DNA of 64,000 nt from Bythopirellula goksoeyrii (GTDB lineage Bacteria > Planctomycetota > Planctomycetia > Pirellulales > Lacipirellulaceae). This document shows, piece by piece, positions 1 through 64,000 of the stretch. Numbering within the stretch: the first letter of the stretch is position 1; each line of letters starts with the position of its first letter. The translations under genes were made by a program, and so were the position numbers. Where the stretch lies: NCBI RefSeq assembly GCF_008065115.1, contig NZ_CP042913.1:6211257-6275256 (forward strand), in the 5' to 3' direction. Below the pieces are notes generated by a model that did not search any database, was not told the origin of the DNA, and was given only the letters and a program-made list of their open reading frames with translations.

Positions 1-268
1 TCTGCGTCGGCAGCCAATAGGCCTGACTACTAAAGGGAGAACGCTCTCCGCTGGGAGCTCCAACCTTTCGCTTGGCCGGTCGAGACAGAGTCGGCAAGTC
101 GACAAGCCCCTGCGACACATCGGCCTCAAGATCGCGGCTCGGAGACAACTGAAAGTCTACCGCTTCGATCCCACCGAGGTCACTTACCACAGCTTGCTGT
201 CCCTGCACATCGAGACCAGCCGACCACAAGAAAACACACACAACTGGAGAGATTTGCCAGCGATGCAT
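1..268 (-). CDS. Secreted protein of unknown function, 5' part only
   Basis: An open frame runs from an ATG at 268 leftwards off the window edge without a stop (about 89 codons). It is preceded by a good ribosome binding site, GGGGAGGGG on the minus strand. The N-terminus MHRWQISPVVCVFLWSAGL followed by DVQGQQ looks like a signal peptide with a cleavage site near GQQ, so the product is probably exported. The visible mature part is polar with no recognisable domain. The function cannot be named from this fragment. Confidence 0.6.
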   Translation of the reverse strand, partial: MHRWQISPVVCVFLWSAGLDVQGQQAVVSDLGGIEAVDFQLSPSRDLEADVSQGLVDLPTLSRPAKRKVGAPSGERSPFSSQAYWLPTQ

Positions 269-408
269 GCCACCCCTCCCCGTCGTTTCTTCAAGTGCTT
301 CGTGAGTTCAAATAGAGCGGGAAGATCGTACCAGCATGGCTAGCTCCGTCAAGTCCAGCGAGAATAGCGAATTCAAAGGGGATCAGACTTTTGCGCTGCT
401 ATCACTTC

Positions 409-1263
409 TCACCGCGCTGCCAGTTCCAACGCCTTCAGTACCTGCACGGCAGTCTGTTCGATGGTCAACTGTGTCACGTCGATCAAGGGGTAGCCTCGTC
501 GCTGGCACTCCTGCTCAAACTCGATTACTTCCCGAATCACGCTCTGCAGGTCGTCGTAGTCGGTGCCGGGAGAACCGGCATGTTTCATCCGTTCCACACG
601 AATCTCATGGAGCCGCTTGGGCTGCATCGTGAAGGCGACGATCTTATTCTTGCCAAGTCGTGTAAGCTCTGCGGGAAAACCTGTCACCGGCGAAATCGAC
701 ACATTGGCTACCTTGAAACCACGCGAACCTAAGTACAACGTCGTGGGACTCTTGCTCACACGGCTCAAGCCTACGATCACGATGTCCGCTTGTTGTAGTG
801 TCGCGGCACCCAGACCGTCGTCGTGTTCCATCGCGAATTCCATCGCCTCGATCCGCTTCTGATAGGTGGCATCCAACTTGTGCAGTTGCGAAAGATCATT
901 GTCCGCCAATTGTCCGACGCAGTCTGCCATGAAATCAAACAAGGGACCGGTCGCGTCGAAATGGGGCACGTGCTGCCGCACACAATACGACCGCACGAAT
1001 TGCTTGGAACTCGCATCGGGGAGCCCATGAATTACAATTGCACGTGGCCCCATGATCCCATGCAGGACGTGTTCGAGCTTTTCGTGTGTATCCGCCAAAG
1101 GGTGCGATAGAATCTCGAAATCAATCCCCGAGAACTGTGTTTCAGCAACCGAGGCAAGGCGAAACAGCAGATCACCCGTAGAGCCCGAAATCAAGTGGAT
1201 CGTATAGGACTCGTTGGGCTTCTCAGGCTCGCGATCAGAGGCAGCTTGTCGTTTTTTTCCCAT
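409..1263 (-). CDS. ppsR: Bifunctional kinase/pyrophosphorylase regulating PEP synthase or PPDK (DUF299)
   Basis: This 284-residue protein has the DUF299 layout. The N-terminal motif HLISGSTGD (about 23-31) starts the fold, and a P-loop-like GLSRVSKSPTT lies near residue 165. The family phosphorylates and dephosphorylates a Thr of phosphoenolpyruvate synthase or pyruvate phosphate dikinase, using ADP as donor, and so switches between glycolysis and gluconeogenesis. The reading frame extends upstream to 1317, but those 18 residues lie in the palindromic repeat at 1285-1370 and in poor coding sequence, so the ATG at 1263 (MGKKRQ) is preferred. Family assignment is firm; which dikinase is the target cannot be seen here. 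Confidence 0.9.
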   Translation of the reverse strand: MGKKRQAASDREPEKPNESYTIHLISGSTGDLLFRLASVAETQFSGIDFEILSHPLADTHEKLEHVLHGIMGPRAIVIHGLPDASSKQFVRSYCVRQHVPHFDATGPLFDFMADCVGQLADNDLSQLHKLDATYQKRIEAMEFAMEHDDGLGAATLQQADIVIVGLSRVSKSPTTLYLGSRGFKVANVSISPVTGFPAELTRLGKNKIVAFTMQPKRLHEIRVERMKHAGSPGTDYDDLQSVIREVIEFEQECQRRGYPLIDVTQLTIEQTAVQVLKALELAAR

Positions 1264-1284
1264 ACTTCCGTTGTAACAGACAGA

Positions 1285-1370
1285 TAGGCCGGAACAAGCC
1301 GTGCGCAGTTCCGGCAAGACATCGTCACACGCAAAACGATGCCGGAACTAGCGTTGCTCGTTCCGGCCTA
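1285..1370. repeat. REP-like palindrome, GGCCGGAACAAGC family, copy 1
   Basis: An 86-bp element starts TAGGCCGGAACAAGCC and ends GCTCGTTCCGGCCTA, giving terminal inverted repeats of about 15 bp with internal smaller hairpins (CAGTTCCGGC / GCCGGAACTA). Further copies with the same termini lie at 6991-7080 and 12056-12144. It sits between the divergent-looking ends of ppsR (start) and the serine hydrolase gene (stop). Confidence 0.8.
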
Positions 1371-1380
1371 CAACTATCGT

Positions 1381-2625
1381 TTATTTCCCTTCGACAATCG
1401 CATCGTACACCAGTGGGTTCGCTACGACGAATGTGCTGTCCCTGTAGGGCAAACTCTGTTCGAGGGTAACCACGGTGAATTCTTCGCGCGGGTTTGCCCA
1501 ATACTGGGTACTCGCCATTCCGCCCCAGCCGTACTCGCCAAGCAGACGTCGATCTTCCGCAGGGATCGGCTTACACACCACACGGAAGCCCAGGCCGAAA
1601 CCTGCGCCAGGATCATCGGCCCAGCCGGTCTTGTCGTCGAGTTGATTGTGTGTCATGAGCGCTACGGTCTCCGGTTTGAGAAATCGCTTTCCGCCTGCCT
1701 CGCCACCGGCAGCGATCATGTTGAAGAACCGCCAATAGTCGGAGGCCGTGGAAACAAGCCCCCCGCCACCCGACAAGAATGTTGCCGGCCGCGCATACCG
1801 ACTCGTCGCGGGGTCATCTTCCACGGTCCACTTGCCCTCTTTCTGCTCATAGCAAACGGCGAACCGATCGAGCTTTTCAGGGGGAACTTGAAACGCCGTA
1901 TCAACCATCCCGAGTGGCTCAAAGATCCGCTCGCTTAAGAATGCATCAAGCGGCTTGCCCGATACCCGCTCCACGACCGCACCCAACACGTCGGTCGAAG
2001 TGCCATAGTGCCAGTCGGTTCCTGGGTCGAAGATTAGCGGCAGACCAGAGAGTTTATCGATCACGTCCTGAAGCGTGCCATTACGGTCCAAGAGATCCTC
2101 CTCGGCGTATAGCCGTTCTACCGGTGATCCCTCGGGGTTGCCATAGATCAATCCCGAAGTGTGCGTCATCAACTGCTGGATGGTCATCGCTGACTTCGCT
2201 GGCTGATTGCCCGCCTCATCGTACACCGTGCGATCGGCCAACTCCGGCAGATACTTCTCGACCGGGTCATCGAGCGCGAGCTTTCCTTCCTCCACGAGCA
2301 TCAACGCCGCAGCCGTCGTGATCGACTTGGTCATCGAATAGATCCGCACGATCGTATCTGCTTGCCAGGGCTTTTGGGCTTCGGCATCCATGTGCCCAAA
2401 CTGCTCGAAGAAGACGACTTTTCCCCGCCGCGCGACCAAGACCGATCCGCCCACGATTTCTCCGTCTTCGACGCGCTGCTGCATCACCTCGCTGATCTTG
2501 GCGAGCTTCTGGCTCGACATGCCGACCTCTTCGGGCGAGACAGTGGGAAGCTGTTGGGCAAGTCCGTAGTTGGTGAGAAAAAGAATCGCCAGACAATTGA
2601 ATAAGAAAATCGTTCGGAAATGCAT
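1381..2625 (-). CDS. Secreted serine hydrolase, class C beta-lactamase/esterase family
   Basis: The protein has 414 residues from the ATG at 2625, which opens a clear signal peptide (MHFRTIFLFNCLAILFLTNY, then GLAQQ). It carries the serine beta-lactamase-like fold. The SxxK nucleophile motif SMTK is at 97-100, the catalytic Tyr is in HYGTSTDVLG, and a C-terminal GWGG replaces the KTG box, as in family VIII esterases. The family hydrolyses esters, D-amino-acid peptides or beta-lactams, so the substrate is open. An in-frame upstream ATG at 2667 would bury the signal peptide and is not preferred. Confidence 0.85.
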   Translation of the reverse strand: MHFRTIFLFNCLAILFLTNYGLAQQLPTVSPEEVGMSSQKLAKISEVMQQRVEDGEIVGGSVLVARRGKVVFFEQFGHMDAEAQKPWQADTIVRIYSMTKSITTAAALMLVEEGKLALDDPVEKYLPELADRTVYDEAGNQPAKSAMTIQQLMTHTSGLIYGNPEGSPVERLYAEEDLLDRNGTLQDVIDKLSGLPLIFDPGTDWHYGTSTDVLGAVVERVSGKPLDAFLSERIFEPLGMVDTAFQVPPEKLDRFAVCYEQKEGKWTVEDDPATSRYARPATFLSGGGGLVSTASDYWRFFNMIAAGGEAGGKRFLKPETVALMTHNQLDDKTGWADDPGAGFGLGFRVVCKPIPAEDRRLLGEYGWGGMASTQYWANPREEFTVVTLEQSLPYRDSTFVVANPLVYDAIVEGK

Positions 2626-2712
2626 CGCCTGCCGCCAAGGGTATGAGTATGGGAATTGGAGCCTCAATTAGAGTCGAGTCACGCATCGCCTGCAATCCTG
2701 TGGAGTATTGCT

Positions 2713-3264
2713 TCAAGAATCCTCGCGGAGGCGATCAATCTCGCTTAGCATGTCACGCACTTCCAACGCATTCTTGACGGCATAGACATTGATCGTGGAA
2801 TACACTCCCCCGGAAGTCGTTGTGATCAAAATCCCATCGATTTCGCAGAGGCGCATCAGTGGATTTTGAAAAGTCGCATAATCGACAATCGCCCGAAAAT
2901 GAAGTTTTCTATCTCGTCTGGTGGAGCCCCCCTCTTTGACACGAAGGAAATCTCCCTCAACCGCAACTTCCAAAGCGGTGGCCCATCGCCGAGCAGCAAA
3001 ATGTCCAAAGACGAAGTAAAGAGTCGCTCCGATCAGCAGCCCCCATCCAATTCCAGTGATTGCTCCACGCAGAAACTCGCTCCAAACTTGTTCCGCGTTT
3101 TCGAAATCCCGCTGTCGATCCTTGCTCGTACTGGCTCCCCCGAAAAGAAAACCAAACGCAAAAGGCACGATAGAACAAGCGATAAATGATTGCACGCGAT
3201 AGAATCTGCACAACTTGTCGCGTTCGATCTCGATAGGAAACGTTTCAGGATATTGGTCGTTCAT
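2713..3264 (-). CDS. Membrane protein with two TM helices and a cytosolic PH-like tail
   Basis: This 183-residue protein begins at the ATG at 3264 (MNDQYPETF). Two hydrophobic segments (about 24-43 and 68-88) flank a short charged loop. A roughly 90-residue soluble C-terminal half follows, with alternating strand-like segments and a final helix. The layout resembles YcxB-like proteins, but no diagnostic motif is present and the name is only a suggestion. It lies just beyond the phage-like cassette on the same strand, separated from it by the palindrome at 3318-3403. Function unknown. Confidence 0.6.
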   Translation of the reverse strand: MNDQYPETFPIEIERDKLCRFYRVQSFIACSIVPFAFGFLFGGASTSKDRQRDFENAEQVWSEFLRGAITGIGWGLLIGATLYFVFGHFAARRWATALEVAVEGDFLRVKEGGSTRRDRKLHFRAIVDYATFQNPLMRLCEIDGILITTTSGGVYSTINVYAVKNALEVRDMLSEIDRLREDS

Positions 3265-3317
3265 GCTTGGTATTTTCCCATGAGCGCCGATAAGCGTCAA
3301 TCAGTGGTTTGTCATGT

Positions 3318-3403
3318 CAAAGAATTCTTTGCCACAACGACACGACGGCACAACGGACTAAACTCATTTCTACGTTGTGTCGCTGTGTCGTCGTGGTTCT
3401 TTA
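3318..3403. repeat. Palindromic repeat beyond the portal gene
   Basis: The arms AAGAATTCTTTGCCACAACG and CGTCGTGGTTCTTT are part of a longer imperfect inverted repeat. The fuller arm reads GCCACAACGACACGACGGC, mirrored by GTCGCTGTGTCGTCGTGG. It lies directly 3' of the portal gene, where head genes would be expected in a phage. No second copy was seen in the window. Confidence 0.6.
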
Positions 3404-3417
3404 TACCCTCCGGTCGC

Positions 3418-4782
3418 TTACGCTTCCCGCTCGCCTTGGTGCATGGCCAGGTTCTTTTGCTCTTGGTCGTAGTCAAGCCCCAGTTTCAGGCTCCAGGTTT
3501 GCGGCGAAAGGATGCCTTTCTCGAAAGCGATCTTTTCGACTTGGCAATGCTGCAAATGGTTACGCACTTCTAGCGATGGGGGTGTGATCTGGATGTCGAC
3601 CAGACGGCGAATGTCGTTAGGTAATCGTCCTGCCAAGGCAGTGTTTTCAACAGCCCGCCACATCACGTCGCGGTCGTCGGTTTCTAGGCCGGCTTGCAGA
3701 CGCTGGAACATCTTTACTGCGGGGCCTTCGGCCACCAGCGTCGAAGCGTAGTTCGAGTTCGACGCGTCGGAGGTGAACATGAACTCTGGCATCACCAAGC
3801 GGGAGGCGACCGCACGCAGTTCGGCCTGCAACACGGCGACAAAATTGCTCGCGTCAATCCCTGCGGCGGGGAAGTCGTACTCCAAGCCCGCCGGGGCATC
3901 GAGGATCGTTCCCGGGGCGTAGTGCGACAGTTGCCGCGTGCGACTGCCGGCGGAAGTTGTCTGACTCTGATCGGCGACGAACTGCTCCACGCCGCTGCGA
4001 GACGCGCCCCGATGTTTGCGAATCAGCGCGATGGCCGACTGGATCTCGGCGACTACACTCATGTTGCGGAGCAGCTTGTCGATGCGGCGCAAGTTCTTCC
4101 GCACGGGGTAATAGAGCGGCAGGCCACGCTTGACGTTCGCGTCGACGTTCGCCTTGCGATGCTGAATCGCCGCCGCATCCACCGGCTGGCCATCGATGTA
4201 ATAGCCCAGCACCGACTCCACGTCGCGCGGTTCGGTATGGATGCCAAAAGTCGCCTCGGGGACATTGACCAGCTCGCGCGGGGTGGCCACTTGGTCCGGC
4301 TCAACAAACCGCACGCGAGTGATGCCGTGGGAATCGACAAAGTAGCGCAGAAACACCTCGCCATCGCGGTCCAATCGTCGCACGATTTCCTGCTGCCGCG
4401 CTTGCCAATGATTCACTTCGAGAAACTCATCGATGACTGTCTGCACTTCGGTTTCCAATTCAGCGCTGGCGTGGGTTCCCTTGCGGACGCAAGCCCGGTA
4501 GACGTGGCCTGTGCCCACCAGATAGCTCACGCGGTTCTCGATGCCATTGATAGCGAACTCGTTGGTGGCCGCCAGATGACGGACTTGATTGCGGATGTCA
4601 GCGAGTTGCTGTTCGGTGGCAAAGGGGACGCTGACCCCCTGCCCCGCCTGGCCGTTGGTGGCGACACTGTCCCACCACTGGCCAGTGTCGTCGAGGTAGG
4701 CGCTGCGGGGATCGACGAACAGATCCCACAGTGCGTCGCAGGCTTCGGTGAGGCGGTGTTCAAGGCGGGTGGTGTCTTGCAT
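3418..4782 (-). CDS. Phage portal protein
   Basis: This 454-residue protein is probably a portal, the dodecameric ring through which DNA enters a phage head. The support is an N-terminal helical region and the pattern NEFAINGIENRVSYLVG common at portal N-termini. The core has many Arg/Asp-rich segments, and a late segment SRLVMPEFMFTSDASNSNY resembles the portal wing/stem region of the lambda-type family. It starts at an ATG with a good GGAG site and is the last gene of the cassette, 115 bp downstream of the large terminase, the usual terminase-to-portal order. Length is near that of short lambda/HK97-type portals. No protease or capsid gene follows. Confidence 0.75.
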   Translation of the reverse strand: MQDTTRLEHRLTEACDALWDLFVDPRSAYLDDTGQWWDSVATNGQAGQGVSVPFATEQQLADIRNQVRHLAATNEFAINGIENRVSYLVGTGHVYRACVRKGTHASAELETEVQTVIDEFLEVNHWQARQQEIVRRLDRDGEVFLRYFVDSHGITRVRFVEPDQVATPRELVNVPEATFGIHTEPRDVESVLGYYIDGQPVDAAAIQHRKANVDANVKRGLPLYYPVRKNLRRIDKLLRNMSVVAEIQSAIALIRKHRGASRSGVEQFVADQSQTTSAGSRTRQLSHYAPGTILDAPAGLEYDFPAAGIDASNFVAVLQAELRAVASRLVMPEFMFTSDASNSNYASTLVAEGPAVKMFQRLQAGLETDDRDVMWRAVENTALAGRLPNDIRRLVDIQITPPSLEVRNHLQHCQVEKIAFEKGILSPQTWSLKLGLDYDQEQKNLAMHQGEREA

Positions 4783-4824
4783 TTGGATTCTCCTTTTAGG
4801 TTGGTGTCATAAATAGGTGTCTTT

Positions 4825-4908
4825 GGCGAGCCGTAAGCGTTAGCGCCCGGAGCATCCTGCGCGACGAAAGAGTTGAAGTTCTCCGGGCGCTTACGCTTAC
4901 GGCTCGCC
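4825..4908. repeat. REP-like palindrome overlapping the terL stop codon
   Basis: The left arm GGCGAGCCGTAAGCGTTAGC and right arm GCGCTTACGCTTACGGCTCG are long, nearly perfect inverted repeats around a roughly 40-bp loop (84 bp in all). The right arm encodes the last residues and the TAA stop of the large terminase, so repeat and gene overlap by about 12 bp. Confidence 0.8.
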
Positions 4909-6525
4909 TCCGATCAGCCGGCTTCCGAGGCCGTCGTTTCTGTTTCCGCTGCCGTAGTGTTCCTCCGCCAGGCGGAGCGCCATCTCCAACGCGTCGGGGC
5001 CGTCGTCGTGGCTGCCTAGCGGGAAATCTCTGAGTTGATCGACCAAGAGCTGCGTGCCGGGGCTGGCAGCGAGGAACCGCACGCGTCGTTGGGCGAGGTA
5101 CGGGCCCAGACGGCGAATGCGGACTTGCTTGTTCACATGGTTGTGAATCGCTGCGGGAGTGCACCAGTGGATTCCCTGCCGGGCAAACTCGCGGACGAAT
5201 TCGTCGGCTAAGAGTTCCTGGAATTGGTTCGCCTCGACGCCGAAGGCATCGGCTTGATGGTGCCAACAGAGGGCTACGCCGCTCGCGACGATTTCAGGAG
5301 TGGGCCGGCGGGCCAGGTCAGCCTCCACGTAGAGCATGCCGCGGCGGTCGATTCCCAGCACGACCAAGGCCGAGTAGTCGCCGTGCTTTGAATCGCGACC
5401 TTTGCTGGGGTCGAGGGCGATCGTTTTGAATTGCAAGTCGGCAGGCCAAGCTTGAAACCAGATCGAGTCATCAAAGTATTCCGCCGGCCATTCGCACCGC
5501 GCGGGATCGAGGGGCGAACTCTGCTTCTCGCGCTCGAAAGTGGCGTGGCCTTCCTGAGTGCGCATTTTCATGAGCAGGTAGAGGTCTTCCCGCTCGGGCC
5601 ATAAGAGATCCGCGCCGGCCTGCATGGCCTGACGATTCTTCTGGAAGAAATTCCAGGCGGCCTGCCCCGCATCACGTCGCGAAACGTCCGTATAGATGCG
5701 TTCCCACTCGGCCCACAAATCCATGTCGGTGGGCCAGCGCTCGATGGCGCGAAACTTGCGCGAGATCCAACCCGGCGTGCGGTCGAGTTGCATCGCCAGG
5801 GCATCGCGGTGCAGAGCTGTGGCGAGGTTGAGGATGTTTGTGCGTTTGTCACCTGCTTTCAGGACGGTGCCATGAAACCAACGACTGCTCGTATCCCGTT
5901 GGTAGGCCGATTGCATGTGCTCGTCGTTTTGCAGATCGTCGCAGACGATCAGCGACGGACGATGGGCCCCGTGGCGACGGCCGCGGAGTCGTTGCCCCGA
6001 GCCGAAGGCCTCGACAAGGGTTCCGTTATTGAGCAGGAGACATTCGGTGACATCGCGCTCGAAGTGGACATGTTCGTACTCCTGGGTGATTCGCTGGTTC
6101 TCGACGAGTTCGCGCTTGAGGTTGGCCAGATGCATTTGAGCTTGGGAACTGGTATCAGAGAGGATCCAGACATAGGGTTCCCACCCCTCCAGGGCGACAC
6201 GCAGCACATAGGCCAGCGAGGCGATGGTCGACTTCGCCCCGCCACGTGGGCCGATCACGTTGAGCTTGGTTCCCCGTTGTTGGGGGAGCAGATCCAACTC
6301 GGCAGCCAACCAGCGATGCATCTTCGAGGGTGGGTGGACAAAGTGCCGTGCGAGATACCGCCGCCCCCAGGCGAGTAAGTCGAGGCTCTGATTCCGCTCT
6401 TGCGCGCGGGCTGCGGTGCGCCACTGGCGATTCACACCTTGTCGCAAGCGGCTTGCCAGTGTTTGCTGCGGCGTCGAGTCCGTTCGCAACATTTGATCGA
6501 CCAGGCTTTGTGTGCGAGAACTCAC
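4897..6525 (-). CDS. Phage terminase large subunit (DNA-packaging ATPase/nuclease)
   Basis: This 542-residue protein has both terminase domains. The N-terminal ATPase has a Walker A variant GPRGGAKST at 92-100 and Walker B LIVCDD at 192-197. The C-terminal RNase H-like nuclease has the first catalytic Asp in ALDPSKGRDSKHGDYSA (about 370) and a final acidic motif HDDGPDALE near the C-terminus. The known role is ATP-driven DNA translocation into a prohead and cutting of concatemers. All motifs look intact, so the gene is not obviously decayed. It starts with GTG, overlapping the upstream small-terminase stop by 4 bases (GTGA), which indicates translational coupling. Its final three codons and stop lie in the palindrome 4825-4908. 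Confidence 0.9.
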   Translation of the reverse strand: MSSRTQSLVDQMLRTDSTPQQTLASRLRQGVNRQWRTAARAQERNQSLDLLAWGRRYLARHFVHPPSKMHRWLAAELDLLPQQRGTKLNVIGPRGGAKSTIASLAYVLRVALEGWEPYVWILSDTSSQAQMHLANLKRELVENQRITQEYEHVHFERDVTECLLLNNGTLVEAFGSGQRLRGRRHGAHRPSLIVCDDLQNDEHMQSAYQRDTSSRWFHGTVLKAGDKRTNILNLATALHRDALAMQLDRTPGWISRKFRAIERWPTDMDLWAEWERIYTDVSRRDAGQAAWNFFQKNRQAMQAGADLLWPEREDLYLLMKMRTQEGHATFEREKQSSPLDPARCEWPAEYFDDSIWFQAWPADLQFKTIALDPSKGRDSKHGDYSALVVLGIDRRGMLYVEADLARRPTPEIVASGVALCWHHQADAFGVEANQFQELLADEFVREFARQGIHWCTPAAIHNHVNKQVRIRRLGPYLAQRRVRFLAASPGTQLLVDQLRDFPLGSHDDGPDALEMALRLAEEHYGSGNRNDGLGSRLIGGEP

Positions 6526-6971
6526 TTCAGCGCTCCCTCGCTCGTGTGAGTCTCACCCTGGGCCAGCGAACCCAAATCGGCCAGCAACTGCTGGCGATCC
6601 TCCAGATTGCTCACGGACTTGACGATGATTGTCGTGAGCGAATCCAGGAAAGCGACCAATTCGGCATCGGTCCAGGCGCGGCTGCCACGCAGGGCAAATT
6701 GTTTCTGAGCCCGCCGTTCCAGCCACCACGTCGCGGCCCGCCAATGTTTTTCGTCCTTGGATGCACTGTGCAAGCTGCGGACAAAATGAAACTGAGCCTG
6801 CCCTTCGGCTTGCTCCACCTCCGAAGCGAACGCGGGATTAGAGTGGAGCTCGTCGGCAAGTTGCTCGGAATTCCACCCAAGCGCCTGAGCCGCCACGGTG
6901 ATTTCGCACCCCATGGCAACCATTGTCCGAATGGCTCGCTTGTCGCTCTCGGTGATTGGTTTGTCTTCCAT
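6522..6971 (-). CDS. Terminase small subunit-like protein
   Basis: This 149-residue, largely helical protein starts at MEDKPITESD (ATG at 6971). Its N-terminal part reads like a helix-turn-helix (GCEITVAAQALGWNSEQLAD). A middle helical region and an acidic C-terminal tail follow, the layout of small terminases that recognise packaging sites. The assignment rests mainly on position, immediately upstream of and coupled to the large terminase, and is inference. No clear Shine-Dalgarno is visible. A GTAGGCC-family palindrome ends 20 bp upstream of the start. Confidence 0.6.
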   Translation of the reverse strand: MEDKPITESDKRAIRTMVAMGCEITVAAQALGWNSEQLADELHSNPAFASEVEQAEGQAQFHFVRSLHSASKDEKHWRAATWWLERRAQKQFALRGSRAWTDAELVAFLDSLTTIIVKSVSNLEDRQQLLADLGSLAQGETHTSEGALK

Positions 6972-6990
6972 GGTTTTATATCGTCGTTTC

Positions 6991-7080
6991 GTAGGCCGGA
7001 ACAAGCCGTGCGCAGTTCCGGCAGGCCATAGTCAACACCGCCGCCATGCCGGAACAGCGCTACCGCTCGTTCCGGCCTAC
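6991..7080. repeat. REP-like palindrome, GGCCGGAACAAGC family, copy 2
   Basis: A 90-bp element opens GTAGGCCGGAACAAGC and closes GCTCGTTCCGGCCTAC. It fills almost the whole gap between the ABC/GNAT gene and the small terminase gene. Its outermost GTAG, read on the minus strand, supplies the TAG stop codon of the ABC/GNAT gene. Confidence 0.85.
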
Positions 7081-8222
7081 GGGTTGCCTATAAATTCAAA
7101 CGACACTACGGCGCGGCCCGTGGCGCTGCGGTAGTCTTTGAATCGTGTGGATTGCCGCGTTCGTGAACCGGCTTTGCGGACGCTTACGGTGCGCCATTGG
7201 GGCGAATGCTTACAGTGGCGAATCAGCGCCGGGTGGCTGCTGGTGACGTTGATCCGCAGGCCGGCTTGCCGATGTAATTGGGCTACTGCCGCGACCACGC
7301 GCATGCCGATTCCCATCCCTTGGAAGTCGGGGAGCGTGACGATCCGCGTGAAGCGGCGGTGATTTTTCTGGGCGATGATCGGTAGCGTTGCACAGAAAGA
7401 GACTGGCTCGCCGTTCCAGAGGGCCAGGTAGCAGCGGGCTCCCGGGGCGATCTTGCCACTCAGATAGTGATGTCGCGCAAACAGTTGCCAAGCAGCCACC
7501 TGGCAGCGATAGATTTCCAGTTCGATAAGTGGCCGCCGAAGCCGCCTCCGTTCTAGCCGAACGGTGGCCATGTCCAACACCCAATCCGCTTCGAGCCACT
7601 CGGCCACATCGTAGTGGCAAGTCACCGCTACAAACCGGCACGGAATCGATCCACGTCGAATCCCTTTGGCAATAGCCGTCGAACAAGCCTTCGCCACCGT
7701 GCGATCCACAACGCTGGTGAATTCGTCGAAAACCAAAAGAGGTGCGAGCTTCGAGTTACGAGTTGCGAGAGAAGACGGTTCATCTTGCTCAAAACTCGTA
7801 ACTCGCGACTCGAAACTCCTTCCCAACGCTCTCGCTAAATCACATCGAAACCGCTGGCCCGTGCTGAGTACATGATACGGCTTGACCCATGACGGGGGCG
7901 AGCTGAAGCCGACTGCGGTGAAGAGCTCCACCACTTGCCGCATCGGCATGTCGCCGAAACTATCGACGACTGCTTTGTCCGCGGGCCAGTCGGCGGCGCC
8001 AGCAATTGCATCGCCATAGCATTCCCGCGCGACGGTGCTCTTGCCACTGCCCGACGGACCGACGATGAGTCCAACGTCCCAGGGTTCGTCTTGCGTGGGT
8101 AGTTCCACGGAAAACCGCTCGGTGCATTTGTCTTCCAGCGGCACATCGAACATGCCGGCCACCTGCTGCACGCGGAAAGATTCAGGGACGGGGCAGGATA
8201 CGGTGATGTTGTGTTTGGTCAT
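7077..8222 (-). CDS. ABC-type ATPase fused to a GNAT acetyltransferase domain
   Basis: The 381-residue protein starts at MTKHNITVSC, with GAGGA about 10 bases upstream. Residues about 1-235 form an ABC ATPase with Walker A GPSGSGKS at 55-62, signature LSTGQ at 119-123 and Walker B LLVFDE at 162-167. No membrane segments are present. Residues about 240-381 resemble a GNAT N-acetyltransferase, with an acetyl-CoA-loop-like segment FQGMGIGMRVV. Such fusions occur beside phage packaging genes, but I know of no established role. Residues about 137-159 look like an extra in-frame segment encoded by a palindromic repeat (7746-7818). Substrate and partner are unknown. Confidence 0.75.
   Translation of the reverse strand: MTKHNITVSCPVPESFRVQQVAGMFDVPLEDKCTERFSVELPTQDEPWDVGLIVGPSGSGKSTVARECYGDAIAGAADWPADKAVVDSFGDMPMRQVVELFTAVGFSSPPSWVKPYHVLSTGQRFRCDLARALGRSFESRVTSFEQDEPSSLATRNSKLAPLLVFDEFTSVVDRTVAKACSTAIAKGIRRGSIPCRFVAVTCHYDVAEWLEADWVLDMATVRLERRRLRRPLIELEIYRCQVAAWQLFARHHYLSGKIAPGARCYLALWNGEPVSFCATLPIIAQKNHRRFTRIVTLPDFQGMGIGMRVVAAVAQLHRQAGLRINVTSSHPALIRHCKHSPQWRTVSVRKAGSRTRQSTRFKDYRSATGRAVVSFEFIGNP
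7746..7818. repeat. Palindromic repeat inserted in frame inside the ABC/GNAT coding sequence
   Basis: Arms GAGCTTCGAGTTACGAGTTG and CTCGTAACTCGCGACTCG are imperfect inverted repeats (about 20 of 24 positions pair). They have the same sequence character as the elements at 8244-8302 and 12297-12330. The 73-bp unit lies between the ABC signature and the Walker B motif, whose spacing is about 24 residues longer than usual. Confidence 0.75.
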
Positions 8223-8243
8223 AATTGTTCGTTCCTCACTTGG

Positions 8244-8302
8244 TTGCGAGTTTCGAATCACGAGTTGCGAGCTATTCTGACTCGCGCCTCGAAACTCGCG
8301 CC
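8244..8302. repeat. Palindromic repeat, TTGCGAGTTTCGA family, intergenic copy
   Basis: Left arm GCGAGTTTCGAATCACGAG and right arm CTCGCGCCTCGAAACTCGC form a hairpin with a short loop. It lies between the ParB-like gene and the ABC/GNAT start and is related to 7746-7818. Confidence 0.75.
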
Positions 8303-8306
8303 TTCC

Positions 8307-8870
8307 CTACAATGTCACGACTCGGCAACGATAGCATTGCCCATTTACGAACTCATATACTTCTTGCTGCTGCTCTTCGTCCTTGCATTCCACCACGACC
8401 TGGTAGGCGGTGGGGATCGGGGGTTCGGGACGCTCGGCGACGGCGTCGAGATCCTCTTCTACTTGCTGCATTTCCGCTTCGAGTTCGGCGACCATGGCTA
8501 CGAGTTGCGGATTATTGAAATCGCACAACTCGATCAGATCGTGCAGTTGCTCTTCGTCGGTTTCGGCCAGCGCGGTGAGGGGGTCGTGGGTGAGCAGAAT
8601 CTTGATCGTCTCGGCTTCGTCTACGTCCAGCACTAATACCGGCACCAGGGCGTCAGGAGTGGTTTCGGCCCTCAGGTGGCCATCGATGATTTCCAAGCGT
8701 CCGTCGGGGAGTTCTCGAGCGAGCAGTGCGTCAGCGTAGCCGACTTCGGCCAAGATGCCACGCATGGCATTCCGCTGGGCGACGGGGTGGGTTCGCCAGT
8801 TGCGAATGTTCGGCACGAGTTCGCTCGCGCGCACTCGGCGGAGTTCTTGGATGCGGTCGCGGATTTGCAT
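8307..8870 (-). CDS. ParB N-terminal-domain protein
   Basis: This 187-residue protein opens with a ParB/sulfiredoxin-like fold: a short basic strand, then SELVPNIRNWRTHPVAQ, and the box IIDGHLRAE at about residues 62-70. In classical ParB the same fold binds CTP and carries a GERR box; here the motif is the phage-type variant. The C-terminal half is acidic and helical, and no helix-turn-helix is evident, so it is not a full ParB partition protein. Such domains are common next to phage terminases. Its role here, perhaps DNA binding or nicking, is inference. Confidence 0.75.
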   Translation of the reverse strand: MQIRDRIQELRRVRASELVPNIRNWRTHPVAQRNAMRGILAEVGYADALLARELPDGRLEIIDGHLRAETTPDALVPVLVLDVDEAETIKILLTHDPLTALAETDEEQLHDLIELCDFNNPQLVAMVAELEAEMQQVEEDLDAVAERPEPPIPTAYQVVVECKDEEQQQEVYEFVNGQCYRCRVVTL

Positions 8871-8931
8871 GGGTGAGTATCCTATTCCAGTGCTCCGCTC
8901 CGCCTCGTGAGGCTCGGCAGGCGCGTTACGG

Positions 8932-9186
8932 CTATCGTTCGTTTATTAAGCGGCCAACCAAGTCGCGGAGTTCGCGGATGTCGGTGCGCAATTGCTCGGT
9001 GGTGTGCTCCAATGCCTTGAGGCCAGCTTTCACTTCGCCAATCTCTCGGGCTGAGGCGAACCTACTTTCGGCGGTTGGTTCTTGCTGCGCTTGCGCGAGC
9101 GCCAATGCGAGCGACGCCGACAGAAGCGCAGCGATCAACGTCGCCGCCGCTGGCCAACCGAGTTGTTTACGTGGGTCACTTGTCAT
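8932..9186 (-). CDS. Small TM plus coiled-coil protein (spanin- or holin-like?)
   Basis: 84 residues start at MTSDPRKQLG. A single hydrophobic helix (about 12-32, rich in Ala and Leu) is followed by a charged helical segment with heptad character (EVKAGLKALEHTTEQLRTDI). An N-terminal anchor with a coiled coil outside resembles inner-membrane spanins of phages, but there is no sequence-specific signature. The reading frame extends upstream to 9321, but that part lies within the inverted repeat at 9204-9320 and is discounted. Confidence 0.6.
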   Translation of the reverse strand: MTSDPRKQLGWPAAATLIAALLSASLALALAQAQQEPTAESRFASAREIGEVKAGLKALEHTTEQLRTDIRELRDLVGRLINER

Positions 9187-9203
9187 CGTGAGATTCCTCT
9201 CAT

Positions 9204-9320
9204 TGTCATTCCGAAGGAGTTCCGCGACCGAGGAACCTAGGTAGAGCATGTTCTCGTTCTCAATGCATGTTCTTGTCGCCACCCAGATCCCTCGGTCGCT
9301 TAGGCTCCCTCGGGATGACA
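9204..9320. repeat. Palindromic repeat, TGTCATTCCGA family
   Basis: TGTCATTCCGAAGGAGTTCC with CGACCGAGGAACCT is mirrored by CCCTCGGTCGCTTAGG and CTCCCTCGGGATGACA. The element is about 117 bp and fills the space between the 226-aa gene and the TM/coiled-coil gene. A related single arm is at 12344-12385. Confidence 0.7.
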
Positions 9321-9327
9321 TTTCTAA

Positions 9328-10008
9328 TTACTTCACTCCTCCACCTGCCGTTTCACTTCTCAGGTTAGGCGAATCGGTCGGCCCAAGCGGTTCTTCGGTA
9401 GGTCGCACTCCGGCGGCCATATCGACGCGGTTGGCATCGCCAGCAAACGCGTTGAGATACTCGAGAATCTGCACGTAGCTGCCGTACATTCGCATCGAAT
9501 CTTTCACGTAGATAAACGTGCTGCGGAAGCGGCTTTCCAGGCGGCTCCAATTGACGATCGCCCGATCGACGGCTCCGAGCAAAATCAATGCATTCTGACT
9601 GCGAAAGTTGAGCTGACTCGCCAGCGGGATGTTGGGGTCCGTTCCATCGAGCGCCCACGGCAAAGCGATCAACCCGCCGGGGGCCTCTTGCACTTCGTCA
9701 CCCCCGAAGGGGTTCGTCGAACCCAGGAGCGTAATCTTGGTGTCGGTCGCGTTCTCGATCAGCTCGCCGAGCGGCCGCTTGTCGGGATTGTAGGTCACCC
9801 GCCGCCGCATGCGGTCGCTCGCCAGCAGGTGTTCGACGTAGTGGTTCTTGGTCGTCTCGTCCAAGCCCCCGCGGACACCGAACTCATCATTCGAGACAAC
9901 CTCGCTACGAAAGTCAAAAAGGGGTCCGAGGGCGGCGACGATGTGCAAATTGCGAAACTCCGAGATTGCTCGTCGAAATTGTTCTTTTCCAGGATCTCCA
10001 GCAGGCAT
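9328..10008 (-). CDS. Conserved-looking protein of unknown function in the phage-like cassette
   Basis: This 226-residue soluble protein has no signal peptide or membrane segment. It opens with a helix-rich region (EQFRRAISEFRNLHIVAALG), has a central part with LGSTNPFGGDEVQE, then a long helical segment (SQNALILLGAVDRAIVNWSRLE) and a Gly/Pro-rich tail. I do not recognise a family. Its position among packaging and lysis-like genes suggests a phage-derived role, but that is context only. Confidence 0.6.
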   Translation of the reverse strand: MPAGDPGKEQFRRAISEFRNLHIVAALGPLFDFRSEVVSNDEFGVRGGLDETTKNHYVEHLLASDRMRRRVTYNPDKRPLGELIENATDTKITLLGSTNPFGGDEVQEAPGGLIALPWALDGTDPNIPLASQLNFRSQNALILLGAVDRAIVNWSRLESRFRSTFIYVKDSMRMYGSYVQILEYLNAFAGDANRVDMAAGVRPTEEPLGPTDSPNLRSETAGGGVK

Positions 10009-10056
10009 AGATTCGTTCCTTATGGTTAGTGGTTAGTGAAACGTGGTGTTGTCGAA

Positions 10057-10084
10057 AGCCGGGGGATTGCAATCCCCCGGCGTT
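10057..10084. repeat. Short perfect palindrome GCCGGGGGATTGCAATCCCCCGGC
   Basis: A near-perfect 24-28 bp palindrome centred on ATTGCAAT stands between the 226-aa gene and the start-less ORF. The same core (GGGATTGCAATTCC) recurs at 59989-60023. It could form a stable hairpin in RNA; there is no T-run on either side. Confidence 0.7.
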
Positions 10085-10117
10085 ACGTTCGTTCCTTACT
10101 GTAAGACGGAGTTCGTG

Positions 10118-10465
10118 CTACGCGTTCCGGCCCACAGTGAACTTCGTTGGCGCGATGTCGTTGAATCGTTCGCGGAGTTCGCGTCTCAGCTGGTCGGCCC
10201 ACTTCGCACGCTGCGGATCAGCGTCACTGTCGGCAGCCGCGTCGAGCCGGTCGAGTGCAAGGCGTCCTGCAACTGCGTCTTGTAGCGGGTCACGTCCCTC
10301 CAGTCGTGAAAGTTGTAAAAGTTCTTGAGTCTCATGGTCGTCACGCTCGATCGGTTGATACTCAGCGCGAAACGTATCGTCCGCGGTGGCGGTCGTCTCC
10401 TCACTAGCTGCGAAAGGGTTCTTTGCAACGACCTCCGGCGCCGCTTCGTTTCCAAACTCGTCCGA
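10118..10465 (-). other. Start-less open frame overlapping the protease 3' end
   Basis: Reading the minus strand, 115 codons stay open between a TGA (10466-10468) and a TAG (10118-10120). The product is hydrophilic and looks coding: EYQPIERDDHETQELL, then RDPLQDAVAGRLALDRLD, ending NDIAPTKFTVGRNA. No ATG or TTG occurs in it, and the only GTG is five codons from the stop. Its first 62 bases overlap the protease gene in the +1 frame. It may be a frameshift extension of the protease, a separate gene that lost its start, or a decayed gene. A CCC-TTT step in the protease frame shortly before its stop is a plausible +1 slip site. Confidence 0.5.
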
Positions 10466-11441
10466 TCAGCCAACCGCCGACGCTGCCAGCCGCAATCACT
10501 GCCCAGCCCGTCGGTCCGCTGATGCCGAGCAAACTTGTCACAGCCTCCGCAACGCGACCGGTACCACTTGCTTTGGCGAGTTCTGTAATTCGTTCCGTAA
10601 GCGATGCATGCCGCGAGTTACTCTCTGATTCCAATCGATCCACCCGCTCCACCAACGAATCGAACTGATTCTTCTCAATGCCCGGCAACTGCGGTTGCCG
10701 TGGTTCATGTGGTCGTGGGTTCTGCACGGGAATCTGCGGCACCACACGAGGGCACGTCCCATTCGGGCAGGCATGCAACGTCGCTGTGCGCCGCCCCAAC
10801 ACGCGATCCAAGAACCGCCGCAGCGGTGGGCCGGTACTCGCGTAGGTAATGCCTGCCGATTCGCCCCACGCGACGGCGACCAATCGGCCTTGGCTGTCGA
10901 ATACGCCGCCGCCGGAGTCACCAGAGCGCACCGCATCGCCAATTAAGATGCTGCGCTGCCCCGTTGAATTGGATTCGCCCACAATCGGTCCCGTCGCACA
11001 ACGATAATCACCTGTGGGGCCAAAGCCGCAGGCACTCAATTGGTCGCTCTGGTTGAAATTGAATTCGACAGTCGCGGTCGTGTTCGCCGGATTGGCGATC
11101 ACCACTGCTGCCAGATCAGCATCTCGGTCCAGGTCTACCAATCGAGCCCCGTGCGACTTCGTCCCAGGAAACTCGACGACGATTTCACCCACGCCCTCAG
11201 TGAACAGATGGGCACAAGTGAGAACAAGCCCTTGCGCGTCGCTCTTGTCGACGAGTGTGCCACTGCCGACGTTGGTAATCTCGCCGAGCCTGTTGGTCAC
11301 GCGGCACACCGCTTCATGCGGCACGGTATCTCCCTGGCAACGGTTGCACATCGCCAAGAGCACCAACAGCAATACGGCCAGCCAACACACTCCGGCGACT
11401 GTCGGGGCGAGACCACGATTCTTCTCTCTTGCTAGATTCAT
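10404..11441 (-). CDS. Membrane-tethered trypsin-like serine protease
   Basis: A 345-residue protein starts with a signal peptide or anchor (about 11-33). A chymotrypsin-fold domain follows with the full triad: His78 in LTCAHL, Asp109 in DRDADLAAV and Ser176 in RSGDSGGG. A Pro-rich linker, a coiled-coil stretch (QFDSLVERVDRLESES) and a C-terminal hydrophobic helix (GWAVIAAGSVGGWLIG) come next. It should act outside the cytoplasmic membrane, anchored at one or both ends. The start ATG is one base after the stop of the upstream hydrolase gene, with GGGGAG inside that gene, so the two are coupled. Its target is unknown. The 3' end overlaps the start-less ORF. Confidence 0.8.
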   Translation of the reverse strand: MNLAREKNRGLAPTVAGVCWLAVLLLVLLAMCNRCQGDTVPHEAVCRVTNRLGEITNVGSGTLVDKSDAQGLVLTCAHLFTEGVGEIVVEFPGTKSHGARLVDLDRDADLAAVVIANPANTTATVEFNFNQSDQLSACGFGPTGDYRCATGPIVGESNSTGQRSILIGDAVRSGDSGGGVFDSQGRLVAVAWGESAGITYASTGPPLRRFLDRVLGRRTATLHACPNGTCPRVVPQIPVQNPRPHEPRQPQLPGIEKNQFDSLVERVDRLESESNSRHASLTERITELAKASGTGRVAEAVTSLLGISGPTGWAVIAAGSVGGWLIGRVWKRSGAGGRCKEPFRS

Positions 11442-11442
11442 C

Positions 11443-12036
11443 TCACACTCCCCTCAAAGTGAACCGGTAACGGTAAAACGAACTGCGGGCCAAATCGGCA
11501 GGCTCGGTGATGCGGTCTGCCAAATGCGGCACTGGATCGACATGGCCCCCAATGCGATCCGCCATCGCGCACGCCTCAGAACAGAACGGCGGACGTTTTA
11601 CCACGTGCGAATCGTCGGTCGTGGGCCGCATAAACACGCGCCACAGCGGCACATGTAACAGGGCCGCTTCCAGCAGACCTCGATAGCCATAGTCGCACCC
11701 AGTGAGTTGCAGCATGTGTTGAATTGCCCCATGGCGGTCGTACTCGGCCCACCGGTTGTCGGGATTGGTGGCAAACACATCGATCCGCCCGGGGAACTTG
11801 CGAACCTGACTCGCAAGCGTCACCGCCCGGCCTCCCTTGAGTTCCCGCACTTCACAGCAAAAGAGGGTGTCCCCCCACCAAATGGCCCGCGCCGCATGGG
11901 TGTAGGGCGAACGACCCGCCGTGCCAATCAGCCGCGCGAGGAGTCCGCTTCCACGAAAGAGCAGCAGGTCGCCATTCCAGATCAGCGAGGCACACTCGCT
12001 GAGCCGGACCCGTTTTTGCTTTTGATGTGTCACCAT
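11443..12036 (-). CDS. YiiX/NlpC-P60-like cysteine hydrolase
   Basis: This 197-residue protein begins at MVTHQKQ, with AAAGGA upstream. It has the permuted papain-like layout of YiiX/DUF830 proteins. The opening GDLLLFRGSG is followed by a conserved His in SPYTHAARAIWW, and the candidate nucleophile Cys lies late, in PPFCSEACA. The family cleaves amide or thioester bonds in peptidoglycan or acyl substrates. As first gene of the cassette it could play an endolysin-like part, which is inference from neighbours. There is no signal peptide, so export would need help, as for phage endolysins. A GTAGGCC-family palindrome ends 20 bp before the start. Confidence 0.75.
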   Translation of the reverse strand: MVTHQKQKRVRLSECASLIWNGDLLLFRGSGLLARLIGTAGRSPYTHAARAIWWGDTLFCCEVRELKGGRAVTLASQVRKFPGRIDVFATNPDNRWAEYDRHGAIQHMLQLTGCDYGYRGLLEAALLHVPLWRVFMRPTTDDSHVVKRPPFCSEACAMADRIGGHVDPVPHLADRITEPADLARSSFYRYRFTLRGV

Positions 12037-12055
12037 CAGTTTCCTTTGCAATCAA

Positions 12056-12144
12056 GTAGGCCGAAACAAGCCGTGCGCAGTTCCGGCAAAGCGTGACGTG
12101 TGGCGATGTCCTGCCGGAACTGCGCGGGGCTTGTTCCGGCCTAC
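12056..12144. repeat. REP-like palindrome, GGCCGGAACAAGC family, copy 3
   Basis: An 89-bp element runs from GTAGGCCGAAACAAGCC to GGCTTGTTCCGGCCTAC, immediately upstream of the first gene of the phage-like cassette. With copies 1 and 2 it shares termini and the inner CGTGCGCAGTTCCGGC segment. Confidence 0.85.
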
Positions 12145-12157
12145 ATCTTCACCAACG

Positions 12158-12199
12158 AAAAAAGCCCGCCACCGGAAAATGAATTCCAGTGACGGGCTC
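12158..12199 (-). terminator. Rho-independent terminator, minus strand
   Basis: On the minus strand a GC-rich hairpin (GAGCCCGTCACTGG paired with CCGGTGGCGGGC) is followed directly by TTTTTT. It would stop transcription entering the cassette from the genes to the right, so the cassette probably has its own promoter in the palindrome-rich gap at 12037-12157. Confidence 0.75.
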
Positions 12200-12477
12200 G
12201 TGAAATACCCTGGTCGGGCTTATATTCGATACCTCATCAACCCCCGCAGCCTAGCAGAAGGGGTGGCACAATTTCTACAAGAAAGTTTGGAAGAAGTTGC
12301 GAGTTTTGAGTTGCGAGGCGCGAGTCAAGAGATGTGATTCGTGTCTGTCATCCCGATGGGAGTTTCACGACCAGAGGGATCTGAGTGGCAAAACGTTCAG
12401 GCAAGAATCTTCAGATATGAATCAGAAAGAAACAGAGGCAATGAAGAACGTGTCATGGCCAGCAATAAAGCAGCTTG
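12200..12477. other. Intergenic stretch with repeat fragments
   Basis: No convincing gene. It contains one arm of the TTGCGAGTTTCGA family (12297-12330) and a fragment of the TGTCATTCCGA family (12344-12385), adjacent to each other. Nothing else is recognisable. Confidence 0.5.
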
Positions 12478-12720
12478 CTATCTAATTGATTTCTGTATCT
12501 GTTCATTGATGCGGTAAGCAGCGGCACAGCATGACTCTAATAACTGTTCCTCGTCATGTCCACTATCACTTACTTGCCTACCCCACAAATCAGTGCCCTC
12601 GGCTATCCATGCGCAGTTTGCCACTTCCCGCAATCGAAAAAACCATCCTGGAACCCGATCAGCTATGGGGTATTCTTTTTGCACTTCTTCGGCGTCGAGT
12701 ATACGTACAAATGATTTCAT
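12478..12720 (-). CDS. Small hypothetical protein
   Basis: 80 residues. The amino-acid pattern is protein-like, with the segment FFRLREVANCAWIAEGTDLW followed by GRQVSDSGHDEEQLLES, a strand-strand-helix arrangement. I have the impression that this segment recurs in planctomycete small proteins but cannot name a family. There is no clear ribosome binding site and no recognised motif. It sits downstream of the HicB-like gene on the same strand. Confidence 0.45.
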   Translation of the reverse strand: MKSFVRILDAEEVQKEYPIADRVPGWFFRLREVANCAWIAEGTDLWGRQVSDSGHDEEQLLESCCAAAYRINEQIQKSIR

Positions 12721-12817
12721 GCGACAAAGCTAGTAGCCATTGGAAATTTATTTCGACATCCCTTTGCAGTATAACGTTCACAAAAAACCACGAACTCACT
12801 CCGAGTCCATCTCTTCC

Positions 12818-13084
12818 TCAACCAACTTCCATTATCGGCCGAGTCTTCGCCACGGGCAATTCCCGACCCGTTTGCTGAAAGTGGTCGATCACGTCTTGTA
12901 CTACTTCGCTCAGTTCTTGATAGACCCGTACTGGATCGGCGCCGTGAATGCCGGTGATCAGGTCCGGGCACCTGCCGATGAAAATCAGATCTCCTTCTTT
13001 CCACTCGACTACTTGGTGGAATTGGTCAATGGTTTGTATCCTTGTACCTCTTCTGTTTCCCGTAGGGTGGGCACCGCCCACCAA
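12818..13084 (-). CDS. Orphan HicB-like antitoxin-type protein, 5' end disturbed by a repeat
   Basis: The core from IQTIDQFHQVVEWKEGDLIF through GRCPDLITGIHGADP matches the HicB-like partial RNase H fold, followed by a helix (VRVYQELSEVVQDVIDHFQQ). It has no toxin partner of its own, and the C-terminal DNA-binding domain is lacking or very short. The only canonical start (13084) lies inside the GTAGGGTGGGC palindrome at 13062-13131. An AGAAGAGG stretch precedes an ATA codon just before IQTID, so the original start may have been lost. Treat the N-terminal 15 residues as doubtful. Confidence 0.55.
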   Translation of the reverse strand: MVGGAHPTGNRRGTRIQTIDQFHQVVEWKEGDLIFIGRCPDLITGIHGADPVRVYQELSEVVQDVIDHFQQTGRELPVAKTRPIMEVG

Positions 13085-13131
13085 AGAGTGATATTAAAAT
13101 GGACTTGTTTATGGTGGGCGGTGCCCCCTAC
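13062..13131. repeat. REP-like palindrome, GTAGGGTGGGC family, copy 1
   Basis: GTAGGGTGGGCACCGCCCACC and GGTGGGCGGTGCCCCCTAC form long inverted arms around an AT-rich loop, 70 bp in all. It separates hicA from the HicB-like gene and overlaps the latter's annotated start. The same family is at 52414-52499. Confidence 0.8.
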
Positions 13132-13137
13132 ATGCTT

Positions 13138-13323
13138 TTAACATTCGCTAACGCCCAGTTGTCGGCAAATGCCTCGCGCCGTGTAGTCGTTAATCTCCCG
13201 ATGTCGTGGAATCGCGGCTTGCTGTTCGTTGGCAGGATTTACCCAAACCGAGTGGCCACGTCCTTCACGCAATAGTTCACAACCCTGGCGACGCAAATGC
13301 TTCAGAAGATCCTTTCGCTTCAT
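13138..13323 (-). CDS. hicA: HicA-type mRNA interferase toxin
   Basis: 61 residues with the double-stranded-RNA-binding-like HicA fold. KRKDLLKHLRRQGCELLREG leads to the catalytic His24 in GRGHSVW, then IPRHREINDYTARGICRQLG. Known HicA toxins cleave mRNA and block translation until bound by HicB. It overlaps hicB by 4 bases, with the antitoxin gene first, so the two form one translationally coupled unit. Confidence 0.9.
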   Translation of the reverse strand: MKRKDLLKHLRRQGCELLREGRGHSVWVNPANEQQAAIPRHREINDYTARGICRQLGVSEC

Positions 13324-13607
13324 GAAGCGATCTCTCCTGCCAGGTTTTCTTCCATCTCGGTACTCACACTCAAATGTAAATACACTGGTTCTTCGATATC
13401 CATTTCCGGATCACTCACCTGGGGATTCGGCAGCGGCAAGGATTGGCCAAGTTCCAAGCGGGTTTCTGCAACATCGAGTAGGGCTACCGTCAGTAGGCGA
13501 CGTGCTTCGGATAAGTCTTGCCCGCAGGTGATGGCTGCCGGGAAGTCCATGACCTGAGCGTGAACGCCGCCATCGACGTATTTGTAACCCGCTTTGTAAC
13601 GTATCAT
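13320..13607 (-). CDS. hicB: HicB-type antitoxin
   Basis: 95 residues from MIRYKAGYKY. The N-terminal partial RNase H-like domain (HAQVMDFPAAITCGQDLSEA, then a helix) is typical. The C-terminal part has no obvious ribbon-helix-helix motif, so autorepression cannot be asserted. It neutralises the HicA product of the overlapping downstream gene. An in-frame ATG at 13637 adds ten unlikely residues and is not used. Confidence 0.85.
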   Translation of the reverse strand: MIRYKAGYKYVDGGVHAQVMDFPAAITCGQDLSEARRLLTVALLDVAETRLELGQSLPLPNPQVSDPEMDIEEPVYLHLSVSTEMEENLAGEIAS

Positions 13608-13755
13608 TTGGAACTCTCGCCTATTTGTGGCTGACAATTCATGGCATTAATAGATTATTCGACACGAGTCTATTATACCCTTTCGGCGAGAAATGCCAAA
13701 GCGAGTAGAGAATATTTGCTCCCGCCGACAACCAGGAATGACTGGCGTCTATCAG

Positions 13756-14835
13756 TTAGCGCCTAGTGCCTTCCAATCGCCGATTGGCGACGCGGCCTTG
13801 GTAGTCTCGCTCATAGACACTGAACTCGGCCCACACCGGAAAATGGTCGGAGATTTCCAGGGCCTGTTGCTCGGTGAGATTGTAGTTGCGCATCACGTCG
13901 AACACGCCCGAGCGACCCGTGTATTCGGTGGTCGAAGGTTGGTGGATGATGAGGTTGTCGTACTGATTGTCCTGCCGCGTGTTGGTCCATACGCCGGCGA
14001 TCGTGGGGAAAATGCCCGGCATTTGTCCTAGGCGATAGAGATGGCGGTCGTCGCTGTGAAAATCTCCTACCAGTATCACGTCGTCTTCCTGGCGGGCCGA
14101 ACGCCGTACCACGCGATAGACCTCGGCCAAAGCGTCGAGTTCGTCGTTCACCTTGACAGGGTCGGTGCGATTGTTCACCACCGTGAATGTAAAGGCTTCA
14201 TCAGGGTGGACCCCTCGCGTCGTGAAAGTTGCCACCAGCGGTTCGGCAAACAACAGATCGTCGGGGTCGCTGATGGTGTAGACGCTTTGGCGGTCGACTT
14301 CGATGCGTTCGGTGTCGAATAGGTAGAGGAACTGTTCTTGGTTGGTCGTGCGACCTACCCTGGGACCGATGATGTGATCGTAGCGTCGCTGGGGGAAATT
14401 GCCGCCGGGGTTGTTGACAAGCTGGACGAAATTCGGGACTAAATAGTCGTTGCTCGAACGGATTTCCTGAATGGCAACGATATCGAACTTGCGGATGATG
14501 TCGGCCAGTCGCACCATCACATGTTGCTTGCCCGCCTTGGTGTTGCCCAAGGCTTGGACGTTGAACGAAGCGATTCGAATCACGGGGCCGCTGTTGGGTT
14601 GCCCAGGTGGCTGAATCGCGCCGTTGTTTCCCGTGGAAGCGGGTTGATAGGGCGAAGAGTCGGTCGGCGGTGCATTCCAATTGCCAGGACTGCGATACTG
14701 GGTGCCGGCTTGGGGAGAGTTCTGCTGACTCGCGCCAGACTGCGTGGCAATGTGCTCAAGGCCACCTCCTTGAAGAAAGGTGTAGCCGAGCCAGCCGATC
14801 AAGGCGAGTGTTCCTAGTGAAAGTATCCGTTGCAC
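13756..14835 (-). CDS. Membrane-anchored endonuclease/exonuclease/phosphatase-fold protein
   Basis: 359 residues: an N-terminal signal anchor (about 5-22), a Gln/Pro/Ser-rich linker and then a DNase I-like domain. Motifs visible in order are RIASFNVQAL, the metal-binding Glu in VAIQEIRSS, VVNNRTDP, GDFHSDDRH and the final ISDHFPVWAEF. The fold cleaves phosphodiester bonds in DNA, lipids or nucleotides. With an exported domain, an extracellular nuclease is a reasonable guess. The stop is followed by a gap of about 150 bases before hicB. Confidence 0.85.
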   Translation of the reverse strand: MQRILSLGTLALIGWLGYTFLQGGGLEHIATQSGASQQNSPQAGTQYRSPGNWNAPPTDSSPYQPASTGNNGAIQPPGQPNSGPVIRIASFNVQALGNTKAGKQHVMVRLADIIRKFDIVAIQEIRSSNDYLVPNFVQLVNNPGGNFPQRRYDHIIGPRVGRTTNQEQFLYLFDTERIEVDRQSVYTISDPDDLLFAEPLVATFTTRGVHPDEAFTFTVVNNRTDPVKVNDELDALAEVYRVVRRSARQEDDVILVGDFHSDDRHLYRLGQMPGIFPTIAGVWTNTRQDNQYDNLIIHQPSTTEYTGRSGVFDVMRNYNLTEQQALEISDHFPVWAEFSVYERDYQGRVANRRLEGTRR

Positions 14836-14987
14836 GACCCCCTCCTTGGGTGACGAACAAGATGGTGAAAGAGATTGAAAAGCGCAGCATGTTCCCGGGC
14901 GAAAAAGTGGACGAAGGGTAGCGAAAAGGTGCTATCGCGACCAGATGTGTTTTCCGTGCTAGCGTCGCACTGCTGTTACGTCTTTCC

Positions 14988-15052
14988 CACGCAGGCGGGA
15001 ATCCAGACGGTGGCGGTGAACCACTGGGTTACCGCCTGCGCGAGAATGACAT
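14988..15052. repeat. Imperfect inverted repeat CACGCAGGCGGGAATCC
   Basis: CCCACGCAGGCGGGAATCC with distal CCGCCTGCGCGAGAATGAC forms a loose hairpin between moaB and the DNase I-like gene. No second copy is in this window. Confidence 0.45.
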
Positions 15053-15068
15053 GGAGTTGACCGCTTTC

Positions 15069-15593
15069 TTATCGTAGGGCGTGGTTCACGAGATGGCCCA
15101 ACTCGGGCAGAATGAGTTTGTCCATCGCCAGTCGTACGGCTGCTGACGAGCCAGGCATGGTCAGCACCAGCGTCTGGCCGATCAATCCACCGCAGGCGCG
15201 GCTAAGCATCGCGGCAGCGCCGATTTCCTGATAGCTGAGCGAGCGGAGCAATTCTCCATAGCCTGGAAGTTCTTTGGTCAAGAGCGGAAGTATCGCCTCG
15301 GGCGTCTGATCACGCGCGGCGATACCAGTCCCGCCCGTCACAAGAATGGCATCGACGTCGTCGCGCGCTGCGAGTGCTGTCACAAGCTCGGCCAGCGGCA
15401 AGGGATCATCGGGCACAACGATGTGCTCAACCACTGGGTGTCCCTTCCCTTGCAGGCCTTCAACAATAAGGTGCCCACTCTTGTCCGTGTCCAGCGTACG
15501 GGTGTCGCTCACTGTCACCACGGCACAGCGGACTGCCGAAGGTGCGGATTGACGGTGTTCTGTGGCCGAGGGGCTACAATATTCTTCGCTCAT
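15069..15593 (-). CDS. moaB: Molybdopterin adenylyltransferase-like protein MoaB/MogA
   Basis: 174 residues from MSEEYCSPSA. The MPT-binding fold is shown by VVTVSDTRTL near residue 25, the substrate loop TGGTGIAARDQTPEA and a late LTMPGSSAAVRLAMDKLILP. The family adenylylates molybdopterin before molybdenum insertion, although some MoaB proteins have lost that activity. No other moa/moe gene is in the window. The frame extends to 15713, but the extra part crosses the palindrome at 15629-15655. Confidence 0.9.
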   Translation of the reverse strand: MSEEYCSPSATEHRQSAPSAVRCAVVTVSDTRTLDTDKSGHLIVEGLQGKGHPVVEHIVVPDDPLPLAELVTALAARDDVDAILVTGGTGIAARDQTPEAILPLLTKELPGYGELLRSLSYQEIGAAAMLSRACGGLIGQTLVLTMPGSSAAVRLAMDKLILPELGHLVNHALR

Positions 15594-15628
15594 AGGGACC
15601 GCCAAGAAAGGAGAACTTGCTACTTTGA

Positions 15629-15655
15629 TAGCCATGGGCCTGGCGCCCACGGCTA
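15629..15655. repeat. Short TAGCC...GGCTA palindrome
   Basis: TAGCCATGGGCCTGGCGCCC then ACGGCTA: TAGCC/GGCTA termini with a GGGC/GCCC stem, 27 bp, in the divergent gap between moaB and the HEAT-like gene. Confidence 0.7.
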
Positions 15656-15730
15656 CTATACCTCCACTTTTCAAACTATAATAAAGCATACCCGCCCAAG
15701 TGAGGAATGACACCCGTCTGCAACGCTTCC

Positions 15731-16927
15731 ATGAAATGGCTATCCATTACTATTGGCCTGACTCTCATCGCTGCGACCAGTGTTCGCGCGGATGTGTTCC
15801 ATTTGGCCGAGGGGGGGAAGGTCGTCGGGCAGCTTGTTGATCGCAGTGAAGACGGTAAGTACGTAGTGAAAACCTCTAGCGGTGCCACAATAACTTTCAC
15901 CGACGACCAGGTCGAAGATGTCGAACAGCAGAGTGAGCATCAGCAAGCCTACGAGGCCCGGAGCCGTGCACTTCCTGACACGGTTGCCGCCCATCGTTCG
16001 CTGGCTGATTGGTGCAAACAGCATTCGCTCTCCGATTTGGCCGATCACCACTTGCAGAGAATCTTGGAACTGGATCCCGAAGATCCCCAAGCGCGCTCCA
16101 GCCTTGGCTATCAACGTCATAACGGCAAGTGGCTCACTCGCGACGAAATCATGGCCGAGCGCGGCATGCAATTCTACGACGGCACCTACCGCACGGCCCA
16201 AGACATTGCCCTGCGCGAACGCGCCAAGATGCGCGAAACCAGTTCGGACGAATGGTTCAAACAACTGCGACTATGGCGCGACTGGCTCGACAATCGGCGC
16301 GCAGGGCGGGCTGACGAAGCACTGCAAAACTTGCGTGCGGTGACCGATCCGGCGGCGGCAACTTCGGTGGTGAAGCTTCTCAAGAGTGAGCGCGATCCAG
16401 TCGTCCGCGACTTGTGGATGGAGATTCTGGCCCAGATCGATCACCCAGCCGCTGTCGCAAGACTGATCGATCTTTCGATCGACGAACCGTACCGCGAGAC
16501 TCGCCTGCAATGTCTCGACTATTTATTGCGCGCCAGACGTACGATCGATATCACCCCCTACGTGAAAGCACTCAAGAGCAAGGACAACGAGACCGTGAAC
16601 ATTGCTGCTGAGGCACTTGGGTTAATAGGCAATTCCGATGCGATCAGTCCTTTGATTGACTCTCTGGTGACCACCCACAAGTTCCGCAATCCAAACGCTC
16701 AGCAGGGGAATATGAGTGCGTCCTTCGACGGCAGCGGCGGTTCGGCCTTCAGCGCCGGCGGCGGGCCTAAAATCATCCAACAGGACATGCAAAATGTCGA
16801 AGTCCGCCGGTCACTGGTGAAACTATCTGGATCACAGGACCATGGCTTCAATCCGACCGCTTGGCGGCGTTGGTTCGTGAATCAACAGAGCGACCAGCCT
16901 TACGTAGATCCGCGGCGCGATCGATAA
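15731..16927 (+). CDS. Secreted protein with HEAT-like repeats
   Basis: 398 residues from MKWLSITIGL, a signal peptide ending near VRADV. An SH3-like N-terminal part (FHLAEGGKVVGQLVDRSEDG) is typical of planctomycete proteins that sense or bind in the periplasm. A TPR-like pair of helices follows (LADHHLQRILELDPEDPQAR). The C-terminal half has HEAT-like repeats such as NIAAEALGLIGNSDAISPLI, then a Ser/Gly-rich segment. No catalytic residues are evident. The function is probably a protein-interaction scaffold. Confidence 0.75.
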   Translation: MKWLSITIGLTLIAATSVRADVFHLAEGGKVVGQLVDRSEDGKYVVKTSSGATITFTDDQVEDVEQQSEHQQAYEARSRALPDTVAAHRSLADWCKQHSLSDLADHHLQRILELDPEDPQARSSLGYQRHNGKWLTRDEIMAERGMQFYDGTYRTAQDIALRERAKMRETSSDEWFKQLRLWRDWLDNRRAGRADEALQNLRAVTDPAAATSVVKLLKSERDPVVRDLWMEILAQIDHPAAVARLIDLSIDEPYRETRLQCLDYLLRARRTIDITPYVKALKSKDNETVNIAAEALGLIGNSDAISPLIDSLVTTHKFRNPNAQQGNMSASFDGSGGSAFSAGGGPKIIQQDMQNVEVRRSLVKLSGSQDHGFNPTAWRRWFVNQQSDQPYVDPRRDR

Positions 16928-16932
16928 GTTTT

Positions 16933-17991
16933 CTACAATTCGCCACGGGCGAGTTGCATGTCGGCGGCGACCATCATTTTGGCAAGTTCTGCGAAGCTCA
17001 CCGTCGGTTCCCAGCCCAATTCTCGGCGAGCCTTGCTAGCATCTCCCACCAAGTGGTCGACTTCAGCTGGTCGGAAATAGCGAGGATCCACTCGCACAAG
17101 TACGCGGCCATCGGGACCGAGTCCCGTTTCATTCAAACCTTCGCCCTCCCACGTTAACGGCAGATCGGCTTCGGCAAAACAGAGTTCGCAGAATTCTCGC
17201 ACGCTGTGGGATTCACCTGTCGCAATAACATAGTCCTGAGGTTTGTCCTGTTGGAGCATGAGCCACATCGCTTTGACGTAATCCCCCGCAAAACCCCAGT
17301 CACGCGTTGCGGCCAGGTTGCCTAGGAACAAACAAGCCTGCAAGCCACTGGCAATTCTTGCCGCGGCCCGGCTTATCTTGCGCGTGACAAAGGTCTCACC
17401 GCGACGCGGAGATTCATGGTTGAACATGATTCCATTCACGGCAAACATGTCGTAGGACTGCCGATAATTGCGCGTCGCATGGAAGGCCATCACCTTGGCA
17501 ACCGCATACGGACTCTGTGGGTCGAAAGGGGTACTCTCCGATTGCGGGGATTCGCAAACCTTACCAAATTGCTCCGAAGACGACGCCTGATAGAACTTGG
17601 CCCGAATTCCCTCCTCTCGCATGGCTTCCAGCAGGCGGATCACACCGATCCCGGTCACTTCGGTCGTGTACTCGGGGATTTCAAACGAGACCTTCACATG
17701 GGACTGAGCGCCCAGATTGTAAATCTCGTTGGGCTCCACCGTGCGGAGGATGTGGTTGATGCTCGATGCGTCGTTTAGATCTCCGTAGCACAATCGCAAT
17801 CGCACGTCCGCTTCATGCGGGTCTTGATAGATATGGTCGATGCGGTGCGTATTAAACGAGGAACTGCGACGGACCATGCCCCACACTTCATAGCCCTTGC
17901 TAAGCAGCAGCTCAGCCAGATACGAACCATCCTGGCCAGTGATGCCAGTGATTAGTGCTCGCAGGTTGTTACGCGGAGGGGATTTGGTCAT
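16933..17991 (-). CDS. gmd: GDP-mannose 4,6-dehydratase
   Basis: 352 residues of an extended short-chain dehydrogenase. The Rossmann motif is [19 protein letters not shown], followed by the active-site region [12 protein letters not shown], the YAVAK catalytic pair, and [16 protein letters not shown] for substrate binding. It converts GDP-D-mannose to GDP-4-keto-6-deoxymannose. The next enzyme, GDP-L-fucose synthase, lies just upstream on the same strand, so together they make GDP-L-fucose for surface polysaccharide. Confidence 0.95.
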
Positions 17992-18015
17992 GGAAAACAG
18001 GTCGCTTGTTTTCTA

Positions 18016-18078
18016 ATAGCCGTCGCCGGAAGGCGATGGTTCACGCCTTTATATCCATCGCCTTCCGGCGACGGATAT
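18016..18078. repeat. TAGCCGTCGCCGG palindrome between gmd and fcl
   Basis: TAGCCGTCGCCGGAAGGCGA and TCGCCTTCCGGCGACGG pair over about 20 bp around an AT-rich centre. Related arms occur at 36210-36236, 43226-43260 and 46088-46112. Confidence 0.8.
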
Positions 18079-18122
18079 TAAGGACACTTGTTAGTCAAAC
18101 ACATATCTTTGTGCTTTAAATT

Positions 18123-19079
18123 CTAACCATTTTTCGAAGTATTGCCATGCTGCAAGTACCAGGCATAGGTTTCTGCAATACCGGCTTTCAACTCGTGCTG
18201 TGGCTTCCAGCCCAATCGTTGCATGTGAGTCACGTCGAGTAATTTGCGCGGTGTGCCATCGGGCTTGGTACTATCAAAAACCAATTGAGCCTCGGGATAG
18301 ACAATGTCGCGAATGATGGCAGCCAACTCCGCGATCGAAACATCGGTTCCCGTGCCAACATTGATCGGTTCTTCGTCATCGTAATTCTCAAGCAAGAACG
18401 AACAGGCATCAGCCAAATCTGCCACGTGCAGAAACTCCCGCCGAGGAGTGCCAGAACCCCAGATGCTGACTTCCTGTTCGCCGGCAAGCCGAGCTTGGTG
18501 AAACTTGAGAATCAACGAAGGAATCACATGCGAACTCTGGGGATCGAATTTGTCGCCCGGCCCATAAAGATTCGTCGGCAAAGCAGCGATGAAATTACAC
18601 CCATATTGGCGACGGTAGTATTGGCACGACTTAAGTCCCGCGATCTTGGCTAGCGCGTAGCCTTCATTCGTAGTTTCGAGTGGCCCCGTGAGCAAGAACT
18701 CCTCGCGCATCGGTTGCGGGCAGTCACGGGGATAGACGCATGAGCTTGCCAGGTACAGGAGCTTTTTCACATTACTCTGCCAGGCGGCACGCAAGACGGT
18801 TGCTTGGATGAGAAGGTTGTCGTAACAAAAATCCACCGGCTCGGCGATGTTGGCACCGATCCCTCCTACCTTACCCGCCGTATGAATAACATAGTCGGGC
18901 TTCGCCTCGGCAAACCAACTCTCGACTGCGCGACCATCTCGCAAGTCGAGTTGCTCGCGACTTGCGCTGAGGACATTGCCTAACCCAGCAGCATGTAATC
19001 GTGAAACGACATGCGATCCTACCAAACCCCGGTGGCCGGTAACGAATATTCGGTCTTGAGGTTGGAGTGTTTGGGACAT
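18123..19079 (-). CDS. fcl: GDP-L-fucose synthase
   Basis: 318 residues from [10 protein letters not shown]. The Rossmann motif [14 protein letters not shown] is followed by the Ser/Cys active-site stretch [11 protein letters not shown] and the catalytic Tyr-Lys pair in [11 protein letters not shown]. The family epimerises and reduces GDP-4-keto-6-deoxymannose to GDP-L-fucose with NADPH. It is transcribed ahead of gmd, with a REP-like palindrome in the 130-base gap. Confidence 0.95.
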
Positions 19080-19522
19080 AGTTGGATGACTCTGTGTGCC
19101 CACTCTCATGCTTCTGCATCCGAGTGCTAAACTTAGGAATCAGTAGGAGCGTGTACTATAATTCCAGAACGTCTCTTAAAAAACCACTCTGCAGCCACAA
19201 AGCCGATGTCGCTTCCAAAGGGTGCGATTTCGCCGGAATTGGCTGCATAACCTGAACAGGAGTGTAGGGAACATGGGGACTGTAGGGCTTGGGGGTTGGG
19301 AGGCCATTTCGTGATCGTTGACAGGTAAAATCCCGGGTATAGGATGAAAGCTGAATCTCTCTCTTAGAACGAGAATAAGCACGTTCGGACCTAGGATCTT
19401 AGGAGCCTGCGGGCCACTTGCTGGAATATCCCAACCGAATTCTCTTGACCCTCGTACTGGGATATATAAGGCTGGGCTGGAATTCTCATAGTCAAAACAC
19501 AAAGGTTTGATCGAAGACCAAC
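19080..19522. promoter_or_regulatory. Divergent intergenic region with a candidate sigma70-type promoter
   Basis: About 440 bases between fcl (minus) and the TPR gene (plus). TTGACA at 19318-19323 and TAGGAT at 19340-19345 are 16 bases apart and would read towards the TPR gene. This implies a leader of about 170 bases. No riboswitch or small gene is recognised. The minus-strand ORF here is poor coding sequence. The promoter is a sequence match only. Confidence 0.35.
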
Positions 19523-22500
19523 ATGCAAAGATATCGCGTAAATTATCGTCTGTTGATGACCCTCTTTGGAGGTGGCCTCGTCCTGTTGGTCGCCCTGTTT
19601 TTCTTGCAAAGGTGGCAAGTCAATCGCAATGCTTCCTGGTATCTCGAAAGTGCGCGCGCCGCTCAAGAAAAAGGGGAAACAGAAGAAGCCTTCGATATGC
19701 TGATGAACTATGTTCAATTGCGAAAGGACGAAGATGAGCCCCGCATCGAACTTGCGAACATCGGACTTGGCATTATTAAAGAAAACGAAGCCCCTCGTGA
19801 GACCCTCGCCAAGGCTTTCGCAATTCTCAACGAAACGGTCACCCGCACGGGTGATCCCCATCTCCGCAAGGAACTCACCGAGATGATTATCGGCCATCGT
19901 CCTCAAGATGCGCTGAACCATCTCAATGAATTGCTTAATGAGAAACCTGGGGATCCAGAATTAGAGTCCATGCAAGTGCAGGCCTTATACAAAGTTAAGG
20001 GGAGCAAAGTTGCAATGGATAAATGTCTGACGCTTGTTGGCTACGACAAAACGACAGACACTTTCGATTCTGCAAATGCCACTGCGAAAGAAAGGCCTGA
20101 AGTCTACGCTATGCTTGCAGCCTTGGTACTGGAGCGGGATGAAGACAAGGAATTTGCTCGCCGCGTGATAGACGAGATGGTCGCCGAGAATCCGGAATCC
20201 GCGGATGCCCACCTCAAACGCTCCATCTTCCTGCGAACTTTGGGAGAGGAGGAAGAGGCCTTAGTAGCTCTTGAAAAAGCCTACGAACTCGAGCCTAAAA
20301 GTGTAGATGTTGCCCGGCAAAAGGGTGCGGTCGCTCTTCAGGAGAAGGATTACGAGACTGCAGAGAAGATCTTTGCTACTGCATTGGAAGAAAACCCTGA
20401 CAATGCGATTCTCTATGAGCTCCTTTACAGGACGCACGTTCAGCAAGAAAAGCTTGAGGAGGCACTGGCGATTCTAGACCAAGGCATATCAACTCTTGGC
20501 GATAGGCAATTACTCGGTTTTTCACAATTGAAGCTAGACGTCTTGTTGCAACAGCAGGACTATGACGCAGTCAATCAAGTGCTAGAAAAGCTTGAGCGTA
20601 TGCAGAATCCTGGTTTAAACCCATTCATCGATTTCACAAAGGCACGAATCCTGTGGCAGAAAGAGCAATGGAGTGAAGCTGCCCGGCAGCTTGAGAAAGT
20701 ACGGTCAAAGTTGATCGACTTCCCTAATCAACAAGCAATGGCGGGGGGCATGCTGGCCGCAAGTTACGAAAAGCAAGGGAAACTCGACCTCGCCAGACAG
20801 ATCTATACCGAAGTGGTCGATAAGTTCCCCACTTATGAGGCGGCCAAGAGGAGTCTGGCAGTCGTGGAGAACAAACTCAATCCGCAAGCGAATTCTGAAG
20901 GGCTCAATTTGGATAGAGCAATCAATGAAATGGCTGCTAAGCCTGCTGAAATGCAGGATTGGACCGAAATCGAGTCCATGCTCACAAGCATAGCCAATGA
21001 AAACAAAATCAGTGAGTCAGGAATCGAGTTGCTACGAGCGCAGATCTTGATGAAACGTGGCAAGTATGAAGAAGCCAAGGAGAAGATTCGGCAAGCTGCA
21101 CTATTGGACCCCGACGATATTCGAGTGCGTTACGCAGCAATCTCTTTGCTTTTAGAGGATCCGGAAGCGGGACCCAAGCCTGCCCTAAACCTACTGGACA
21201 AATTGCAAGAGCGATTTGGCGATTCACCTCAAGCGCGTTCCGTTAGAGCCTCAATCCTCAGAGCTCTCAATGGCCCTAACGTAACTCAGGAACTAGAGGA
21301 ACTTTCTAGCGGTATTGACCAATGGTCCCCGGTCGAACAAGTACAGATCGAGTCAAGCATCGCGTACCAGTTCGAGTTGCTCAAGGACTATGAAAAAGCA
21401 AACAAGCATTGGAATCGAGCTCTTGAAATTACGCCTGAAAACTTGCCAATAAGACAGCACATGTTCGATGTGGCACTCCAACGACGGGACATTCCTGGAA
21501 TGCTCGCTGCTGAAGATCTGATCCTCGATTTGGTAAAGAACGAGGACGACGGCGATTACGTTCGTTCTCAGGTTCGTCGAATCCTCCTCGAGTTCACTAT
21601 GGAAGAAGCCACGCGAGAAGATCTTCTTGCAGCCCGAAAAAAACTGGATCGTGCCCTGAAACGACGTCCCGAATGGCATGAACTGCATATCCTCTACGGC
21701 CAGTTGCTATTGGTTTTAGAAGAAGATAATGATTTGGCCCTGCAACACTTGAATGACGCTTTGAAATATGGCCCGCCAAACAACAACGCGCTCGCTTTGC
21801 AGGTGAGATTACTCGGTCAACGGGGAGACTTTGCAGAAGCCCGCAAGAAAGTGGAAATGATTCCCGCTGCCATTCGTATGCCGGTGCTAGGACGCACTGA
21901 AGCCGAGGTTTTTCTGCAGACAGGTGAACCGGAGCTGGCTTTCGATGCCGCCAAGAAATTAGCGGAAGCAGAGCCTGACAATGCTTCTACCCAGGTGTGG
22001 TTCGCTCGTATTGCTCAATCTAGCGAACACTTAGACGAGGCTGCTGAAGCGCTGACCAGAGCAACTGAATTGATCCCTTCCAATGCGGATGTCTGGATGC
22101 AACTTCTCGGCGTCTACGCGTTACAGAAGGAAAATGCAAAAATCGAAGATACACTGCGCCAGGCCCAACTAGCGGTCGATGCCGATATCCTTCCATTGCT
22201 GATCGCCAAGAAACTGGAGTTGATGGGTGATTGGTCCGGTGCAGAGAAACTCTACTTGGCAAACTACTCTACTAGCATGGAAGAGTTGCCCATCCTACAA
22301 CGGATGGCGGAATTCAGCTTAAATGCGGCAAAAGCGGGGAAATTCTCTGTCAAGAAGGGATATCCTTACCTCAATGCCATTCTGCGACTTGCCAACGAAG
22401 GCAAGGCCGAAAAAGACAACCATTATGTTGCTTGGGCGCGCGAGCGGGCAGCGCGACTGCTTGCCAATTCTGGTGACTATCAAGAATCGCTCGAAGCACG

Positions 22501-23794
22501 TCAGTTGCTCAATCCGACAGGTGATCTAAGTAATCTCTCTCAGAAAGATAAGGCTCTTCTGGCCGAGATTTTGGCGTCGCGAGGCGAGCCAGAGGCTCAG
22601 CTCAAGGCAATAGAACTCCTCACCGAGATGGAGCGCCAGGGCACGATAGGTCAAGATGGCATCGTGGCTCTCGCACGGTTACTGGGGAAAGCAGGAGACT
22701 GGGAGCGGGGTCGCCAGCTGATGCTCGATACACTCGCCGATTATGGCGACAACGAGCAAGTTTCTGCCACATTTGTCGATCTCTTGATTGATAACGACGA
22801 GTTCACGTTGGCAGATAATCGACTCGACAAGCTCAAGGAAGTCAATCCGAAGAATCAAAACATTATGCCGCTAAGCATCAAGTTGGCTGCCAAGAGCGGG
22901 GAACAAGCGAAACTGCAGCGACTCCTCCAGGGCATGCTACCCAGACTTACGGGTGCACTTGATGAACAAGAACTCAACAACATCCTAGCAGTTGCCCGCA
23001 TGGCAGCTGAGAACGACCAGATCGAGATCGCTGCTAAACTTTACCCATTGTATGCTCAGCGAGTAGGAACAGCGGGTGCCGCATTGGAACTCGCTCAGTT
23101 CCTTGCGATGCACGGAGACCCCGGGCAAGCTATGGATATGCTAAAACAGCTCTTTCCTTCGAATATGAATCAGACAGTGCAAATTGCGATTGCGATGCTG
23201 CGACAGCGCCGTGATGAGCTCGGCGATCAATTCGATGCCGATGTCGACAGCATGTTGGCTTCTGCTTTGCGCGATGATCCAGATTCCGCCCAGCGGCTCA
23301 TACTCCAAGCCGAAGCGCTCGAAGTTCAAGGAAAGTATGATGAAAGTATCGCGGCCTATGAGAAAACGCTGAAGCGGGACGACCTTCCCACTTTGTTGAG
23401 GGCTGCAGCAAGGAACAACTTGGGGTTTATTCTCGGACTAACCAACCAACGTGTGGATGAAGCACAATCTCTGATCGATCAAGCATTGGAAGTCTACGGG
23501 CCCTCAGAAGATATCCTCGATACCCGAGCTGTCGTACGAATAGCCGGCAAAAATTACGATGGTGCCGTCGAGGATATGGAACTCGCCACAGCACTAAGCA
23601 GTGACCCGATCAAGTATTACCACAAGGCCCTAGCGAATTTGCTCGCAGGAAATGATCAGGTTGCACAGAAGGCATGGGATCAAGCGCTGGAACTGGGCAT
23701 CACGAAGGAACAATTACCTATTTTGGAGCAAGCAGAATTCGACCGAATCAAGGGTGAAATCGAGGGCTTGCAGACCCAGAATGCGAACCTCTAA
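19523..23794 (+). CDS. Very large membrane-anchored TPR protein
   Basis: 1423 residues. An N-terminal hydrophobic helix (about 10-28) anchors the protein. Nearly all the rest is tetratricopeptide or TPR-like helix pairs, with clear units such as EEALVALEKAYELEPKSVDV and NNLGFILGLTNQRVDEAQSL. The length allows roughly 30 or more TPR units, a long superhelical binding surface presumably outside the cytoplasm. The composition is acidic, and codon use is more AT-rich than in flanking genes. It heads a plus-strand run with the acidic-repeat protein and a lipoprotein. The partner is unknown; assembly of a secretion or envelope complex is possible. Confidence 0.85.
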   Translation: MQRYRVNYRLLMTLFGGGLVLLVALFFLQRWQVNRNASWYLESARAAQEKGETEEAFDMLMNYVQLRKDEDEPRIELANIGLGIIKENEAPRETLAKAFAILNETVTRTGDPHLRKELTEMIIGHRPQDALNHLNELLNEKPGDPELESMQVQALYKVKGSKVAMDKCLTLVGYDKTTDTFDSANATAKERPEVYAMLAALVLERDEDKEFARRVIDEMVAENPESADAHLKRSIFLRTLGEEEEALVALEKAYELEPKSVDVARQKGAVALQEKDYETAEKIFATALEENPDNAILYELLYRTHVQQEKLEEALAILDQGISTLGDRQLLGFSQLKLDVLLQQQDYDAVNQVLEKLERMQNPGLNPFIDFTKARILWQKEQWSEAARQLEKVRSKLIDFPNQQAMAGGMLAASYEKQGKLDLARQIYTEVVDKFPTYEAAKRSLAVVENKLNPQANSEGLNLDRAINEMAAKPAEMQDWTEIESMLTSIANENKISESGIELLRAQILMKRGKYEEAKEKIRQAALLDPDDIRVRYAAISLLLEDPEAGPKPALNLLDKLQERFGDSPQARSVRASILRALNGPNVTQELEELSSGIDQWSPVEQVQIESSIAYQFELLKDYEKANKHWNRALEITPENLPIRQHMFDVALQRRDIPGMLAAEDLILDLVKNEDDGDYVRSQVRRILLEFTMEEATREDLLAARKKLDRALKRRPEWHELHILYGQLLLVLEEDNDLALQHLNDALKYGPPNNNALALQVRLLGQRGDFAEARKKVEMIPAAIRMPVLGRTEAEVFLQTGEPELAFDAAKKLAEAEPDNASTQVWFARIAQSSEHLDEAAEALTRATELIPSNADVWMQLLGVYALQKENAKIEDTLRQAQLAVDADILPLLIAKKLELMGDWSGAEKLYLANYSTSMEELPILQRMAEFSLNAAKAGKFSVKKGYPYLNAILRLANEGKAEKDNHYVAWARERAARLLANSGDYQESLEARQLLNPTGDLSNLSQKDKALLAEILASRGEPEAQLKAIELLTEMERQGTIGQDGIVALARLLGKAGDWERGRQLMLDTLADYGDNEQVSATFVDLLIDNDEFTLADNRLDKLKEVNPKNQNIMPLSIKLAAKSGEQAKLQRLLQGMLPRLTGALDEQELNNILAVARMAAENDQIEIAAKLYPLYAQRVGTAGAALELAQFLAMHGDPGQAMDMLKQLFPSNMNQTVQIAIAMLRQRRDELGDQFDADVDSMLASALRDDPDSAQRLILQAEALEVQGKYDESIAAYEKTLKRDDLPTLLRAAARNNLGFILGLTNQRVDEAQSLIDQALEVYGPSEDILDTRAVVRIAGKNYDGAVEDMELATALSSDPIKYYHKALANLLAGNDQVAQKAWDQALELGITKEQLPILEQAEFDRIKGEIEGLQTQNANL

Positions 23795-24033
23795 TTGTTA
23801 GGATGGTTACGATTGTCCGGTCGCTGGATTCTCTCTTATTCCGTGCACAATACTCGATAGATTCTTGTTCTCTTCAATAATCGTGCCTAATATGGTGAAA
23901 TGTACCATACCGCTCTTGAAGCGCAGGAAGTGACTGCAAGTTGTATGCTTTCAATAGCATCCCTAGCTTGCCTGGAGTTGGTGACTATTTAATCCAAAAG
24001 CTCATTGACTAAACTTCTTGGGAGAGACACCAA

Positions 24034-25527
24034 ATGAATCTGCAATTTCGCTTTCCAGTCCTTGCAAGCAAATGTCTGTTGACTATTGCCTGTTTCAGTT
24101 TCGTAGGTTTCCTCTCGGGGAATGTCGACTCGCTCTTCGCCCAGGGAGCCTCTGAACTAACTGCCGTCTACGGCCGTGGCGTCCATGCCTTTTTTGGTTG
24201 TGATGTGACCCGCGCCGAACAACTGTTTTCTGAAGTGATCATGGCGGGGACACGGGATCCCCGGGTGTATTATTTCCGAGGCTTGGCCTACCTCCATCAG
24301 GGAAGAGAATACGAAGCTGAGTCTGACTTTCGCATGGGTGCGGCGTTAGAGGCGCGTGACCCGGGTCAACGGTATGCTATTGGAACAGCGCTGCAACGCA
24401 TCCAAGGTCCCAATCGACAAACCTTAGAGAGGTTTCGCCGAGAAGGTCGTTTGGAAAAGTACCAGGAGCGACGTGGACAAAATCAACTACGCTACGAACA
24501 TCTTCGCAATCGCGAGTCGGACGTCTTGCACCAAGATGACCCGGTTCTCATGGAAGACCTTGTTCAGCCATCCATCAAGCGACCTGCAAAGCCCAGCACC
24601 CAGCCCAGTAAAGTAACACCCGCGCCTAGGACCCCCGCCCCCCCTACACCTGAACCCAAATCTGTTCCAGCGCCCTCGGCACCCGCCGTGACACCCGAAG
24701 AAGACCCTTTCGGTAGTGCCGCCCCTAAATCGGCGGTAATCGATGAGGAAGATCCGTTTGGTGCTCCCGTAAAGTCTGAACCAAAACCTGCCCCCGCCGC
24801 CGAACCTGAGAGCGACGATCTCTTTAGCCCAGTTGATGAACCAGCTGACAGCGAAGCTCCTGCACCCGAACCGGCCGCACCAGCCGAAGACGATCTGTTC
24901 AGTGATCCTGCTCCAGCCACTACAGAACCAGCCCCAGCGACAGAGGACCCCGCACCAGCGGAGGATTTATTTGGCAGCGAACCCGAGGCAGAAGCTGCTC
25001 CTGCCGAGCCGGCCGATGAGGATCCTTTTGGTTCCGCGGTAGATCCTTCACCGAGCCCGGAAGCTACTGAATCTGCTGCTGATCCTGCCGGAGATGACCC
25101 CTTTGGAGCCTCTGAGAGTGCCGAAGAAGAAATGTCAGATGACCCCTTTGGGGCCACAGGCGATTCAGCCACTGACACACCTTTTGGCGAGCCCACACCA
25201 GATGAGGCAACTCTCGATGAAGAGGTTGCTCATGATGAAGATGCAGAAGCAGCTGCTGATATGGAAGCTGCAGAAGAAGCTGGCGATGTGGGAGCCTTTG
25301 TCGAAGATCCTGTCGTCGGTGATGACCCCTTTGGCGAAGCAGAGGAAGGTGACACAGCTACAGAGCAGCCGCCCGAGGATGCACCTCCAGCCGATGACTC
25401 GCAGCCAAGCGAAGACACTTCGTCTGAAGATACTGCCGATGAGGGTGCCGAAGGAGAAGGTGAAATGACTGACGAGTCTCCTGCAGAGGACAGCACTGAG
25501 GACGAGGATCCCTTCGGCGGATTCTAA
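24034..25527 (+). CDS. Secreted TPR protein with an acidic tail of repeated DPFG motifs
   Basis: 497 residues. A signal peptide (about 1-37, ending LFAQG) precedes a short TPR domain (AVYGRGVHAFFGCDVTRAEQ, VYYFRGLAYLHQGREYEAES). From residue about 190 the protein is low-complexity Glu/Asp/Ala/Pro with about eleven copies of a motif of the type (D/E)DPFG or DDLF, the last one ending the protein (EDPFGGF). The tail is probably disordered and may present multiple binding sites. It lies 240 bases after the giant TPR gene and 77 bases before a lipoprotein gene that also contains a DPF motif. Confidence 0.8.
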   Translation: MNLQFRFPVLASKCLLTIACFSFVGFLSGNVDSLFAQGASELTAVYGRGVHAFFGCDVTRAEQLFSEVIMAGTRDPRVYYFRGLAYLHQGREYEAESDFRMGAALEARDPGQRYAIGTALQRIQGPNRQTLERFRREGRLEKYQERRGQNQLRYEHLRNRESDVLHQDDPVLMEDLVQPSIKRPAKPSTQPSKVTPAPRTPAPPTPEPKSVPAPSAPAVTPEEDPFGSAAPKSAVIDEEDPFGAPVKSEPKPAPAAEPESDDLFSPVDEPADSEAPAPEPAAPAEDDLFSDPAPATTEPAPATEDPAPAEDLFGSEPEAEAAPAEPADEDPFGSAVDPSPSPEATESAADPAGDDPFGASESAEEEMSDDPFGATGDSATDTPFGEPTPDEATLDEEVAHDEDAEAAADMEAAEEAGDVGAFVEDPVVGDDPFGEAEEGDTATEQPPEDAPPADDSQPSEDTSSEDTADEGAEGEGEMTDESPAEDSTEDEDPFGGF

Positions 25528-25603
25528 ACAAGGCCCTACAGGAGTACCGGCTAATTTCCGGTCGCCGATCTTGAATTCTTTACTCCCCCATTCTAGGACG
25601 GCG

Positions 25604-26257
25604 ATGCGAGATTCGTCTACTTATCCCTGTGTTGCGCAAGGGGTTATTCTGCTTTTGATCGTGTCCATCTTTGTGGGATGCAAAGAGGAAATGCCAAGGC
25701 CGCCTGCTGAGCGCTTTTCAAATCCAGCCGAGGCAGATTTCGATTGGGCCATGGATCGCCTGAACCACGCGATTGAGATGTTTCATCCCCCCAGCAGTTT
25801 GGGAATTCGTGTGACTCGGGATATGGACTACGAACTGTTCCCCCCCAACGCAGAACACAGCAACTACACGGCGCGTGTCACCGTCACAACAAAAACTATC
25901 TATGTTCACGGCAAGCCCGTTTCTCCCAGTAAGAACCGCAGAGAAGCGCAAGAAAAGGCAAAGAAACAAAAAGCTGAAGAACAGGCCGAACGTGACCCCT
26001 TTGCCTTGCCGGGTGAAGAACCGATTACAGGCACTACGACGATTGACGACGAGATTGCTCAGATAGACCAAGATCCGGCAACGACTATTGACCCCAGCAT
26101 TCCGCCTCAAGAGATTGAACTCAAAGAAGAGTTCGATCTGGAATACAAGGATGGTACGTGGAAACAATTGAATCGCGCCGAAGAAGAGCATATTCAACTA
26201 TGGTTCGACTACGCCCTGCAGCAGGGAGAATACAAACCTGAGAGCTTAGAGAAGTAG
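25604..26257 (+). CDS. Putative lipoprotein of unknown function
   Basis: 217 residues from MRDSSTYPCV, with a signal sequence ending in a lipobox-like SIFVGC, so Cys is probably lipidated. The mature part has a predicted alpha/beta region around DWAMDRLNHAIEMFHPP and a charged Lys/Glu-rich middle. It contains ERDPFALPGEEP, resembling the DPF motif of the preceding protein. It ends with a helix-rich segment. It is probably co-transcribed with the two upstream genes. No family recognised. Confidence 0.7.
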   Translation: MRDSSTYPCVAQGVILLLIVSIFVGCKEEMPRPPAERFSNPAEADFDWAMDRLNHAIEMFHPPSSLGIRVTRDMDYELFPPNAEHSNYTARVTVTTKTIYVHGKPVSPSKNRREAQEKAKKQKAEEQAERDPFALPGEEPITGTTTIDDEIAQIDQDPATTIDPSIPPQEIELKEEFDLEYKDGTWKQLNRAEEEHIQLWFDYALQQGEYKPESLEK

Positions 26258-26279
26258 CAAAGAATCGCCCTTTTTTCTC

Positions 26280-27245
26280 TTACTCGGTGCCATTCTTTTT
26301 CCAGCGTTCTAGATTCCCCTCCCGGAAGGCCTCAGCCATCGCCATGGGCACTTCCGCCTGAGCAAGAACGACAGCGGCCCGGTTCTCGGCCACTCGCGCT
26401 TTCATTTCCTGCTCGCGAGCAATGGCATCTGCACGACGCTGTTCGGCCAAGGCTTGGGCCTTGCGAGTATCGGCTTCTGCTTGATCGGCTTGCAGGCGAG
26501 CACCAATGTTTTCCCCCACATCGATGTCAGCGATGTCGATCGACACAATTTCAAATGCTGTGTGGGCATCAAGTCCCCGTTTGAGAACCGCCTTCGAAAT
26601 CCTGTCAGGATTTTCCATCACTTCCAGGTGATCTGTTGCAGAACCGATAGAAGTAATAATTCCTTCACCCACTCGGGCGATGATTGTCTCTTCCGTTGCA
26701 CCGCCAATAAGCTGAGAGAGATTTGTTCTTACGGTAACCAAAGCACGAATCCTCAGCTCGACGCCATTCTTAGCCACGGCGCTCAAGGTTTGCTTCGGAG
26801 ATTTTTCTGGGTCGGGACAATCAATCACCTTGGGGTGGACACTGGTTCGCACGGCGTCGAGGACGTCTCGTCCTGCCAAATCAATGGCTGCTGCACGATC
26901 GAAATCAAGATCAATGTCGGCCCTCTGTGCCGCGATGATTGCACTAATCACGCGTGGCACATCGCCCCCTGCAAGGTAATGAGCTTCCAGCCGACGCGTA
27001 GTGATGCCCGTGGTCGGGTCAGTACCTACGCCAGCTTGCATTGCCATGATTTTGCCATCAACAATCACGCGGGTGTTGACCTGCCGCAGACCCATGCCGA
27101 TGAGACTCCAGAGACTCACTTTGGCATTAGACATGTAGGCTTGGAGCCAGATCTTGAAATACTTGATCGTGGCAAAGACAAAAACAATGCCGATGAGTGC
27201 CAGGACGGCAATGCCGGCCGTGATAAGCATTTGTTGAGGATTCAT
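26280..27245 (-). CDS. floA: Flotillin-like protein FloA
   Basis: 321 residues from [10 protein letters not shown]. An N-terminal membrane hairpin or helix (about 7-32) is followed by an SPFH-type domain ([20 protein letters not shown], then [20 protein letters not shown]) and a C-terminal Ala/Glu/Arg-rich coiled coil ([19 protein letters not shown]). FloA assembles into membrane microdomains that organise signalling and secretion. The usual NfeD partner gene is not adjacent. It is convergent with the lipoprotein gene; the start is chosen because the upstream frame extension is not protein-like. Confidence 0.9.
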
Positions 27246-27433
27246 TTGGATCGCTTCGCTAGGGAAGGAGTGAACAGAAAACAAAACCATGCTCATGATA
27301 GCGTATTGCCGTGCTAAAAAGAAGCGTTTTTTGCAACATCCCTGGCAGTAAGAAGCCAAACAGGTTGCCTGACACCAATCCTGCGGGAATAATGGGCCAG
27401 TTCCCCCATGCTTCTATAAGGAGTCCCCCTGCT

Positions 27434-28024
27434 ATGAAAAAAACCATTCTTCACACGGTGACCCTCCTGGGTCTGGTCTTTGCCAATCTGCCACTGACCT
27501 ATTCTGCCGACAGCTTCAAAATGGATCCTGCACATACTTCGCTCATCTTCGGAGTGAGCCATCTAGGGTTCAGTTACACCTATGGCCGATTCAATGAGGT
27601 AGTTGGCACTTATACGCTCGATAAGGAAAATCCTGCTGCAAGCCAGTTCCAGCTCTCGATCAATGCAGATAGCATCGACACCGGCAATGCCAAGCGAGAT
27701 GAGCATCTTCGTGGGCCCGATTTCTTTAATGTGAAACAATTTCCTGCCATCACTTTTCAAAGCACAAAGGTAGAAACAACAGAGAATGAAGCTGGAGAAA
27801 CCGTCTACGAAGTCACCGGCGATATGACCATGCATGGTGTTACGCGCTCGATTCCTCTGTCGCTGCGTCTGCTGAAGGAAGGCCCCGGAATGGATGGCAA
27901 AACAGTCACAGGTTTCTTGTGTGAAAAGCACATCATGCGCACTGAGTTCGGCATGACGAACATGATTCCAGGAATTGGAGATGAAGTGGCAGTGACGATC
28001 AGCTTCGAAGGAGTGAAGCAATAA
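27434..28024 (+). CDS. YceI family periplasmic lipid-binding protein
   Basis: 196 residues from MKKTILHTVT, with a signal peptide ending at YSADS. The mature protein has the YceI lipocalin-like pattern: FKMDPAHTSLIFGVSHLGFS, then FQLSINADSIDTGNAKRDEH, GPDFFNVKQFPAITFQS and VTGDMTMHGVTRSIPL. Family members bind polyisoprenoids or similar lipids in the periplasm. Divergent from floA. Confidence 0.95.
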   Translation: MKKTILHTVTLLGLVFANLPLTYSADSFKMDPAHTSLIFGVSHLGFSYTYGRFNEVVGTYTLDKENPAASQFQLSINADSIDTGNAKRDEHLRGPDFFNVKQFPAITFQSTKVETTENEAGETVYEVTGDMTMHGVTRSIPLSLRLLKEGPGMDGKTVTGFLCEKHIMRTEFGMTNMIPGIGDEVAVTISFEGVKQ

Positions 28025-28058
28025 TCTTGAAACAGCCAAGTTCCCGGCATGGATTGCT

Positions 28059-28955
28059 ATGATCACTCTCAGCGACTTCCTGCTCGGAGGGCTACTGCCA
28101 GGAGTGTTGGCGCTAGCCACCCTGTCGGGTGTATGGAAGTTCACACACAATGCTGCCAGCAGTTGGCGCACTGCAGTCGTGCTCAGCTTCCTCCTTGGGA
28201 TGTGGGCACTCGATGCGCGAGGAATTGGCGTACTCTCCGCGATTTCTAAGTCGCTGCGGATTCAGGAATCCAAGGATTTTCTTACGCTGCTGGTTATTTT
28301 GGGAGTCTTCCCCGATGCCGTGGCAGTCTATGGCAAGCAAGCTCGGATCATCGCATGGATCCTGCGAATTGCACTCTGCGTGTTTCTTCCCTGGCGCCTC
28401 CTCGCAGGAAGCGTCTATCTCCCGAAGCCAACCGCAGTTCCCAACCCCTTCAACACAGCAGCCTGGTCCACGGTTGAAGCCCTGTGGTGGTTGGGTGGCA
28501 TCGCGGCTGTGCTGGTCAGTATATGGGGGCTATTCATTGCGGCGCGGGATCACGCCCCTCGGTTGCGTGCGACACTAACAGCATTGGTCGCCTTTGCCGC
28601 AGCGGTGACACTGGCTCTTTCTGGTTCGCTCACTTACGGCCAACTCATGGGGATCCTCACGGCGACCCTCACGGGATGCGCCATTGCTTCGAGTTTCTGG
28701 AATCTCGAGCGAGGCCCCGACGCCGCTGCGGGGCCGATTCTTATGGCCTTCGGCGGAGCCTTGGTGCTAGCGCACTTCTTCGCAGAGTTGAAGCTGATGT
28801 ACGCGGGACTATTGCTAATCGCATTCGCAGTAGCAGGGGGATGGTTCTTTGCAGGCAAGAAGTGGAGCACGCCCTTGCGTTGTGCAGTGTGTGCGATTTT
28901 GGCAGGTTTGGTAGTAGCGCTCTCAGGAATGGATTTCATCGCCGCACAGGGTTGA
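28059..28955 (+). CDS. Polytopic membrane protein of unknown function
   Basis: 298 residues with about eight to nine hydrophobic helices, starting LSDFLLGGLLPGVLALATL and ending in a run of TM segments (TALVAFAAAVTLALSGSL onward). No transporter motif is recognised. It begins 34 bases after the YceI gene stop and may be co-transcribed. It converges on mnmA with a gap of only ten bases. Confidence 0.7.
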   Translation: MITLSDFLLGGLLPGVLALATLSGVWKFTHNAASSWRTAVVLSFLLGMWALDARGIGVLSAISKSLRIQESKDFLTLLVILGVFPDAVAVYGKQARIIAWILRIALCVFLPWRLLAGSVYLPKPTAVPNPFNTAAWSTVEALWWLGGIAAVLVSIWGLFIAARDHAPRLRATLTALVAFAAAVTLALSGSLTYGQLMGILTATLTGCAIASSFWNLERGPDAAAGPILMAFGGALVLAHFFAELKLMYAGLLLIAFAVAGGWFFAGKKWSTPLRCAVCAILAGLVVALSGMDFIAAQG

Positions 28956-28965
28956 AAACCATGAG

Positions 28966-30087
28966 CTAAGACTCGATCCACCCGCCCCCCAGTGTGCGCT
29001 CGCCATCGTAGCAAACCACTGCCTGCCCCGGCGCGACGCCGCATTGAGGTTCGACGAACTTCACCGCCAGCCGCCGCCCTGGCAATAGTTGCACATCGGC
29101 CCAGACGGGTGCCGTGTTATACCGAATCTGAACCTGGCATCGTCGCGGAATATCTTCGGCTTCGACCAGCCAGTTGGTTCCCGCCGCGTCAAACGATTCT
29201 CGGGCCAATTCCTCGCGATCTCCCAAAACTACTCGCCGAGTCTCTGGCTCGATCCGCACCACAAACTTCGGCTCGCCGAACGCGACGCCCAGTCCCTTGC
29301 GCTGTCCGACGGTGAACCCTTCAATGCCGGGGTGCGTGCCGATCACTTCACCCGTGGTCGTGACAAACTCACCAGAAGTATCCACCGCCTCACGGCGATC
29401 ACGCACAAATTGGTCATACCGACCTTGCGTGACGAAGCAGATCTCCTGACTGTCCTTCTTCTCTGCAACGTTGAACCCCAATTCAGCCGCGATCCGACGG
29501 ATCGCAGGTTTTTCAAACTCACCAACCGGCAGCAGCATCCGCTTGAGATATTCCCGCTCGATGCCAAACAACACATACGATTGATCCTTGCCACTGTCCA
29601 CCCCACGCAACAGCGCCGGCAAACCGGAAAGTGTTGGCTCGAGTCGAGCGTAGTGCCCTGTCGCTACGAACTCAGCCCCGACACTGTCGGCATAGTCGAA
29701 CAGCTTGCCGAACTTTATCCAGTTGTTGCACTGCACACACGGATTGGGAGTGCGGCCAGTCGTGTACTCGTCGACAAAGTAGTCGATGATCCGGCTGAAC
29801 TCCGCTTCGAGATTCAGTGCGTAGAACGGGATGTTCAATCGATCGGCCACGCGACGGGCATCCTCGGCGTCGGCGGCAGTGCAACAACCCTGCTTATGAT
29901 CAAGCCGATTAATAATTGGCAGTCCCGAGCGAGCCGGGGCGTCTCCGCCCCCAGTCGAACATGCCACTGGCGACTGTTGCCCATGGCGCATGAAGACCCC
30001 GATCACCTCGTGTCCCTCTGCGGTGAGCAGATGGGCCGCGACGCTGGAATCCACTCCGCCAGACATTGCCAGTACGACTCGTGCCAT
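28966..30087 (-). CDS. mnmA: tRNA 2-thiouridine(34) synthase MnmA
   Basis: 373 residues. The PP-loop SGGVDSSVAA at residues 9-18 binds ATP. The catalytic cysteines lie in TPNPCVQCN and EICFV, and TGHYARL is the tRNA-binding landmark. It thiolates the wobble uridine of Lys, Glu and Gln tRNAs, receiving sulfur from a relay such as IscS/TusE. Length and motif order are normal. A short insertion with Gly/Pro (SPVACSTGGGDAPARS) after the second strand is unusual but in frame. Confidence 0.95.
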   Translation of the reverse strand: MARVVLAMSGGVDSSVAAHLLTAEGHEVIGVFMRHGQQSPVACSTGGGDAPARSGLPIINRLDHKQGCCTAADAEDARRVADRLNIPFYALNLEAEFSRIIDYFVDEYTTGRTPNPCVQCNNWIKFGKLFDYADSVGAEFVATGHYARLEPTLSGLPALLRGVDSGKDQSYVLFGIEREYLKRMLLPVGEFEKPAIRRIAAELGFNVAEKKDSQEICFVTQGRYDQFVRDRREAVDTSGEFVTTTGEVIGTHPGIEGFTVGQRKGLGVAFGEPKFVVRIEPETRRVVLGDREELARESFDAAGTNWLVEAEDIPRRCQVQIRYNTAPVWADVQLLPGRRLAVKFVEPQCGVAPGQAVVCYDGERTLGGGWIES

Positions 30088-30136
30088 AGAGTTCCAGTTT
30101 ACGGGAGACGCAAACCATGGGCTACCACCAGAAAGA

Positions 30137-30210
30137 AATGACTAATGACCAATTGGAACAGCAACTTCCGCCATCATTGGAAATTGGTTATTGGTCATTG
30201 GCCATTTCCC
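30137..30210. repeat. Inverted repeat AATGACCAATTGG family, copy 1
   Basis: CTAATGACCAATTGGAAC is mirrored by GAAATTGGTTATTGGTCATT. Related elements are at 37715-37781, 52809-52880 and 61762-61846. Here it fills the divergent mnmA/prfB gap. Confidence 0.65.
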
Positions 30211-30292
30211 CACCTAGCAGCCCCCCTTTCCGACGCGTATAATGCCACGCTTCCCCTTTCGCAATTCCCCCCTTTCACTGGAGTCCCCACCG

Positions 30293-31418
30293 ATGGCACT
30301 GGAAAAAGAATGGCATGATCGCGCCGAAGCGATCCGCACGGCGATTCTCCAGTTGCGGGACTCTCTTTGACTGTGCTACCAAAGAAGCCCGCATCGAGGC
30401 CATCGACGCCGAGATGGCGGCCCCCGGTTTTTGGGACTCTCAGGAAGCGGCCCAGCAGACCGTCTCCGAACGCAAGTCGCTCGACGCGATTGTAAAGCCA
30501 CTCTCCGAAGCGCTCACCTCAAGTGACGACCTCACGGCCATGTTGGAAATGGCCGAGGAAGACGAATCCTTCGCTGCCGAAGTTCCCGCCGAAGTCGAGC
30601 GACTCGAAGCGGTCATTGAGACACTCAAACTCCAGGCACTGCTCAACGGCACCCACGACGCCGCCGGGGCGATCCTCACGATCAACGCCCGCGATGGCGG
30701 CACCGATGCCAACGACTGGGCGGAGATGCTCCTGCGGATGTACATGCAGTGGGCCCAGAAAAACGGCTACAGCATCGAACTCGTCGACCGCCAGGACAAC
30801 GAGGAAGCCGGCATCAACAACGCCACGATCACCATCCGCGGACCGATGGCCTATGGCTACCTCCGCGGCGAAACCGGCATGCACCGCCTGGTCCGAATCA
30901 GCCCGTTCAATAGCGAAGGGAAGCGCCAAACCAGCTTCGCCGCCGTGGATGTTTCGCCGGAGATCTCTGATTCGGTGGACATTGAGATCGACGAAGACGA
31001 CGTCCGCGAGGACACCTTCCGAGCCAGTGGTGCTGGCGGGCAACATGTGAACAAGACTTCCAGCGCGATCCGCTTGACGCACATCCCCACCAACATCGTG
31101 GTTCAATGCCAGAACGAACGCAGCCAGCACAAGAATCGCGCAACCGCCTGGAAGATGCTGCGAGCCCGCATGGCCCGCGTTGAGGAAGAAAAACGCGAGG
31201 CCGAGGATGCAATCAAATACCAACAGCAGGCCAAAAGCGGTTTCGGCTCCCAGATTCGCAACTACTTCTTGCACCCCGACCAACGGGTGAAAGATGCTCG
31301 CACGAAATTCCAAATGGGTAACTTTCACACGGTGCTCGATGGCGATATCCAGGGTTTTCTGGACTCGGTACTTCGCTGGCGTGCGGGCCATCCGGTGGAA
31401 GAGGGAGACGACGATTAG
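30293..31418 (+). CDS. prfB: Peptide chain release factor 2, with programmed +1 frameshift
   Basis: The gene starts at the ATG at 30293 and encodes MALEKEWHDRAEAI before an in-frame CTT TGA C at 30365-30371. A +1 shift there continues as DCATKEARIEAI for a product of about 374 residues. The SPF stop-recognition motif (RISPFNSEG) and the catalytic GGQ (GAGGQHVNKT) are both present. RF2 reads UGA and UAA, and low RF2 levels favour the frameshift, which makes the site an autoregulatory switch. A CGGGA tract lies a few bases upstream as a weak anti-SD contact. An ORF call starting at 30315 misses this start. Confidence 0.95.
30365..30371 (+). promoter_or_regulatory. RF2 programmed +1 frameshift site CTTTGAC
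   Basis: CTT-TGA-C is the classic RF2 autoregulation site. Codon 25 (Leu) is followed by an in-frame UGA whose 3' neighbour C makes it a poor terminator. Shifting by one base gives GAC and rejoins the main frame. Confidence 0.95.
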
Positions 31419-31918
31419 TGGCCAGCACCCCGCCGATGGTTGCACTCGACTCGCTCGATGAGCAGCGCCAAGGCTTGCGTATCGAGTTTCGCTGGCGAAA
31501 CGACCGCTACATCCATACGGTCTACCGCGTCGCCGACGACACGGCGGTCCCCTACTACTCCTCGCTCGAAGGCACGGAAGATGAACTCTTCCCAGCAAGC
31601 CCTTGCTTGTTCGACCTCCATCAACAAGATCAAGTTCTCTTCCTAACCGGTGCGACGTCCGCCTGCCATTGGTCGCTGAGCATCCAAGCCGCCCTCGACG
31701 GCAGCTTGGTGTTCGAAGTCGCCTGTCGCTTCAAAGCGGAGCCATCTTGGCTGGGAAGCACTTATGAAACGCTCCACCCCGGGCCAAAGGAAATGCTCAG
31801 CTCCGACTCCAATCTCCGCAGTTGCGAATCAACGCAGCAAATCCGCATCTCGCCTACCGCCGAACTCCCACGGGAGTTTCCGACGACTCTCCAATGGAAC
31901 TATAGGGTGAATCCTTAA
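31418..31918 (+). CDS. Hypothetical protein coupled to prfB
   Basis: 166 residues. The GTG start at 31418 overlaps the last base of the prfB stop codon; an ATG at 31436 is an alternative. The product is soluble, with a beta-rich pattern (GLRIEFRWRNDRYIHTVYRV, CHWSLSIQAALDGSLVFEVA), and has no recognised motif. The overlap indicates translation coupled to RF2, but no functional link is known. Confidence 0.65.
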   Translation: MASTPPMVALDSLDEQRQGLRIEFRWRNDRYIHTVYRVADDTAVPYYSSLEGTEDELFPASPCLFDLHQQDQVLFLTGATSACHWSLSIQAALDGSLVFEVACRFKAEPSWLGSTYETLHPGPKEMLSSDSNLRSCESTQQIRISPTAELPREFPTTLQWNYRVNP

Positions 31919-31928
31919 TTCCTCCGCT

Positions 31929-31965
31929 TAGCCGGAGGCACACTTGCCTCCGGGAGTTCCCGGAC
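31929..31965. repeat. TAGCCGGAGGCACACTTGCCTCCGG repeat, copy 1
   Basis: CCGGAGGCA and TGCCTCCGG form a tight hairpin with a 4-6 base loop, followed by GAGTTCCCGGACC. The same 27-base core plus tail is at 56177-56235. Confidence 0.75.
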
Positions 31966-32001
31966 CAAGGTGTTGGTACGGCTAGGCGGCAAATTCATAC
32001 G

Positions 32002-32829
32002 TCAGTTGCTCTCCGGTGGCAGTTCGTCCGCGTTCCACTTCTTTCCTGATTTGTGGTCAACAAAGGATGGCATTTTCTCTTGGGTCCCTTTGACCTGTTC
32101 GTAGTCGCGAACCCAGATGTTGCGAAACTTCACTGGGTGATTGTGTTCCTGAAGCATGATCGGCAACTGCGCTTCGTGGGGCTTGTAAGTCGCAGGTTCG
32201 TCCCAATACGTGCCCCCGGCTAGTTCAAAATGATTGTGAATCAACACGCCATTTTGCAGCACCGTGATGTACGCGGGAGATTCCAAGGCACCTTCCTCGG
32301 TGAACACAGGTGCGGTCCAGATGATGTCATACACATTCCACTCACCGGGAGGACGCATCGCATTGACCATCGGCGGAGATTGTTTATAGATCGCGCCGGC
32401 CTGCCCATCGCGATAGGTTTCACTCTCGTAGGAATCGAGAACTTGCAGTTCATATTTTCCCATCAGATACACGCCACTGTTGCCACGATCCTGCCCTTGC
32501 CCTTTGGCAGGAGTGGGAGCGGACCACTCGACATGCAATTGACAATCGCCAAATTTCTCCTTGGTTCGAATCGGACCACTACCAACGATTGCTACACCAT
32601 CCTCCACCCGCCAACTGTCGACGGCTCCCTCCCACGCCGAGAGATCCTTGCCATCGAACAATACGGTCGCGTCCGAGGGGGGATCCGCATCGGTTGCCCC
32701 TGGCGTCACCACAGGGGGCTTGGGCCAGTCGATACCCGGGAGATACTCAACACTCTGAGCTGAGAGAGGCAGAACAGCCGTACCGACTGCCCAAACCATC
32801 AGAGCTGGGCCAAGTAGACAGTAATTCAT
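32002..32829 (-). CDS. Secreted DUF1080 (3-keto-disaccharide hydrolase-like) protein
   Basis: 275 residues: a signal peptide (about 1-25, ending LSAQS), then the DUF1080 jelly-roll. Its landmarks are TVLFDGKDLSAWEG, WRVEDGVAIVGSGPIRTKEK, a central GNSGVYLMGKYELQVLDS and the late PIMLQEHNHPVKFRNIWVRD. The fold is concanavalin-like, and members cleave 3-keto-glycosides or bind glycans. Planctomycetes carry many copies, so the specific substrate is not predictable. Confidence 0.9.
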   Translation of the reverse strand: MNYCLLGPALMVWAVGTAVLPLSAQSVEYLPGIDWPKPPVVTPGATDADPPSDATVLFDGKDLSAWEGAVDSWRVEDGVAIVGSGPIRTKEKFGDCQLHVEWSAPTPAKGQGQDRGNSGVYLMGKYELQVLDSYESETYRDGQAGAIYKQSPPMVNAMRPPGEWNVYDIIWTAPVFTEEGALESPAYITVLQNGVLIHNHFELAGGTYWDEPATYKPHEAQLPIMLQEHNHPVKFRNIWVRDYEQVKGTQEKMPSFVDHKSGKKWNADELPPESN

Positions 32830-32976
32830 CGAAGATTCTCCAAGTTGAGAGGGAATAGCGAAATCTCGATAATTATTGAATAACGAGAGCCCGACCGCAA
32901 GGAATACTTGTCAGAGGACCTGTTTTGAGCGACAATTTGCAGTTCAATTTTTCTTTCCTCCAAGGGTATCAGGCAA

Positions 32977-33645
32977 ATGGTCTTTCCGAACATTGAGAAG
33001 ATCAAACAGGAATACACAGACAAGTACGTGGTCGTCGATGCCCGGGAACCGGAGCTCTCCCGTTTCGCAGACGTTGTGGGCCAGGTCAAAACCGTCAACA
33101 TGAGCGGCCGTGCCCTGGTTGAGTTCTTGGATTACCACTTGAACATTGGCTGGTTCGACATTGACCTGGACTATCTCAAGATCGTCGACAAACCAATTCC
33201 CCAAGAGAAAAAGCCCGAGCCGAAAAAAGCCCCCGCTGCGAAACCAGCAGCAGCCAAGAAGCCGGCGGAGAAGCCGCCAGGCAAACCCTCCACTGCCGAC
33301 ATCTTGGCAAAATTAAAGGGCGGTGGAGCAGCGAAACCCGCCGCTGGCGAGGCCACTCAGACAGCCGCGAAACCAAAACCCAAAGCGGAATCCAAACCCA
33401 CCGGCGCAGCCGACCGTAGCAAAATGTCGGTCGCCGACATGCTCGCCGCCGCCCGCGGCGGAGCCGCCCCCAAAGCGGAAGCTGCTCCAGCTGAAGCCGA
33501 ACCTGAACCAGCGCCCGTGGAAGAGGCACCGCCGGCGAAATCTGAATCCGCTCCCAAAGCCGAAGGCGGCATCGTCAAGATCGACAAGTCGGGCATGAGC
33601 ATCGAAGAGATGGTCGCGTACTGCCGCGAGCATGACGCGGCGTAA
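32977..33645 (+). CDS. SH3-like N-terminal protein with three repeated helical motifs
   Basis: 222 residues. The first roughly 70 form a compact domain (FPNIEKIKQEYTDKYVVVDA, then VGQVKTVNMSGRALVEFLDY). The rest is Ala/Pro/Lys/Glu-rich linker with three spaced copies of a related short helix: STADILAKLKGGG, MSVADMLAAARGG and MSIEEMVAYCREHD at the C-terminus. The repeats look like binding modules on a flexible tail. I cannot name a function. The two sides (DUF1080 and the RAYT) give no hint. Confidence 0.75.
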   Translation: MVFPNIEKIKQEYTDKYVVVDAREPELSRFADVVGQVKTVNMSGRALVEFLDYHLNIGWFDIDLDYLKIVDKPIPQEKKPEPKKAPAAKPAAAKKPAEKPPGKPSTADILAKLKGGGAAKPAAGEATQTAAKPKPKAESKPTGAADRSKMSVADMLAAARGGAAPKAEAAPAEAEPEPAPVEEAPPAKSESAPKAEGGIVKIDKSGMSIEEMVAYCREHDAA

Positions 33646-33655
33646 GACCTATAAG

Positions 33656-33779
33656 ACCGGCGATGCGTTGCATCGCGGCTATTCTTTTTCTGCTTGCTTT
33701 AAACTGCGCAGCTGCTATATTCACTGATAGTGTACATATAAACACTTATTATTAGCCGCGATGCAACGCATCGCTGGGG
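33656..33779. repeat. Left REP pair of RAYT 1
   Basis: CCGGCGATGCGTTGCATCGC-GGCTA at 33656-33682 and TAGCCGCGATGCAACGCATC-G at 33752-33778 are the same REP in opposite orientation around an AT-rich spacer. Each is itself a hairpin (GATGCGTTGCATC). They bracket the region just before the RAYT 1 start. Confidence 0.9.
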
Positions 33780-33787
33780 GAACCCTC

Positions 33788-34270
33788 ATGCCCTGCTATC
33801 TCTTCACCTATCATGGCCACGGTACTTGGATGCCCGACAACCCACGCGGTTACGTTCGCCGCAAGGAAGGCATTCTGGCTCCAGACACGCACATGGCAAC
33901 CTGTTACCGCGACAACATGTGCTCCGCTGCCATATGCTTCGATCACGAGATTCAACAGATTCTGATCAACGCAGCCCTTGAAGCCTTTGAACATCAACCA
34001 GTTCGAGGGCATGCTGTCGCAACCGAATCAACTCATTTGCATATCCTCGTAAGCTGGCAAACCAATCGCACCTGGAAGATTGTGTGCCGTCAGTTACGCG
34101 GCAGCCTATCAAGGAAGCTCAATCAAGAATTCGAGCGTAGCGAGTGGTTTTCCAAGCAGCCCAGCCGCAAACGCGTGGCTGATCGTCAGCACTTCGATCA
34201 TCTCATGGATGTTTATCTACCACGGCACAGTGGCTTAAAGTGGCGTGAGGGGGGCGGAGTTTATCTCTAA
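33788..34270 (+). CDS. REP-associated tyrosine transposase (RAYT) 1
   Basis: 160 residues from MPCYLFTYHGHGTW (ATG at 33788, GGGGGA upstream). The HUH motif is THLHIL, following AVATES, and the candidate catalytic Tyr is in LMDVYLPRHSGLKW. The protein belongs to the single-domain Y1 transposases of the IS200-like superfamily that process REP hairpins. It is flanked on both sides by inverted copies of its presumed cognate REP (33656-33779 and 34273-34334), with another copy at 57649-57676. It appears intact. RAYTs are usually stably inherited and spread REPs rather than themselves. Confidence 0.85.
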   Translation: MPCYLFTYHGHGTWMPDNPRGYVRRKEGILAPDTHMATCYRDNMCSAAICFDHEIQQILINAALEAFEHQPVRGHAVATESTHLHILVSWQTNRTWKIVCRQLRGSLSRKLNQEFERSEWFSKQPSRKRVADRQHFDHLMDVYLPRHSGLKWREGGGVYL

Positions 34271-34272
34271 CG

Positions 34273-34334
34273 CGCCAGCGATGCGTTGCATCACGGCTAC
34301 TTACATATAGCCGCGATGCAACGCATCGCCGGGG
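34273..34334. repeat. Right REP pair of RAYT 1
   Basis: GCCAGCGATGCGTTGCATCA-CGGCTA and TAGCCGCGATGCAACGCATC-GCCGGGG lie head to tail seven bases apart, the mirror of the left pair. They lie between RAYT 1 and the 3' end of nadA. Confidence 0.9.
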
Positions 34335-34338
34335 TCCT

Positions 34339-35475
34339 TCAATTCACCTCCAACATCCGCTCCAGTGCCACGAGTGACCAGCGCGCCGTCTCTTCATCAA
34401 CATCGATGATGTTCACCGGGGTTCCCGCCAGCATGTTTTCCAGGCTCCAACAGAGGTGCGCCAGGTCAATGCGATACATCGTTGCACACATGCACACCAC
34501 CGGCGACAGGAAATGAACCTCTTGCTCGGGGTGCTCCTGCTTGAGGCGGTTCACCAAGTGCAGCTCCGTGCCGATGGCCCACTTGGTGCCGGGGGGGGCT
34601 GCCTCGACGGTGCGGATGATCTTGCCGGTCGAGCCATACTCGTCGGCCAACTCAAACACCTCGCGTGGACATTCGGGATGCACCAGAATCTTGATCCCCG
34701 GGTGCTGCTTGCGAAACAGATCCACGTGCTCGGGGCGAAATACTTGATGCACGCTGCAGTGCCCCTTCCAGAGAATCACCTTGCTCTGCTCGAGAGCCTC
34801 GGCCGTGTTGCCACCAAGTTCTTCGGCGAACGGATCCCAGACGGGCATCTTGTCGAGAGTGATGCCCATCCCCATGGCCGTGTTTCGGCCCAGATGTTGA
34901 TCGGGGAAAAACATTACGCGCGACCTGCGGGCAAACGCCCACTCAATCGCTGCCTGGGCATTGGACGACGTACAGACGATCCCACCGTGCCGGCCCACAA
35001 AGGCCTTCAGGCTCGCGGCCGAGTTGATGTACGTGACCGGCGTGATGTCTTCGGTGTCGAGCACTTCGCCTAGTTGATCCCAGGCGTCTTCGATCTGGTC
35101 AATCGCGGCCATGTCGGCCATCGAGCAACCGGCGGCCATGTCGGGCAGAATCACTTGAACGCGCTGGCCAGCGCGCTCCTCAAGCTTCTCGGGGCGATTG
35201 GCCAGGATGTCGGCCGTCTCAGCCATGAAATGCACGCCACAGAAAGCGATCACGCGGCAATCGCTGGAGTTAGCAGCCATCTGGCTCAGTTGATAGCTGT
35301 CACCCAGCAGATCAGCTTGAGCGACCACTTCGTCCTGCTGATAGTGGTGGCCGAGGATCAGCAGCTTCGACCCCATCTCGTCTCGCACCTTCTGGATGCG
35401 TGATTGCAGCTCTTCGTTCGAGAGCGACTTGTAAGGCTTCAATTCGAATTTCGGCGTGTCGAGCGTGGCAGTCAT
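34339..35475 (-). CDS. nadA: Quinolinate synthase A
   Basis: 378 residues. Three cysteines that ligate the 4Fe-4S cluster are visible in FCGVHFMAETA, HPECPREVF and VCMCATMYRI. The Tyr/His region LILGHHYQQDE marks the substrate site. The enzyme condenses iminoaspartate with dihydroxyacetone phosphate to quinolinate in NAD synthesis. nadB and nadC are not in the window. Confidence 0.95.
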   Translation of the reverse strand: MTATLDTPKFELKPYKSLSNEELQSRIQKVRDEMGSKLLILGHHYQQDEVVAQADLLGDSYQLSQMAANSSDCRVIAFCGVHFMAETADILANRPEKLEERAGQRVQVILPDMAAGCSMADMAAIDQIEDAWDQLGEVLDTEDITPVTYINSAASLKAFVGRHGGIVCTSSNAQAAIEWAFARRSRVMFFPDQHLGRNTAMGMGITLDKMPVWDPFAEELGGNTAEALEQSKVILWKGHCSVHQVFRPEHVDLFRKQHPGIKILVHPECPREVFELADEYGSTGKIIRTVEAAPPGTKWAIGTELHLVNRLKQEHPEQEVHFLSPVVCMCATMYRIDLAHLCWSLENMLAGTPVNIIDVDEETARWSLVALERMLEVN

Positions 35476-35511
35476 GGGATAATCCGAAGTGCTAGCGGTG
35501 GGGGAAGGCCT

Positions 35512-35597
35512 TTAGCTATTAGCAGTTAGCTATTGGCCGGAAAACTGCGATTCGTGCCTTTTTCTGGCTAACAGCTAATAGCTAACCGCTAATGGCT
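35512..35597. repeat. Inverted repeat TTAGCTATTAGC family
   Basis: TTAGCTATTAGCAGTTAGCT is mirrored by GGCTAACAGCTAATAGCTAA. The repeat is 86 bp, in the gap between nadA and the FliN-like gene. Confidence 0.65.
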
Positions 35598-35782
35598 CAT
35601 TATAGGCGATGGCAAACGAGTGAAACAGGCAATTCTGGTCGGGGTCGAGGACGACCCGGCTCGCTAGCGAGACAGTCTGGGCAAAGATTAACGGCCGTTT
35701 GGTCGATAAATACGGGGTAACTGCCTGCGCCGGTGATGCGCTCGCAGAGGGCCCCTGCACAGCTTGCTGCGATCCTTTTCCT

Positions 35783-36148
35783 ATGAGTGATCCCAACTCA
35801 AAACCTGCTGACGAAGCTGCTCCTGAGGCGACTGGCGCTTCGTCGCCAGCGGCGCCGAGCTTTGCGGATCTTCCTAGCTACACGCGTAGCCTACTCAAGA
35901 TCTCGGTGCCGGTGCGTGTGATATTAGCTAGCAAGAAAGAGAATCTGATGGACGTCGTGGAGATGGCTCCCGGCACGATCATCAAGTTCGAGAAACCGTG
36001 CGATGAAGTGCTGCAACTCTTTGTCGGCAATCAGCAGGTTGCCGAAGGGGAAGCAGTCAAAGTGGGCGACAAGTTCGGCTTCCGCACCACGACAATGATT
36101 CTCCCGCGGGAACACTTTTCGCAAGTGCGCAAAAAGAAAACCGGCTGA
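35783..36148 (+). CDS. FliN-like (SpoA domain) flagellar motor-switch protein
   Basis: 121 residues from MSDPNSKPAD. A Pro/Ala/Ser-rich N-terminal stretch precedes a SpoA domain (LLKISVPVRVILASKKENLM, then FEKPCDEVLQLFVGNQQVAE and VGDKFGFRTTTMI), the core of FliN in the flagellar C-ring and of YscQ-type injectisome proteins. No other flagellar or secretion gene is in the window, so which complex it serves cannot be decided here. The longer upstream frame is poor coding sequence. Confidence 0.85.
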   Translation: MSDPNSKPADEAAPEATGASSPAAPSFADLPSYTRSLLKISVPVRVILASKKENLMDVVEMAPGTIIKFEKPCDEVLQLFVGNQQVAEGEAVKVGDKFGFRTTTMILPREHFSQVRKKKTG

Positions 36149-36166
36149 CGCAAGCCGCTTCACCTT

Positions 36167-36236
36167 CGTAGCCCCCGCCGGCAGGCGCGGCTTACTCTCT
36201 TGCAGCGACTAACCATCGCCTTCCGGCGAAGGCTAT
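36167..36236. repeat. Two adjacent TAGCC-type palindromes
   Basis: TAGCCCCCGCCGGCAGGCGC-GGCTTAC (36168-36194) and ACCATCGCCTTCCGGCGAAGG-CTA (36210-36236) lie side by side. The second matches the TCGCCTTCCGGCG core at 18016-18078. Confidence 0.6.
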
Positions 36237-36275
36237 TAAGGAGATTGTGTGCGCTAAATTCTCACGCCCTAATGA

Positions 36276-36303
36276 AAACGGGATGCCGTGAGGCACCCCA
36301 TTA
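36276..36303 (-). terminator. Terminator of the DUF1559 gene
   Basis: On the minus strand GGGGTGCC-TCAC-GGCATCCC is followed by GTTTTC. It lies 25 bases after the stop of the DUF1559 gene, in a fitting position and orientation. The T-run is short. Confidence 0.6.
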
Positions 36304-36328
36304 GTATTTTATGGAGTTCGGAGACGAA

Positions 36329-37435
36329 TCAGAAGGCACCGTCAGATGGCTCGGGACTCGTTGCATCTCCAGTAAGACCCGACTTCTTATGATTCGAAGT
36401 CATCAATTGTGCAAAAACGAAAGGATCGATCTGATCGCTGATAAATGTCACTTGCGATCCAACGAAAGCACAATTCACACCACCTGGATGGAAGCTTGAA
36501 GCAATTCCAGGACGTGGTTCCGGAACAGCCCCTGATGCAGGTGCTTGCGCCATAGTCCCCACTTCAGTATTCATATCGGAAAATGTGACGTAATCTGGTA
36601 TCTCCTTGCTCCCGTTGATCCTCAAAGTGTTATCTGTATTTACGTCAGCAGGTTGCACCCAGCAGAAACCAAAATGAAAGTTCCGATCTGGGGTTTGATT
36701 GTAGTCTCCACTCGCGCTTGAAGCGGGATTAGCATTAGGCGATGGATAGGAGTAATAAAGCGAAGACAAGCTCTCTGAGAACAACAATGTCTTACTCGTT
36801 CCATCACCCTTGCTCTGGATATAGGCCATCGACATTGAAACGAGCGGAGAACCAGCGGTATCTCGCGCATCTTCAGTAGTGCTGTTGCTCCAAGACGCCT
36901 GTGGTGCTTCAAAGTTCCGGGTATGATCCGTGAAGACCCCGTCCGCTGGGTTCTCCTGGGCAAAATCCCAGGCATAAAGATATCCCGAATTGCCTACGTA
37001 TGAGAGGTTCGGTTCGTTCTGAATTGCAGGAGGGTTACTAGGGCAGACAAGCATCTCCAATTGCGGCAAGAAAGTTGGGACTACGCCCCCGCTATACCCC
37101 TCAAATAACTGATTCTGCTCAAGATATGGAAACAAAGTCACAAGCCAACTGGCACGAGCCATGTTCTCACTCTGATTGATCCCACCTGCTCCAGGAATCT
37201 TGATCCCCATAGCATTTATGTATCCAGGAAATGTTTGCAGTGAAGTATCCCGGGTCTGCATCGCTGTCGAGAGCTGCTTGATGTTGTTCTTGCATGTATT
37301 GCTACGCGCCGCTTCACGCGCCGATTGCACGGCGGGCAACAATAGCCCCACGAGCGTGCCGATGATGGCGATCACCACCAGGAGTTCGACCAATGTAAAA
37401 CCAGAATGAAAACGGCGATTAATGGAATGCCTCAT
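36329..37435 (-). CDS. DUF1559 pseudopilin-like protein (copy 1)
   Basis: 368 residues. A type IV prepilin signal (HSGFTLVELLVVIAIIG, with cleavage before Phe) is followed by the helix GLLLPAVQSAREAARSNTC. The C-terminal DUF1559 globular domain contains GNSGYLYAWDFAQENPADGV and a late SSFHPGGVNCAFVGSQVTFI. Members are processed by a prepilin peptidase and displayed at the membrane or surface. Planctomycetes carry tens of paralogues; the role is unresolved. Confidence 0.95.
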   Translation of the reverse strand: MRHSINRRFHSGFTLVELLVVIAIIGTLVGLLLPAVQSAREAARSNTCKNNIKQLSTAMQTRDTSLQTFPGYINAMGIKIPGAGGINQSENMARASWLVTLFPYLEQNQLFEGYSGGVVPTFLPQLEMLVCPSNPPAIQNEPNLSYVGNSGYLYAWDFAQENPADGVFTDHTRNFEAPQASWSNSTTEDARDTAGSPLVSMSMAYIQSKGDGTSKTLLFSESLSSLYYSYPSPNANPASSASGDYNQTPDRNFHFGFCWVQPADVNTDNTLRINGSKEIPDYVTFSDMNTEVGTMAQAPASGAVPEPRPGIASSFHPGGVNCAFVGSQVTFISDQIDPFVFAQLMTSNHKKSGLTGDATSPEPSDGAF

Positions 37436-37994
37436 CTCTTAATTCTCCAAACCCAGTTAATGGGATTCGTGTGGAAGAGTTTTGCCCAGCTAGCCATCCA
37501 TCGCGGTCAATGATCCCGCACCGTCGCAAGCAACGGCTACCGACGTGATGCTAAAAATGCTCTCTGTTCCCGCATCGGCCGACTAGCATCTAAATTGTCG
37601 CAAGATTCGGGCCACTTGTCCAGCATTCTTCGGGGTCAAAATAGCGAGAAGCACGCCTCAGAACCGGAAAAACCCGCGAAGTGGGGCAAACTTCGTGTGG
37701 TGATGCAAAATATGGAAATGTCCAATGACCCATAATAGGCACAAATCTCTTTCTCCTTGGACATTGCTCCTTGGTCATTCCCTCCCCAGGGGCCAGTTGA
37801 ACCCCATTACTGCTCAATGGTATGTTGACGCTCTGAGCAACAACTGAGCGGACTGGTGTCACCCGCGCGAAGTGCGAATTCACTTCGCCGTGCTGTACCC
37901 GCGGTTTTTCCCCATTCAAGGGAGGCCGCTACCACTCGACAATGTTTTTTCCTGGTAAACTTTCCCCGTTCAATATTATTTTAGGAGAATTTTC
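37436..37994. other. Intergenic region upstream of fae
   Basis: 560 bases with no convincing gene. It contains the AATGACC-family inverted repeat (37715-37781), where GGAAATGTCCAATGACC is mirrored by CCTTGGACATTGCTCCTTGG. A strong ribosome binding site TTAGGAGAA immediately precedes fae. No clear promoter pair could be set. Confidence 0.5.
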
Positions 37995-38492
37995 ATGTCG
38001 ATGTTTATTGGTGAGGCTTTGTCCGGCGATGGTAACGAGATTGCCCATATCGATCTCATGATCGGCTCGAAGGATGGCCCCGTAGGTACGGCGTTTGCCA
38101 ATGCCCTCGCGCGTCAGAGCGAAGGTCACAGCAACCTGCTGGCCGTGCTGACCCCCAACCTGGCCGTCAAGCCAGCCACCGTGATGATCACCAAGGTGAC
38201 GATCAAGGGAATGCGTCAAGCCGTACAGATGTTTGGCCCTGCCCAAGCTGCGGTCGCAAAGGCAGTTGCCGACAGCGTTGCCGATGGCGTGATCAAGAAG
38301 GGGGATGCCGAAGATCTCGTTTGTGTCTGCGGCGTGTTCATTCACCCGGAAGCGGCCGACGACAAGAAGATCTACGAGTACAACTACGACGCCACCAAGA
38401 TGGCCGTCAAGAATGCGATGGAAAACAAGCCGAGCGTGGACGAAATGCTGGCCGGCAAAGACGACGCTGCCCATCCGTTCCGCGGGTTTTAG
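37995..38492 (+). CDS. fae: Formaldehyde-activating enzyme
   Basis: 165 residues. The Fae signature is present from MSMFIGEALSGDGNEIAHID through GSKDGPVGTAFANALARQSE, with TVMITKVTIKGMRQAVQMFG and a C-terminal DDAAHPFRGF. Fae condenses formaldehyde with tetrahydromethanopterin (H4MPT), the entry to the C1 oxidation route shared with methylotrophs and archaea. The H4MPT dehydrogenase gene follows, so the two act consecutively. Confidence 0.95.
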   Translation: MSMFIGEALSGDGNEIAHIDLMIGSKDGPVGTAFANALARQSEGHSNLLAVLTPNLAVKPATVMITKVTIKGMRQAVQMFGPAQAAVAKAVADSVADGVIKKGDAEDLVCVCGVFIHPEAADDKKIYEYNYDATKMAVKNAMENKPSVDEMLAGKDDAAHPFRGF

Positions 38493-38506
38493 AGAAGCAT
38501 AGTGAT

Positions 38507-38590
38507 AAAAAAGGGGACATGCTACTTTTTCAGAGAATTAGCTTGTCCCCTTAGGAAGCCTTCGCCGAAAAAGTAGCATGTCCCCTTTTT
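38507..38590. repeat. Inverted repeat AAAAAGGGGACATGCTACTTT between fae and mtdB
   Basis: AAAAAAGGGGACATGCTACT and AGTAGCATGTCCCCTTTTT are perfect arms of about 20 bp at the outer ends, with an inner GCTTGTCCCCTTAGG. It is 84 bp long, with A- and T-runs at the ends that could act as a bidirectional terminator or attenuator. It ends ten bases before the mtdB start. Confidence 0.75.
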
Positions 38591-38600
38591 GGATGTTCGT

Positions 38601-39476
38601 ATGGCACTAGCAAAAATCCTGCTTTGTCTGGACACCGACCCCCAGCCCAGCGTGTTCGACAGTGTCGTCGCGCTGGATGCCGGGGCGGATCGGTTGCTGC
38701 GCCATGGAGGCGTAACGCCTGCCGATGTGAAGAACCTTATCCACGGGCTCATGTTCACCCGCCCCAGCGATCAGCTCCACCACGCGGCAGCGGTGATCGG
38801 TGGTTCCGACGTGGTCGCCGGCGAGCAACTCCTGCAAGCCGCCAAGCATGCCTTCTTCGGCAAGGTGCGGGTGTCGGTAATGCTCGACAGCAACGGCTCC
38901 AACACGACCGCCGCTGCCGCTGTGGTTTGTGCCGGTCGCCATTTGCCCTTAGGCCCCGAGATCAACGCTCTTGTATTGGGAGGCACCGGTTCCGTGGGGC
39001 AAAGGGTTGTGAGAATGCTAGCCCGCGAAGGGGTGGACGTCCGCGTGGCTTCGCGGCGCAAGACCCACGCCGAGGCTGTCTGCCATCGGATCACCGCCGC
39101 GGTGCCCGGAGCCCGGGTTGCCCCCCGCAGCACGACCGATAGCGAGATGTCCGACCTCTTGGACGGCGTGCATTTGTTGATCTCCTCAGGGGCAGCGGGA
39201 ATCAACATGCTCGACACGCCTGACTTTCAAGCTGCCAAGACACTGCAGATGGCCATCGATCTCAATGCCGTTCCTCCTTCGGGAATCACGGGCATCGCTC
39301 CGACCGACAAAGCAGTCGATCACGATGGCCGCATCTGCTACGGTGCCCTGGCAGTTGGCGGTTTGAAAATGAAAATCCACCGAGCAGCGATTCGCCAACT
39401 CTTTGAGTCGAATACGCGTATTCTCGACGCCGACGAGATCTACAACCTCGGCAAATTGCTGGCCGACGCCAAGTAG
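38601..39476 (+). CDS. mtdB: NAD(P)-dependent methylene-H4MPT dehydrogenase
   Basis: 291 residues from MALAKILLCL. The N-terminal domain (DTDPQPSVFDSVVALDAGAD) and Rossmann motif ALVLGGTGSVGQRVVRMLAR with RVASRRKT for NADP match MtdA/MtdB dehydrogenases. It oxidises methylene-H4MPT, the product formed by Fae, to methenyl-H4MPT. The gene stands alone with fae; formyltransferase/hydrolase genes of the pathway are not in the window. Confidence 0.9.
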   Translation: MALAKILLCLDTDPQPSVFDSVVALDAGADRLLRHGGVTPADVKNLIHGLMFTRPSDQLHHAAAVIGGSDVVAGEQLLQAAKHAFFGKVRVSVMLDSNGSNTTAAAAVVCAGRHLPLGPEINALVLGGTGSVGQRVVRMLAREGVDVRVASRRKTHAEAVCHRITAAVPGARVAPRSTTDSEMSDLLDGVHLLISSGAAGINMLDTPDFQAAKTLQMAIDLNAVPPSGITGIAPTDKAVDHDGRICYGALAVGGLKMKIHRAAIRQLFESNTRILDADEIYNLGKLLADAK

Positions 39477-39488
39477 GGTAGCAATCAC

Positions 39489-40046
39489 GTGGCCAAACAC
39501 CCCCAGCGCCGCCGGCCTCCTAAAGACAAGCTTTCACTGGTGCGATCGCAGAGTGGCAATGCCTGGATTTTTTCTCACCCGGCTGAAGTTCGGGAATGTG
39601 CAGAGGACCTGGAGGAAGTCCGCGAGATCATCGAGGCGGGGGAAACTGACGTCGCCGTGGACGAACTTCGCTGGTTGCTGGGCATGTGCAGCGAGATGCT
39701 CGCCGCCCATTTCTTGCTCGGCAAATTGGCCGTCGAAGTGAACAACGATGTTGACCTGGGCCGCGGCCATTTCGGCGCCGGCTATCAATTGGGTCTGCAA
39801 GCCTGGCGCCGCTCGGGCAAGCCAACCCCCGTCGCCGCCTTGCACCCCGCCAACCGCATCTTCTACGATTGCGGCCGCGGCCTGGCCTGGTGTTTACACA
39901 ATCTGCAAAAGACCCCGCTGGCAGTAGAAGTCGTCCAGCACATGCTCGAAATGGACCCCAGCGACCCCCTAAGCATCCGCCCCTGGATCGACGAGATGAG
40001 CACCGAAGGCGTGGATATAGTTGACATCAGTACACTATTTCCCTAA
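39489..40046 (+). CDS. Conserved-looking hypothetical protein downstream of mtdB
   Basis: 185 residues with a GTG start 12 bases after mtdB, so probably the same transcript. It is soluble and helical: ECAEDLEEVREIIEAGETDV, then LRWLLGMCSEMLAAHFLLGK and GAGYQLGLQAWRRSGKPTPV, ending in a TPR-like HNLQKTPLAVEVVQHMLEMD. It may be a divergent TPR protein. A link to C1 metabolism is suggested only by position. Confidence 0.7.
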   Translation: MAKHPQRRRPPKDKLSLVRSQSGNAWIFSHPAEVRECAEDLEEVREIIEAGETDVAVDELRWLLGMCSEMLAAHFLLGKLAVEVNNDVDLGRGHFGAGYQLGLQAWRRSGKPTPVAALHPANRIFYDCGRGLAWCLHNLQKTPLAVEVVQHMLEMDPSDPLSIRPWIDEMSTEGVDIVDISTLFP

Positions 40047-40049
40047 TCT

Positions 40050-40140
40050 GTTAGCCGCGATGCGGAGCGCCAGCGCAGCAGAGCGCGTCCCCGGTGGTCA
40101 CGGCAAAACGCGCTCTGCTGCGCTCCGCATCGCGGCTAAC
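40050..40140. repeat. Left palindrome of RAYT 2
   Basis: 91 bp from GTTAGCCGCGATGCGGAGCG to CGCTCCGCATCGCGGCTAAC, a near-perfect terminal inverted repeat of about 20 bp. An inner pair (GCAGCAGAGCGCG / CGCGCTCTGCTGC) follows. The outer TAGCCGCGATGC core is shared with the RAYT 1 REPs. Confidence 0.9.
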
Positions 40141-40165
40141 GAAACTTATCTGGGAGGGAATTGTC

Positions 40166-40747
40166 ATGATCGCTCATCATGTTGTGTTTGGTGTTTACGG
40201 GTTCTGGCTACCCAACGATCCGCGTGGAAGTTGGTCCGATTTCGTTGGCTCCTGGGATTTGTTCCGCTACGGTGGCAAAGCTACGAAAACGACCGAGGCC
40301 TGTTCGGTTGCAGCCGTACCGCACGATCAAGAGCAACGGCTCGCTACGAAAAGGGTATTGAAGCGATCCCCCGTCCGCTTCAATGAACAACAGATTCTCG
40401 CCGTTGCCGAGGGCTTCGCTGAATACTCGACTCGTTCCGGATTAGTGATCTTGGCCTGTGCGATCTTACCGGACCATGCGCATCTGGTGTTCATAGAACA
40501 TCGACTCGATGCCCATCGGTTGGTGGTCCAACTCAAGAGCGCCGCTACTCGACAGCTCACAAAATCGGGCTTGCATCCGTTTCAGCGCGAGACCACCCCG
40601 CCCAAATGCTTCGCCCGGGGCGAGTGGGATGTGTTTCTCGATACCGTAGAAGAGGTGGAGCGTGCGATCCAATACGTACAGCTCAATCCCGAGAAGGAGG
40701 GGCTACCCCGACAAAACTGGGATTTTGTAACTCCCTACGTTCGTTAG
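40166..40747 (+). CDS. REP-associated tyrosine transposase (RAYT) 2
   Basis: 193 residues from MIAHHVVFGV (ATG at 40166, GGGAGGGA upstream). The HUH motif is PDHAHLVF, following ACAIL, and the Tyr helix is EVERAIQYVQLNPEKEGLP, both intact. It sits between two long palindromes whose ends match its own flanks, the arrangement expected of a RAYT and its cognate REPs. Its TAG stop lies in the GTTAGCC terminus of the right palindrome. It differs clearly from RAYT 1 in sequence. Confidence 0.9.
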   Translation: MIAHHVVFGVYGFWLPNDPRGSWSDFVGSWDLFRYGGKATKTTEACSVAAVPHDQEQRLATKRVLKRSPVRFNEQQILAVAEGFAEYSTRSGLVILACAILPDHAHLVFIEHRLDAHRLVVQLKSAATRQLTKSGLHPFQRETTPPKCFARGEWDVFLDTVEEVERAIQYVQLNPEKEGLPRQNWDFVTPYVR

Positions 40748-40838
40748 CCGCGATGCGGAGCCCTGGCGCAGCAGAGCGCGTTTTGCCTTGACCACCGAGG
40801 ACGCGCTCTGCTGCGCTGCGCTCCGCATCGCGGCTAAC
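40743..40838. repeat. Right palindrome of RAYT 2
   Basis: 96 bp, GTTAGCCGCGATGCGGAGCC to GCTCCGCATCGCGGCTAAC, the counterpart of 40050-40140 with a slightly expanded inner arm (CTGCTGCGCTGCGC). Confidence 0.9.
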
Positions 40839-40853
40839 AAGAATTGCGCAGCG

Positions 40854-41993
40854 CTAGGGTAATGGGATGTCGCTCAGTTCGAAGTCTACCGGCACTTCGG
40901 TGATGTCGGCGGGGGTGCGGTAGACCCAGGTGTAGCCTTTGAGATTCTCCACGGGGAGGTCGAAGAAATAGGCCAGGCTCAGGGAACCTTCTGATTGATT
41001 GGTGGTTTCGAAACCTGCGTGGTCAATTACCTCTCCCTCGGGGTTTTCCAGGAAAGTGAGATTCTGAAAAGCCCAACTTCGCTGTTTATCCAGTGCCTGC
41101 ACGTTGCCTAGGACTTCCAGCCGCATGCGGACCTCCCAGAGCGATTGATTTCGTTTGACATCAACGAGCTCCACCTTCACTCCCCCCCAAATCTGTTTGA
41201 CATCCTCGGCGTCCGTGAGATCGGTGAATCGAAACTCCGTCTTTCCGGCCGGAACCAAGGCAATGATCTGGCCCTTCATGGTATCAATCGCGCGAATTTG
41301 CCGGGGAGGAAGCTGGAGCGGTACGACCATTTCGGCGGAATGGGTGCCGGGCATTACTTCCGCTCCGAGCATCGGCCGGCGCTGGACTACATCGAGCGGT
41401 GTTTGATCATCGCCGAGGATGGAAAGGGTGTCCGTGGCCAATGAGAGAGATATCGGGTTCAACCGAGGCTCCCACGCGATTTCCATTTCGAGCTGCGCTG
41501 AACTTTCTCCGAGAGATCGCAGGGCCCGCCGCGCAGTAATAGTCGCCGCTTCGATCCGAAAGGGGCCCGCATAACAAGCGCGACCAAATCGTTGCGCAGA
41601 TCCGGGAGTCCGATTGACCACTGCCAGGGCTTCTTCCCCCGATGCTGCGTACAATCCCAAATTGGCTGCATCGAGGAATTTATCTAAGACGGGCCAAAAT
41701 TCGCGGTCACTGAGGCTGAAGTTCCAGAGCGATTGAGAGATGTCTTGATTGAATCGCTCGCGAAAATCGACGAGCTTGTTACCGGTTTGCTGTTGGATAT
41801 CGGCAAACACTGCATCGAGATCCGTGCCTGCGGTGATGAGCGTGAGTTTGGTCGGTTCGCCGATGGGACGATATTCGTCGACCTCTTCTGAAGACTCGCC
41901 TGCGGAGAGAAATGTGGGGACCAACAAAGCCACGATTGCAATGATCAATGTGAGCGGATTGGCGGATTCAATCTGATGAGATGGTTTTCGCAT
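40854..41993 (-). CDS. Secreted protein of unknown function
   Basis: 379 residues with a signal peptide (about 13-32, ending FLSAG). The N-terminal region (LTLITAGTDLDAVFADIQQQ, then VDFRERFNQDISQSLWNFSL) resembles the short secretin-like domain seen in planctomycete envelope proteins. The C-terminal half is beta-rich with no catalytic motif. It is divergent from the metallopeptidase-like gene at 42140. Function unknown. Confidence 0.7.
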   Translation of the reverse strand: MRKPSHQIESANPLTLIIAIVALLVPTFLSAGESSEEVDEYRPIGEPTKLTLITAGTDLDAVFADIQQQTGNKLVDFRERFNQDISQSLWNFSLSDREFWPVLDKFLDAANLGLYAASGEEALAVVNRTPGSAQRFGRACYAGPFRIEAATITARRALRSLGESSAQLEMEIAWEPRLNPISLSLATDTLSILGDDQTPLDVVQRRPMLGAEVMPGTHSAEMVVPLQLPPRQIRAIDTMKGQIIALVPAGKTEFRFTDLTDAEDVKQIWGGVKVELVDVKRNQSLWEVRMRLEVLGNVQALDKQRSWAFQNLTFLENPEGEVIDHAGFETTNQSEGSLSLAYFFDLPVENLKGYTWVYRTPADITEVPVDFELSDIPLP

Positions 41994-42139
41994 CGGGCAA
42001 TCTTGCAGAGAGGGGCCAGTGAGTGGTGCAGCGTAGTTCTATTGTAACGAATAATCGGGCTGTCCCGCATCACCACAAAAAGGTGTGAGCTAGACTTTTT
42101 GCAGTCCTCTTTTCTCGCTCAGCAAAGGGTCTTCTTGCT

Positions 42140-43228
42140 ATGAAATGCGTCTACCAATGTCTTGGGGCCGCCCTGTGCCTACTCGCCAGCGATTTAGCGC
42201 AACCGCTCGACGCTCAAGGGCCAGCTCCCTTCATGATGCTCACCCATGTGGGAAATCAAGAAATCGAGGGGCAACCGCTCACCTGGACCAAAGACGAGAT
42301 GCTGATCATGGGCCGCGACGGAGGGTTGTACACCTTCCCGCCGAAGTACGCCGAGAATTCGAAAAAGACGGGCACCATGTTTCGCGGCTACTCGATCATG
42401 GAAATGCGGGCCAGGCTGCGAGAGGAGTTCGACTCCTCGTTTGACGTGAGCCATTCACAGCACTTTGTGGTGGCGCATCCCAAAGGGGTCTGGAGCGTGT
42501 GGGCAGACCGCATGGAATCGTTTTACCGCTCGTTTACCCATTACATGGCTGTGCGGGGTTTTGATCTTGCTGATCCCCAGGTACCCCTGGTAGCGGTCGT
42601 GTTTCGCAACAAGCAAGAATACTACGCCCATGCCGCCAAGGGGGGCACGGAACTCCAGCCTGGGACATTGGGGCACTACGACCTCTCATCGAATCGCATC
42701 TTCCTCTTCGATGCTGGGATGGAATCCGATCAAGACTGGACCGCCAGCATCGACACGATCATCCACGAGGCAACTCATCAAACGGCCTCCAACGTAGGCG
42801 TGCATCGCCGATTTGCCGAGCAGCCACGCTGGTTGGTCGAGGGACTGGCAATGATGTTTGAGGCACGCGGACTGTGGGATCCCCGAGCGACACACACCCA
42901 GCGGGACCGTATCAATTATGGCCGCCTCGACGACTTTCGCTATTTTCTGGACAGTCGCCCGGCCGACATGCTGCCGAAGCTGATTTCATCCGATACGCTG
43001 TTCCGCACGTCCGCGGTGTCGGCTTACTGCGAGGCCTGGGCGTTGTCGTTTTTCTTATGCGAAACGCGACCCAAAGAATACTGCGACTACCTACAACGAG
43101 TCGGAGCCCGTAAAGCGTTCAGTAAGTACTCAGCACGATCGCGCATGGCCGATTTCGCTCGTTACTTTGGCAGTGACTTCACGCAGTTGGACGCGGAGCT
43201 GAAGCGATTCGTGGCGGAGTTGAAATAG
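42140..43228 (+). CDS. Secreted DUF1570 putative metallopeptidase
   Basis: 362 residues with a signal peptide ending near PLDAQG. The zinc motif HEATH is at 209-213 and a downstream WLVEGLAMMFE (231-241) supplies a third ligand Glu, as in gluzincins. The N-terminal third contains an SH3-like GNQEIEGQPLTWTKDEMLIM, a common planctomycete pattern. Predicted activity is zinc-dependent peptidase in the periplasm or outside. The final TAG overlaps a TAGCCG repeat terminus. Confidence 0.85.
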   Translation: MKCVYQCLGAALCLLASDLAQPLDAQGPAPFMMLTHVGNQEIEGQPLTWTKDEMLIMGRDGGLYTFPPKYAENSKKTGTMFRGYSIMEMRARLREEFDSSFDVSHSQHFVVAHPKGVWSVWADRMESFYRSFTHYMAVRGFDLADPQVPLVAVVFRNKQEYYAHAAKGGTELQPGTLGHYDLSSNRIFLFDAGMESDQDWTASIDTIIHEATHQTASNVGVHRRFAEQPRWLVEGLAMMFEARGLWDPRATHTQRDRINYGRLDDFRYFLDSRPADMLPKLISSDTLFRTSAVSAYCEAWALSFFLCETRPKEYCDYLQRVGARKAFSKYSARSRMADFARYFGSDFTQLDAELKRFVAELK

Positions 43229-43260
43229 CCGCTAACCCCCGCCTTCCGGCGAAGGCTGCA
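43226..43260. repeat. TAGCCG...GCCTTCCGGCGAAGGC repeat at a stop codon
   Basis: TAGCCGCTAACCCCCGCCTT then CCGGCGAAGGC: the GCCTTCCGGCGAAGGC core equals that at 36216-36234. The first three bases are the stop codon of the DUF1570 gene. Confidence 0.65.
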
Positions 43261-43274
43261 ACAGAAACGCGGTT

Positions 43275-44561
43275 TCAACGCTTCTCTAGCGGGACAAACT
43301 CACGTTCGGTGTGGCCTATGTAAATCTGTCGGGGACGGCAAATTCTCTTCGAGGGACTTTCGTGCATCTCCCGCCAATGGGCGAGCCAGCCTGGCAATCG
43401 CCCAATGGCAAACAGCACCGTGAACATCTGCACCGGAATGCCGATGGCGCGATAAATGACGCCCGAGTAGAAATCGACGTTGGGATAGAGCTTGCGCTCA
43501 ATGAAGTATTCATCGTTGAGCGCCACCTCTTGCAACTGCTGGGCGATGTCGAAGATCGGATCGTCGATATTCCGCTTAGCGAGCAGCTTCTCGCATGAGG
43601 CGCGAATAATCGTTGCGCGAGGATCGAAGTTCTTGTAGACCCGATGCCCAAAACCCATGAGGCGGAAGCTACTCGACTTGTCTTTGGCCATGTCGACGTA
43701 CTTCTTCACATTGCCGCCATCTTTGCGAATCTGCTCAAGCATGGCGACACAAGCCTCATTGGCTCCACCGTGCAAAGGTCCCCATAGGGCACTGATTCCG
43801 GCCGATATCGAGGCAAACATGTTCGCATTCGAAGAACCCACCATCCGCACCGTTGAGGTGCTGCAGTTCTGTTCGTGATCGGCGTGTACGATCAACAAGA
43901 GGTTCAAGGCTTCCACGAAATCAGGGTCGATTTCATACGGCTCGGTTGGAACCGAAAACATCATCTGTAAGAAATTCTCGCAGTAGGTCAGGTCGTTGCG
44001 AGGATAGACGAACGGCTGGCCAATGGATTTTTTGTAGGCAAACGCCGCAATGGTCGGCAGCTTGGCCAACAGGCGCAGAATAGATTCATCGACTTGCGCT
44101 TTGTCGTGGGGGTCGAGCGAATCCTGGTAGAACGTGGAAAGTGCGCCAACAACGCTGCTGAGAATCGCCATCGGATGAGCGTCGCGGGGAAAGCCATCGT
44201 AGAACAGCCGCATGTCTTCGTGCAGCATCGTATGCCGCCGCAACTTCTTGCGAAAATTCGTCAGCTGTTCTTCCGAGGGGAGCTCACCATAAATCAACAG
44301 ATAGGCAACTTCAATGAAATCACAATCCTTGGCAAGTTGCTCGACTGGATACCCTCGGTAGCGCAGGATGCCCTTCTCACCATCAAGAAACGTGACGGCG
44401 CTCTTGGTAGAACCCGTATTCACGAAGCCTTCGTCGAGCGTAATCACGCCGGTCGAGGCGCGGAGTTGACTAATATCCACAGCGGACTCTTGCTCGGTAC
44501 CTACCACCACGGGTAGATCCAAGCTGGACTCGCCGATAGTTAGTTTAGCGACCTCAGACAT
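43275..44561 (-). CDS. gltA: Citrate synthase
   Basis: 428 residues from MSEVAKLTIGESS, with AAAGGA upstream. Type I/II citrate synthase landmarks are GILRYRGYPVEQLAKD, an HADHEQNCSTSTVRM region with the catalytic His, LWGPLHGGANEACV and FGHRVYKNFDPRA with a further active-site His, and the catalytic Asp in NVDFYSG. It makes citrate from oxaloacetate and acetyl-CoA at the head of the TCA cycle. The frame extends upstream to 44846 across the end of the neighbouring gene; those 95 residues are not homologous-looking and are excluded. Confidence 0.95.
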   Translation of the reverse strand: MSEVAKLTIGESSLDLPVVVGTEQESAVDISQLRASTGVITLDEGFVNTGSTKSAVTFLDGEKGILRYRGYPVEQLAKDCDFIEVAYLLIYGELPSEEQLTNFRKKLRRHTMLHEDMRLFYDGFPRDAHPMAILSSVVGALSTFYQDSLDPHDKAQVDESILRLLAKLPTIAAFAYKKSIGQPFVYPRNDLTYCENFLQMMFSVPTEPYEIDPDFVEALNLLLIVHADHEQNCSTSTVRMVGSSNANMFASISAGISALWGPLHGGANEACVAMLEQIRKDGGNVKKYVDMAKDKSSSFRLMGFGHRVYKNFDPRATIIRASCEKLLAKRNIDDPIFDIAQQLQEVALNDEYFIERKLYPNVDFYSGVIYRAIGIPVQMFTVLFAIGRLPGWLAHWREMHESPSKRICRPRQIYIGHTEREFVPLEKR

Positions 44562-44773
44562 CGAGGATTCCTTTAACACTGCATCACTCACAGGCTGACT
44601 CCCAAAGACGCGAACGTAAGATTTCCGCCGCGGGGACACCGATCCAAGGCCTCGAAGGAGGACTTCCCAGACCAAGCCAACCGCAAGTGCGAGTTTACCG
44701 GTGAAAGTCCATTCAATCAATCGGTTGCCTACCAGACGGGCGTTTTCAGGGAACAAGAAGCGTCCCAAGAGAT

Positions 44774-46033
44774 TTAGCGCCGCGCGGTTCCGCCCTTTAA
44801 GGAAGCGATTTCTGAGCCGCGGAATTCTCCGTCGAAGATTGTCCAAATCCGGCTCTTGTTCCGCAGTTTTTCCATCTCGACGCCCACAAGATCTTTTTTC
44901 GATTCGGCTTCGAGTGTTTCACGGATGTCGGCTTGAGCCTCAGTAAAAGGTGTGCGACCCGCCTCTTTTCGCTCCAGGACCCGCACAATGTGAAATCCTA
45001 GCTCACTTTCAATCACGTCACTCAATTGCCCCACTTCCAAGGAGAAAAGAGCCTCGTCGATTTCGGTACTACGGAGCGCCCCTTTAGTCGTCCAATCATG
45101 TGCCCCACCTTGGGACGCCGTAAACCCATGTGATTTTGCCTTGGCAATCTCTTCCATCACAGGCCCACGAACTTGGGGGTTCTGCATGACTTGCTGCCAA
45201 ACTGCGTTGCCCATTTCCGTGATCGTCCGCCAGGCCACGGCACGATCATTGCCAACCTGATCGAAGCGAATCATCAACTCTTCCCAAGTTGCCTGAGAAG
45301 GAAAGTCGTACTCCGCTTCATGCGACTGATAGTAGGCGAGCATCTCTTCGTGCGTCACCGTCTTGGGCTTGGGTGCCATTTGCCGCAACCACTCTCCGGC
45401 TATGGTGCGCTCGTAGAATTGGCGACGCAGGTCCCCGAGCGAGGTGCCACGGTTGTGCAATACTTCTTCAAGCTCGCGTCGATCCGACACTTCGAGCATT
45501 TTGGATAAGCGGGGAATCTCCATCTCCTCGAACGGCTCGTTCAGGTTTTCTTCGATCTTGGGCATGTTTTCTGTCGGCACTTTGCGTCTGAAATCAGCGT
45601 ACAACACTTTCGTGTCGATCAGCCCCATCACTTGCTGACGCAGGATGGCCCGTGCGGCTTCTTCCCTCTGATTCGGAGGAATCTGCTGCGCGTTGGCCTC
45701 AAGAATCAAATTCACAATCCACAACACATCACTGGCCAACACAATCTGACCATCGATCCGTGCAACAATCTGCCCCCCTTCGAGCGGCTTGGCAGATGCC
45801 AAATCAGCTTCGGTGCCGCTTCTGACGGTCGGCTGCGATTGAATCTGGGGGGGAGCAGTTACATTCGCAGGTGAATTGTTGGTTTGGCTCGGATCGTAGA
45901 TACCCCGTACCGCGCTCGGAGAAGCATTGGGTACCGGCGGAGGACCAAACGTTGATTGCCCAACTGCACACTCCGCCACGGCACCCACTAGCGCACCGAA
46001 AAGAGCAAGTCGACAGAGGGGGCGATATCTCAT
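44774..46033 (-). CDS. SurA-like parvulin peptidyl-prolyl isomerase
   Basis: 419 residues: a signal peptide (ending CAVGQS), a Pro/Asn/Thr-rich linker, a SurA N-domain-like helical region (ARIDGQIVLASDVLWIVNLI, QQVMGLIDTKVLYADFRRKV) and a parvulin domain. The parvulin core is seen in ITEMGNAVWQQVMQ, SQGGAHDWTTKGALR, FSLEVGQLSDVIESELGFHI and VRVLERKEA. It should help outer-membrane proteins fold in the periplasm. It is transcribed ahead of citrate synthase on the same strand, about 210 bases apart. Confidence 0.85.
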   Translation of the reverse strand: MRYRPLCRLALFGALVGAVAECAVGQSTFGPPPVPNASPSAVRGIYDPSQTNNSPANVTAPPQIQSQPTVRSGTEADLASAKPLEGGQIVARIDGQIVLASDVLWIVNLILEANAQQIPPNQREEAARAILRQQVMGLIDTKVLYADFRRKVPTENMPKIEENLNEPFEEMEIPRLSKMLEVSDRRELEEVLHNRGTSLGDLRRQFYERTIAGEWLRQMAPKPKTVTHEEMLAYYQSHEAEYDFPSQATWEELMIRFDQVGNDRAVAWRTITEMGNAVWQQVMQNPQVRGPVMEEIAKAKSHGFTASQGGAHDWTTKGALRSTEIDEALFSLEVGQLSDVIESELGFHIVRVLERKEAGRTPFTEAQADIRETLEAESKKDLVGVEMEKLRNKSRIWTIFDGEFRGSEIASLKGGTARR

Positions 46034-46087
46034 GCAGAAATCCTACGCGGTGCAGTTAGTGGCTTCGCTCTTACAATGGGCAAATTA

Positions 46088-46112
46088 ATAGCCGTCGCCG
46101 GGAGGCGATGGT
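46088..46112. repeat. TAGCCGTCGCCGGGAGGCGA repeat
   Basis: TAGCCGTCGCCGGGAGGCGA is one arm with a TCGCC/GGCGA hairpin; a partial GGCTATCA lies 30 bases on. It is related to 18016-18078 and sits between mfd and the isomerase. Confidence 0.6.
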
Positions 46113-46194
46113 TTCTCAGAACTCATACCCCCTCCATCAGGCCAAGGCTATCACCAAAAAGAGCACAATCCACCCGGAGAAGAGCGGCGGGATT

Positions 46195-49100
46195 CTAGTG
46201 GGTAGATTCGCTGCGCTGCAAGAGCGATTCGAGGGTTGCCATGATCTGCAAAGGATCATCAATCTGATCACCCAGGGGAAGATAGGCACTCTGGTCGTCG
46301 GCCCGGCGCAGCTCACCTCCACTACGGGCGACCAGGAGCTCCAGTTGACGCTGATCCCGGTAACCGAGCACCAGATAAGGGCTCTCGAGATGGATGGAAT
46401 TCACCTGCCATTGGTGGGCCCAAATCCTGATCCGTGCTAGCTGGACTAGCTGCTCCACCGGAGCAGGCAATGCCCCAAAACGGTCGGCAAGCTCCGCCCG
46501 AAACTCCTCGACCTCCGCAAGTTGGGTCACACGGCTCAAGCGGCGATACAGATCGATTTTGGTCCGCATGTCCGGCACATACTGCCGAGGGAAAAACGCC
46601 GCGATCGGCAGATCGACAACCACGTCGACCGAATCACGCGGCGGAAGCTGCTTGAGCTGACGGACCGCCTTTTCCAACAGGGCACAATAGAGCTCGTAGC
46701 CCACGGTAGCGATGTGACCACTCTGCTGGGTCCCCAGCAGGTTGCCCGCTCCGCGAATCTCTAGATCGCGCATCGCCAGGGCGAAACCGGCGCCCATCTG
46801 GCTGAATTCTTCGATTGCCCGCAGGCGTCGGGCCGCCTCGGGCGAGAGGTGGCGATTCTCATCCACGAGCAAATAACAATATGCCCGATGCTTATAGCGA
46901 CCCACACGACCCCGAAGCTGATGCAGGTCGGCCAGTCCATAGCGGTCGGCATCGTCGATAAAAATCGTGTTGGAATTGGGTATGTCCAGCCCGCTCTCGA
47001 TGATCGTCGTGGCGAGCAGGATGTCGTATTTGCCACCTACAAAACCAAGCATCGCATCCTCAAGCTCATGCTCTGTCATCTGACCGTGACCGATACCGAT
47101 CGTCGCCTCGGGGACGATGTCTTGCAGCTTTCTGGCGAGATTCTGGATGTCGTGAACTCGGTTGTGGACGAAGAAGACCTGCCCGCCACGATTCAGTTCC
47201 CGCAAGATTGCGTGGCGAATGAGCCCCTCGTCGAAGCGGGCAATCCGCGTCTCTACGGCTAGCCGATCCTTGGGAGCCGTTTCCAGATTCGAGATACTCC
47301 GTGCCCCCAACAGCGACATGTGCAGCGTGCGCGGAATGGGTGTGGCGGTCATCGTGAGCACATCGACGCTCGCCCGCAGGGCTTTGAGACGTTCCTTGAC
47401 CGTCACGCCGAAACGTTGTTCTTCGTCGATGATCACCAGCCCCAGGTTTTGAAACTGCACGTCGGGAGATACCAATCGATGGGTACCGATCAACAAATCG
47501 ATGCTCCCATTGGCAGCGCCGGCAAGAATTTCCCTCGCTTGTTTCGCAGTGCAGAAGCGCGAGAGGGATGCGATCTCAAACGGATATTCCGCCATCCGCT
47601 GTCGAAACGTGCGGCAATGCTGCTCGGCCAGCACAGTCGTCGGCACCAGCACAGCTACTTGGTAGCCAGCGTCGATCGCCTTGAAGGCGGCCCGCATTGC
47701 CATCTCGGTCTTGCCGAAGCCGACGTCTCCGCACAGCAGGCGATCCATCGGCTTGGCAATCTGCATGTCTCCCTTGATCGCGTCTATGGCAGTCAGTTGG
47801 TCGGGAGTTTCCTGGTAAGGGAATGCCGCGTCGAATTCCTTTTGCCAGACCGTGTCCGCCGGAAAGACAATCCCCGGGCGACCACTGCGGGCCGCTTCCA
47901 GCTCCAACATTTCGCTCGCGAAATCGGTAACCGCCTTCTCGGCGGCCTGTTTTTGCCGAATCCACGAACGACCTCCAATCGTGGCCAGCTTCGGTTTGGC
48001 CTGTCGGCCACCCACATACTTCTGCACCAATTCGATGCGGCTCGTGGGGACATAGATCCGCGTGCCGCCGTGGAACTCGACCTCCAGATGCTCCTCGGCA
48101 CCTGACTCTTTTTCCAGCAGTTTGAGCCCCCGATAGCGGCCAATGCCGTGCGAAAGATGCACGACCAGATCCCCTTCGCGGAGTTGCAGGAAGCTGTCGA
48201 TTGCCCGTCCAGTTTGACGCTGAACAGGCCGTGCGATTTCTTCGCGGTGAAATAGCTCGCTCGCACTAATGAGCACCACTTGGTCGGCAACAAAGCGAAA
48301 TCCCTGGGCCAAGTGACCGTGGACAAACCGTAATTTCCCTTCGCGCATCAGTCGTGTTTCGGAAAACAACTCAGTAAGTCGTTCGACCTCAGCATCGGTT
48401 TCGGTCACCACGATCACACGATGCTCGGCGGCGACGGCATCAAGTTCTTCACGTACCCGATGCACGTCTCCGCTGAAACGTTCGATGGATTCGAACTGCA
48501 AGTGGGCGGTCGTCTCATAGGAACCGGCGGGAACCCCCGAGGCCGTGACGGAGGGAAACTTGTTGATCTCGCTGAGGGAGAGCGAGACCGAGAAAAAGTC
48601 TTCCGGTCGCTCGAGCCGTTCATGATAGAAACGGCCTTCCTCCTGCAGTTCGCTCGGTTCGACTAACAAGAACCAACTCTTGGAGGGTAGATACGCCGTG
48701 AAATGAGTGCGATTGGCGTTGGTCGGCTGCAGGACCGTCACATCGACCGAGTCGAGTGATTTGAGACTGCGCTGTGTTTCTACATCAAACGTGCGAAGCG
48801 ATTCCACCTCATCGCCAAACAGTTCCAGGCGGATCGGATGCTCTGCGTCCGGAGGAAACAGATCGAGAATCCCCCCCCGCAGCGAGAACTCCCCCGGCAT
48901 TTCCACGGCCGTCGTACTTGAACACCCTTCGGCCGCTAGCCAGTGGGTGAGCTCTGCCATGTCGAGAGTGTCCCCCACGGCGATTCGTCGGGTCGCACTG
49001 GCAATCGATGCGGCACTCGGCACCGGCTGCATAAGACTCTGGATGGCTGTGACGACAATTTGGGGCTGGGACCGGGAAGACCGGCGATCCGTTGGATCGC

Positions 49101-49479
49101 GGTTGTTGTCTTTTGGCGAAATGAGTGACTTCAGTACCCGTAGTCGCTGTCCGTAAATGTCGTCGTTGAGCACCCGCTCGCCGGCATCGGTCTCCCATGC
49201 CGGTAGCTGATCGACCCGTGCAGAGGTAAACAGGCCGAGATCGTCACAGAAGCAGTCGAGGTCACGCGTGTGCGGCAGAACTACGACCAGCTGTTGCGGA
49301 GCATGCCGCTCAATCGCCGCGGCCACGAGCGCGCACGACGACCCCCAGACTCCGCCAAGCGTACCGCTATGCCCCGCGGACAGGCTTTCAAGGACTTCGG
49401 CGAAACCTCGATGTTGCTCAAGTTGGTCGGCCAGTGGATGCAGCTCAGCCGCCACCCCAGCCTCGACGACAGTTTCCAT
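46195..49479 (-). CDS. mfd: Transcription-repair coupling factor
   Basis: 1094 residues, full length for Mfd. In order come the UvrB-like N-terminal domains, the RNA polymerase interaction domain (REGDLVVHLSHGIGRYRGLK, then FHGGTRIYVPTSRIELVQ), the RecG-like translocase with Walker A CGDVGFGKTEMAMRAAF and DEEQ box VIIDEEQRFGV, and helicase motifs such as MTATPIPRTLHMSLLG and LRGRVGRY, followed by the C-terminal TRCF domain. It pushes stalled RNA polymerase off lesions and recruits UvrA. uvrA itself lies about 12 kb away at the right edge. Confidence 0.95.
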   Translation of the reverse strand: METVVEAGVAAELHPLADQLEQHRGFAEVLESLSAGHSGTLGGVWGSSCALVAAAIERHAPQQLVVVLPHTRDLDCFCDDLGLFTSARVDQLPAWETDAGERVLNDDIYGQRLRVLKSLISPKDNNRDPTDRRSSRSQPQIVVTAIQSLMQPVPSAASIASATRRIAVGDTLDMAELTHWLAAEGCSSTTAVEMPGEFSLRGGILDLFPPDAEHPIRLELFGDEVESLRTFDVETQRSLKSLDSVDVTVLQPTNANRTHFTAYLPSKSWFLLVEPSELQEEGRFYHERLERPEDFFSVSLSLSEINKFPSVTASGVPAGSYETTAHLQFESIERFSGDVHRVREELDAVAAEHRVIVVTETDAEVERLTELFSETRLMREGKLRFVHGHLAQGFRFVADQVVLISASELFHREEIARPVQRQTGRAIDSFLQLREGDLVVHLSHGIGRYRGLKLLEKESGAEEHLEVEFHGGTRIYVPTSRIELVQKYVGGRQAKPKLATIGGRSWIRQKQAAEKAVTDFASEMLELEAARSGRPGIVFPADTVWQKEFDAAFPYQETPDQLTAIDAIKGDMQIAKPMDRLLCGDVGFGKTEMAMRAAFKAIDAGYQVAVLVPTTVLAEQHCRTFRQRMAEYPFEIASLSRFCTAKQAREILAGAANGSIDLLIGTHRLVSPDVQFQNLGLVIIDEEQRFGVTVKERLKALRASVDVLTMTATPIPRTLHMSLLGARSISNLETAPKDRLAVETRIARFDEGLIRHAILRELNRGGQVFFVHNRVHDIQNLARKLQDIVPEATIGIGHGQMTEHELEDAMLGFVGGKYDILLATTIIESGLDIPNSNTIFIDDADRYGLADLHQLRGRVGRYKHRAYCYLLVDENRHLSPEAARRLRAIEEFSQMGAGFALAMRDLEIRGAGNLLGTQQSGHIATVGYELYCALLEKAVRQLKQLPPRDSVDVVVDLPIAAFFPRQYVPDMRTKIDLYRRLSRVTQLAEVEEFRAELADRFGALPAPVEQLVQLARIRIWAHQWQVNSIHLESPYLVLGYRDQRQLELLVARSGGELRRADDQSAYLPLGDQIDDPLQIMATLESLLQRSESTH

Positions 49480-49560
49480 CGTAATGTGGGGGAAATTGTA
49501 TCCGGCGGCGGAAGAGGCAGGAAGGGGGAACTCTGAATAGCACGCACGGGAGATAGTGGG

Positions 49561-49935
49561 CTACTCCACCCGAATCAGCATGACGCGCTCACGAGGAATC
49601 CAGATTCTCTCAGTCGCCTTTTCACCTTCCGACTGGGGTGCGAGCACAATCCAGCGTTCGCTTTGGTCGATGATCGTTCCTAGGACAAAGTTCTCAACCC
49701 CGTTCACCGTGCCGAAAGCCGGCGACATGTTTTCGATACCCAAGTCCGCACCACTGAATACCACTTGGCATCTCACGCCCAGCGGAGGGGCGAGCCGTTC
49801 TCGAGCCACTCGGGCGGCATTCTCACTGTATTCTGACCAATAGGAAAAACCGCTCCAAAAGATAACTAATAACGCCAACAGCAGCACCATCGTGCGATAG
49901 CGAAGGCGAAATGGTGATTTTCCTGCGGTAGACAT
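49561..49935 (-). CDS. Single-TM hypothetical protein
   Basis: 124 residues: a basic N-terminus, one TM helix (about 16-33, MVLLLALLVIFWSGFSYW) and a roughly 85-residue soluble domain rich in beta strands (GVRCQVVFSGADLGIENMSP, FVLGTIIDQSERWIVLAPQS). No family recognised. It lies upstream of mfd, 80 bases away on the same strand. Confidence 0.65.
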   Translation of the reverse strand: MSTAGKSPFRLRYRTMVLLLALLVIFWSGFSYWSEYSENAARVARERLAPPLGVRCQVVFSGADLGIENMSPAFGTVNGVENFVLGTIIDQSERWIVLAPQSEGEKATERIWIPRERVMLIRVE

Positions 49936-50135
49936 GCTTCGAGTCTAGCAGAAGCTCCAATCAAACGCACCGTAATCAAGTTTCCCTGGTAGCATACGAC
50001 TACAGGACCCCTATAACCGTCACCGTTGGGTGGTTTGGGCTCAGCATAGAGGCCTGCCCCGATTGCGACGATGTTTCTTAATGCAATTCCAGGCACGACT
50101 CCCCCCTCCCCCATCTCTGCATAGGAGCACTTGCA

Positions 50136-50360
50136 ATGTGGCGATCGCTCTTCTTAGCCTTTGGCGCCTACACCTGCCTCTTGGGCGTTGAGACCCTCGC
50201 GGTGGAAAAAGCCGTACTGAAAAAACCTCCCCAAGGCCAAAGACGCCTCATCGACCGAGACGAAATCGTGCCCCCCGATTGGGCACCCTGGAGCCTGCTC
50301 GCCTCAGGAGCTGTCGTGACGCTCTACTCGTTCACCATCCCCCGCCGCGTGGGCGGCTGA
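50136..50360 (+). CDS. Small membrane protein of unknown function
   Basis: 74 residues with an AGGAG site 8 bases upstream. An N-terminal hydrophobic helix or signal (FLAFGAYTCLLGVETLAV), a basic loop with Pro, and a second hydrophobic segment (APWSLLASGAVVTLYSFTI) before a basic end suggest two membrane passes. No name can be given. Confidence 0.65.
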   Translation: MWRSLFLAFGAYTCLLGVETLAVEKAVLKKPPQGQRRLIDRDEIVPPDWAPWSLLASGAVVTLYSFTIPRRVGG

Positions 50361-50442
50361 TCATCCGGTCGGCGTGTGAACCTGGCTGGCCCTACTGGGT
50401 CTCTATTGCCCTAGCCAGAAAAAATGAAAATAGGCCTTTTTC

Positions 50443-50497
50443 ATAGCCGCTGGCGGAAGCCTGCGGTTTTTTTCGAGGTCCAACCGCCAGCGGCTAG
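50443..50497. repeat. TAGCCGCTGGCGG palindrome
   Basis: TAGCCGCTGGCGGAAGCCTG and CCGCCAGCGGCTA form an outer hairpin of 12 bp. In between is CGGTTTTTTT, so on the plus strand the left part could double as a weak terminator after the small membrane protein. Confidence 0.75.
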
Positions 50498-50624
50498 CAA
50501 GTAAGGGTCTGAAAACCTTGTTTCGGATCCCAAGTCGTTTTATGATATAGGGTTCCCAGTAGCGCGGGCTATTTGGACCCCCGCAGCGAAATGTAACCCT
50601 TCCTGTCCAAACTGAGGTGTTGGC

Positions 50625-52403
50625 GTGGCCACGATTGAAAAACAGAAAAAATCCACTTCCAAGAACGATCTCGTTAGCGGAGCAGACATCCTGATCCAGT
50701 CGCTGGTGAATCTGGGAGTGGAGACCATCTATGCTTATCCCGGAGGAGCCAGCATGCCATTGCATCAGGCACTGACCCGGTTTAGCGACAAACTCCGCAC
50801 GATCTTGCCCCGCCACGAACAGGGAGGTGGCTTCGCTGCCCAGGGTATCGCACGCAGCACTGGCAAGGTGGGAGTCTGCATGGCAACCAGTGGGCCTGGC
50901 GCCACGAACCTTGTTACAGCCATCGCCGATGCCAAGCTCGATAGCATCCCGCTGATTGCGATCACCGGCCAGGTTCCAACCAAGTCAATCGGCACGGACG
51001 CATTTCAAGAAACGCCGATTGTTGAAGTTTGCCGTGGAATCACCAAGCACCACTATCTGGTGACTGACGTCAACGACGTTGCCCGCGTGATGAAGGAAGC
51101 CTTCTTGATCGCCACCACGGGTCGGCCCGGACCCGTGTTGGTTGATGTTCCCAAGAATGTTCAGCTGGACAGTTGCGTTCCCGATTACGACGCTGACATG
51201 ATCCTGCCAGGCTACTCCTTTGATTCACCGCACGCTCGTCCCGAGCAGATTCGCCAGATGGCGGCGGCAATCAAACTGGCCAAGCGCCCCATCATCTACG
51301 CGGGGGGTGGTATTGTTCTCTCCGACGCCAGCGAAGAACTCCGCACTTTGGTCAAGAAGACGGGCATCCCGATCACAACCACCGTGATGGGACTGGGCGT
51401 TTATCCTGCCACCGACGATTTATCGCTCGACATGCTTGGCATGCATGGCAGCGTGTATGCCAACTATGCGGTGGACGAAGCCGATTTGCTCATCGCTTTG
51501 GGCGTTCGGTTTGATGACCGCGTGACCGGCAAAGTGGAAGAGTTCTGCAAGCACGGCAAGATCATCCATGTCGATATCGATGCCTCGGAACTCAATAAGA
51601 ACAAGCCCGCGCATATCCCTGTCTGTAGCGATGTGAAATTTGCTCTCACTGAACTCAACAAAATCGTCGAGGCCCCCGAGGATATTTCTGACTGGGTCTC
51701 GCAGTGTCGCAAGTGGAAAAAAGAAGACCCATTCCACTTTGACACGAAATTCCCCGGTATTTTACAGCAGTGGGCGATTCAAAAACTCTGGGAAGTTACT
51801 CGCGAGTTGGACCCGATCATTGCTGTTGGCGTGGGTCAGCACCAAATGTGGGCCGCTCAGTTCTTCAAGTTCGACAAGCCCCGCCGCTGGCTCTCCAGTA
51901 GTGGCCTCGGAACAATGGGTTTCGGTCTCCCCGCGGCGATGGGTGCCCAAACGGCGAACCCTGGGCGGCTTGTGTTCGACATCGACGGCGATGGCAGTTT
52001 CCAGATGAACATCCAGGAGCTTGCCACTTGTTTCTGCGAAAAACTTCCCGTGAAGGTCCTCCTCCTGAACAACCAGCACTTGGGCATGGTGATGCAGTGG
52101 GAAGATCGCTTCATGCAGGGCAATCGGGCACACACCTTCCTTGGTCCCATCGACAGCCCAGAAGCTACCGGCAAAGGAGATGGCTTAGGCCCCAAGGATC
52201 GCTATCCAAATTTCGTCCAAATCGCTAAGGGCTACGGTTGCGGCGCAGCCTTTGTGAAAGAGAAATCCGACTACGAAGCGGCTTTGAAAGAAATGATCGC
52301 CTACGACGGACCCTACGTGCTCGACGTCGAAGTTCCCTACCAAGAACACGTCTTGCCAATGATCCCCGGCGGGCATACCGTGCGGGACATCATCAAGTCT
52401 TAA
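50625..52403 (+). CDS. ilvB: Acetolactate synthase large subunit
   Basis: 592 residues with a GTG start. It has three-domain thiamine-diphosphate enzyme motifs: the catalytic Glu in [20 protein letters not shown]-domain sequences in the middle and the ThDP-binding [15 protein letters not shown] in the C-terminal third. It condenses two pyruvates, or pyruvate and 2-oxobutyrate, as the first common step of branched-chain amino-acid synthesis. The regulatory subunit (ilvN) and ilvC are encoded about 8 kb away on the other strand rather than next to it. Confidence 0.95.
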
Positions 52404-52413
52404 GGGAACTGCC

Positions 52414-52499
52414 GTAGGGTGGGCATTGCCCACCACACAAATTCGGCGAAGGTCGATCAGGGATGGAAAAGGAATGTAGGTGGGCGATGCCCACCCTAC
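52414..52499. repeat. REP-like palindrome, GTAGGGTGGGC family, copy 2
   Basis: GTAGGGTGGGCATTGCCCACC and GGTGGGCGATGCCCACCCTAC are inverted arms of 86 bp in all, directly after ilvB. Copy 1 is at 13062-13131. Confidence 0.8.
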
Positions 52500-52505
52500 G
52501 TGCGT

Positions 52506-52730
52506 CTACTTCTTGGCAGCTGGGGCAGCTTCCGCGTCGTCTTCTTTTTCCTTCTTCTTTTTCTTCTTCATCTGAAGCTTGCGCACCCGGACCTTGGCCA
52601 AGCCCAGAGGGGAATCCCCTTCCGACCAGCGCTCGGTTTCCTTCAACTTTTCCAGACGCTCCACGCGGGTGAGCACACTGCGATTGGAGGTCGCCCCCCG
52701 ACGGATTTTTAAACTCTTATCGATCGTCAT
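52506..52730 (-). CDS. Small basic protein of the TIGR04137 type
   Basis: 74 residues from MTIDKSLKIR (ATG at 52730). The pattern of a short basic start, RSVLTRVERLEKLKETERW and then SPLGLAKVRVRKLQ matches the small basic protein family shared by planctomycetes, verrucomicrobia and chlamydiae. The C-terminus is a Lys/Glu run ending in Ala. The function is unknown; a nucleic-acid or ribosome association is plausible from the charge. Confidence 0.8.
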   Translation of the reverse strand: MTIDKSLKIRRGATSNRSVLTRVERLEKLKETERWSEGDSPLGLAKVRVRKLQMKKKKKKEKEDDAEAAPAAKK

Positions 52731-52808
52731 CGTAAAACTCCAGAACAACCTCATCGCTAAGCGGAGGCAGGCAAACATTGGCGAATCGACCAATATAGAC
52801 TCAAAATA

Positions 52809-52880
52809 CCCAATGGCCAAGCCCCAATGGCCAATGCTTGGATTTCACAGCGAATTACTGGTCATTGGGCATTGGCAATT
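52809..52880. repeat. Inverted repeat AATGACCAATTGG family, copy 2
   Basis: ACCCAATGGCCAAGCCCCAA and GGTCATTGGGCATTGGCAAT are opposed arms. The right arm supplies the last codons and stop of the membrane protein gene at 52862. Confidence 0.6.
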
Positions 52881-53452
52881 GATGGTTGAGGCCGCACGAT
52901 GCCAGCGATAAATGCTGCCATCACCAAGCCCCCTACCCCGCCATAGACCATCTGACCCAGGCAATAGACGGGCGAATGATGCCACCAAATTACGTCGCCC
53001 GGATTGCTCCACAGGACACCTAGCAGTGCCACGAGGGCGACGAAAACAAACCGTTTGCCAAAACTGTCCAAGACTGGCAGGGCCATGGCTGTCAGAAAGG
53101 CCGCCACGAGGGCAACCACGAACATATGTACAAAACCCAAAATCATCGTTCTAGGGGCCATCACCTCTCCCCCCTCAAGCCGATGGGCTATCTGAAATCG
53201 TGGACCAGCCAGATGCAGCTCCTCGAAATCCTTCGCCACCTCTTCATCGGGCGTCTTGGGTGGCATCGGATAAACGTACATCCCCGAGGGCACCTTGTCT
53301 CTTCGCAACACGGCCGCAATATCCGCCTGCGCCGATTCAGGCAGTGGCTCCATCAGCTGGTAGGTCACTCCCGAGACACTCCAATACACAAACCCCCAAA
53401 AGAACATAGCAATCGCCGAGAAAAGTGCCGCCAAAATTATCCGCCCTGCCAT
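52862..53452 (-). CDS. Four-TM membrane protein of unknown function
   Basis: 196 residues from MAGRIILAAL, with GGAGA upstream. One N-terminal hydrophobic helix, then a roughly 80-residue exposed segment (LPESAQADIAAVLRRDKVPS, YVYPMPPKTPDEEVAKDFEE), then three closely spaced C-terminal helices. No known motif. The last residues (SIANAQ) fall in a palindromic repeat, so the C-terminus may have been altered by repeat insertion. Confidence 0.65.
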   Translation of the reverse strand: MAGRIILAALFSAIAMFFWGFVYWSVSGVTYQLMEPLPESAQADIAAVLRRDKVPSGMYVYPMPPKTPDEEVAKDFEELHLAGPRFQIAHRLEGGEVMAPRTMILGFVHMFVVALVAAFLTAMALPVLDSFGKRFVFVALVALLGVLWSNPGDVIWWHHSPVYCLGQMVYGGVGGLVMAAFIAGIVRPQPSIANAQ

Positions 53453-53635
53453 GGTGTCTCCGTATGAAAAATGTTTGATGAGTTTTAACAGTTTATCCAA
53501 ATGGTAGCCGGATTCGCAAGAATTCGGAGATTTCCCAGCTTGTCATTTCTTCCTCTGAATTCTTGCGAATCCAGCTACAGTTGGAGTCATTCGCCATTCG
53601 GCTCAGCGTTCCCTGCGTTTAATCTGCCGTTCTTC

Positions 53636-54526
53636 TTATTTCGTCGGTTGTTCGATCCAAGCATTCTTGACGTTGGAAATGCTTGAGAGGAAGTTCTTCA
53701 TCGATGGCATACGCTTCTGGGGGTCTGCCTCCAGACACTGGCCGATCGCCTTTGCAATGTCCGGGTGAATACCAGGAAAATGCTTTTCCAACGGGATTGG
53801 CGTCGATTGCCCATGAGCCATCGCCGCCAGCCCATCGCCCGTGCTTTTCTGCCAGGGAAGTTCAAAAGCAAACATCTCGTACATGGACACGCCGAAGGCA
53901 AAAATGTCGAGGCGCTGGTCCGTCGTTTTGCGTCGCACCACTTCGGGGGCCATGTAGTTGGGCGTACCCGTGCGAATTCCCGGTTGCTGAAATTCTTTTT
54001 TAGCCGGCACGGTGAGTCCAAAGTCGATCAATTTGAGCGAAGTAGCATCTTTAGAGCAGACAAAGTTTCGCGGACAAATGTCCCGGTGAATATACCCTGC
54101 ATCGTGAACCACCTGCAGCGCCTCGGCTGCCTGCCGCATGAGGGTCAACCGATTGCCATCGAGCAGTTTGCTACGGCCAATGATCAGCGAGTTGAGACCC
54201 GGCCCGTCGAGGAATTCCATCACAAGAAACTGTTGGCCCTTGGTGGTCAATCCATACCCTAGCGTCCTGACGATGCGGGGATGGTCGAACGAGGTGGCGA
54301 TCTCCCCCTCCGAGGGCTTGTCGAGCCCACGAAATCGCATTTCGAGTTGATCGTTTTTCACCTTATCGAGGATCTTGAGGCCGACGATCTGATCAGTCTC
54401 GCGGTCGCGGGCCATGTGAAAATCGGACATCGTCCCCGAGACTGCGTCTCGCAAGATCTCATAGCGTCGGCTAATGTCGACCTTTCCCCCATCGAGGATC
54501 GACTTAAAGAAAGAACTAATGCCCAT
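53636..54526 (-). CDS. Atypical Hanks-type protein kinase
   Basis: 296 residues, a bare kinase domain without a membrane segment. The ATP Lys51 is in IVGLKIL, the helix-C Glu is near 75, and DFG is at 168-170 with the APE-like MAPEVV. The catalytic loop reads HRDICPRN (147-154), so Cys takes the place of the Lys usual in bacterial Ser/Thr kinases and Arg precedes the Asn, as in tyrosine kinases. The Gly-rich loop is degenerate (AVSGTMSDFH). Activity and specificity are therefore uncertain. No phosphatase or FHA gene is nearby. Confidence 0.85.
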   Translation of the reverse strand: MGISSFFKSILDGGKVDISRRYEILRDAVSGTMSDFHMARDRETDQIVGLKILDKVKNDQLEMRFRGLDKPSEGEIATSFDHPRIVRTLGYGLTTKGQQFLVMEFLDGPGLNSLIIGRSKLLDGNRLTLMRQAAEALQVVHDAGYIHRDICPRNFVCSKDATSLKLIDFGLTVPAKKEFQQPGIRTGTPNYMAPEVVRRKTTDQRLDIFAFGVSMYEMFAFELPWQKSTGDGLAAMAHGQSTPIPLEKHFPGIHPDIAKAIGQCLEADPQKRMPSMKNFLSSISNVKNAWIEQPTK

Positions 54527-54657
54527 GAGTGTCTCGCCGAGGGAACAGAAAAAAACGAGGGATCTGCTACCCTTCTAATCTAAATGCCGAGCTCGCTTTG
54601 GACAAGAAACACCCTGAAAGCTTATTTTGGTTCGGATGTCGGATGTTCTTGACTCAA

Positions 54658-54720
54658 TAGCCGTCGGCGCCAGGCCGACGGTTGACCCCTCAGAAAACCA
54701 TCGGCTCCCGCCGACGGCTA
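54658..54720. repeat. TAGCCGTCGGCG palindrome
   Basis: TAGCCGTCGGCGCCAGGCCG and CGGCTCCCGCCGACGGCTA give an outer hairpin of about 12 bp and two inner ones, 63 bp, between the kinase and the second DUF1559 gene. Confidence 0.8.
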
Positions 54721-54898
54721 GGGAAAAGAGGCTCATTTTAACTTAGTTTTTGCCAATCTTTGGCACTCTCTCCCCACCAACACTGGCATTTTCACCCAAT
54801 ATGGGCGATAATTTGCAGTGCAGGCCAGCGCGCTCACGGGGCATCGCTGCCTTGTCAAACCGGAACACGAATACTCGCTTCTCGAGGAGAGCCTTGTC

Positions 54899-55969
54899 AT
54901 GAAAACAACCACTCCAGTCCGTCGCGGTTTCACGTTAGTGGAACTTCTGATCGTCATCGCCATCATTGGCACCTTGGTCGGCCTCCTGCTCCCAGCAGTC
55001 AACGCGGCGAGAGAACGTGCTCGACAGGGGCAGTGTTTGAATAACCTCAAGGAGCTCGGGACTGGATTGGTGAGCTATGCGACCGACGGTAAGGGAGTGT
55101 TTCCGGGATGGGCGCAATTGCAGAAGCTTGATCCTAGTAATTCCAATGATCTCTATATCGATACTGTTTCGCAAAGAGATAAGGGGAACGATATTGCGAT
55201 ATCTTGGGCAGCCAAGATTCTTCCTCGACTCGATCAACAAGGGCTTTGGGAACAGCTTATTACAAACAACGGCGGAGCGGGCTTTAACTACAATGCTCCA
55301 CCTCGGCTGGAAATCTTCCTTTGTCCTAGCGATGCCGGTACCGATCGTGAGTTAGCCCGTCTAACTTACATTGGCAATACCGGTTATTTTGATGTTTCTC
55401 CAAATGTCGATATCGAGCCAAGACCCTATCCGAGTGACGTAAAAGAAAATGGCCTCATGCACGACTTACGTCCAGGCCGCAAGGGTCCGACAGTACGCTA
55501 CGGAGCGGATATCAAGGATGGGGCGGGAACGACACTGTTGCTATCAGAGAACATTCATAAGGATGAGGATGCTTTGGGATACTCTCGAAAGAACACATGG
55601 CTGGGTTACATGCACCCTCTTAATGGTAGCGATGCTAACGATGAACAGCGATTCGGAATGGTTTGGGTCTACGACAGTAGCGAGCCATTTAATCCGACGA
55701 CCCAAGCCCGTTTTAATCGTGACCCATTAACCCCCCAGTATTATGGAGAGGAAGGTCCAGGTTATGCGCGACCTGCAAGTGCCCATCCCGAAGTTTTCAA
55801 TGTCGCCTTCGCTGGTGGTGCTGCTAAAGGAATTAGCCAAGATATCGAGTATCGCGTCTATCAGCAGCTGATGACTCCGAATGGAGCCAAAGCGCAGGCG
55901 TTGGACGTTCCAGCAGACAATATGCAGATGATATTCATGAGCGAACCGCTCAAAGACTCTGACTATTGA
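54899..55969 (+). CDS. DUF1559 pseudopilin-like protein (copy 2)
   Basis: 356 residues from MKTTTPVRRG. The prepilin-type leader GFTLVELLIVIAIIGTLVGL is followed by LLPAVNAARERARQGQC and a globular DUF1559 domain with YIGNTGYFDVSPNVD and a late SAHPEVFNVAFAGGAAKGIS. It is divergent in sequence from copy 1 outside the leader. It is preceded by about 370 bases of intergenic DNA (54527-54898), in which only the palindrome at 54658-54720 is recognisable. Confidence 0.9.
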   Translation: MKTTTPVRRGFTLVELLIVIAIIGTLVGLLLPAVNAARERARQGQCLNNLKELGTGLVSYATDGKGVFPGWAQLQKLDPSNSNDLYIDTVSQRDKGNDIAISWAAKILPRLDQQGLWEQLITNNGGAGFNYNAPPRLEIFLCPSDAGTDRELARLTYIGNTGYFDVSPNVDIEPRPYPSDVKENGLMHDLRPGRKGPTVRYGADIKDGAGTTLLLSENIHKDEDALGYSRKNTWLGYMHPLNGSDANDEQRFGMVWVYDSSEPFNPTTQARFNRDPLTPQYYGEEGPGYARPASAHPEVFNVAFAGGAAKGISQDIEYRVYQQLMTPNGAKAQALDVPADNMQMIFMSEPLKDSDY

Positions 55970-55984
55970 GCAAGATTGAACGCC

Positions 55985-56179
55985 ATGCCCACCGATCCCC
56001 TAACCCAGTCCAAGTCTGATTTGGCCGCGGTCATTGAGCACATCAGCTTGGCTGACTCGCCGGTGGGGATTGATGCGCAGTACACCCATGCGATTATCAT
56101 CAGCTATCTGCAGCAAATTTCCACGCGGCTCGACCGCCTCGAAGAGCGATTGAACCAAGAGGAAGACAAAACCCCTTAG
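55985..56179 (+). CDS. Small hypothetical protein after DUF1559
   Basis: 64 residues from MPTDPLTQSK (an upstream TTG at 55976 is also possible). It is helical, with a coiled-coil-like C-terminus (IIISYLQQISTRLDRLEERL). It begins 16 bases after the DUF1559 stop and is probably translated from the same message. The TAG stop is the first three bases of a TAGCCGGAGGC repeat. Confidence 0.6.
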   Translation: MPTDPLTQSKSDLAAVIEHISLADSPVGIDAQYTHAIIISYLQQISTRLDRLEERLNQEEDKTP

Positions 56180-56235
56180 CCGGAGGCACACTTGCCTCCG
56201 GGATTCCCAGAATTCCCGGACCGCATTGCGGTCCG
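56177..56235. repeat. TAGCCGGAGGCACACTTGCCTCCGG repeat, copy 2
   Basis: Identical over the first 26 bases to 31929-31954, with a following GGATTCCCAGAATTCCCGGA and a second hairpin GGACCGCATTGCGGTCC. Confidence 0.75.
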
Positions 56236-56276
56236 GTTGAGTTGGTTAGTCAAAGCAAGAAACTTCACCGCATTCC

Positions 56277-57638
56277 ATGAGTTCACACTCGACTTCCACG
56301 GATGCAGAAGCGACGATTGTTTCTCGGATAGCCTCCAAGCTTTCACACATGGGACGGGCGCTCAGGCACCGCAATTTCCGCCTCTTCTTCTACGGCCAGA
56401 GCATCTCGCTGATCGGCACCTGGATGATGAGGATCGCCACAGGATGGCTCGTCTATCGACTCACCGGTTCCGCCCTCATGTTGGGAATCGTGGGGTTCGC
56501 CGGTCAATTCCCCTCCTTTCTAATAGCTCCGTTCGCCGGGGTCTTTATCGATCGCACAAATCGTCACCACTTGCTATTCTTCACGCAAGTTCTGGCTATG
56601 TTCCAGGCGCTTGCCATGGCCCTGCTAACACTCACCGATCTGATCACCATCTGGCAGGTGATTGCGTTAAGCGTCTGCCAAGGTTTGATCAACGCCTTCG
56701 ACATGCCGACTCGACAATCGTTGCTGGTAGAGTTGCTCGAAGACAGAGAGGATCTTTCCAACGCCATTGCCCTTAACTCCTCGATGGTCAATGCCGCCCG
56801 ACTCATTGGGCCGTCGATCGGCGGCGTGCTGATCGCCGCTGTGGGCGAGGGCTGGTGCTTCATGTTCGATGCTGTGAGCTACATCGCGGTGCTGGCCTCA
56901 CTCTATGTAATCAAACTACTTCCACGCGAAGCGAAGCAGGCCGAGAAAAAAAATGTCCTCCAAGATCTCAGCGAGGGTTGGGCGTATGTCTCTCAATCCC
57001 GCGTCATTCGCAGCACCCTGCTACTCGTTGCGCTGGTGAGCCTGGTCGGCATGCCGTACGTTGTGTTGATGCCCGTGATGGCCGACAAGGTGCTGGGAGG
57101 TGGGCCGAACACTTTAGGGTTGATGATGGCGGCAACCGGCGTGGGAGCGCTGATTGGTGCCCTGCTCTTGGCGGCACGTCGTTCCGTGTTGGGACTGGGA
57201 AAATACATACCGATGGCCGTCATCATGTTTGGCACGGGACTCTTTCTGTTTGCAGTGAGCCGTTCGCTCTGGTTCTCTGTGCCGCTGTTGGTCATCACGG
57301 GACTTGGATTCATCTTGCAATTGGCAGTCAGTAACACGCTCTTGCAAACGATCGTTGATGAAGACAAGCGCGGCCGGGTCATGAGCTACTACGTGATGGC
57401 CTTCATGGGGACAGCCCCATTCGGCAGTTTGCTAGCCGGTTCCATCGCCGAGCGGTGGGGTGCCCCCCTGACGCTGATGATGGGAGGCGTGGGGTGCGTC
57501 CTGGGCGGCCTCTGGTTTCTACGTTTGCTGCCAAAACTACGCGAGGAGATTCGGCCAATCTATCGCCGCAAGGGAATCCTGCCCGAGATCGCCACAGGCA
57601 TCCAAGAAGCGACGGAACTACGTGTTCCGCCGGAGTGA
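56277..57638 (+). CDS. Major facilitator superfamily exporter (EntS-like, MFS_3)
   Basis: 453 residues with 12 predicted TM helices. The opening RNFRLFFYGQSISLIGTWMM and GWLVYRLTGSALMLGIVGFA are typical of the MFS_3 exporter family, as is the loop FAGVFIDRTNRHHLL (motif A-like) and DMPTRQSLLVELLEDREDLS. Members export siderophores, drugs or other small molecules. There are no siderophore genes nearby, so the substrate is open. The first 25 residues are cytosolic and variable. Confidence 0.9.
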   Translation: MSSHSTSTDAEATIVSRIASKLSHMGRALRHRNFRLFFYGQSISLIGTWMMRIATGWLVYRLTGSALMLGIVGFAGQFPSFLIAPFAGVFIDRTNRHHLLFFTQVLAMFQALAMALLTLTDLITIWQVIALSVCQGLINAFDMPTRQSLLVELLEDREDLSNAIALNSSMVNAARLIGPSIGGVLIAAVGEGWCFMFDAVSYIAVLASLYVIKLLPREAKQAEKKNVLQDLSEGWAYVSQSRVIRSTLLLVALVSLVGMPYVVLMPVMADKVLGGGPNTLGLMMAATGVGALIGALLLAARRSVLGLGKYIPMAVIMFGTGLFLFAVSRSLWFSVPLLVITGLGFILQLAVSNTLLQTIVDEDKRGRVMSYYVMAFMGTAPFGSLLAGSIAERWGAPLTLMMGGVGCVLGGLWFLRLLPKLREEIRPIYRRKGILPEIATGIQEATELRVPPE

Positions 57639-57648
57639 GCTGCCAACC

Positions 57649-57676
57649 TAGCCGCGACGCAACGCGTCGCCGGGGC
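57649..57676. repeat. Isolated REP related to the RAYT 1 repeats
   Basis: TAGCCGCGACGCAACGCGTC-GCCGGGG matches the RAYT 1 REP with compensatory changes (A to G and T to C in opposite arms), 23 kb away from the transposase. Confidence 0.8.
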
Positions 57677-57699
57677 CCCTGCAATTCGTCGAATCAAGG

Positions 57700-58287
57700 C
57701 TATCTCATGGCGAGCACCACACGCACATCAGTAAACGTCATCCCAGCCGCCCGAGCTGCGACGATCCCCGGATCGCCGTCCTCAAACACATGGCACTTCT
57801 CACTCGGCACACCGAGTCTCTCTGCGGCGGCGACAAACACGTCAGGCGACGGTTTAGGAGCCACTGGATCATCCGCCGTGATGACCACAGGAAACAGGGC
57901 TGTCGCGTCGATGCACTTAAGAATTGCATGCACCATGTCACGCGTTCCTCCCGACACGACTGCCATCGGCAACTTGCCATAATAAGCGTGTGCCGTAGCA
58001 AGCACTTCTTCCACGGGCTTTGCCAGATGAATTCGCTCGTGGAAGCGCGCCTCCTTTTCGTCCGTGATGAGCTGGGCGTCGAGTAACTTGTCGTAGAGGC
58101 GATTCACCTCGCTTACAATTGTCGTGGTGGGAACCCCGGCATTGTCGTCGATAAGCGACCGCGGGCAGTCCACCCCATGCGGCAGCAGTGTTTCGTGCCA
58201 GGCCTCGTAGTGGAGTGTCATCGTGTCGGCAAGGGTACCGTCGCAGTCGAACAACAGGGCTGCGGTGTCAGGAGGAATGGGAAGCAT
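57700..58287 (-). CDS. HAD-superfamily hydrolase, beta-phosphoglucomutase/phosphatase type
   Basis: 195 residues from MLPIPPDTAA. Motif I is FDCDGTLADT, motif II VVSGGTRD, and motifs III/IV are the Lys in VAPKPSPDVF and FEDGDPGIVAARAAGM. A helical cap follows motif I. Such proteins remove or move phosphate on sugars or small metabolites. Whether it is a mutase or a phosphatase cannot be told from motifs alone. Confidence 0.85.
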   Translation of the reverse strand: MLPIPPDTAALLFDCDGTLADTMTLHYEAWHETLLPHGVDCPRSLIDDNAGVPTTTIVSEVNRLYDKLLDAQLITDEKEARFHERIHLAKPVEEVLATAHAYYGKLPMAVVSGGTRDMVHAILKCIDATALFPVVITADDPVAPKPSPDVFVAAAERLGVPSEKCHVFEDGDPGIVAARAAGMTFTDVRVVLAMR

Positions 58288-58323
58288 GGCGAGGTGGGAG
58301 GTTGGAGGCAGGGAAATCAGCAA

Positions 58324-58588
58324 TGAAGTCGGCTGCTGAAGACCTTGTTATAACAAACAGAAGTACAACCTGGGAACCTGCACCGGGGGGCTTCCCTCGG
58401 GCCTGACCAATAAGACTGGAACAAGAGTCTCGCGTCCTCTAGAATTGCGACCAAATGCTTCTACTCGCATCTTAAACGTAGGTTTGGCTAATCTTCAGAA
58501 CCATGGCGACTGCTTAACCGTAGTAACCAATGATAGCTCATTGGGCGATTAGGCGCTACTTTAGACGACTTATTCACGGGGAGGGTAC
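58324..58588. other. Intergenic region before hpf
   Basis: 265 bases with no gene seen. The ribosome binding site GGGGAGGG lies just before hpf; no promoter pair or repeat stands out. Confidence 0.4.
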
Positions 58589-58966
58589 ATGCAAATCAAA
58601 CTCAACACCGACAGCCATATTGAAGGCAACGCGAAGCTTAAAGGCTATGTCGATTCACTTGTCGAATCTACGCTTGATCGCTTCGCGAAGCGAATAACAA
58701 GAGTAGAAGTCCATCTCACGGACCAGAACAGCGGAGAGAAGTCGGGGACCAACGACAAGCGGTGCGTGATGGAAGCCCGTTTGTCGGGTCGTCAACCATT
58801 CTCAGTGACGGCAAGCGCTGACTCGGTCGATCGCGCATTAGATGGAGCGATCTCAAAACTAGAAAGAAAAATCGCCAGCGAAATTGATCGTAAAGATAAA
58901 CCCCGAGGCAGAACTCGAATTGCTCCGGAGAGTCCTGAGGATGACGAGACTGACGATATTCTTTAG
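58589..58966 (+). CDS. hpf: Short ribosome hibernation-promoting factor (HPF/RaiA family)
   Basis: 125 residues. The S30AE domain is visible from MQIKLNTDSHIEGNAKLKGY through DRFAKRITRVEVHLTDQNSG, then KRCVMEARLSGRQPFSVTAS and a basic helix (ALDGAISKLERKIASEIDRK). There is no C-terminal dimerisation domain, so it is the short form, with an acidic tail instead. Such proteins sit in the decoding channel of the small subunit and keep idle ribosomes inactive. Confidence 0.9.
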   Translation: MQIKLNTDSHIEGNAKLKGYVDSLVESTLDRFAKRITRVEVHLTDQNSGEKSGTNDKRCVMEARLSGRQPFSVTASADSVDRALDGAISKLERKIASEIDRKDKPRGRTRIAPESPEDDETDDIL

Positions 58967-58990
58967 ACACACACCGAGCGTAATACGTAC

Positions 58991-59036
58991 GCGCCAAGGG
59001 TGCTTTATTGACAATAGAGCCAATCCCTTGGCGTTG
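58991..59036. repeat. Inverted repeat CGCCAAGGGTGC...CCCTTGGCG
   Basis: GCGCCAAGGG pairs with CCCTTGGCGTT around an AT-rich loop, in the convergent gap after hpf. It may serve as a transcription end. Confidence 0.6.
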
Positions 59037-59060
59037 GCGTTGGTAGATTTGCAATGCAAG

Positions 59061-59252
59061 TTAAGTGAGTCTCACGTGCTCTAGTCGGCCGGCTTGAAAG
59101 ACAAACTTTCGTTCCAAGAAAACCATTCTTCGGCTCGATTCTTGTTCACGTCGTCGAATATCAGCCATCATAGGTGCAACGCCTCCCTTGAAATGAGAGG
59201 CAAATTCTTCTCGCAATCTGCACAGTTCGGCAAGTACTGGATCGAGATTCAT
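59061..59252 (-). CDS. Small hypothetical protein
   Basis: 63 residues: MNLDPVLAELCRLREEFASH, then a Lys/Gly turn and MMADIRRREQESSRRMVFLE. The N-terminal pattern of Asp-Pro followed by a helix and an Arg/Glu-rich second half recurs in small planctomycete and cyanobacterial proteins of unknown role. No toxin partner is adjacent. Short but with protein-like composition. Confidence 0.5.
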   Translation of the reverse strand: MNLDPVLAELCRLREEFASHFKGGVAPMMADIRRREQESSRRMVFLERKFVFQAGRLEHVRLT

Positions 59253-59407
59253 TATTCATGAAAGGCAAGTCTAAGCTTTCTAGACATCACTCTTAGTTGA
59301 GCCGAGGATACAATAGCTACTTGATGCTCAAACCGTGAACCTGATTCGCTCAAGATTCGTCATCAAGTAGAGAATTGTTGCTTCACATCACAAGACCAAG
59401 CTGCGGA

Positions 59408-59980
59408 ATGACAATGAATCCATTTCTTGGATCAACGGAGATCATTGATTGGCAAACGCCAGAAGTCCGCCAACTAGCCGAAGAATTGGCTGACAAGAAT
59501 CGCGACGTTGTCGTCGTGGCGCAACGTTGTTTCGAGTGGGTACGTGACCAAATCAAGCACAGCAGCGATCATCAGCTGAATCCGGTAACTTGCACAGCAT
59601 CGGAAGTGCTTGCGGGGGGCACTGGATACTGTTACGCGAAGAGTCATCTGTTGGCGGCCCTCCTCCGAGCCAACGGATTATCCGCCGGCCTTTGTTACCA
59701 GCGATTGAGTCTCGATGGCATTGGCCACCTTTATTGCCTGCACGGCCTGAATGCGGTGGAGTTACCCGACCTTGGTTGGTATCGCATAGATGCCCGAGGA
59801 AATCGCCCCGATGTGGACGCCCAATTCACGCCACCCAAAGAAAAACTAGCATTTGCGATCCAAATCGAAGGCGAACGAGATTTGCCAGAAATCTACGCCG
59901 AGCCGCTCCCGGTGGTTGTCGAGGCACTGCGAACAAATTCAACTTGGGATGCCGTGTTGGCGAATCTTCCAGACGCTTAA
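59408..59980 (+). CDS. Transglutaminase-like (cysteine protease fold) protein
   Basis: 190 residues from MTMNPFLGST. The core triad is Cys75 in GGTGYCYAKSHLLAALLRA, His112 in LYCLHGLNAV and Asp128 in WYRIDARGN. There is no signal peptide, so it acts in the cytoplasm. Family members cleave or crosslink peptide bonds or act as peptidases in degradation; the substrate here is unknown. The gene stands alone between two minus-strand genes. Confidence 0.85.
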   Translation: MTMNPFLGSTEIIDWQTPEVRQLAEELADKNRDVVVVAQRCFEWVRDQIKHSSDHQLNPVTCTASEVLAGGTGYCYAKSHLLAALLRANGLSAGLCYQRLSLDGIGHLYCLHGLNAVELPDLGWYRIDARGNRPDVDAQFTPPKEKLAFAIQIEGERDLPEIYAEPLPVVVEALRTNSTWDAVLANLPDA

Positions 59981-59988
59981 GCTTCCAA

Positions 59989-60023
59989 ACGCCAACGCCC
60001 AGGGATTGCAATTCCTGGGCGTT
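59989..60023. repeat. Palindrome CGCCCAGGGATTGCAATTCCTGGGCG
   Basis: A 26-bp near-perfect palindrome in the convergent gap between the transglutaminase gene and ilvC, sharing the GGGATTGCAATTCC core with 10057-10084. Confidence 0.7.
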
Positions 60024-60075
60024 GTGCTTCATGGGTTGTGCGGCACGAAACCGTGGCCGAGGACGGCACGGCTCG

Positions 60076-61080
<1,005 letters not shown>

Positions 61081-61149
61081 CGGATAGGATTCCTATTTTT
61101 CTTCTCTAGTGTGTTTGCTTGGAAAAAATTGAGAGCGCGGCAAGTACGA

Positions 61150-61680
61150 CTACTTTGCCCCGCTGGTGACCATGTGAATCGAACCGGATTCGCTCGGTGG
61201 TTCGTTTAGCCCACGAACCATGGCGATCCGTCCACTGCGTACAAGTTCTAGAATCCCGAAGGGACGCATCAACTCGATGAACGCTTGGATTTTCTTTTCC
61301 TGACCAGAAATCTCCACCATCACCTGATCGGGCGCAACATCTACGATGCGACCACGAAAGATTTGGCAAAGCTCGCCGATCTCGGTGCGCTTGTCTCCCT
61401 CTGCGCGAACTTTCAATAGCATCAGATCACGTTCGACGAATTCCTGAGAGCTGATGTCGTCGACACGCACTACGGTGACGATTTTCTCTAGCTGCTTGCG
61501 CACTTGCTCTAGCAGGCTGTCGTCGCCGACGACTACAAAGGTCATCCGCGAGAGTTGAGGGTCTTCGGTCTCTCCGACAGCGAGGCTATCGATGTTGTAG
61601 CCGCGCGAGGAGAACATGCCGGCTACGTGGGCCAGCACGCCTGGCACGTTCTGCACCAGGGCACTCAAGACATGACGCAT
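61150..61680 (-). CDS. ilvN: Acetolactate synthase small (regulatory) subunit
   Basis: 176 residues from MRHVLSALVQNVPGVLAHVA, the ACT domain that binds valine or isoleucine for feedback control. SRGYNIDSLAVGETEDPQLS and the C-terminal domain (GRIVDVAPDQVMVEISGQEK) are standard. It forms an operon with ilvC (69-base gap) while the catalytic subunit ilvB is elsewhere. The upstream frame extension lies in repeat DNA and is excluded. Confidence 0.95.
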   Translation of the reverse strand: MRHVLSALVQNVPGVLAHVAGMFSSRGYNIDSLAVGETEDPQLSRMTFVVVGDDSLLEQVRKQLEKIVTVVRVDDISSQEFVERDLMLLKVRAEGDKRTEIGELCQIFRGRIVDVAPDQVMVEISGQEKKIQAFIELMRPFGILELVRSGRIAMVRGLNEPPSESGSIHMVTSGAK

Positions 61681-61761
61681 AGTGATCGACTCCGGTAAAT
61701 GTGCGAAACTTTCGATGATAATCGCCCCGGTGCCCCGGGACAAGCGGCTAGACCGGGCTGA

Positions 61762-61846
61762 AGGACCAATGTCCAAGGCTCAATGTCCAATTGGCATAAA
61801 TCTGCAGTCCTAGATTGGTCATTGGGAATTGCTCATTGGATATTTC
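61762..61846. repeat. Inverted repeat AATGACCAATTGG family, copy 3
   Basis: AGGACCAATGTCCAAGGCTC with CAATTGG is mirrored by GATTGGTCATTGGGAATTGC, in the divergent gap between ilvN and uvrA. Confidence 0.65.
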
Positions 61847-61934
61847 CTCCCTCGGTGGTAGGCTGGACGGTTTTGCCACCCTGCTCGATCGCTTGCTGGG
61901 GGCAGCCCTTAGCCGCTGGACCCTTCGCATCCGC

Positions 61935-64000
61935 ATGGCAAATATTACTGCTATCCTTGACCCCCATACTAGCGATTTCCCGCTAGGAGCCGACGAGGTG
62001 ATCCGGATCCGCGGGGCACGGACCCACAACCTCGCGGACGTCGATCTCGACATCCCTCACCACCGCTTGGTGGTCATGACAGGACTCAGCGGGTCGGGTA
62101 AAAGTTCGCTCGCTTTTGATACTTTGCTTGCTGAGGGGCAGCGGCAGTATGTGGAAAGTCTCTCGACCTATGCTCGCCAGTTCTTCGACCAGCTCGAACG
62201 GCCTGACGTGGACGTTATCGAGGGACTGCAGCCAACAATTGCGATCAATCAACAGGCCGCTAGCACCAATCCCCGCAGCACCGTGGCGACGGTGACCGAG
62301 ATATATGACTTCTTGCGCGTGCTCATGGCACGGGTCGGCGAGGTGGCGTGTCCCGACTGTGGCACGGCCATCTCGCAACAGACGCCAACAGAAATCCACG
62401 AACGAATCGCAGTATTGCCCGAGCAGACCAAGGTAATGATTCTCGCCCCCATGGTTCGGGGCCGCAAAGGGAAACACACGGAGGTACTCGATCGCATCCG
62501 CCGCGAAGGATTCGTCCGGGTGCGCATTGATGGCCAAACCTACGAATTGGAACAACTTCCCGAGTTGAAGTCCGGGAAGCATCACGACATTGACGCGGTC
62601 GTGGACCGGGTAATCATCCGCGAGGGACTCGACAACCGCCTGGCGGAATCGGTGCGACTAGCACTCAAACACGGCGAAGGGGCACTGCGGATTTCCTATC
62701 TGACCCCTGAGGCAAAGGCAGAGCTCAACGGAAATGGGTCCAACGGGAATGGTGGTCAAAATGGCCAGGGCTGGGAAGAACGTGTGTTCAGCACACTTTA
62801 TGCCTGCCCAGACTGCAAACGCAATCTGGCCGAAGTCGAGCCGCGCACGTTCAGTTTTAATAGTCCCTATGGTGCTTGCCCCACTTGCGATGGACTCGCA
62901 AGTCGCGAGGGATTTGATCCCGAGCTGGTGCTGACTGACATGAACCTGTCGCTATCGGGGGGTGCTATTGCCCCGTGGCGTGGTGTGACCGGTGCCCGTA
63001 AGAAACGACACCAGGAATTGATCTCCGCGTTTCTTGCCAAAGCCACAGTAAACGATGAAACTCCACTGGCAGAGTGGCCCGACGAAACTCGACGGCAATT
63101 CCTGAATGGAGATGGTGCCAAATGGGCTGGGCTCCTGGCTCACCTGGAAATGGACTATGCCCAGGCCAAGCGAGACAGCGTCCGTCAGCGGCTGGAGCAG
63201 TTTCGCTCAGAAGTGGTCTGTGAAGACTGTGGAGGTGCGCGACTGCAGCCTGAGGGGCGGTCCTGCCGACTGGCAGGGCTGGCGATTCACGAAATCACCG
63301 CGTTGGCGATTGATGCAGCACACGATTATTTCAGTGCACTACAGTTCCCGCCACAACAACAACCCATTGGTGAACCACTGGTGGCGGAAATTCTCAAGCG
63401 GCTGCGGTTCCTCAAACAAGTCGGAGTCGAGTATCTCTCGCTCGACCGACCGGCCGATACCTTGAGCGGTGGTGAGATGCAGCGCGTGCGACTGGCGACC
63501 GGCATCGGCTCCGGGCTTGTCGGCGTGTTGTACATTCTCGACGAACCTTCGATCGGCTTGCATCCGCGGGACAACGATTTGCTGATCAAGTCGCTCCAAG
63601 AATTGCAGCAGCAAGGCAACAGCGTGCTGATTGTCGAGCACGACGAAGCTGTCATGCGCGCCGCAGACTGGTTGATCGACATTGGACCTGGCGCCGGCAA
63701 AGGAGGCGGAACCATCGTCTCACAGGGAACCCCCGATCAAGTGGCAGCGGACACCGATTCACTCACGGGAGACTATCTGGCCGGTCGCAAGCAGATCAAT
63801 GTTCCGAAAGAGCGTCGCAAGATTGCCAAGACTCGCTCAATTCAACTCGAAGGGGCCAGAGTCCACAATCTCGCGGACATCGACGTGGAGTTTCCCTTGG
63901 GAACTCTCACCTGTGTGACGGGTGTGAGTGGCTCAGGCAAGAGTTCCCTGGTGGTCGACACTCTGGCAAACGCCTTAGCACGAAAACTCAACGGAGCATC
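61935..64000 (+). CDS. uvrA: Excinuclease ABC subunit A, 3' part outside the window
   Basis: An open frame starts at the ATG at 61935 ([10 protein letters not shown]) and continues past the right edge (688 complete codons visible). The first ABC site has Walker [16 protein letters not shown], and the zinc-finger pairs are CPDCG and YACPDCK...CPTCDG. The signature [18 protein letters not shown] is followed by Walker [16 protein letters not shown]. The second ABC Walker A ([15 protein letters not shown]) appears near the edge. UvrA scans for bulky DNA damage and loads UvrB. A Gly/Asn-rich loop ([15 protein letters not shown]) sits near residue 265, an unusual insert. Confidence 0.95.

Follow-up and report, generated by a model that had tools for sequence, protein, structure and literature searches.

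To our knowledge, every gene transfer agent (GTA) characterized so far is tailed. GTAs have been formally recognized in few lineages, alphaproteobacteria and spirochaetes, and are placed in the families Rhodogtaviriformidae (RcGTA), Bartogtaviriformidae, and Brachygtaviriformidae (PMC9953437). Capsid-forming PICIs (cf-PICIs) carry their own capsid, protease, portal, connector, and terminase genes, while tail genes are absent (PMC10690885). The nearest published item to the locus described here is a Zavarzinella prophage whose large terminase (TerL) is related to that of RcGTA (PMC7947584). In the planctomycete GTA literature, with subscription papers and preprints mostly outside the scope of the search, we found no description of this locus.

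We analyzed a 64,000-nucleotide stretch of the Bythopirellula goksoeyrii genome (hereafter the window). We propose, with roughly even confidence, that it holds half of a phage head-and-packaging cassette domesticated long ago in the order Pirellulales, a GTA-like viriform that would form a head-only or very reduced particle. Such a cassette would be a host-owned DNA-packaging device and may represent a gene transfer agent of a new kind. The term GTA-like is used because the tail of the characterized GTAs is missing. How does the cassette compare with the described systems? Like GTAs, it is a fixed set of phage-derived head and packaging genes, single copy, vertically inherited, under selection, and free of integrase and replication genes, and the predicted fold of its stopper matches a protein of the native GTA particle 6tba. 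Unlike them, it resides in Planctomycetota and has no recognizable genes for a tailed particle; the likeness is one of gene content, inheritance, selection, and stopper fold. The closest architectural parallel is the cf-PICIs, which, like the Mulch- and Flayer-type satellites, have their own capsid, protease, portal, connectors, and terminases and are tail-free (PMC10690885). Mobility sets them apart: the cassette has no integrase or replication module, does not move, and is inherited vertically across an order.

The packaging half is made up of nine minus-strand genes (Table 1). Their coordinates and main Pfam and PHROG matches agree with the initial annotation, the YiiX-like assignment being weak by Pfam (Peptidase_C92 in one of 16 family members, E-value 0.005). 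In the family alignment of the YiiX-like protein, His38 and Cys143 are invariant, and the gene is 57-92% conserved at an unchanged position in relatives. The trypsin-like protease has apparent terminal hydrophobic segments by which it may be tethered. The 226 amino acid protein is the most conserved product of the cassette (84-98% identity within the family; dN/dS about 0.02); it has no match in Pfam, PHROG, or PDB, and its AlphaFold model is too poor for use (pLDDT 41). In different genera, the same slot holds either this protein or another, c23, each 75-98% conserved among most family members, with no detectable relation between the two on comparison. The ABC/GNAT fusion is a phage-type gene that frequently neighbors ParB; it is 41% identical to genes of Gordonia and Arthrobacter phages, several of which adjoin ParB-like genes. 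The Walker A (GPRGGAKST), CDD, and nuclease (D...DDGPDA) motifs of TerL are kept across 22 relatives, which bears out the complete ATPase and nuclease motifs reported in the initial annotation. The coupled starts noted there are present as well, as a 4-base overlap between TerS and TerL and as YiiX-like and protease reading frames that almost touch. The portal is 95% identical to that of Bythopirellula polymerisocia; a search of the window's own genome for portal family PF04860 gave no match because this portal belongs to PF05136. We saw no mutational decay in the cassette genes of the window. The terminator-like hairpin is a consensus match, and such sites are not more numerous in the region than expected by chance.

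Table 1. Features of the cassette and its surroundings in B. goksoeyrii (window positions unless marked as genome positions)
Feature	Position	Strand	Basis or remark
Host flank: endo/exonuclease-phosphatase family, MoCF-type, and HEAT-repeat genes	13756..16927		Conserved at this place in many relatives
Terminator-like hairpin immediately before the YiiX-like gene, parting the cassette from the upstream gene	12162..12199	-	16-pair stem followed by T run
YiiX/C92-like (permuted NlpC/P60) putative hydrolase, first gene of the packaging unit	11443..12036	-	Family alignment, Pfam
Trypsin-like serine protease	10404..11441	-	Trypsin_2, E 1.8e-14; position kept in relatives
226 amino acid protein, function unassigned	9328..10008	-	Family-wide conservation
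Small protein with hydrophobic segment	8932..9186	-	Start chosen from relatives of 92-95 amino acids
ParB-N domain protein	8307..8870	-	phrog_620, E 7e-10; position conserved
ABC-ATPase/GNAT fusion	7077..8222	-	phrog_11143, E 2e-97
Small terminase subunit (TerS)	6522..6971	-	phrog_4102, E 8e-9
Large terminase subunit (TerL)	4897..6525	-	phrog_38, E 1.5e-75; Terminase_6C
Portal, lambda family	3418..4782	-	PF05136, E 2.7e-22; phrog_21, E 8e-38
Three host-type genes: PH-domain (bPH), beta-lactamase family, kinase-PPPase	409..3300	-	Between portal and head block
Head block: small c25, protease-like c4, decoration-like c13, major capsid c5, small c14	genome 6205958-6209382	-	Same strand as packaging genes

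The initial annotation found no capsid gene because the window edge falls before the head block. A search of the genome that contains the window, with a relative's capsid protein as query, located a major capsid gene, c5 (83% identical), on the minus strand at genome positions 6206299-6207453, 3.8 kb left of the first base of the window (6211257). It matches PF25209 (E-value 4e-13), and the prohead-protease-like, decoration-like, and capsid genes together lie about 2-5 kb past the window's left edge. The cassette encodes TerS and TerL, a portal, and an HK97-type major capsid protein of the Phage_capsid_4 family, and probably also a maturation protease and a decoration protein. PDB sequence profiles gave no match for the capsid protein or c4, and a gpW-like identity considered for the 76 amino acid c14 was unsupported by Pfam and PDB profiles.

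Approximately 5.3 kb of DNA, including host-type genes, lies between portal and head block; three of these genes fall inside the window. The genes at which the unit had been thought to stop are ordinary host genes, but they are an insertion between the two halves of the cassette rather than its end. In B. polymerisocia the head block is inverted and flanks the packaging genes from the opposite side. Most of the remaining relatives have c4, c13, and c5 right behind the portal or separated from it by one small gene, then often c21/c22 (LamG) and c18, and finally c14, c9, and host genes. Both blocks persist even in certain genomes where they have traded places, been inverted, or come to lie more than 20 kb from each other. 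Near the head block of the window genome there is a reverse transcriptase open reading frame (L070:8735-10213) that by eye looks like the group II intron type; it might have had a role in rearranging the locus.

How widespread is the cassette? Of the 29 good genomes of the Lacipirellulaceae, a family that includes Bythopirellula and Lacipirellula, 28 have a single TerL relative each (54-77% identity). The capsid profile has strong matches in 17 of the 20 families of the Pirellulales, and in our sample of the phylum outside this order its matches are few and weak. Capsid and TerL are found together in 103 of 247 genomes, capsid alone in 10, TerL alone in six, and neither in 128 (Fisher test, p-value = 2E-49). 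Three of the 10 capsid-only genomes (G053, G069, G166) have a second type of TerL, which in G053 and G069 shares a contig with the capsid gene, no more than about 4 kb away from it. The initial annotation had suggested looking for the same gene order, without capsid genes, at different sites in relatives. The order is indeed fixed, but capsid genes are present and the chromosomal site is often identical. The upstream host flank is conserved in many family members, and site and flank recur in members of families f2, f3, f12, and f17 (f1-f21 being our code labels for families in the genome sample).

The cassette is inherited vertically across the Pirellulales. A tree built from TerL, portal, c4, capsid, and ABC/GNAT for 30 genomes has 20 of 27 splits in common with the RpoB tree, contains 16 of the 17 strong RpoB splits, and shows no strongly supported conflict with it (distance correlation 0.92). 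Both halves are under purifying selection, with dN/dS mostly 0.02-0.3 across cassette genes (Nei-Gojobori method), values that are approximate because dS is near saturation in several pairs. The comparison of terL and portal proposed in the initial annotation gave 0.15 and 0.05 when the window genome was paired with its closest relative (G000/G011). For the capsid gene the value in this pair is 0.05, and for the fast-evolving TerS 0.36. In Lacipirellula limnantheis (L106, L039) the capsid gene is in two parts about 12 kb from each other and has an in-frame stop, but the reading frames of TerL and portal are open; this is ongoing loss in one lineage.

In most relatives a head-to-tail stopper is encoded as well, and frequently also a LamG protein. 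The stopper gene, c9, is the last gene of the cassette where present. Solved head-to-tail stoppers, that of 6tba among them, match the fold predicted for its product with a pLDDT of 85 (Foldseek probability 1.00, E-values only 0.02-0.07), and a profile matches SPP1 gp16 (E-value 0.05). Neither the window genome nor B. polymerisocia has the gene at all, and it is missing from several others too (at least five relatives besides the window genome). Given this absence and the one broken capsid gene, some lineages may be losing the system. Capsid, portal, and TerL are still selected in the window genome and B. polymerisocia, which have the loss in common, so the function that remains apparently needs no stopper. 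In the window genome the expected stopper slot, between c14 and an XRE regulator, is occupied by a gene for a 23S rRNA-intervening-sequence (four-helix bundle) protein (L070:14232-14627).

How might a GTA-like cassette of this kind operate? We infer that a host signal of some kind would lead to expression of the two gene units and that capsids would assemble on the portal. The terminase, freed from a mobile genome, would then pump host chromosomal DNA into them. The particles could leave the cell by lysis or another route, perhaps with the help of the YiiX-like and trypsin-like proteins. More specifically, and somewhat more tentatively than the GTA-like assignment itself, we suggest that a tail-less DNA-packaging capsid encoded in two separable blocks has been a near-core function of the order since its radiation. 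It would then be a viriform of a new class, one that either moves or exports host DNA tail-free or puts DNA-filled capsids to some other use. Among the readings offered in the initial annotation, it is the domesticated device for DNA transfer or export that the evidence favors.

A domesticated head module might also serve a role other than transfer, with DNA-filled or empty capsids kept inside the cell or with a lytic, sacrificial, or decoy product that delivers no DNA. The absence of a tail or any recognizable delivery apparatus fits such a role. So does the loss of the stopper in the window lineage and others while capsid, portal, and terminase remain selected, since a DNA-filled particle would be expected to need one. 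However, the TerL nuclease and ATPase motifs and the TerS gene are conserved, which a shell that delivers no DNA would hardly need, and most lineages retain the stopper. We regard this explanation as unlikely, though worth keeping in view.

No tail gene is recognized in the cassette with PHROGs or Pfam, and compact copies have no gene at all between stopper and host flank. PhageMin_Tail, a generic tape-measure family and the sole tail family searched genome-wide, is absent from 16 of 25 cassette genomes, the window's included, and its matches in the others are weak or scattered. Both observations speak against a normally tailed GTA in which the tail genes are encoded at another locus or have diverged beyond recognition by these libraries. 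This explanation is distinctly unlikely in our judgment. It draws what plausibility it has from the splitting of the cassette in some genomes, which makes scattered genes possible, from the uncharacterized proteins c18, c21, c22, and c23 or its 226 amino acid counterpart, and from a diverged relative of the cassette in family f15 that has tail-like genes. The second TerL of the window genome was considered as a possible tail supplier and rejected; it is part of a decayed prophage piece that showed no tail gene. That piece (L062:4383-14016; genome 4322382-4332015) carries an integrase, a DNA polymerase A, a ParB-methyltransferase, a terminase-like HTH gene, TerL, and a second integrase.

Integrase and replication families likewise have no match in the cassette, and compact copies consist, from YiiX to stopper, of recurrent families; the absence of tail and integrase stated in the initial annotation therefore holds within the reach of the libraries used. 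The satellite that borrows capsids, as entertained there, is refuted by a cassette that has its own capsid, no integrase, and vertical inheritance. Could the cassette instead be the fixed descendant of a cf-PICI-like satellite that makes its own heads and borrows tails from infecting phages? The gene content fits (PMC10690885), with capsid and packaging genes and no tail. Yet integrase and replication genes are missing, and in place of a mobile, patchy distribution we find vertical inheritance, near-universal presence in the family, and a site that is often the same across families. Moreover, stopper-less lineages, which have no part on which a tail could dock, still keep their heads under selection. 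Such descent seems improbable. A decayed prophage, with the window copy a leftover, is highly improbable and contradicted by the tests of selection and tree: pieces are lost or broken in some lineages, but dN/dS is far below 1, the cassette is single copy across the order with an RpoB-like tree, its separated blocks are co-retained, and the genuine decayed prophage of the same genome differs, with its integrases, its polymerase, and a TerL that has neither portal nor capsid beside it. A remnant truncated after the portal is refuted by the nearby head genes and the purifying selection on both halves. The initial annotation had named, as the mark of simple decay, relatives in which complete head and tail genes follow the portal, together with relaxed selection here; the relatives have the head genes and no recognizable tail, and selection is not relaxed.

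If the GTA-like reading is true, an order-wide, vertically inherited head cassette in the Planctomycetota extends the GTA kind to a new phylum and raises the question whether a GTA needs a tail at all. The cultured Bythopirellula and Lacipirellula make that question directly testable, though the capsid gene of L. limnantheis is broken.

Tailed phages related to the cassette are found in IMG/VR. In L166, L175, L180, L185, and L187 the major capsid protein is 47-54% identical to that of the cassette, and portal, c4, c13, c14, and stopper, where present, are in the same order. In L166 and L185 the stopper is followed by neck, tail-terminator, and tape-measure genes, whereas the cassette halts at the stopper; it does not combine the head, tail, integration, and replication modules of a complete tailed phage. 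TerL of the D3112/DMS3-type transposable Pseudomonas phages belongs to the same broad family (about 35% identity), and the cassette capsid has no match to any phage-collection record, these phages included. Many other IMG/VR "viral" contigs are apparently not phages: L113-L150 and similar contigs, some from isolate genomes, seem to be the host cassette called as provirus, as do roughly half of the best 80 IMG/VR matches.

The f15 relative mentioned above (L083/L084, L085/L086, L107/L108) occurs in several genomes of that family, mostly in one copy each. Its capsid scores about 250 bits, and it carries the tail-like phrog_290 and phrog_10909. It may represent either a lineage of prophages or another GTA-like element, this one with a tail.
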